From Chloroflexota bacterium (GTDB lineage Bacteria; Chloroflexota; Dehalococcoidia; GIF9; UBA5620), in the NCBI GenBank assembly GCA_026389735.1, contig JAPLHH010000112.1, positions 1-23,101 on the forward strand: DNA of 23,101 nucleotides, in the 5' to 3' direction. Position numbers and translations under genes: made by a program. Below are positions 1 through 23,101 of the stretch, piece after piece. The notes beneath the pieces are model-generated. The model did no database searches. It was not told the origin of the DNA and saw nothing but the letters and a program-made list of their open reading frames with translations. Within the stretch, counting starts at the first letter, position 1. Each line of letters begins with the position of its first letter.

Positions 1-385
1 AGACTACGCCGCACACTGCCAGCCGCTGGACGCCTTCCACCGCCTTTAGGTTGAGAAATGAGGCGACTACCATTGCTCCCGTGCTACCAGCGGAGACGAA
101 GCCGTCGGCAATGCCATCTTTTACCAGCTTGGCTCCGACCACTACTGACGAATCCGGCTTATTTTGGACTCCCTGTATTGGATCCTCATCTTGCTCGACG
201 ACCTGGCTCGCCTCGATGATGGTAAAGTTTGGTTTTCTAGAATAACGCCGAAGCAGCATCTCGATCACAGGCTTGTTACCGACTAGCGCGATATCTGTCT
301 GACACTCTTTAGCTGCCTCAATGGCCCCTTTAATTACTTCCCGGGGAGCGTAGTCGCCGCCCATAGCATCTACAGCAATTAACAT
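1..385 (-). CDS. plsX: Phosphate acyltransferase PlsX, N-terminal part (runs off the window)
   Basis: PlsX makes acyl-phosphate from acyl-ACP and feeds PlsY in membrane phospholipid synthesis. The reverse strand opens with ATG at 385 and reads MLIAVDAMGGDYAPREVIKG, the hallmark N-terminus of PlsX (IAVDAMGGD-x-AP). About 90 residues later it reads DGFVSAGSTGAMVVA, matching the conserved SAG-[NS]-TGA segment. Some 128 codons are present and the rest lies beyond base 1. A GAGGTG ribosome binding site lies about 8 bases before the start. The gene is divergent from hypA, with a 160-base gap between the two starts. The family call is secure; only the N-terminal third is visible, so intactness cannot be judged. 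Confidence 0.93.
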   Translation of the reverse strand, partial: MLIAVDAMGGDYAPREVIKGAIEAAKECQTDIALVGNKPVIEMLLRRYSRKPNFTIIEASQVVEQDEDPIQGVQNKPDSSVVVGAKLVKDGIADGFVSAGSTGAMVVASFLNLKAVEGVQRLAVCGVV

Positions 386-479
386 CTAATTATTCACCTC
401 GAATCTCCAGCGCTCTGCTGGATGGGAAGAAACTTTAGCGAGTCCACCCAGTTTTGTCAAGGACGGGTATCGTATATTT

Positions 480-508
480 TTGAAAAGCGAGGGCCAAAAG
501 TTTATAAT
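480..508 (+). promoter_or_regulatory. Sigma70-type promoter for hypA
   Basis: TTGAAA at 480-485 and a perfect TATAAT at 503-508 are separated by 17 bases. Transcription would start near 515, about 30 bases before the GTG of hypA. The TTG at 480 is therefore better read as part of the -35 box than as a start codon. Confidence 0.6.
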
Positions 509-545
509 TCATAGGTTTGGGGGGTGGGGTGGTGCAGATAATACG

Positions 546-890
546 GTGCATGAATTAGCTATAACGCAGAATATACTGGACATTGTCTTAAACGAGGCAA
601 AAGCAGCTCAGGCGAATAAGATCACCAAGATAAGTCTGGTCATCGGTGAGCTGTCAGGGGTCGTGGGCGATTGTGTGCTTTTCTACTTTGATTTTCTCAA
701 GAAAGGTAATGCCACTGAGGGAGCCACGATTGATTTCAGCTTAGTGCCAGCTGAGCTGCGATGTCGAGATTGTCTGACCAATTTTAACCCAAAAGACTCT
801 GCTTGGATTTGTCCGAATTGCCAGGGCACCAATCTCGAGGTAATTAGCGGACGAGAATGCTATGTAGAGAGTATAGAGGTCGAACAGTGA
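546..890 (+). CDS. hypA: Hydrogenase maturation nickel chaperone HypA
   Basis: HypA delivers nickel to NiFe hydrogenase (and to urease in some organisms) in the cytoplasm, working with HypB. The product is 114 residues, the usual size, if it starts at GTG 546 and reads (M)HELAITQNILDIV; the second-position His is the nickel ligand of the family. The C-terminal half carries a zinc-binding pair of motifs, C-x2-C (RCRDC) and C-x2-C (ICPNC). The frame stays open 22 codons further upstream, but that extension overlaps the predicted promoter and is not HypA-like. A purine-rich GGGGTGG run precedes the GTG. No hydrogenase or other hyp gene is visible, so the client enzyme is elsewhere. An unlinked formate-hydrogenlyase or uptake hydrogenase would be the natural partner, by inference. 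Confidence 0.92.
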   Translation: MHELAITQNILDIVLNEAKAAQANKITKISLVIGELSGVVGDCVLFYFDFLKKGNATEGATIDFSLVPAELRCRDCLTNFNPKDSAWICPNCQGTNLEVISGRECYVESIEVEQ

Positions 891-901
891 GGTTAGGAGT
901 T

Positions 902-949
902 GTGAAAAATATTACTAGCGCTGATGATGCTATAGCTGCTCAGACATGA
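902..949 (+). CDS. Possible 15-codon leader ORF upstream of the MBL hydrolase
   Basis: GTG at 902 follows AGGAG with a short 2-base spacing and encodes MKNITSADDAIAAQT before TGA. The stop overlaps the ATG of the next gene as ATGA (946-949), a typical arrangement for translational coupling. The MBL gene has no clear ribosome binding site of its own, which makes coupling attractive. The peptide resembles the first residues of CoA-transferase alpha subunits, so it could instead be a gene remnant. Too short to be sure. Confidence 0.25.
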   Translation: MKNITSADDAIAAQT

Positions 950-2088
950 AGACACCGGATGTAATCGTTAAGGGGAAAGATAATGGGGAAGGTATGGTTA
1001 TCCATTATAAGACCACCAAAGGGACCGATGTTTTTGGATTGGCTATACCTAACATATACGCCGGTGCCGATTGGGACCTTGGGCCTACCTGGTGTTATTT
1101 AATCCTCGGCAAGAAGACTACCCTGATTGACACCGGTAATTGGGGTAACTTCGAGGTTTTTGAGTCTCTTTTGAAGTCAATCGGCAAAGGGTTCTCAAAT
1201 ATCAATAGGATTGTTGTCACCCATAGTCATGAAGACCACGATGGTAATGTAGCTGAAATAGTCTCGGCAACTCAGGCTGAATTATGGGCCCATACCATCT
1301 ACCGCCAGATGATTTCGTATCACCCTCATATAAAAGACGGTGCCCTGCATCCCGAGCTGCCCGGTTCTTGCCGTCTCTGTAGAATGCCTGAGACTTTCTA
1401 TAGAGACTGCCTGCCCTATCATAAAAGAAGAAGCTCGCTGAAAGTTGATTTCACTATAAAGGATGGTCAGAGGCTGCCAGACGAAGACATTGGCTTTGTA
1501 TTTACCCCGGGGCACAGTCCTGACTCAATCTGTATAGTTTTGGAAGATGAGGTTATATTTACCGGTGACACCTTACTGCCTGTTATTACCGCTCATCCTT
1601 CTCTGGTGTATGCCTTTGAGTCCAATCGCCGGATTCTACCGAAAGGATATCGCCGAAGGAATGATGTCTATGGTTTGATGAACTATATCAAGTCTTTAAG
1701 TAAGATAGCCTGTCTTAATTCTCAACCTTTTAAGGCAATGTTCCCCGCCCATCGCCTGTTCTATAATGGTCGGTTTAACCTGCAGGATAGCTCTGAACGG
1801 GCTAAGGAAATAATCCAGTTTCATATTGACCGCTGCCACGACATATTGAGAATTATAGACAACAAACCGACTGGAGTAGCAGATATTGTTGTGCAGCATT
1901 TTCCGCCTTTGCGGCTTGCCGGTTTTGGAAGGGTACTGGCGGAGAACGAAATCAGGGCTCATATCGAAATCATGGAGGCATGCGGCGATATTCGGTGGGC
2001 GGGCGAGAATAAAGATATTGTCCAGCGCACTGGAACCAGCAATTATCTGAATGCCATAGGGGCATATCTACATTGTAGTTCCTGCTGA
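946..2088 (+). CDS. MBL-fold (metallo-beta-lactamase superfamily) hydrolase
   Basis: A 380-residue metallo-hydrolase of unknown substrate. The two-metal site is complete: T-H-S-H-E-D-H with H93, H95, D97 and H98, then H190 (TPGHSPD), D208 (FTGDT) and H269 (FPAHR). These are the usual MBL ligand positions. A roughly 100-residue C-terminal extension follows the core and may form a helical or winged-helix domain, as in many lactamase_B proteins. An insertion near residues 135-160 holds several cysteines (C-x2-C in SCRLC). The ATG at 946 is the only standard start after an in-frame TGA; a second ATG at 994 has GGGGAAGG directly before it and could be used. The gene follows hypA by 55 bases and converges on tupC with a 12-base gap. 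Superfamily is certain, substrate is not. Confidence 0.88.
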   Translation: MKTPDVIVKGKDNGEGMVIHYKTTKGTDVFGLAIPNIYAGADWDLGPTWCYLILGKKTTLIDTGNWGNFEVFESLLKSIGKGFSNINRIVVTHSHEDHDGNVAEIVSATQAELWAHTIYRQMISYHPHIKDGALHPELPGSCRLCRMPETFYRDCLPYHKRRSSLKVDFTIKDGQRLPDEDIGFVFTPGHSPDSICIVLEDEVIFTGDTLLPVITAHPSLVYAFESNRRILPKGYRRRNDVYGLMNYIKSLSKIACLNSQPFKAMFPAHRLFYNGRFNLQDSSERAKEIIQFHIDRCHDILRIIDNKPTGVADIVVQHFPPLRLAGFGRVLAENEIRAHIEIMEACGDIRWAGENKDIVQRTGTSNYLNAIGAYLHCSSC

Positions 2089-2100
2089 AATGCCAGTGTC

Positions 2101-3174
2101 TTACTTGATGACGTGTACTGCGGTAGCTTTGAAGCTAGCATATATCTTTTTGCCGAGGTTAAGGTTTAGTTCCTCTGCTGACCTTTTAGTTACTACACCA
2201 AGTAAAAGAAAACCGCAATCCGCCTCGATTCTCACGAGCTGCCCCACGGTGGTCATTCTGGCTATCTCCCCTTGAAATACGTTTCTGGCACTGCTCGTCT
2301 CTTTGGCGAGTGTAAAGGTGATGTCCTCCGGCCGGATAATTACATAGATTTTGTCGCCCACGGCAAATTCAGAAATTGCTTCTATGGTGGCACCATCTAC
2401 ATCAATTGTAACTAAGGCGCCGTCCTTCTGTGAAATTATCCCGCTCAGGATGTTTTCTACACCGACGAACTCGGCCACCTCCTTATTTCTCGGCGAACAG
2501 AATATTTCGCTGGGGCTACCTGTTTGTAATAGCTCGCCCTTCATCAGAACGCCTATCATGTTAGCGAGACGCTGCCCCTGTGACATATCATGGGTGGCCA
2601 TTATTACGGTTGTCTTTTGCTCTCGGATAGTATTTGCCAGAACCTCTTCTATTTTGGAGATGGAGACCGGGTCGAGGTTGGCGGTAGGTTCATCCAGCAG
2701 GAGTAACTCAGGCTGGGCTATCATAGCACGTGCCAGGGCCACCCTCTGAGCCTCACCGCCAGATAGCGTCTGAGCCCTCCTCTTCTCATACCCTTTCAAG
2801 CCTGTAATCTCCAGCATCTCTTCAACCCTGGTTTGTATTTCCTTCCTACGATAGCCCCTTACTTTCAGTGGGTACGCAATATTCTCGTAAACGCTGCTAT
2901 TGAATAGGACAGGTTTTTGGAACACCATGGCCATTCTACGGCGCATCTGCAATCTTAACCGCGTTGATTCTGCTGTGTCCTGTCCGTTGAAATATAGCTT
3001 GCCTGAACTTGGCGTATCCAGAAGATTAAGCAGCCGCAGCAATGTGGTTTTACCGGCACCTGTTGGGCCGATGAGTGCGAAAACTTCAGCTCTTTCTATC
3101 TCGAAAGTTATATTTCTTAGGAGTGCTTTGGAATCGGCGCTGTAACCTAGTTGAGCCGTCTTCAATAGAGTCAT
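2101..3174 (-). CDS. tupC: Tungstate/molybdate ABC transporter, ATP-binding subunit
   Basis: Cytoplasmic ATPase that powers import of tungstate by the TupABC system. It is 357 residues. Walker A is GPTGAGKTT (about residues 36-44), followed by a Q-loop (VFQKPVLF), signature LSGGEAQRVALARA, Walker B LLLLDEPTANLD and the switch His in ATHD. Residues from about 240 to the end form the extra regulatory region, TOBE-like, found in molybdate and tungstate ATPases. The ATG lies two bases after the tupB stop, with AGAGG inside the end of tupB as ribosome binding site. It is the last gene of the tupA-tupB-tupC operon. Without the binding protein next door it could be called ModC or WtpC; TupA makes tungstate the likely substrate. 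Confidence 0.87.
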   Translation of the reverse strand: MTLLKTAQLGYSADSKALLRNITFEIERAEVFALIGPTGAGKTTLLRLLNLLDTPSSGKLYFNGQDTAESTRLRLQMRRRMAMVFQKPVLFNSSVYENIAYPLKVRGYRRKEIQTRVEEMLEITGLKGYEKRRAQTLSGGEAQRVALARAMIAQPELLLLDEPTANLDPVSISKIEEVLANTIREQKTTVIMATHDMSQGQRLANMIGVLMKGELLQTGSPSEIFCSPRNKEVAEFVGVENILSGIISQKDGALVTIDVDGATIEAISEFAVGDKIYVIIRPEDITFTLAKETSSARNVFQGEIARMTTVGQLVRIEADCGFLLLGVVTKRSAEELNLNLGKKIYASFKATAVHVIK

Positions 3175-3176
3175 TA

Positions 3177-3866
3177 TCAGTACCTCTGAAGTGCCACGTT
3201 GACTATAATGTTGATTACTAGGGCTAGGGCAATAAGGATGATGCCCAATGCTAAGGCTAACACCAGCTCCCCCTTCTGTGTCTCCAGTGATATTGCCGTG
3301 GTGAGCACACGCGTATACCCACGTATATTTCCGCCGAGTATCATGGCGGCACCGACTTCGGATATGGCACGGCCGAACCCCATTATTATGGCTGCCACAA
3401 CGGCGAATCTCGCCTCTTTAATGATGGTCGAGATAGCCTGAAATTCAGTTGCGCCCGAGGAAAGGGCAGAATCTTTAATCGCCTTATCTACACCGCTTAA
3501 AGCGGAGATAGTAAGGCCCATCAGTATGGGCGTGATAAGCACCATCTGTCCAATCACGACTGCAGTTGGTGTAAACAACAGGCCAAGTCCTCCCAGTGGG
3601 CCGGCACGGGATATGAAAATGAATACAAAGAGGCCTATGCAGACGGTGGGCACACTGTAAAAGGTCTGTATGATGTTAATTAGGACGCGCTTGCCTTGAA
3701 AGTTACGGAAATGTATCAGCCCCCCCGCAGGTATGCAAACGAGGGAAGCTAGGACAACTGCGGTCGCTGAAATAGCCAGCGACCGCATTGCGATCTCTAC
3801 AACCTCGCTATTCAGGGTCGCGATAAGCTGAATAGCTTGTAGAAAAGCTTCCCAGAGTTCACTCAT
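3177..3866 (-). CDS. tupB: Tungstate ABC transporter permease
   Basis: Inner-membrane permease of 229 residues that forms the tungstate channel. Hydrophobic segments lie near residues 30-55, 60-85, 95-120, 150-180 and 195-225. The coupling-helix region contains the typical EAA-loop pattern (SALSSGATEFQAISTIIKEA, then IIMGFGRAISEVGAAMILGG), which contacts the ATPase. The length and the G-R-A-x-S-E-V-G-A-A-M-x-x-G-G-N stretch fit the TupB group of molybdate/tungstate-type permeases. It starts 11 bases after tupA and ends 2 bases before tupC, so the three are co-transcribed under the upstream riboswitch. The ribosome binding site is weak. Confidence 0.9.
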   Translation of the reverse strand: MSELWEAFLQAIQLIATLNSEVVEIAMRSLAISATAVVLASLVCIPAGGLIHFRNFQGKRVLINIIQTFYSVPTVCIGLFVFIFISRAGPLGGLGLLFTPTAVVIGQMVLITPILMGLTISALSGVDKAIKDSALSSGATEFQAISTIIKEARFAVVAAIIMGFGRAISEVGAAMILGGNIRGYTRVLTTAISLETQKGELVLALALGIILIALALVINIIVNVALQRY

Positions 3867-3877
3867 TTTGTCTCAGC

Positions 3878-4840
3878 TTACTGAACTGGTTTAGAGTATT
3901 CGTCTACTGTTGGGCAGCTAGGCAGTTTACAACCGCCTCCAGCAGTTGGGTAGAAAAGCGGTCGGCCGTATTCAGCGACGCCATAACTTCCGATAACCTG
4001 CTGGATTTCATCGGAGATAAGCCAATTTATGAAATTGTTGGCCATCTGGATTTTCGCCGTCTTGATTTTCTCCGGGTTTATGGCTATGGCGGCGTACACG
4101 TTAAGAAATATCTCTCCCTTTTCCACCAATGGTACCAGATTCAACTTACTCTTGTAAGCTAAGAAGGTAGATATGTCAGCAAGAACGTATGCCCCCTGCT
4201 CGCTGGCCATCAGCAAACACGGTCCCATGCCTTTTCCTGCTTCCACATACCACGGGCCGGACTTCTGGATGTCTTCGTATTTATAACCTGCCTTTGACCA
4301 TATCAGCTTTTCCTTAGAATGCGTCCCTGAATTATCGCCTCGGGAAACAAATTTGGCTTTGGCAGGATTTTTCTTGCCTTCTTCAGCGAGTTTCTTGAAG
4401 GCATCTTCTGGGGGCATGTCTTTGATGCTGGCCGGGTCACTCGGCGGGCCAGCAATTATGAAGTAGTTATAGGCAAAGTACCTGCGGTTTATGCCGTATC
4501 CTTCGGCTATAAACTTGTCTTCAGCCGCACGGTCATGGACGATGACGGCATCTACATCTCCTCTCCTTCCATACTCAAGGGCTATGCCTGTGCCAGCATA
4601 GATTATATCCATCTCCGCATTGTATTTCCTCTCGAACATCGGCTCTAGGTAATACCACAAACCGGTATCGTAAAGGCTGGTGGTGGTGGCGATTTTGAAT
4701 CTTTCTTTGGCTGCTACCACGGGAAATGCCGTAGTGCTGGCGCTTTCATTGTTTGAAGCGGGTAAGCAGCCGGCAAAGCTGATCAGTAGACTCAAGAGTA
4801 AAAGTATGGTCAACAAATAAAAGCTTATTTTTCTCACCAT
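3878..4840 (-). CDS. tupA: Tungstate-binding lipoprotein
   Basis: Extracytoplasmic solute-binding protein of 320 residues. The N-terminus is a signal peptide with a lipobox ending FAGC at about residue 24, so the mature protein should be lipid-anchored. The oxyanion-binding signatures of the TupA group are present: TTTSLYDTGL near residues 52-61 and SRGDNSGTH near 165. The C-terminus has two cysteines (GGGCKLPSC) that may form a disulfide. ATG at 4840 has GGGGGT about 9 bases upstream. The riboswitch and terminator upstream place the operon under control of a tungsten or molybdenum cofactor signal. Tungstate is inferred from family and riboswitch type; molybdate cannot be excluded by eye. Confidence 0.9.
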   Translation of the reverse strand: MVRKISFYLLTILLLLSLLISFAGCLPASNNESASTTAFPVVAAKERFKIATTTSLYDTGLWYYLEPMFERKYNAEMDIIYAGTGIALEYGRRGDVDAVIVHDRAAEDKFIAEGYGINRRYFAYNYFIIAGPPSDPASIKDMPPEDAFKKLAEEGKKNPAKAKFVSRGDNSGTHSKEKLIWSKAGYKYEDIQKSGPWYVEAGKGMGPCLLMASEQGAYVLADISTFLAYKSKLNLVPLVEKGEIFLNVYAAIAINPEKIKTAKIQMANNFINWLISDEIQQVIGSYGVAEYGRPLFYPTAGGGCKLPSCPTVDEYSKPVQ

Positions 4841-4883
4841 GTTATATAACCCCCGTTGAATTCAACAGAAAGCATCCAAAGAA

Positions 4884-4911
4884 ATAAAAAATGCACCTCG
4901 GAAGGAGGTGC
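4884..4911 (-). terminator. Intrinsic terminator of the tup riboswitch
   Basis: On the minus strand GCACCTC (4911-4905) pairs with GAGGTGC (4899-4893) around a CTTCC loop, followed by ATTTTTTATTT. It lies between the aptamer and tupA and would stop transcription before the operon. Its left arm and loop (CTCCTTCC) can alternatively pair with the 3' strand of the aptamer closing stem. Confidence 0.85.
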
Positions 4912-4942
4912 CCTGCAGGATATTGTTCTGTGCATGTCAACT

Positions 4943-5037
4943 CTCCTTTCCAAACATGGGAGGCGTCACCGTTTCCAGTGGCACCCTATCGGCCAATGCC
5001 CTTGGCTATATTCCTTTAGGGCAAAAGGCTCGGAAAG
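4943..5037 (-). promoter_or_regulatory. Moco/Tuco-family riboswitch aptamer controlling tupABC
   Basis: The minus-strand RNA begins CTTTCCGAGCC (5037-5027) and ends GCCTCCC...GGAAAGGAG (4963-4943). CTTTCC (5037-5032) pairs with GGAAAG (4951-4946) as the closing stem P1. Inside are a GCCC/GGGC stem, an unpaired-looking GGCCGATAGGGTGCC stretch, and a perfect 5-bp hairpin CACUG-GAAA-CGGUG with a GNRA loop. From memory these elements match the molybdenum cofactor (moco) RNA motif. The aptamer is only about 92 nt, which suits the Tuco variants that lack P3 and are associated with tungsten. Promoter, aptamer, terminator and tungstate transporter follow in order on one strand. Ligand identity is inferred. 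Confidence 0.8.
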
Positions 5038-5057
5038 CTACCTATTGAACTGGCGGC

Positions 5058-5086
5058 ATTATAACATGAAGATTCCGAGCTTACAA
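5058..5086 (-). promoter_or_regulatory. Promoter of the tup operon
   Basis: On the minus strand TTGTAA (5086-5081), a 17-base spacer, then a perfect TATAAT (5063-5058). The predicted start near 5051 is about 14 bases before the aptamer P1 stem. Confidence 0.65.
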
Positions 5087-5096
5087 TGTTCCCCGG

Positions 5097-5131
5097 GATT
5101 GCTTCGTCTCTCTCGCTCCTTGCAAAAGACA
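5097..5131. repeat. Degenerate half-copy of dispersed repeat family A
   Basis: The GGATTGCTTCGT...GCTCCTTGCAA stretch resembles one arm of the element at 9058-9134 but has lost the CAATGAC end. It lies just upstream of the tup promoter. Confidence 0.5.
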
Positions 5132-5206
5132 CGTGAGCAAACGTTTTGGTTGTTGGCATTTGGGATTTCGGTGTGTAGAGGGTTGTCCAGCTGCCAGCTA
5201 TGAGAT

Positions 5207-5236
5207 TTGACAAATCAAGCCAAAATGTGCTATTAT
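5207..5236 (+). promoter_or_regulatory. Promoter of the structured RNA at 5244
   Basis: A perfect TTGACA at 5207-5212, 18 bases, then TATTAT at 5231-5236 (5 of 6 to consensus). Start of transcription is predicted near 5243, at the 5' arm of a long-range stem. Confidence 0.6.
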
Positions 5237-5243
5237 AAACAAA

Positions 5244-5393
5244 GTCCCGAGTAGTTAAGCTTAGACCTGGCAGAAGGGAAGGTCGGTAGAGGCTGAAGGG
5301 TGTGTGGTAGCCGACCGGACACAAGGCAAGCCAAAACCGAGAGGAGAGGTGGAGGAAACGCCGGGGACGAGTGAGGTTACTCGGGATTTTTTT
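5244..5393 (+). ncRNA. Candidate structured non-coding RNA with own promoter and terminator, family not recognised
   Basis: Directly after the promoter, TCCCGAGTA (5245-5253) is perfectly complementary to TACTCGGGA (5378-5386), which is followed by seven Ts, so 5' and 3' ends can close a stem of 9 bp (more with GU pairs). Inside, GGTCGG (5281-5286) pairs with CCGACC (5311-5316), and GGTG (5348-5351) can pair with CGCC around a GAGGAAA loop. A local hairpin CGAGT-GAGGTT-ACTCG (5368-5383) competes for the same 3' strand, so a terminator switch is also possible. The region is purine-rich and has no convincing ORF. I do not recognise 6S RNA, SRP RNA, RNase P, tmRNA, cobalamin or c-di-GMP aptamers in it. 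The next gene starts 300 bases downstream, beyond a repeat, so an independent RNA is favoured. Confidence 0.5.
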
Positions 5394-5423
5394 ATTTTCC
5401 AAGAGGTTAATGGAGAGGGGAAG

Positions 5424-5520
5424 GTCATTCTGAGGGAGCAGAGCGACCGAAGAATCTTACCAGTGCATAAGGCAGATTTCCCAAAGATTTACGGAGATTC
5501 TTCGCTTCGCTCAGAATAAC
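5424..5520. repeat. Dispersed palindromic repeat, family B (inverted pair)
   Basis: GTCATTCTGAGGGAGCAGAG...GAAGAATCTT (5424-5459) is followed by an inverted version GGAGATTCTTCGCTTCGCTC AGAATAAC (5493-5520). A related single copy lies at 20084-20110. Fragments such as ACAGAATGAC continue to about 5542. The remaining bases to 5698 show nothing else except a TATAAT before the next gene. Confidence 0.7.
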
Positions 5521-5698
5521 AAGACGACCTTACAGAATGACAAGACGCTCTTAAAAGGTTTGCAGATACATAAACAGAACAACCTCCAGTTGTTCAAAGC
5601 CTGTATGCGTTCCTACCAAATCGTAAGTGTATTCTCTTGTATTAGAATCCCATACTGCAACACCATTGGGAAATTTCCGATATAATTATTAGACCGTT

Positions 5699-6475
5699 AT
5701 GAAAACCACTTTCGAAAGGATAAATACAACGTTAAGAAAAGCATTAGAAAAAAGAGGCTCTATTTATTTCAGTTGTACTGACGTTGTTTTCAAATATCCT
5801 TGGCTATGTTTATACAACATGGGTCTCGTGTTAAAGACGAAGTTATTCAATCGCGCCATAATTCATGTTATAGGTGACAGCCACGTAAGGCCCTTTGTGT
5901 TTAAAAGCCCTTTCTTGGTGCGCCACATATCACAGGCAACTGCATATAATCTGAATAAGGACAGCAGCTTCTCCCAGTCGAAGAGATATTTGAACTCATT
6001 CTTGCCCGAAGTAAAAAAAGAAAGGGATGTTTTACTTCTGGTTTTCGGTGAAATAGATGCCCGGGTGCACATTTATTCCCAGTATAGAAAAAACAATGGG
6101 GAAATAGACATTGAGAGAATCATAGCGGCTACCGCTGGTAAATATGGAGAGGCGATCAGAAGATTAAAGAACGATGGATTTGCTGTGTGTGTTCACGGTA
6201 TTCCGCCAGCGGCAAGAAAAAACTTCGTGTCTAACTTGCCCTTCCTTGGAACTCCGGAACAAAGGAGTGAGATATCCAGTATGTTTAACAAGAAATTGGG
6301 TGAATTTTGCCAGCAAAATGGCATTCCTTACATAGATGTGCAGTCTGTTTCAGCTGATGAAAACGGTTTTATGAAGAAGCAATACGTTGCCGACGAAGTA
6401 CATCTCAACGGCAAAATAGTCACCTTTGTCAGGGAGATAATAGTTGAGGCATTCAGGGGTAGCAGAATTTTCTAA
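5699..6475 (+). CDS. SGNH/GDSL-like hydrolase family protein
   Basis: A 258-residue protein with the SGNH esterase pattern. Block I is V-I-G-D-S-H (G59, D60, S61, with S61 the candidate nucleophile). Block V is D-E-V-H (D232, H235), completing a Ser-His-Asp set. The block III region reads F-G-E-I-D (117-120), with Asp in place of the usual Asn of GxND, as in divergent families. No signal peptide is evident, so it may be cytoplasmic. Such proteins often add or remove acyl groups on carbohydrates, but the substrate is unknown. ATG at 5699 has no ribosome binding site; a TATAAT at 5681-5686 ends 12 bases before it, so the mRNA may be leaderless. The GC content appears lower than that of the glp genes. 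Confidence 0.7.
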   Translation: MKTTFERINTTLRKALEKRGSIYFSCTDVVFKYPWLCLYNMGLVLKTKLFNRAIIHVIGDSHVRPFVFKSPFLVRHISQATAYNLNKDSSFSQSKRYLNSFLPEVKKERDVLLLVFGEIDARVHIYSQYRKNNGEIDIERIIAATAGKYGEAIRRLKNDGFAVCVHGIPPAARKNFVSNLPFLGTPEQRSEISSMFNKKLGEFCQQNGIPYIDVQSVSADENGFMKKQYVADEVHLNGKIVTFVREIIVEAFRGSRIF

Positions 6476-6539
6476 GTTTCATCATTCAAGTCCTTGAAGC
6501 AGGTTGGCTAACTAAAGTGTAAATTGCTCGGTGTAATAA

Positions 6540-7688
6540 ATGCTCGAGTTTGTGGCCATGAGCTGGCAGTGGATATTACTAAGTTTAATAGCCATTGTTG
6601 TGATAGCTATAATTCTCCTGGCCAAGCCAGTTAAGGTTGGGCTCAGAACCGCCGCTGCGATACTGGATTTGGGTGTCAGCTATAAACAGAATGCCAAGGC
6701 TATACGGAAAAACATTCTTATCTCCGAGGTTACCTATTCCTCTGGTGACAGAGATATCGCTGCCAATTTGTATCGTCCGGATGACCAGCGCCGACATTCC
6801 GGCCTAATCCTGGCCCATGGCGCTGTCAAGGGTGGTAAAGATGACAGGGCACTGAGGTTCGCCGGCCAAAGCCTGGCCCGCGCCGGCTATGTGGCTCTGG
6901 TGCCGCAGTTGGATAATCTGAGGAATTTTCGGCTTCACCAAGATGATATAGACGTCTTGGTCGCTAGCTTTCAATATCTCGCCAGACAAGAATTCAGCAA
7001 CGGAAAGATAGGCATACTGGGCATCTGCCTCAGTGCCCCGCTGGCGCTGCTGGCTGCTACCGAGCCAAGTATCAACCAGGATGTAGCCGTTGTCAGCTCT
7101 TGGGGCGGCTTTTACAACATAAACGACTGGCTGCAGGCTGTTATTTCTGAGCGCTACATTGATGAGGGTACGGCTAAACCGTGGTGGCCGCGTGCCGTTT
7201 TGATAGAAGAAACTCCAAAGTGGCTGATTGAACTGTTGCCTGACCCTTCGGACAGAGTCTGCATAGAGGAAATGCTGAGAGGGAACTCCACGGATTCTGT
7301 TAAGAGCAACCTCTCCCCCTCAGGACGGGCCATGTATGAACTACTTACTAATCGTGACCCTGAGCGAGTAAAAGACCTCTGGGCAAGGCTCGACCCGAAA
7401 ATATTGCAGACTCTTAATAACCTGTCACCCCACCTGAAGATTGCTCAACTCAAAACAAAAATAGCTATTATCCACACCTTTACGGATGATGTCATACCCT
7501 GGGTAGAATCCTGCAAGCTTGCCGGCGCCATCAAGGATGAAAATAAGATTTACTTCAGGGTCTTTCGCCAGTTCTACCATGTCAGCATCGAGGACCTGTT
7601 AAAGGCGCGTATATCCAATCTCTACAATGTCATCTCCGAGGCTGTCCAGTTCTATCTTTACATGTACTCTATCCTTTACCAATTATGA
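6540..7688 (+). CDS. Membrane-anchored alpha/beta hydrolase, dienelactone-hydrolase-like, Cys nucleophile
   Basis: A 382-residue protein with an N-terminal membrane segment (about residues 9-28, WQWILLSLIAIVVIAIILLA) and an alpha/beta hydrolase domain from about residue 60. The oxyanion region is LILAHGA. The nucleophile elbow reads G-I-C-L-S-A (C163), the cysteine form seen in dienelactone hydrolases rather than the usual G-x-S-x-G. The acid is likely D316 or D317 (TFTDDVIPW) and the base H347 (QFYHVSIED). The anchor would hold the domain at the membrane; which face cannot be read with confidence. ATG 6540 is preceded only by a weak GGTG; ATG 6558 is an alternative. It follows the SGNH gene by 64 bases and may share its transcript. 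Substrate unknown. Confidence 0.8.
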   Translation: MLEFVAMSWQWILLSLIAIVVIAIILLAKPVKVGLRTAAAILDLGVSYKQNAKAIRKNILISEVTYSSGDRDIAANLYRPDDQRRHSGLILAHGAVKGGKDDRALRFAGQSLARAGYVALVPQLDNLRNFRLHQDDIDVLVASFQYLARQEFSNGKIGILGICLSAPLALLAATEPSINQDVAVVSSWGGFYNINDWLQAVISERYIDEGTAKPWWPRAVLIEETPKWLIELLPDPSDRVCIEEMLRGNSTDSVKSNLSPSGRAMYELLTNRDPERVKDLWARLDPKILQTLNNLSPHLKIAQLKTKIAIIHTFTDDVIPWVESCKLAGAIKDENKIYFRVFRQFYHVSIEDLLKARISNLYNVISEAVQFYLYMYSILYQL

Positions 7689-7773
7689 AGACGAAATAAA
7701 CCTATCTATTTGTCTGTGTCCGCGGCGGTGGGATGGCAGCACTATTTGTTGGTCTCCTGCGCCAGGCCGCACA

Positions 7774-7803
7774 TTGACGCTTGACACTGCTGGTCACTAT
7801 AAT
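7774..7803 (+). promoter_or_regulatory. Probable promoter upstream of the tiny ORFs
   Basis: TTGACG at 7774-7779, an 18-base spacer and a perfect TATAAT at 7798-7803. The nearer TTGACA at 7781 is only 11 bases from the -10 box and is unlikely to act with it. Confidence 0.5.
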
Positions 7804-7806
7804 GGG

Positions 7807-7917
7807 TTGAGCGACGAAGCGAACAGAGAGGCTGTTAAAGCTGGTGATGTGCAGATAGTGTCAAGCACTGTTAGGCGTCATAAGATTGACACGACTTCTG
7901 CAGAAGTATTGAGGTAA
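7807..7917 (+). CDS. Possible 36-residue hydrophilic ORF
   Basis: TTG at 7807 opens a 36-codon frame reading (M)SDEANREAVKAGDVQIVS and ending EVLR. It lies at the predicted transcription start of the promoter at 7774 and stops 6 bases before the next small ORF. A TTG start with no ribosome binding site is a serious weakness. No family recognised; it may simply be leader RNA. Confidence 0.2.
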   Translation: MSDEANREAVKAGDVQIVSSTVRRHKIDTTSAEVLR

Positions 7918-7923
7918 TACCTC

Positions 7924-8034
7924 ATGAATGTACGAAAGTTCGACTGGATTGTATTTTACGCACTGTGGGTGCTGTGGATATTCCTCTTGCCGTTCATGTA
8001 TATCTTGGCTGCTGTGAGAGCTCGAAAGAGTTGA
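7924..8034 (+). CDS. Small single-span membrane protein (36 aa), possibly half of a two-span protein
   Basis: ATG 7924 follows GAGG and encodes MNVRKFDWIVFYALWVLWIF and then LLPFMYILAAVRARKS. The central 25 residues are strongly hydrophobic and flanked by basic residues, a clear membrane span. The ribosome binding site lies in a small inverted repeat, GAGGT-AAT-ACCTC, ending just before the ATG. After the TGA (8032) the same frame stays open to TAG at 8124, encoding a second hydrophobic span (LVTAIVIVIW) with no standard ATG. The pair may be a two-span protein interrupted by a nonsense codon. It precedes the monoacylglycerol-lipase-like gene and may be co-transcribed. Function unknown. Confidence 0.45.
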   Translation: MNVRKFDWIVFYALWVLWIFLLPFMYILAAVRARKS

Positions 8035-8128
8035 GAGATAGGAGTTCCAACCTTCAAAAAACTGCGTATTTTGGTGACGGCAATAGTCATCGTGATTTGG
8101 CAAATTGTGGAAAAAAGGAGGTAGTCGC

Positions 8129-8962
8129 ATGAAACACAAGGAAGGCAGATTCAAAGGGCTTAAAAATTTTAGCTTGTATTACCAGTGCTGGCTGCCAGAC
8201 AAAAGCCCCAAGGCGGTGCTGCTGGTCGCCCACGGCCTGGCTGAGCACAGCGGCCGCTATAAAAACCTGGTCAATTACTTCGTGCCCAAAGGCTATGCCG
8301 TCTATGCCCTTGACTATCGGGGACATGGCAGGTCGGAGGGTATGCGCTCCTATGTTGACCGGTTTTCTGATTACCTTGCGGACTTCAAGACCTTTTTTGA
8401 TATAGTACGTAAAGCACATAAAGATGCCAAGATTTTCCTCGTCGGCCACAGTCTGGGAGCAACCATTGCCATCCCCTATGCTGTCGAACGACAGCAGGAG
8501 TTGGCCGGTATGATAACGTCTGGTGCAAGTCTGGTAGCCAGCCCCACCGTATCGCCGGCGCTGATTGCTATAGCCGGGGTGCTCTCAGCACTCCTGCCTA
8601 AAATGGGTGTCACTGTCATTGATGCCTCTACTATCAGCCGGGATAAGGCCGTTGTTGACGCTTATGTGAATGACCCGCTCGTGTTCCGTGGCAAGATACC
8701 TGCCCGGACGGGGGCTGAACTGGTCAAGATGTGGAAGACGCTGCCGGAGCAAATGCCGGAGATAAAGTTGCCTATCCTGATTATGCATGGTTCCGTTGAC
8801 CGGCTATGTGATCCGGCGGGCAGCAAGCTGCTGTATGAGCGGGTAGGTTCAAAAGACAAGACACTGAAGCTTTACGACGGCTTCTACCATGAGATCTACA
8901 ATGAGCCCGAGCACAAAAAGGTCATGGCTGACGTAGAAGCTTGGTTGACCAAACACCTGTGA
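8129..8962 (+). CDS. Alpha/beta hydrolase, monoacylglycerol lipase / lysophospholipase-like
   Basis: A 277-residue serine hydrolase. The pattern V-A-H-G-L-A-E-H-S-G-R-Y (about 33-44) followed by D-Y-R-G-H-G-R-S-E-G is typical of monoglyceride lipases. The nucleophile is S108 in GHSLG, the acid D224 in MHGSVDRLCD, and the base H254 in FYHEIYNEPE. The length matches bacterial monoacylglycerol lipases, which release glycerol and a fatty acid. The start is ATG 8129 because AAGGAGGT precedes it at the right distance; an in-frame TTG at 8105 would place that site inside the gene. No signal peptide, so probably cytoplasmic. glpK and glpD follow on the same strand, which suggests, without proving, that released glycerol enters that pathway. 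Confidence 0.85.
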   Translation: MKHKEGRFKGLKNFSLYYQCWLPDKSPKAVLLVAHGLAEHSGRYKNLVNYFVPKGYAVYALDYRGHGRSEGMRSYVDRFSDYLADFKTFFDIVRKAHKDAKIFLVGHSLGATIAIPYAVERQQELAGMITSGASLVASPTVSPALIAIAGVLSALLPKMGVTVIDASTISRDKAVVDAYVNDPLVFRGKIPARTGAELVKMWKTLPEQMPEIKLPILIMHGSVDRLCDPAGSKLLYERVGSKDKTLKLYDGFYHEIYNEPEHKKVMADVEAWLTKHL

Positions 8963-9008
8963 CCTAGCCAGAGTCGGGTCCCGTATAACATCCCGTATAA
9001 CAGATGTA

Positions 9009-9031
9009 GGGACAGGTCTTTAAACATGTCC
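9009..9031. repeat. Imperfect hairpin after the lipase gene
   Basis: GGACA (9010-9014) pairs with TGTCC (9027-9031) around GGTCTTTAAACA. The CTTTAA centre recalls the TTTA-loop hairpins at 10757-10799. It could act as a weak terminator but has no T run. Confidence 0.4.
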
Positions 9032-9057
9032 GTAAGTGGACTTGCCTGCTCTCCACC

Positions 9058-9134
9058 GAGATTGCTTCGTCGCTCACGCTCCTCGCAATGACACCCTTTT
9101 TCATCCGTCATTGCGAGCGAAGCGTGGCAATCTC
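9058..9134. repeat. Dispersed palindromic repeat, family A (inverted pair)
   Basis: GAGATTGCTTCGTCG...CGCAATGAC (9058-9092) and GTCATTGCGAGCGAAGCG...GGCAATCTC (9107-9134) are inverted copies separated by 14 bases, forming a large imperfect palindrome. Related arms occur at 5097-5131, 20037-20071 and 20128-20157. It lies between the lipase gene and glpK. Confidence 0.8.
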
Positions 9135-9228
9135 ACCGCACTCCTTCTGGCTGGGAGAACGGTTGTCGGTGTGTCCACCTATGTGGTATCCTACGCACGA
9201 TATTCAGCTCTTCTTTTGAGGGTTCTTT

Positions 9229-10731
9229 ATGCCTGCCAAAGGCTATATCTTAGTCATAGACCAAGGGACCACGGGCAGCGCTGCACTCCTCTTCGATGAG
9301 ACTGGGCAGGTGGTCTCCAGCGCCGACCGCGAAATCCGACAGATTTATCCCCAACCCGGCTGGGTGGAGCATGACCCGCAGGAGATTTTCCGCACCTCTC
9401 TGGAAGTGGCCCGGGAAGCCCTCCAGAAGGCAGGGATAACTGCCTCCCAGGTGAAAGGCATGGGCATCACCAACCAGCGGGAGACTACCGTGGTATGGGA
9501 CCGCCGCACCGGGGAGCCGGTGAGCAATGCCATAGTCTGGCAGTGCCGCCGCACCGCCCCGCTATGCGAAGAGCTGAAAGCAAGGGGGCTAGCCCAGACC
9601 ATCAGGGAGAAGACGGGATTGCCTATAGACGCCTACTTCTCTGCCACCAAGCTGCGCTGGATTTTGGATCACATACCCGATGGGCAGCGCCGTGCCCAGC
9701 AGGGTGACCTCCTGTTCGGAACGATAGATAGCTGGCTGGTCTGGAATCTCACCGGCGGTGCTGCCCATATCACCGACTGTAGCAACGCCTCCCGCACCAT
9801 GTTGTTCAATATTCACACTCTTCAATGGGACAAGGAGCTACTTGCTGCCTTAGATATACCAGAAGTTGTTCTGCCTAAAGTGATGCCTTCCAGTCATGTT
9901 TACGGGGAGGTTGCCGCTGGCCTTCTCGGGGATTCTCTGGGGCCATTGGGTGGCATAGCCGGCGACCAGCAGGCGGCCCTGTTCGGTCAGGGGTGCTACG
10001 ATGTCGGCATGGCCAAGAATACCTACGGAACCGGCTCATTCATCTTGCTCAATACCGGCGACAGGCCGGTGCCCTCGCAGAAAGGCTTGGTAACGACTGT
10101 GGCCTGGGGACTTGGGGGTAAGGTTGCCTATGCAATGGAGGGGAGCATCTTCATTACCGGGGCGGCAGTTCAGTGGTTACGGGACGGCCTGGCGATAATA
10201 GCCAACTCTGCTGAGAGCGAGACACTCGCCCGCTCCGTTCCCGATAACGGTGGGGTCTACTTTGTTCCCGCCTTTGTCGGGCTGGGTGCTCCTTACTGGG
10301 ATATGTATGCTCGAGGCACCATCGTTGGGCTTACTCGGGGCGCCACCAGAGGGCATCTGGCAAGAGCTACGCTTGAGGCCATCGCCTATCAAGTTCGGGA
10401 CGTGGTGGAGGCTATGGGCGCCGAAGCCGGCCTTAAAGTGCCACTGCTTCGAGTGGACGGTGGAGGCACTGCTAATTCACTCCTGATGCAGTTCCAGGCA
10501 GATATCCTGGGGGTGCCTATTCAGCGGGCGGCGGTGACTGAAATCACGGCGTTGGGAGCTGCCTACCTGGCGGGCTTGGCTGTGGGAATGTGGCGAGATA
10601 CTGCCCAGCTTGCTAAATTGTGGCGTGCCGCTGAGACTTACGAACCGAAGATGTCCAGTGACCAGTGCGAGACACTCTACGCCGGCTGGAAACGAGCCGT
10701 AGAACGTGCCCGAGGTTGGGTCGAGAGTTGA
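9229..10731 (+). CDS. glpK: Glycerol kinase
   Basis: Phosphorylates glycerol to sn-glycerol-3-phosphate with ATP in the cytoplasm. The 500-residue length is normal for GlpK. The N-terminus has the phosphate loop [10 protein letters not shown], followed by [25 protein letters not shown] and IVWQCRRT, all GlpK landmarks. The catalytic-aspartate region reads [13 protein letters not shown], and the second FGGY signature region lies near [23 protein letters not shown] 9229 has GAGGG about 10 bases upstream. glpD follows 125 bases later on the same strand. Because no glycerol facilitator is visible, substrate may enter by diffusion or be released inside the cell by the lipase upstream. Confidence 0.96.
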
Positions 10732-10756
10732 ATCTGATATTTCTAATTGATGTAGC

Positions 10757-10799
10757 GGCGAGGCTTTAGCCTCGCCCAATGCGACCCTTTAGGGTCGCA
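10757..10799. repeat. Two tandem perfect hairpins with TTTA loops
   Basis: GGCGAGGC-TTTA-GCCTCGCC (10757-10776) and TGCGACCC-TTTA-GGGTCGCA (10780-10799): two unrelated 8-bp perfect stems with the same TTTA tetraloop, three bases apart, between glpK and glpD. No T run follows, so Rho-independent termination is not obvious. They may slow RNA decay or uncouple the two genes, or be a repeat family. Confidence 0.8.
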
Positions 10800-10855
10800 A
10801 CTGCAGTTTAAAATATATCGTTGGTAAACACCCTTGAAGTTTGGAGAAACTAAAT

Positions 10856-12493
10856 ATGAAGAGAGATTTTGACGCCATTGCCAGGGAAAATTTCGACCTG
10901 ATTGTAATAGGCGGCGGCATTATAGGCACCGGCATTGCCCGGGATGCGTCTCTCCGCGGTATAAAGACTTTGCTCATTGAGAAGGAAGACTTTGGCTATG
11001 GTACCACTTCTCGTTCCTCGCGCTTGATTCACGGAGGACTGCGTTACCTGCGAATGCTGGAGTTTCACCTGGTGGGGCAGGACCTGCACGAGAGAGAAGT
11101 TCTATTGAAGATTGCACCTCACCTGGTGCATCCCTTCCCTTTCATCATACCCATAACCAGCCTTTATTACCAAATAGCTCTGAGCATAGGTGTGCGAATG
11201 TATGACGTGATGGCATCGGGCAAGTCTATGCTCTCCCACCAGCATCTCTCGCGCCGCGAGGCTCTGGAGACGGAGCCGGAACTTGAGGAGCTGAAAGGCC
11301 TGAGAGGTGCCATACTCTACTACGATTGCCAGGCGCCGTTTACGGAGCGGCTGGGCATAGAGAATGTGCTCTCCGCCGCGGAGCACGGAGCCACCATCAT
11401 AAACCATGCTCAGCTTACCGGCTTCCTCAGAGATGGTAATGACGTGTGCGGCATAGAAGCGCTGGATTGCCTGTCAGGAGAGGTCTATAGAGTGAAGGCA
11501 CGTCTGGTGGTCAATGCCGCCGGGCATTGGGTTGACTGCGTAAGAGACCTACTCCACGGCGGCCCGGCCAGCATTGTACGCCGGACCAAGGGCATACATC
11601 TGCTTACCCCAAAGCTCTCACAAAAGGCTCTAGTTCTCTTTTCCCCCGTAGATGGTCGTCTTTTCTTCGTTATGCCCTGGCTGGACTACACTCTCATAGG
11701 CACCACCGATACCGACTATTCCGGAGACCTTGATGCCGTTTGTGCTGACGAAAAGGATGTAGCTTATCTGCTGCAAGGAGCCCGCCAAGTCTTTCCCAAA
11801 CTGAGGAGCGAGGATGTCTTGTACACCATCGCCGGTCTGCGTTCCCTGGTTCATATTGGCGGTGAAAAGCCATCGGACATTACACGTGAGCACAAGGTGC
11901 TTGACCATAAACAGAGGGACGGCATAGAGGGCTTAATCTCGGTGCTGGGAGGCAAGATAACCGCCTACCGCGCCGTGGCCAAGGACGCAGTGGACGTGGT
12001 TTGCCGCAAGCTCGGATTGAAAGCAACGTGCACCACAGCAGAAGTGCCTCTGCCCGGAGCACCGGCCGTTTCACAGAAAACGGTGGTGGAGGCGGCTAAA
12101 GAAAGCGGTCTATCCGTAGAGACGGTAACGCATCTTGCCGACCTCTATGGCTCCTGCTTCTCACAGGTCTTGGAGTTGGTGCGACGTGACAAGCGAGGCG
12201 GGCAGCCCCTCTGTCCCCACTGCCCGGACATCCTGTCTCAGGTAGAGCACAGTGTGAAGGAAGAAAGTGCTCTTACCGTGGCCGATTTCCTGCTCCGGCG
12301 CAGCGCTATTGGTCTGGGCGCATGCCAGGGGCTGGATGCTGTGGAGACGGTGGCACAGGAGATGGGGCGTGTCCTGGGGTGGAGCAAAACTGAGCAGCAG
12401 CGGCAGGTTGAAGCCTACCGTGCCCAGGCAGCTCTATGCCAGCACTTCAGGGCTGGCTCCAGGAAACGGTCAAGGCAGACCAAGAAGGTTTGA
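10856..12493 (+). CDS. glpD: FAD-dependent glycerol-3-phosphate dehydrogenase
   Basis: Oxidises glycerol-3-phosphate to dihydroxyacetone phosphate at the membrane and passes electrons to the quinone pool. It is 545 residues. The N-terminus carries the FAD dinucleotide fold (VIGGGIIGTGIARDASLRG) and the family signature SSRLIHGGLRYL. GTTDTDY and GLRSLV lie in the middle, and the C-terminal DAO_C-like domain spans about 390-525. ATG 10856 is chosen because GGAG lies 9 bases upstream; the TTG at 10841 would overlap that site. The C-terminus ends in a basic tail (RKRSRQTKKV). Length and lack of cysteine clusters favour single-subunit GlpD over anaerobic GlpA, but the two are close relatives. It pairs with glpK upstream. 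Confidence 0.92.
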   Translation: MKRDFDAIARENFDLIVIGGGIIGTGIARDASLRGIKTLLIEKEDFGYGTTSRSSRLIHGGLRYLRMLEFHLVGQDLHEREVLLKIAPHLVHPFPFIIPITSLYYQIALSIGVRMYDVMASGKSMLSHQHLSRREALETEPELEELKGLRGAILYYDCQAPFTERLGIENVLSAAEHGATIINHAQLTGFLRDGNDVCGIEALDCLSGEVYRVKARLVVNAAGHWVDCVRDLLHGGPASIVRRTKGIHLLTPKLSQKALVLFSPVDGRLFFVMPWLDYTLIGTTDTDYSGDLDAVCADEKDVAYLLQGARQVFPKLRSEDVLYTIAGLRSLVHIGGEKPSDITREHKVLDHKQRDGIEGLISVLGGKITAYRAVAKDAVDVVCRKLGLKATCTTAEVPLPGAPAVSQKTVVEAAKESGLSVETVTHLADLYGSCFSQVLELVRRDKRGGQPLCPHCPDILSQVEHSVKEESALTVADFLLRRSAIGLGACQGLDAVETVAQEMGRVLGWSKTEQQRQVEAYRAQAALCQHFRAGSRKRSRQTKKV

Positions 12494-12527
12494 CACTCAA
12501 AGCCGACTGTGCTAACTTTTAACGCGT

Positions 12528-12602
12528 GGCAGCGTAGCTCAGTGGCAGAGCAGGGGACTCATAAGCCCTTGGTCACTGGTTCAAATCCAGTCGCTGCCAC
12601 CA
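12528..12602 (+). tRNA. tRNA-Met (anticodon CAU), CCA encoded
   Basis: Acceptor GGCAGCG pairs with CGCTGCC, the D stem is GCTC/GAGC, the anticodon loop is CTCATAA with CAT at 12560-12562, and the T stem ACTGG/CCAGT encloses TTCAAAT. Discriminator A and CCA are encoded (12599-12602). The last anticodon-stem pair is an A-G mismatch. Absence of a C-A mismatch at the acceptor end argues for an elongator tRNA. tRNA-Ile2 with modified CAU cannot be excluded. Confidence 0.93.
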
Positions 12603-12815
12603 ATCTTAAATCCCTAATCAAGCAGCTCAATAAGCTTTCTCATACTGACAGAGACAAACTATTCTCACTTTTACATTCAGCCAAAGCCTCAACCCCCTGC
12701 TTCTCCTGTCGCTTCCAAAGGTGGTATTCGAAGAGAACGACTTCCGCTGTATCTGGCTGAATATGTATGGCATTTTAACCATTGTAAATACTCTAGTAAT
12801 GAGCAATTTTATTAG
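12603..12815 (+). pseudogene. Remnant of a transposase (ISXO2/IS1595-like), internally deleted
   Basis: Immediately after the tRNA, one frame (about 12604-12680) reads NLKSLIKQLNKLSHTDRDKL and then FSLLHSA, resembling the N-terminus of ISXO2-like transposases but without a start codon. A second frame (12705-12815) reads GIRRERLPLYLAEYVWHFNH before a stop, resembling the C-terminal end of the same family. The catalytic core between them is missing and the frame differs, so the gene is dead. Family assignment is from memory of typical ends and is moderate. The remaining 140 bases before 12957 are AT-rich, with a TATAAT at 12831-12836 and a poor -35, possibly the promoter of the next gene. Confidence 0.5.
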
Positions 12816-12956
12816 CTGTTAAAAATGCTTTATAATTACAAGCTGATACATAAAAATTAGTGGCTAGAATAGCACTTTAACCTTAATATTTAAGACTAGT
12901 CTGAATGATGATATACTCATATACTAAAAATGGTTGAAGAAGGAGGTAATTAACTT

Positions 12957-13586
12957 ATGCCAGACTATGCGGCTTTAAAGGAAAAGGTGGATGAACTGGC
13001 AGCAAGAGTCTGGGATGTGCCGGCCCTTGAGGCCAGAATTAAAAAACTGGTTGCGGAGGGGATTCCCAAGAAGACACTTAACCCGAAAGAGATATTGGCC
13101 AACAAGGAGCAAATCCTCAATCGCGTTCAACTGCGGGCTGAGGAATACAACTTTATTCTCAAGAATTGTGCTCAGGGCACAGCGCTTGCCCTGATGGAAG
13201 AATTCGGTCTGGGCAATATGGAGATTATTAAGGCCTTGACCCCATTTCCCGGTGTCGGCGGTACCGGCGAGATATGTGGGGGCATAACTGGGACTCTGAT
13301 TAACTTTGGTCTCTATTTTGGCAGTGATGACCGGCTAGATTATGAAACGATGAATAACACTATAATGATTTCCCAGAAATTTATGGCCCTTTTCGAAGGC
13401 AAAATAGGGCATATGTATTGCGCTGACATCATCGAAACGGTGATACTTGGACATAGACTAAATCCCGGGGAAAGTGAAGCGGCTATGATGACATTCACGG
13501 GCGAGAAGGGTTTTGAGAAGTGTGGTCTGCCTCCGGGGGTAGGTGTCAGGCTTGCCGCTGAGTTTATTATCGATAGCATGAAGTGA
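12957..13586 (+). CDS. C_GCAxxG_C_C family redox protein
   Basis: A 209-residue protein with a helical N-terminal region (about 1-60) and the cysteine pattern of the C_GCAxxG_C_C family: C71 in N-C-A-Q-G-T, C107 in I-C-G-G-I-T-G-T-L-I-N-F-G, C155 in H-M-Y-C-A-D and C189 in E-K-C-G-L. The usual Gly before the first CA is Asn here. Members are thought to be redox-active, with cysteines that may bind a metal or iron-sulfur cluster. No signal peptide or membrane span is seen, so it is probably cytoplasmic. ATG 12957 has an ideal AAGGAGGT. DsrM-like, DsrK-like and dsrC genes follow on the same strand, suggesting a joint role in thiol or sulfur-linked electron transfer. Exact function unknown. Confidence 0.75.
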   Translation: MPDYAALKEKVDELAARVWDVPALEARIKKLVAEGIPKKTLNPKEILANKEQILNRVQLRAEEYNFILKNCAQGTALALMEEFGLGNMEIIKALTPFPGVGGTGEICGGITGTLINFGLYFGSDDRLDYETMNNTIMISQKFMALFEGKIGHMYCADIIETVILGHRLNPGESEAAMMTFTGEKGFEKCGLPPGVGVRLAAEFIIDSMK

Positions 13587-13711
13587 AGCAATAGGCATTT
13601 CACGTTTCGCCCTCCTTTTTACAGGCGCAAAGCTTTTAGTGGTCACTACACGCAAGCGAAGCTGAGTGTGGGAGGCGAGTTTACTAGATTACACTGTTCT
13701 GAGGAGTTTCC

Positions 13712-14632
13712 ATGTCTGGTATTGTTTGGCATATCTTCGCCTTTGGTGTGATTGGTATTTTTCTGATTGTGGTCACGTATCGTACGTTAGCCATCGTCAG
13801 GTTGCCGGTCCATCTGAGATGGGAACTGGCACCGATACCGCATGAGAAGGGGAAGGGCCGATATGGGGGTTCCTATCTCGAGGAGTATGAATGGTGGAAT
13901 AAGCCGCGACACCAGTCCCGTATCGCTCCAATAATATATATGGCAAAGGAGATCTTTCTGCTGAGGGGCATTTGGGAGCACAACAGGGCGTTATGGCCTT
14001 TGACATTTGCCTTTCACACGGGCATCTATCTGATTGCAGGGATGCTTTTCTTAAGCGTGGTAAACGCCGTGTTCATTATCGCTGAAGTACCGTTGTACGT
14101 CCTGAATGTTTCTCTAGGGATTGCCTCCGTTTTTGCATTAGTAGGCTATCTGCTCGGCAGCCTGGGGGCTATCGGTTTAATCCTTAAACGTGCCCTTGAT
14201 TCCAATCTCAGGCCGTTTAATACCATCACCAAGTATTTTAACCTCGTGTTTCTGGGTGCGGTCTTCATCAGTGGCGCTTACGCCTGGTTCTCTTCGCCGG
14301 ATTTCGCATCGGAAATGAGCCTCTTTATAAAAGGGCTGATTACCCTTGATGCCGGCGTAACACTTACCTTCTCACTATCGCTGCATGTAGTTATATCGTT
14401 ATTGTTCATTCTGTATCTCCCCTGGACAGACATGATTCACTTTATTGCCAAGTACTTCACCTATCATGAGATACGATGGAATGATGCCCCACAGGATGAG
14501 AAGATGGAAAGAGAGCTGCGTGGTCTTCTGGCTCAGCCCGTTAGTTGGTCGGCTGCCCATGTAGAAGCCAACGGCAAGAAAAACTGGGTAGATATTACCA
14601 CAAAGAAGACGAGTGATGAAAAAGAGTCTTAA
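13712..14632 (+). CDS. dsrM: Membrane cytochrome b subunit, DsrM/NarI-like
   Basis: A 306-residue integral membrane protein with about five to six spans: near 5-25, 95-120, 125-150, 180-200, 215-235 and 235-250. Histidines inside or at the ends of spans (FAFHTG near 105; LSLHVVISL near 227; MIHFIAKYF near 246) are candidate heme b ligands, as in NarI and DsrM. Such subunits exchange electrons between menaquinone and a cytoplasmic iron-sulfur partner. A long soluble loop (about 28-90) precedes the second span. ATG 13712 has TGAGGAG upstream. The end overlaps the start of the DsrK-like gene by 17 bases, strong evidence for a two-subunit complex. The symbol is by similarity; HmeC/HdrE-like naming is equally possible. 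Confidence 0.75.
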   Translation: MSGIVWHIFAFGVIGIFLIVVTYRTLAIVRLPVHLRWELAPIPHEKGKGRYGGSYLEEYEWWNKPRHQSRIAPIIYMAKEIFLLRGIWEHNRALWPLTFAFHTGIYLIAGMLFLSVVNAVFIIAEVPLYVLNVSLGIASVFALVGYLLGSLGAIGLILKRALDSNLRPFNTITKYFNLVFLGAVFISGAYAWFSSPDFASEMSLFIKGLITLDAGVTLTFSLSLHVVISLLFILYLPWTDMIHFIAKYFTYHEIRWNDAPQDEKMERELRGLLAQPVSWSAAHVEANGKKNWVDITTKKTSDEKES

Positions 14633-16229
14633 ATTAGCTGATATCTCGAAAGATGGGGATACTCAACTCACCGATATTAATCTTGATGAGCTGATACCAT
14701 TACCACCGCCCTACGATAAGCCAGAGGAACTGCCTGGGTTTAAGCGGCTTACCGAAGACCAGAGAGAAAGACTGGTCTGCAATCTTGACGGCGTTGTTTC
14801 CTACGCAGCTCTGCCCAAGCCGAAGAGCAAAGAGGAAGAGAAGAAGTATGTCGAGCAGTTTGTCTCGGGACTGAAAAAGCTCCTGAGCCGGGAGAACAAC
14901 TGGACATTTCTGCAGCCACTACTTCTTTCCCTAGATTATTGCGCCCAGTGTCAGACATGCTGTGATGCCTGTCCGATTTACCTTGCCAGCGGCAAGAATG
15001 ACCTCTATCGCCCCACCTATCGCTCGGAAATCTTCCGGCGCCTGGTTAATAAATACGTCAAGCCCGGCGGCAAGTTGAGGGCAAAGCTCAACGGGGGTGA
15101 TATTGAGCTCAACTGGACCACCATAACCAGGCTGTACGAGCTGAGCTATCGTTGTAATCTCTGCCGTCGCTGTGCCCAGTCCTGTCCCATGGGGGTTGAT
15201 AACGCTCTTATCACCCGTGAGTTGCGCAAGCTCTTCAGCCAGGAACTGGGATGGGCTCCGAAAGAGCTCCACGAGAAGGGTACTGTGCTCCAGCTTGAGG
15301 TCGGCTCCCCCACCGGGATGAAACCACATGTTGCCAAGGACAACTTGAAGTTTTTGGATGAGGATTTTACCGAGGCCACCGGTTTTGAAGTCTCGACGCC
15401 GTGGGACAAGGAAGGGGCTGATGTTCTGCTAATGCACAGCGCTGGTGACATTGTCTCCTTTCCCGAGAGCCCGATTGCCTTTACCATTTTATGCAATGCC
15501 GCTGGACTCAGCTGGACGCTCTCATCGGAGATACCGGGATACGACGGCGTCAACTATGGCGTGTTCTATGACGATGTCCAACTGGCTAGGGTCGCTACCA
15601 GGCATGCCCAGATTGCCAGAAAGCTCAAGGTAAAAAAGATAGTCATGGGGGAGTGCGGACACCAGCACAAGGCTCTGATGACGGTAGCCGACAGGGTGCT
15701 TACCGGAGACCTGAATATACCACGGGAGAATGTGATGACCTTCCTGGAAAACATCGTTTTCAGCGGTAAGATTAAGTTTGACCCGTCAAAGAACGATTTC
15801 CCGCTGACACTTCATGACCCCTGCAACATAGTGAGAAACCTGGGCATAGTTGAGCCCCAGCGAAGGATTCTTCGCTATCTCTGCCCTCAGTTCCGTGAGA
15901 TGACGCCTTACGGAATAGACAATTATTGTTGTGGTGGTGGCGGCGGCCTAAGCGTGATGTCCGATGTCAACTTCACCGACTGGAAGGTGTACGTTGCCGG
16001 CAGGATGAAATTCAAACAGATTCTTGAAGCCTTCAGTGACCAGCCCGGTCCGGAGGTAAAGAAATACCTATGTGCACCGTGCTTAAACTGCAAGCTGCAA
16101 TTCCGAGACATCTTAGAGTACTATGGGGTGCGGGAAAAATCGGGCATTATTTGCGGCGGTCTTGCCGAATTAATTGTTAATGCAATGGTTGATATTAAGA
16201 AGCCTTTTATTACATGGGAAGGGTATTAA
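14616..16229 (+). CDS. dsrK: Iron-sulfur protein with CCG domain, DsrK/HdrD-like
   Basis: A 537-residue cytoplasmic subunit. Two cubane-cluster motifs are complete: C109-x2-C112-x2-C115-C116-x2-C119-P and C180-x2-C183-x2-C186-x3-C190-P. A single CCG domain follows: H-D-P-C403, D-N-Y-C438-C439-G-G-G-G-G, and C486-A-P-C489-L-N-C492. In DsrK and HdrD this domain holds the unusual cluster that reduces disulfides; in DsrK the substrate is the DsrC trisulfide or disulfide. One CCG domain and an upstream DsrM-like cytochrome favour a DsrMK-like complex. GTG 14613 and ATG 14616 are both possible starts. dsrC lies 107 bases downstream. Distinguishing DsrK from HdrD homologs needs a phylogeny. Confidence 0.82.
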   Translation: MKKSLKLADISKDGDTQLTDINLDELIPLPPPYDKPEELPGFKRLTEDQRERLVCNLDGVVSYAALPKPKSKEEEKKYVEQFVSGLKKLLSRENNWTFLQPLLLSLDYCAQCQTCCDACPIYLASGKNDLYRPTYRSEIFRRLVNKYVKPGGKLRAKLNGGDIELNWTTITRLYELSYRCNLCRRCAQSCPMGVDNALITRELRKLFSQELGWAPKELHEKGTVLQLEVGSPTGMKPHVAKDNLKFLDEDFTEATGFEVSTPWDKEGADVLLMHSAGDIVSFPESPIAFTILCNAAGLSWTLSSEIPGYDGVNYGVFYDDVQLARVATRHAQIARKLKVKKIVMGECGHQHKALMTVADRVLTGDLNIPRENVMTFLENIVFSGKIKFDPSKNDFPLTLHDPCNIVRNLGIVEPQRRILRYLCPQFREMTPYGIDNYCCGGGGGLSVMSDVNFTDWKVYVAGRMKFKQILEAFSDQPGPEVKKYLCAPCLNCKLQFRDILEYYGVREKSGIICGGLAELIVNAMVDIKKPFITWEGY

Positions 16230-16272
16230 AAAGAGTATGCTAACACCATGGTATACTATATTCTTGCTTTCA

Positions 16273-16287
16273 GCAGTTGAGAACTGC
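16273..16287 (+). promoter_or_regulatory. Small perfect hairpin in the dsrC leader
   Basis: GCAGTT-GAG-AACTGC lies 50 bases before dsrC, downstream of a TATACT (16252-16257) that has no good -35. It may be an operator or mRNA processing hairpin separating dsrC expression from dsrMK. Confidence 0.35.
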
Positions 16288-16336
16288 AGAATGGTGGCAT
16301 GAAAAATAATAACTGTCCAAGAGGAGGTTGATTCTT

Positions 16337-16654
16337 ATGGCACAAATGGAACTGGCCGGCAATATGTACGAAGTTGATGAGAATGGCTTTATGCAGGAAA
16401 CTAAAAAATGGAATGAAGACGTTGCAAGAGCCTATGCTGCAAAAGAAGGTGTAAATGAATTAACAGAAGACCACTGGGAGGCGATTAAATACCTGAGAAC
16501 TTATTACCTCGAAAACGGTATGTGCCCGATGATAAGAAGGCTTATCAAGACAACAGGTTTCAACCTGAGTCGACTCTATGAACTCTTTCCGCAGGGACCT
16601 GCAAACTCCGCATGTAAGTGGGCAGGGATACCCAAACCAACAGGATGCGTATAA
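16337..16654 (+). CDS. dsrC: DsrC/TusE family sulfur carrier, both C-terminal cysteines present
   Basis: A 105-residue protein with the conserved flexible C-terminal arm A-C-K-W-A-G-I-P-K-P-T-G-C-V. The penultimate cysteine C104 and C93, eleven residues earlier, are both there. This is the DsrC form, able to form an intramolecular disulfide or carry a trisulfide, rather than the single-cysteine TusE form. DsrC receives sulfur from sulfite reductase and is reduced by DsrMK at the membrane; in organisms without DsrAB it can serve other sulfur transfers or regulation. W46-E48 and the M-C-P-M-I-R-R segment also fit the family. ATG 16337 has GAGGAGGT 9 bases upstream, a very strong site. It follows the dsrMK-like pair on the same strand. 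Confidence 0.93.
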   Translation: MAQMELAGNMYEVDENGFMQETKKWNEDVARAYAAKEGVNELTEDHWEAIKYLRTYYLENGMCPMIRRLIKTTGFNLSRLYELFPQGPANSACKWAGIPKPTGCV

Positions 16655-16772
16655 ATTCAGGCACCTGTCGGTTTAAGTCAACTTTTTAGATAATTAACTA
16701 ACAGCCCCGACTGAATCAGCAGTGATATAGATTGAAACCGTCTGCTAGGAATATGACTCTATCCATAGACCA

Positions 16773-16805
16773 AACAAAAAACCCTCTGGGTCGTAACCCA
16801 GAGGG
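16773..16805 (-). terminator. Strong intrinsic terminator (minus strand)
   Basis: CCCTCTGGGT pairs perfectly with ACCCAGAGGG around a 4-base loop (16782-16805). On the minus strand the stem is followed by TTTTTTGTTTG. It would end transcripts coming from the endonuclease-like gene at 17122. On the plus strand no T run follows, so dsrC is not obviously terminated by it. Confidence 0.85.
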
Positions 16806-16807
16806 GG

Positions 16808-16884
16808 CTAGTGGAACGACCCACTAGTGATGATGATGAAGTTATAGCCATTCCACACACAAAAGCCAATAGCGGTTTGGCTTT
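16808..16884. other. Two further hairpins between dsrC and the endonuclease-like gene
   Basis: CTAGTGG/CCACTAG (16808-16827, 6-base loop) directly abuts the terminator. AAAGCCAA/TTGGCTTT (16862-16884, 7-base loop) follows; on the minus strand it continues TTTTGTG and may be a weaker terminator. The rest of 16655-16945 shows no convincing ORF. Confidence 0.6.
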
Positions 16885-16945
16885 AATTGCTCACAAGTTT
16901 GGATAAGCCGTCTAGGAAATTGAAATGGCATAGAAAAACAATTGA

Positions 16946-17060
16946 ACTAAGAAGCTGACCTGCCCCCAGGTTATTGTACCACTTCTTAGGTTATGAGCAG
17001 CACAGTTTCCGGGGAAGGGGGCCTTTAGATAATACCGATAAGCTTTGCCAGGGCAAGGGC
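16946..17060. repeat. Direct repeat, distal copy: 3' end of the 494-aa membrane-protein gene
   Basis: This segment is about 80-85% identical, by eye, to 18334-18436. On the minus strand it still encodes A-L-A-L-A-K-L-I-G-I-I and the stop, exactly the C-terminus of the membrane protein at 18401-19885, plus the same downstream flank. The rest of the gene is absent here. It lies just after the end of the endonuclease-like gene. Confidence 0.85.
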
Positions 17061-17121
17061 ACTGAACCCTTACATATATGCAAGTATTAATTCCGGTCGG
17101 CCCCGTAGTTGAGCAGCAGCC

Positions 17122-18252
17122 TCAAAACCACACCTTGACTGGGCAGTGGTCCGAAATGTTGGCTTTCCAGTCATCTATCACCTCAGGGTATCTGGGATGT
17201 CTAAAGTTCACTTTCTCATTTTCTCTAACCCCGCTCGGGGCGCTGGTAACGAGATCTGGCTCAAAGTGGACAAGAGTCGCTTCTCTGGGCAGTGTCTCGC
17301 CTGCAGCATCGAGCTTCCGGTAGGCCAATCCGTGGCGCTCAATATGTGGTACACGCGAACCGTCTGTTTCTACAACCCTGGCAACACGCTCCCCCAGTGC
17401 CCTTGAAACAAGAATAAAATCGATCTGAGAGACATAGCCCTTGCTTTGCCAATAGTGAGTCCACCGGTCATCAACAGGCCTGTACGTTGCCAGCAGGTCA
17501 GTCAGATGTGGAGACTCAAGCAGGGGAGCAACCCAGGGGCTCACCGTCGTGTCGTTGAAGTCACCAACTACGGCATAAAGGGCTTGGTTGTGCTGGCTTT
17601 CAAAGCGTTCTTTGACGTAATTGCCCACTGCCTGTGCCTGGCCTAGGCGTCGCTCATGGCTGTCCTTGAGATTCTTGAAATATTCTTCGTCGCTTTCACC
17701 TTTTTCTCTGACTACAAGCTTCGACTTAAGGTGATTGATGAATAGCGTAAGCAGGACACCATCTGGCAGTTCAATCTCGGCTTCCAGACAATCGCGGCTG
17801 AAGATTCGTTCCCCTTTTCGTTTGCCTTCTTTATATACGTCATCTATATGGGTACGTATTCTTCTGATAGGGAAGAGCGACAAGAGCCCGACATCTATGT
17901 TGCGCGGGTCATAGCCATCGATGAGCAAAGAATGTGGGTAGTAATTGTTCAGGTACCGCTGGTTAAACACGCGGATTGCTTGCATGTTCTCGACTTCCTG
18001 AAAGCAGAGAATATCTGGAAGCACCCCGTCTGGTTCTTTGAGTGCACGGGCAGCCAGCCGCCTTCTCTGCGTATCCCACACGATGTACTGTTTCTCGCCA
18101 TAGTGACCGAAGGAGACCCCGGGAAGAAAACCCGTCAAACCGGCTTCGGCTGCTTCTTTTAGGTCTTCTTTTGACTTCGATCCAGGATAGCTGCGCGTAA
18201 ACTTGTAGCGTAAGAAGAAGTTGTTAGCGTTGAAGGTAGTAAGCGATGGCAT
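17122..18252 (-). CDS. Endonuclease/exonuclease/phosphatase (EEP) superfamily protein
   Basis: A 376-residue metal-dependent phosphoesterase of the exonuclease III/DNase I/sphingomyelinase fold. Motifs in order: TFNANNF (N-terminal Asn), C-F-Q-E-V-E-N (E86, the Mg ligand), I-N-H-L-K-S-K, V-V-G-D-F-N-D-T (catalytic Asp and Asn), S-Q-I-D-F-I-L-V and, near the end, I-S-D-H-C-P-V (the catalytic Asp-His). No signal peptide, so it is probably intracellular. Whether it cleaves DNA, RNA, nucleotides or phosphate esters cannot be told. ATG 18252 has AAAGGAG 8 bases upstream. A possible extended -10 (TGGTACAAT) lies at 18358-18350. The gene sits between two copies of the neighbour's 3' end and so appears to be an insertion. 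Confidence 0.85.
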   Translation of the reverse strand: MPSLTTFNANNFFLRYKFTRSYPGSKSKEDLKEAAEAGLTGFLPGVSFGHYGEKQYIVWDTQRRRLAARALKEPDGVLPDILCFQEVENMQAIRVFNQRYLNNYYPHSLLIDGYDPRNIDVGLLSLFPIRRIRTHIDDVYKEGKRKGERIFSRDCLEAEIELPDGVLLTLFINHLKSKLVVREKGESDEEYFKNLKDSHERRLGQAQAVGNYVKERFESQHNQALYAVVGDFNDTTVSPWVAPLLESPHLTDLLATYRPVDDRWTHYWQSKGYVSQIDFILVSRALGERVARVVETDGSRVPHIERHGLAYRKLDAAGETLPREATLVHFEPDLVTSAPSGVRENEKVNFRHPRYPEVIDDWKANISDHCPVKVWF

Positions 18253-18333
18253 GCAAGTTCTCCTTTCTCAGTTATGGCATCCAAACGGCAATTGCCCATA
18301 GTCTTTGTGGGCCAAATCCTCTAAGTGTCCATT

Positions 18334-18436
18334 TGACCCGCCCCAAATCATTGTACCACTTCTTACGTGTGAGCAGTATAGTTTCCGGGGAAGGGCGGCT
18401 CTAGATAATGCCGATGAGCTTTGCCAGGGCAAGGGC
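18334..18436. repeat. Direct repeat, proximal copy (includes true 3' end of the membrane-protein gene)
   Basis: Partner of 16946-17060. It spans the last 12 codons of the 494-aa gene and about 67 bases of its downstream flank, including ATTGTACCACTTCTTA. The intervening 1.27 kb holds only the EEP gene and its leader. Confidence 0.85.
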
Positions 18437-19885
18437 GAGAATCAGGTAGCAGCCGTTGCTTGCCAGAGTCACCCCTACGAAGGCTGCCAGCGCTTTTCCC
18501 CGGCTGACATCGAGATGGCGGGCATGCACAAGCATGAAGGCCAGTATGCTGATTCCTCCAAAAAGCAGGAATAGAACGGCGAGGGATTGAATTGCCAGAC
18601 CGAGGGTGAAAAGTAAAAAGAGTACTAATCCAGGAATGACGATTAAGGCAAGATTAATGGCCGGGTATATCAGGCTGTAATACCAGCGCAGGCGGTTCTT
18701 GGGGTCGTGTCCTTTGCCTATGAGGCGAGGCATAAGGAAGTGCCAGGCGAGTACCCAAAAAGCCAGCCCGAATACCAGCGCGAAGATAAGGGCTAAAATA
18801 ACCGCGTTTGCCTGTATGCCGGCGTATAGCTGGCTTAGTGCGGTTTGCGGCCTGGTAATAATAACGATATCCTCAGTAGAATTGCTCTGAGTATAGGTGG
18901 CTCGCCACACCCGACCGAAACTACCTCTCGCCTCATCCACGGCATAGGCTGGTTTCTGATAGTACTCGGCAATGCGTGCCTGTGTACCATATTTGTAACC
19001 GGACTCGTCAGACCCTATCGCCGGATAGCTGACATCAAAATCTCTCCCCGGGGGTGCGACTATGTATACGCGCGTGAGCTCGATGGGTTTAGACCATGAT
19101 GCTCCTGTACCAAGGGGATATGAGTACGTGTTGCCTGATTCACTGGAAACCAGCGATGCCGTCCAGGCTAGATGGATGCCCGGCTCATCGGCTTCTGAAC
19201 CCTCCGTGGACGCGGAGGCGCCTTTAGCCTGCGGCTGTGTCCGCAATTTAACTACGGCAATTTGCTGCCCGCGCAGTCGGGAGAGCACCTCCTGAACCGA
19301 ACTATCCAGGCCGGTGGTTTTTACCAGCGCCTCTAAATCGGTGTTCTCATCGATGCCGTAGATGCTTATCTGAGAGCTCTCGGTCTGAAATGTAGCCTCA
19401 GGCTTCGGCTGTACTGCGCTGCAGCCGCTGAGCAGCAGCGGTGCCCAGAGAGGTACCAGCAAAACGCCGTTAGCTAGCAGCGTTCCGGCGAACAGCTCGT
19501 TTAATGCCAGGTTTTTATTGAATGCATTGCTGTGAAGAATAGAGTCCAATTGTGCGGTGGTTTGCTCATTAAATATATGAATTCTCTGCTCAACCACGCT
19601 GAAATCAGCGGCGCCGGTGCCTAAGGGAAGAAAGAAGGTTACCTCATGAGATTTTCCGGTAGCATCCAGAATGGATATGAAGAGGTCTATTTTTGCCGTA
19701 TCCTCATTCTTTAAGGTGATGACTGCTATTTGCTGCCCTTCCTTAAGGTTTACCCATATCTCGTAAGGGGCAGCGGCTCCGCCATCGGCTTTTGCCGGAA
19801 AGGGGCTGGCTAAAAGCACCATAAAAACAAGCAGGAGAAAAAGACTGAGCCAGCGAAGCACATTCTTAGTCAACATATTCGGCAT
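18401..19885 (-). CDS. Multi-span membrane protein with duplicated extracytoplasmic domain, function unknown
   Basis: A 494-residue protein not assigned to a named family. Residues 11-33 form a signal peptide or anchor ending around AKADGG. Two similar domains follow: G-Q-Q-I-A-V-I near 50 with F-L-P-L-G-T-G-A near 85-92, and G-Q-Q-I-A-V-V near 206 with Y-P-L-G-T-G-A near 256-262. Each has about 40-50 residues between the motifs. Between the domains lies a hydrophobic stretch (136-154) ending in a lipobox-like LLSGC. Four membrane spans occupy about 358-384, 403-428, 430-454 and 466-490. The soluble part most likely faces outward, by inference from the signal peptide. A promoter ends only about 14 bases before the ATG, so the mRNA has almost no leader; ATG 19876 is an alternative start. 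Confidence 0.75.
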   Translation of the reverse strand: MPNMLTKNVLRWLSLFLLLVFMVLLASPFPAKADGGAAAPYEIWVNLKEGQQIAVITLKNEDTAKIDLFISILDATGKSHEVTFFLPLGTGAADFSVVEQRIHIFNEQTTAQLDSILHSNAFNKNLALNELFAGTLLANGVLLVPLWAPLLLSGCSAVQPKPEATFQTESSQISIYGIDENTDLEALVKTTGLDSSVQEVLSRLRGQQIAVVKLRTQPQAKGASASTEGSEADEPGIHLAWTASLVSSESGNTYSYPLGTGASWSKPIELTRVYIVAPPGRDFDVSYPAIGSDESGYKYGTQARIAEYYQKPAYAVDEARGSFGRVWRATYTQSNSTEDIVIITRPQTALSQLYAGIQANAVILALIFALVFGLAFWVLAWHFLMPRLIGKGHDPKNRLRWYYSLIYPAINLALIVIPGLVLFLLFTLGLAIQSLAVLFLLFGGISILAFMLVHARHLDVSRGKALAAFVGVTLASNGCYLILALALAKLIGII

Positions 19886-19899
19886 AGGCGTTTGGGGAT

Positions 19900-19950
19900 A
19901 TTATGCTCCGTTATTCCAGGCTGGTCAATACTATGTACTCGTCCAGTACA
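19900..19950 (-). promoter_or_regulatory. Promoter and upstream palindrome of the 494-aa membrane-protein gene
   Basis: Minus strand: TTGACC (19928-19923), 17 bases, CATAAT (19905-19900). Five bases upstream of the -35 is the inverted repeat TGTACT-CGTCC-AGTACA (19934-19950), placed as an activator or repressor site would be. The start of transcription is predicted only about 8 bases before the ATG. Confidence 0.55.
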
Positions 19951-20036
19951 TTAGTGACACTTGCTGTTGTTATTGCTAAGAGCGAGATTCCTCGTTGGCG
20001 CTTGGAACAGGGCCTGCTATCCCTATTCTTCTTTCC

Positions 20037-20157
20037 GTCATCGCGAGGAGCGTGAGCGACGTGGCGATCTCAGCCTACGTCCTGTCATTCTGAGCGCAGC
20101 GAAGAATCTCATGTTATACCCATCACAGAGATTGCCACGCCTTCGGCTCGCAATGAC
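20037..20157. repeat. Composite dispersed repeat: A - B - inverted A
   Basis: GTCATCGCGAGGAGCGTGAG...GGCGATCTC (20037-20071, family A), GTCATTCTGAGCGCAGCG...AATCTC (20084-20110, family B) and GAGATTGCCACGCC...CGCAATGAC (20128-20157, family A inverted). It fills most of the gap between two minus-strand genes. Sequence from 19951 to 20036 shows nothing I recognise. Confidence 0.75.
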
Positions 20158-20241
20158 ACCGGGGACATTACCCAATGTTACACTATAAAATTGTCACCCG
20201 TCTATCTGAACGAGTTCAGGCTCGACTCCTGGTGGGGCAGG

Positions 20242-20850
20242 TCAAGGGTTGCTTGCTTTTATTACTTGCAGGTTCCCGCGCTTGAGAAGAGCTTCCTTCT
20301 GCGGGGTAAGCTGGTTTTCCTTCAATATCTGGTTTAATCCGCCTTGAGCCAGGTAGTCTCTGAAACACTTATGATTATCTCTTCCGGCAATGAATTCCAC
20401 AGCCCTGATGAGATAAGCGATGGAGTTTTTGGGTAAAGGGACCTGGAAATCTATGAAAATCAAGGTTCCTTTCTTTTTCACCACCCTTTTCATCTCGGAA
20501 ACCGCTCTATTTCGCTCGTCTCTTTCCATCTCGTGCAACCCAAGTGATATGGAAGCGCAATCGAAGTAACCGTCCGGGAACGGCAGCTCGGTAGCGCTGG
20601 CTAGACGGAAGGTGCTATGGTTGAATCCCCGTCTTTTCCTGTTCTTTTCCGCCAGTTCGATCATGCTGGGGTTCTGGTCTACGCCGGTGGCAATGGCACC
20701 CTTTTGCGCATAGTGGAACACCTGGTCGCCTGTCCCGCAGCAGACATCCAGCACTCTGTCGCCCGCTTTGATGCCGGAAAGCCCGGCGACACAAATCCTG
20801 ACGTCTTTCAGTATGGGGTCGACCAGAGTCGAATAGTTGAATAGAAGCAC
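20242..20850 (-). CDS. Class I SAM-dependent methyltransferase, UbiE-like
   Basis: A 202-residue methyltransferase. Motif I is VLDVCCGTGDQV (about 33-44), with Cys where most relatives have Gly. Motif II is the acidic GVDQNPSMIELAEK, and the post-motif F-P-D-G-Y-F-D-C-A-S leads to strand 4. RVVKKKGTLIFIDF is typical of the UbiE/Methyltransf_11 group. The substrate cannot be deduced. GTG 20850 follows an extended -10 (TGGTATAAT, 20867-20859) by 8 bases with no ribosome binding site, so it may be translated from a leaderless mRNA. The protein begins very close to motif I, so an N-terminal truncation relative to family members is possible. A broken copy of its first 190 bases lies at 21706-21891, beyond the toxin-antitoxin pair. 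Confidence 0.85.
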   Translation of the reverse strand: MLLFNYSTLVDPILKDVRICVAGLSGIKAGDRVLDVCCGTGDQVFHYAQKGAIATGVDQNPSMIELAEKNRKRRGFNHSTFRLASATELPFPDGYFDCASISLGLHEMERDERNRAVSEMKRVVKKKGTLIFIDFQVPLPKNSIAYLIRAVEFIAGRDNHKCFRDYLAQGGLNQILKENQLTPQKEALLKRGNLQVIKASNP

Positions 20851-20858
20851 AGTTACGG

Positions 20859-20867
20859 ATTATACCA
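20859..20867 (-). promoter_or_regulatory. Extended -10 promoter of the methyltransferase gene
   Basis: Minus strand TGGTATAAT (20867-20859), the TG-N-TATAAT form, with no good -35 at 16-18 bases. It lies within the motif ATTATACCACTTCCTA (20859-20874) that recurs in both copies of the direct repeat near the EEP gene. Confidence 0.5.
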
Positions 20868-20933
20868 CTTCCTAAATTAGGGTAGTGGGTCAATTTGGAC
20901 ATAATGCGGTTCAATTTAAAAATATGGATATTG

Positions 20934-20939
20934 TATAAT
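20934..20939 (+). promoter_or_regulatory. -10 box of the toxin gene
   Basis: TATAAT at 20934-20939 ends seven bases before ATG 20947. The -35 region (TTCAAT, 18 bases upstream) is poor. Transcription would start at or next to the ATG. Confidence 0.45.
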
Positions 20940-20946
20940 GCGCAGT

Positions 20947-21294
20947 ATGGATTGGCAGATTGTTTTCTATATTGATGAGGAAGGCAATGAACCTGTAAAA
21001 GATTTCATTTTAGGGCAACCCGATGGGGCGATAGCAGAAATTTTGCACGTATTCAAATTATTGAGGCAATTTAACGTTACACTAGGACTGCCTTACGTAA
21101 GAAAAATAGATAAGTCCGGTATCAGAGAACTTAGAATTAAACATGGTTCAGATATATATCGTATTTTCTTCTTCGCCTATACAGGGCGCAAGTTTATACT
21201 ATTGCACGCTGTTTTAAAAAAGGAAGACAAAATGTCAGAAACCGATAAAAATTTAGCGATTCAGAGAATGAATAACTGCAAATTGGGGTATTGA
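20947..21294 (+). CDS. higB: RelE/HigB-family toxin (phage Gp49-like)
   Basis: A 115-residue protein of the type II toxin group related to HigB and phage Gp49-like proteins, probably a ribosome-dependent mRNA interferase. Landmarks are F-Y-I-D-E-E-G-N-E-P-V-K-D-F-I at the start, L-P-Y-V-R-K-I in the middle and G-I-R-E-L-R-I-K-H-G followed by Y-R-I-F-F-F-A-Y and H-A-V-L-K-K near the end, with the basic residues such toxins use on RNA. ATG 20947 is chosen over ATG 20938, because the latter overlaps the -10 box. No ribosome binding site is seen, so the toxin may be poorly or leaderlessly translated. The antitoxin gene follows. Toxin first, antitoxin second is the HigBA order. Confidence 0.85.
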   Translation: MDWQIVFYIDEEGNEPVKDFILGQPDGAIAEILHVFKLLRQFNVTLGLPYVRKIDKSGIRELRIKHGSDIYRIFFFAYTGRKFILLHAVLKKEDKMSETDKNLAIQRMNNCKLGY

Positions 21295-21341
21295 CAATAT
21301 AACAGTTGTGTTATATAATTCTTTATCATGATAAAGAATTA
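21291..21341 (+). promoter_or_regulatory. Consensus promoter with two palindromic operators between higB and higA
   Basis: Perfect TTGACA (21291-21296), 17 bases, perfect TATAAT (21314-21319). The -35 overlaps the higB stop codon. Operator 1 fills the spacer: ATATAACA-gttg-TGTTATAT (21297-21316). Operator 2 is a perfect 26-base palindrome centred on ATCATGAT (21316-21341) covering the -10 and start point. Both fit binding of a dimeric HTH antitoxin, implying autoregulation of the antitoxin gene. Confidence 0.85.
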
Positions 21342-21357
21342 AATGGGGGGCAATAAG

Positions 21358-21681
21358 ATGGCAAACAAAAAAGCTACAACATATGAGGAATTTGAGGCAG
21401 AACTACTTAAAAAATCGGGAATTCGCAAGGAATATGAGGCTTTGCAGCCTAAATATGACATGATACGGAGTTTGATAGAACGCAGAAACCAATTGCGAAT
21501 TAGCCAAAAACAACTTGCTGAGATTGTTGGAACAAAACAACCTGCCATATCTAGATTGGAAAAGGGTGATTACAATACTACACTTAGTACACTTTTCAAG
21601 GTTGCGAATGCTCTTGGCCTAGATATTTCTCTCAAAGCTCGAACAAAAACCGAGCAGACTTGTGATAAAGTTCCTGCTTAA
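21358..21681 (+). CDS. higA: HigA/XRE-family antitoxin
   Basis: A 107-residue protein. The N-terminal half (about 1-45) is likely the toxin-wrapping region. The HTH_3 domain lies at about 46-95, with S-Q-K-Q-L-A-E-I-V-G, T-K-Q-P-A-I-S-R-L-E-K-G as recognition helix, and L-F-K-V-A-N-A-L-G-L. It should bind HigB and repress its own promoter. ATG 21358 is chosen because GGGGGG lies 7-12 bases upstream; the ATG at 21343 would include that site in the coding region. A consensus promoter immediately upstream can express it independently of the toxin, giving antitoxin excess. Confidence 0.88.
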   Translation: MANKKATTYEEFEAELLKKSGIRKEYEALQPKYDMIRSLIERRNQLRISQKQLAEIVGTKQPAISRLEKGDYNTTLSTLFKVANALGLDISLKARTKTEQTCDKVPA

Positions 21682-21705
21682 ACCGGTAGTGAGTATCAGC
21701 ACCGA

Positions 21706-21891
21706 CATGTTGGGGTTCTGGTCCACGCCGGTGGCGATGGCGCCCTTTTGCTCATAGCGAAACACCTGGTCGCCTGTCCCGCAGCCGACATCCAGCACTC
21801 TGTCGCCCGCTTTCACGCCGGAAAGCCCGGCGACACAAATCCTGACATCTTTCAGTATCGGGTCAACCAGTGTCGAATAGAAGCACAGTTA
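21706..21891 (-). pseudogene. Broken copy of the 5' end of the methyltransferase gene
   Basis: Highly similar (by eye around 90%) to 20662-20856. It retains the GTG region and motif I, here VLDVGCGTGDQV with the consensus Gly. Eight bases are lost between two CTATTC repeats, which shifts the frame near the start. Similarity stops abruptly after NPNM, so only about 60 codons remain. The intact gene lies on the other side of higBA. Confidence 0.88.
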
Positions 21892-21916
21892 TAACAGGCC
21901 GTGGCTATTAAAATTC

Positions 21917-22669
21917 TCACCATCGGTTCATGTTTTGAAAGGTCAGCTCCGGGTTCGTTCTTGCTCCCATTACTAAACCTTTAGCTTCTCCAACTACTAT
22001 GTCATATTCATTATTTGCCATTGCTGTCAGAGCTGCCTTATCAACTTCAGATGGTGATATACCTCTATATTCCTGGTCTCCTTCTTCAGTAGTCCCTTTG
22101 CCTAATTCAGTATCCACTGCAGGCGGTACTATTTCAAATACTTTTATGGAAGTATCCCGTAGTTGATATCTGAGGGATACGGTGAACGAATGAATTGCAG
22201 CTTTAGTAGCGCAATAAACAGGCATAGATGCTATAGGCACAAAACCTAAGCCAGAGGAAACATTGATAATAGCTGACTCCTTTTTCTTTAGAAGCAACGG
22301 GATAAAATATGCAGACAAGTGAATAGGGGCAATCAAATTGGTCTCGACCTCATTTTCATGACTGAACAAATCTTGAGTCCCCTTCTTGAGATTTACCATC
22401 CTTTGAATTCCGGCATTATTTATTAATACATTAAGGTCTCTAAAATTATCTTTGACCCAGTTGAATAATGATTCGCGTTCTTTTTCTCTGGATACATCAC
22501 ATACTTTAGCCTGTATTTGCGGCAGCTTATCCTTGGCTTCTTTTAGCTTACCTTCCCTTCTTCCACAGATAATTACCTTATTGCCAGCACTTACCAAGGT
22601 TTCAGCCAATGAGAAACCGATTCCTGTTGCTCCGCCAGTAATTAAGATTGTATTATTTTTAGTTTCCAC
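21917..22669 (-). CDS. Short-chain dehydrogenase/reductase (SDR), DltE-like
   Basis: A 250-residue NAD(P)-dependent oxidoreductase of classical SDR size. The cofactor motif is T-G-G-A-T-G-I-G (11-18), followed by C-G-R-R-E-G, whose basic residues suggest NADP(H). The structural N-N-A-G is at about 87-90. The catalytic Ser-Tyr-Lys set is in V-S-S-G-L-G...V-Y-C-A-T-K-A-A. The extended R-M-V-N and C-terminal G-A-R-T-N-P-E resemble DltE-type oxidoreductases of unknown substrate. GTG 22669 has GAGGGGG 5 bases upstream. It ends 25 bases before the broken methyltransferase copy; no operon partner is evident. The base composition is AT-richer than in the glp and dsr-like genes. Confidence 0.88.
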   Translation of the reverse strand: METKNNTILITGGATGIGFSLAETLVSAGNKVIICGRREGKLKEAKDKLPQIQAKVCDVSREKERESLFNWVKDNFRDLNVLINNAGIQRMVNLKKGTQDLFSHENEVETNLIAPIHLSAYFIPLLLKKKESAIINVSSGLGFVPIASMPVYCATKAAIHSFTVSLRYQLRDTSIKVFEIVPPAVDTELGKGTTEEGDQEYRGISPSEVDKAALTAMANNEYDIVVGEAKGLVMGARTNPELTFQNMNRW

Positions 22670-22903
22670 TATTTCCCCCTCTATTTGAGAATTTGATTTC
22701 CTTGATTTATATTAACATTTTTTGAGAGTTCTACGTTTCGTGAGTTGACGGCTGACTTGCCTTTATTATTGTACAACCCTTTGTGCCATAGTTCTTGGAG
22801 CGCATGCTGGTATGATTGCTAAGGCATACTATACTGATGATGACAAACAGGTATTACTAGGCGGTGGGATGTTTTGATAGCATTATTGGGGGATAGACCC
22901 AAT
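22670..22903 (+). other. Intergenic region with a possible coding remnant
   Basis: No gene is clear. One frame from about 22755 to TGA 22877 reads TTLCAIVLGAHAGMIAKAYY and then TDDDKQVLLGGGMF. Its only ATG is at 22812 and it has no ribosome binding site. It looks like the end of a lost gene, but I do not recognise the family. Confidence 0.2.
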
Positions 22904-22948
22904 AGTGGGAATATCCCACTTGACAGATAATCCCACTCATGGTATACT
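22904..22948 (+). promoter_or_regulatory. Promoter with operator for the gene at the right edge
   Basis: TTGACA (22920-22925), 17 bases, TATACT (22943-22948). The inverted repeat AGTGGGA-ATA-TCCCACT (22904-22920) abuts the -35, and a third TCCCACT (22931-22937) lies in the spacer, 17 bases from the previous half-site. This pattern suggests an autorepressor or other DNA-binding regulator. Confidence 0.7.
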
Positions 22949-22957
22949 ATCGCTGCG

Positions 22958-23101
22958 ATGGCTACAATAATAAGGGATGCAGATTTCAAAAAGATAGCTG
23001 ATAGCGTAAAACCGGACGCTAAAAGGCGAGTAGTTCTGCAAAAGGTTCAAATACAGGAAGGCGTCAGCTATCATATATACAGCAACAGCATTGGGCAAAT
23101 T
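22958..23101 (+). CDS. Partial small protein, possibly an AbrB-like antitoxin or regulator
   Basis: ATG 22958 opens a frame that runs off the window after 48 codons, beginning MATIIRDADFKKIADSVKPD and ending with H-I-Y-S-N-S-I-G-Q-I. The stretch R-R-V-V-L-Q-K...E-G-V-S-Y-H-I-Y resembles small AbrB/SpoVT-like DNA-binding antitoxins, but this is a weak impression. The preceding operator repeats fit a self-regulating antitoxin. No ribosome binding site is present and the -10 box ends 9 bases upstream, so the mRNA may be leaderless. A toxin gene could lie just beyond the window. Confidence 0.55.
   Translation, partial: MATIIRDADFKKIADSVKPDAKRRVVLQKVQIQEGVSYHIYSNSIGQI

Follow-up and report, generated by a model that had tools for sequence, protein, structure and literature searches.

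A P3-less RF01055 riboswitch that probably controls a tupABC-type importer in a Dehalococcoidia-related bacterium

The window (the whole stretch of 23,101 nucleotides analysed here) carries on its minus strand a leader RNA of the Moco family in front of a tupA-like gene. Two questions arise at this locus: does the RNA control the importer by transcription attenuation, and does its lack of the P3 stem tell which metal its ligand holds? The second question goes back to Regulski et al., who, according to passages of PMC2408646, found P3-bearing RNAs exclusively with molybdopterin/Moco genes, and genes indicative of the W-pterin cofactor (Tuco) in 17 of the 19 organisms whose RNAs lack P3. The 2008 proposal, as those passages give it, rested on 176 RNAs, and a passage of a 2024 paper (PMC10845959) calls the exact metabolite of the RF01055 RNA still unidentified.

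The leader and the importer behind it

The leader starts with a sigma-70-like promoter, TTGTAA-17-TATAAT with TG before the -10 box (5058..5086, minus strand, as are all features of this operon; 10 of 12 matches). By number, this match does not stand out from chance (1 found, 0.6 +/- 0.9 in shuffles); its -10 box is invariant in the related loci L001 and L002. The Rfam covariance-model scan then places an RF01055 Moco/W riboswitch aptamer at 4927..5047 with 72.4 bits against a gathering threshold of 36 (E 5.6e-16); the match spans the first to the last model position and chance is negligible.

The aptamer core, from P1 to P1, occupies 4941-5037 of the RF01055 match. Family consensus and minimum-energy fold agree on P1, with CUUUCC at 5032..5037 and GGAGAG at 4941..4946. 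P2 with its inner stem (4992..5029, by RF01055 alignment and fold) has a receptor-like CCUAAA ... CCAAGG, at which the 5′ side CCUAA fits the tetraloop receptor and the 3′ side reads CCAAGG against the consensus uAuGg. In place of the P3 stem, which is deleted in the RF01055 alignment, there is only a 5-nt J2/4 linker, CGAUA (4987..4991). P4 (4961..4986, alignment and fold) is capped by a GAAA tetraloop of the GNRA type, seen as GGAAAC in the alignment, and P5 lies at 4950..4960 by the alignment. The fold z-score is -2.47 for the 98-nt aptamer and -2.08 for the 167-nt leader. Downstream, an intrinsic terminator, GCACCUC-CUUCC-GAGGUGC with a T-rich tail, was detected at 4883..4911; its hairpin of 7 pairs (4911-4893) is followed by ATTTTTTATT, and both arms are conserved in L001 and L002.

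A preliminary description made from the letters alone had named the Moco family, the absence of P3, the position in front of a TupABC-type importer and the order promoter, aptamer, terminator, tupA; all of these hold, the last at each position given. Its P1, CTTTCC/GGAAAG, has to be corrected on the 3′ side, where its GGAAAG runs from the P5 strand through the joining AAA into the first base of the P1 3′ strand.

Conservation of the stems in related genomes, which the same description had called for, is borne out by covariation well above shuffles. Over 112 distinct rows from related aptamers, two-sided changes occur at 30 of the 34 pairs; shuffles give 21.0, and 0 of 500 shuffles reached the observed count. 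The covariation score was 0.450, compared with 0.192 for shuffles and no more than 0.117 after sliding of the partners, and 93.4% of the cells in P1, P2, P4 and P5 were paired, in an alignment (A3) that was fitted to the structure and hence favours the result. The counts were made on A3 before 5 of the 149 model matches were dropped, namely three duplicates (one from L016, two from L018), the partial match L054:7043-7119 and the weak match L052:5432-5630.

Behind the terminator lie three genes in the order A-B-C. The tupA-like gene (3878..4840) encodes a tungstate-type binding protein whose sole NCBIfam match is TupA (NF041772, 174 bits), under the equivalog cut-off of 400. The tupB-like permease (3177..3866) matches the generic model NF038017 best (235.8 bits, over the cut-off), and its best importer-specific match, TupB (NF041773), reaches 172.6 bits, below the cut-off of 320. 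The ATPase in the tupC position (2101..3174) has WtpC (NF040840) as its best match, with 313.1 bits, below the cut-off of 440. NF041772 scores of 148 to 188 were obtained for the 10 relatives that were scanned. Because the scores stay under the equivalog cut-offs, we regard this importer as a divergent branch of TupABC, in which it differs from the described system.

It shares with that system, besides the operon order, the tungstate pocket. The closest solved structure to the window TupA is a tungstate-binding protein (PDB 3lr1, E 3.7e-57), and all pocket residues that passages of PMC5517513 name for TupA of D. alaskensis have equivalents here: TTTS, H59, R118, T124 and D170. Of the 67 TupA-type proteins found behind such switches, all 67 keep R118, H59 and the motif serine, and 66 keep T124 and D170. 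Relatives found with the window TupA are from Chloroflexi and Dehalococcoidia MAGs (88, 82, 62 and 61% identity); another, with 52% identity, is in a MAG labelled Methanoregula, where RF01055 was looked for and not found.

Most of this architecture is familiar. According to passages of PMC2408646, RF01055 RNAs share P1, P2, P4, P5, the GAAA tetraloop and a site before metal-pterin genes; P1 is likewise shared with the expression platform, and terminator-type examples were noted already in 2008. The window RNA differs from the P3-bearing form in its missing P3, as did 58 of the 176 RNAs then known, and it has a terminator before tupABC, whereas for the moaA example of E. coli the proposed point of action is the ribosome site. 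In the part consulted, a 2013 survey (PMC3766115) tabulates the MOCO motif with the figure 62 and includes a category for molybdenum and tungsten transporters. A passage of PMC13390414 already mentions that in Dehalogenimonas moaA/moaC are preceded by a Moco riboswitch. Control of tup by a Moco RNA in Dehalococcoidia was seen neither among the listed matches in the openly licensed literature nor in passages of PMC2996986, and the listed matches on tungsten and AOR in Chloroflexi held nothing on riboswitches. The earlier remark that this RNA class seems little described in the lineage thus fits, with the moaA/moaC case as its known precedent in the passages seen.

Two side observations come from the same window. 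A candidate structured small RNA lies at 5236-5402 on the plus strand, with a long closing stem GUCCCGAGUA/UACUCGGGA and a U7 end; the region 5230-5405 has a fold z-score of -4.2, and Rfam gave no match up to E 5. It occurs in 3 of the 66 related genomes searched (G001 93%, G180 85%, G002 83%). In G001 and G180 the tup riboswitch is no more than 2 kb away, and in G002 the match lies on a different contig from it; G001 also has a second, shorter and split match. Of the 45 pairs in the consensus fold, 5 changed on both sides, in five rows that include one G001 copy twice. In a gene run at 12957-16654 (plus strand), remote from the riboswitch operon, the best NCBIfam matches are a C-GCAxxG-C-C protein (44.7 bits, just below cut-off), a DsrK-like iron-sulfur protein (below cut-off) and a DsrC/TusE-family protein; another protein of the run has no match.

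Antiterminator and switching

How could the aptamer act on the terminator? The preliminary description had found GGAAAGGAG (4951-4943) complementary to CTCCTTCC (4907-4900) with one bulged A, and the complementarity is as described. The antiterminator 5′ strand GGAAAGGAG (4943..4951) overlaps P5 and four P1 pairs, and its partner CUCCUUCC (4900..4907) is the top of the left arm of the terminator plus the loop. Since four of the six P1 pairs and P5 are covered, the mutual exclusion of P1 and antiterminator survives the correction of P1.

In the class sample described below, the pairing recurs. Ten of its 144 aptamers had no anchor; in the 134 usable leaders a terminator, sought within about 220 nt, was found in 98 and in none of the other 36, which indicates that other expression platforms exist. 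The 98 leaders pair the conserved strand with the 5′ half of the terminator above controls: the duplex averages -7.86 kcal/mol, against -5.58 in shuffled segments (0 of 200 as low), and with the terminator loop and right arm the same strand reaches a mean of only -2.65. Other terminator-like hairpins of the same loci (174 distinct ones in 133 loci) average -4.22. Duplexes of -8 kcal/mol or lower were found in 51 of the 98 leaders versus 12 of the 174 other hairpins, and of -10 or lower in 36 versus 1, the leaders being related and hence not independent. The mean was -9.0 in 54 P3-less and -6.5 in 44 P3-bearing leaders; the window itself has -10.1 kcal/mol.

Thermodynamic folding of the window leader is divided. 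The free fold holds P1 and the terminator (-55.4 kcal/mol), and enforcing the antiterminator in the full leader gives -52.0, i.e. a cost of 3.4 kcal/mol, so that the energy model prefers the terminated full leader even with no ligand, which speaks against the proposed mechanism. On the other hand, the minimum-energy fold of the first 152 nt, in which the right arm of the terminator is incomplete, contains the antiterminator. Prefixes of 145 and 148 nt favour a third fold.

Taking these results together, we consider it probable, with good confidence, that a transcription-attenuating P3-less RF01055 riboswitch controls the tupABC-type importer of this Dehalococcoidia-related bacterium. When cofactor is plentiful, the P1-P5 aptamer would hold the metal-pterin cofactor, and P1 and P5 would stay closed. 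With these closed, the GCACCUC...GAGGUGC hairpin would form and transcription would stop before tupA. When cofactor is scarce, GGAAAGGAG would pair with CUCCUUCC, opening the top of the terminator, and the import genes would be expressed. We infer that ligand binding drives the choice of fold and that the ligand turns expression off.

An alternative is that read-through is governed by pairing of the P4 5′ strand with the left arm of the terminator. This duplex is the stronger one in the window (-15.8 kcal/mol, against -10.1 for the antiterminator), but over the 98 leaders it averages -7.16 versus -6.41 in shuffles (z -3.3, compared with z -11.8 for the P1/P5 strand), and it is not specific for the locus (-7.16 with the own locus, -7.19 with others). 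As a class feature a P4-based antiterminator is weak across loci, and we hold this alternative to be unlikely. A leader peptide, translated from a start behind the P1 GGAG ribosome site and coupling translation to tupA or to termination, is very improbable, for the ATG directly after GGAGAG in the window and L002 reads ATA in the closest relative, L001, and the start is therefore not conserved. In 19 of the 70 tup cases the first ORF, as placed by a mechanical start call, opens no more than 25 nt from P1, and there control at the ribosome site is likelier.

P3 state, importer type and tungsten enzymes

The class sample was drawn from the class to which G001, the genome with L001, belongs; this class also contains the named Dehalococcoidia MAGs L003 and L004. 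RF01055-type RNA was found above cut-off in 119 of its 393 genomes, and any match in 121. As the loci were fetched from the strongest matches listed, the resulting 144 aptamers (107 genomes plus the window) lean to strong ones; the search model R1 was built solely from 12 P3-bearing aptamers. The P2-P4 linker is bimodal, with 4-7 nt in 80 aptamers, 18-37 nt in 64 and none between, and it reads exactly CGATA in 39 of the 80 P3-less ones. Tandem P3-less aptamers occur as pairs at L072, L084, L136 and L069, in front of tup, wtp or AOR operons; at L072 wtp and tup are each preceded by such a pair.

A separate sample of the phylum held the RNA in 53 of 400 genomes, some shared with the class sample. 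Forty loci taken from it gave 42 aptamers (L202 being from a class-sample genome), 9 of them P3-less and 33 with a linker of at least 15 nt, which in L200 folds no stem. Within 3 kb, a tupA relative follows one P3-less (L168) and two P3-bearing aptamers (L181, L192). At L170, L171, L174, L176, L179, L183 and L184, from phylum-sample genomes outside the class sample, J2/4 is 40-54 nt long and two predicted hairpins replace the single P3, possibly a five-way-junction variant.

Is P3, then, a guide to the metal? The rival reading is that P3 is a dispensable peripheral stem, that RNAs with and without it recognise one and the same Mo/W-pterin or a common precursor, and that the P3 state holds no information on the metal. 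Several distributions fit it. The 70 tup aptamers precede 67 TupA proteins, as tandem aptamers share one TupA, and 39 of these follow P3-less and 28 P3-bearing RNAs. Including wtp, such importers follow 40 of 64 P3-bearing and 57 of 80 P3-less aptamers (Fisher p 0.29). The TupA tree, a quick tree with SH-aLRT support only and some long branches, requires at least 9 changes of P3 state, 3 of them forced by well-supported branches. The 12-member TupA clade of the window (support 99) mixes 7 P3-less and 5 P3-bearing RNAs. Counting the window with the 107 genomes, 12 of 108 contain both forms. In four of them P3 is present before tup and absent before moaA; the opposite arrangement of these two genes occurs in none, though G052 has P3 before moaA and lacks it before wtp. 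ModA is equally unhelpful, with 5 of 27 P3-bearing and 5 of 38 P3-less genomes and no clear difference, and was set aside as an explanation of the P3 state.

The 28 of 67 TupA behind P3-bearing RNAs and the at least 9 changes mean that in this class the 2008 rule does not hold strictly. The importer type shows no segregation with P3 state, and the lack of P3 does not identify the ligand, as P3-bearing RNAs precede the same type of importer.

The abundance of tungsten-type enzymes tells against a P3 state devoid of metal information. AOR-family genes (PF02730), ModA and PF00384 molybdopterin oxidoreductases were counted in the 65 genomes that carry a tup switch, as lower bounds, since the genomes are largely drafts with no completeness given. 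The AOR median is 6.5 in the 38 genomes with P3-less tup RNAs versus 1 in the 27 with P3-bearing ones, and AOR-family genes are missing from 2 and 10 of these, respectively (rank test p 1.1e-5 for counts, 2e-6 per megabase). The difference survives simulation of the P3 state on the TupA tree (p 0.0013 for counts, 0.0003 per megabase; 0.002 for counts in a repeat), also at half rate (0.007 and 0.002). PF00384 differs less (rank p 0.0006, simulation p 0.015), and in a two-factor model, which ignores kinship, the AOR effect stays (likelihood-ratio p 0.0012) and that of PF00384 does not (p 0.64). All 4 aptamers of AOR operons, from 3 genomes, lack P3.

These counts have to be read with care. The AOR share of AOR plus PF00384 gave p 0.052 in the tree simulation and PF00384 alone differs too, so that the trend may partly reflect total metal-pterin load, and AOR-family genes are not proof of tungsten use, as the family also matches in the E. 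coli control. Within the clade of the window, AOR counts hardly differ (1, 3, 3, 4, 5, 13 for P3-less and 2, 3, 3, 3, 4 for P3-bearing RNAs), and well-supported branches give 3 independent AOR/P3 pairs, an underpowered number. Across the class, the gene counts suggest that P3 loss tends to go along with tungsten-type enzyme load but does not do so strictly.

One residue of the TupA pocket varies as well. The motif TTTS reads TTSS in 11 of the 28 TupA behind P3-bearing switches (L014, L020, L038, L040, L058, L085, L098, L108, L115, L120 and L138) and in 0 of the 39 behind P3-less ones. In the 10 genomes concerned, AOR-family genes number from 0 to 5, and ModA was looked for and not found. Judging from the residues, the exchange may bear on metal preference, and its skew toward P3-bearing cases could be explained by kinship. 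The pocket at large was rejected as a discriminator of P3 state, with R118, H59 and the motif serine invariant in both groups.

The ligand and the natural exchanges of P3

What remains of the equation of P3 absence with Tuco, put forward in the preliminary description, is the graded AOR trend; its use as a criterion falls with the 28 P3-bearing cases before TupA. The window resembles the proposed Tuco subclass in its lack of P3, its place before a tungstate-type importer and the AOR-family genes of its nearest relatives (3 in G001, 5 in G002). It differs in that the segregation of P3 state with Mo/W genes is not found in this class, where P3 state does not follow importer type and the AOR trend is graded.

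A W-pterin (Tuco) is predicted as the ligand here, in preference to a Mo-pterin, only tentatively, at slightly under an even chance. The reading of P3 as a stem with no bearing on the metal stands about as well, close to a balanced call. Somewhat doubtful is the full set of claims that P3-less RNAs are Tuco sensors and P3-bearing RNAs Moco sensors, and that the window holds a true Tuco switch with a tungstate importer, the exchanges and a link of TTSS to molybdate included. If that set were true, Dehalococcoidia would have swapped the two forms at least 9 times as their tungsten-enzyme load rose or fell, and some P3-linked TupA, namely the 11 with TTSS, would now serve molybdate.

The new part that could matter is the natural exchange of P3 before one importer. 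As related genomes keep the same importer under both forms, the question of the ligand can be tested on naturally swapped pairs, e.g. the window, L001 and L002 with no P3 against L003, L004, L123, L126 and L131 with P3. For the annotation of RF01055 RNAs, the P3 state alone is unsuitable for assigning the ligand.
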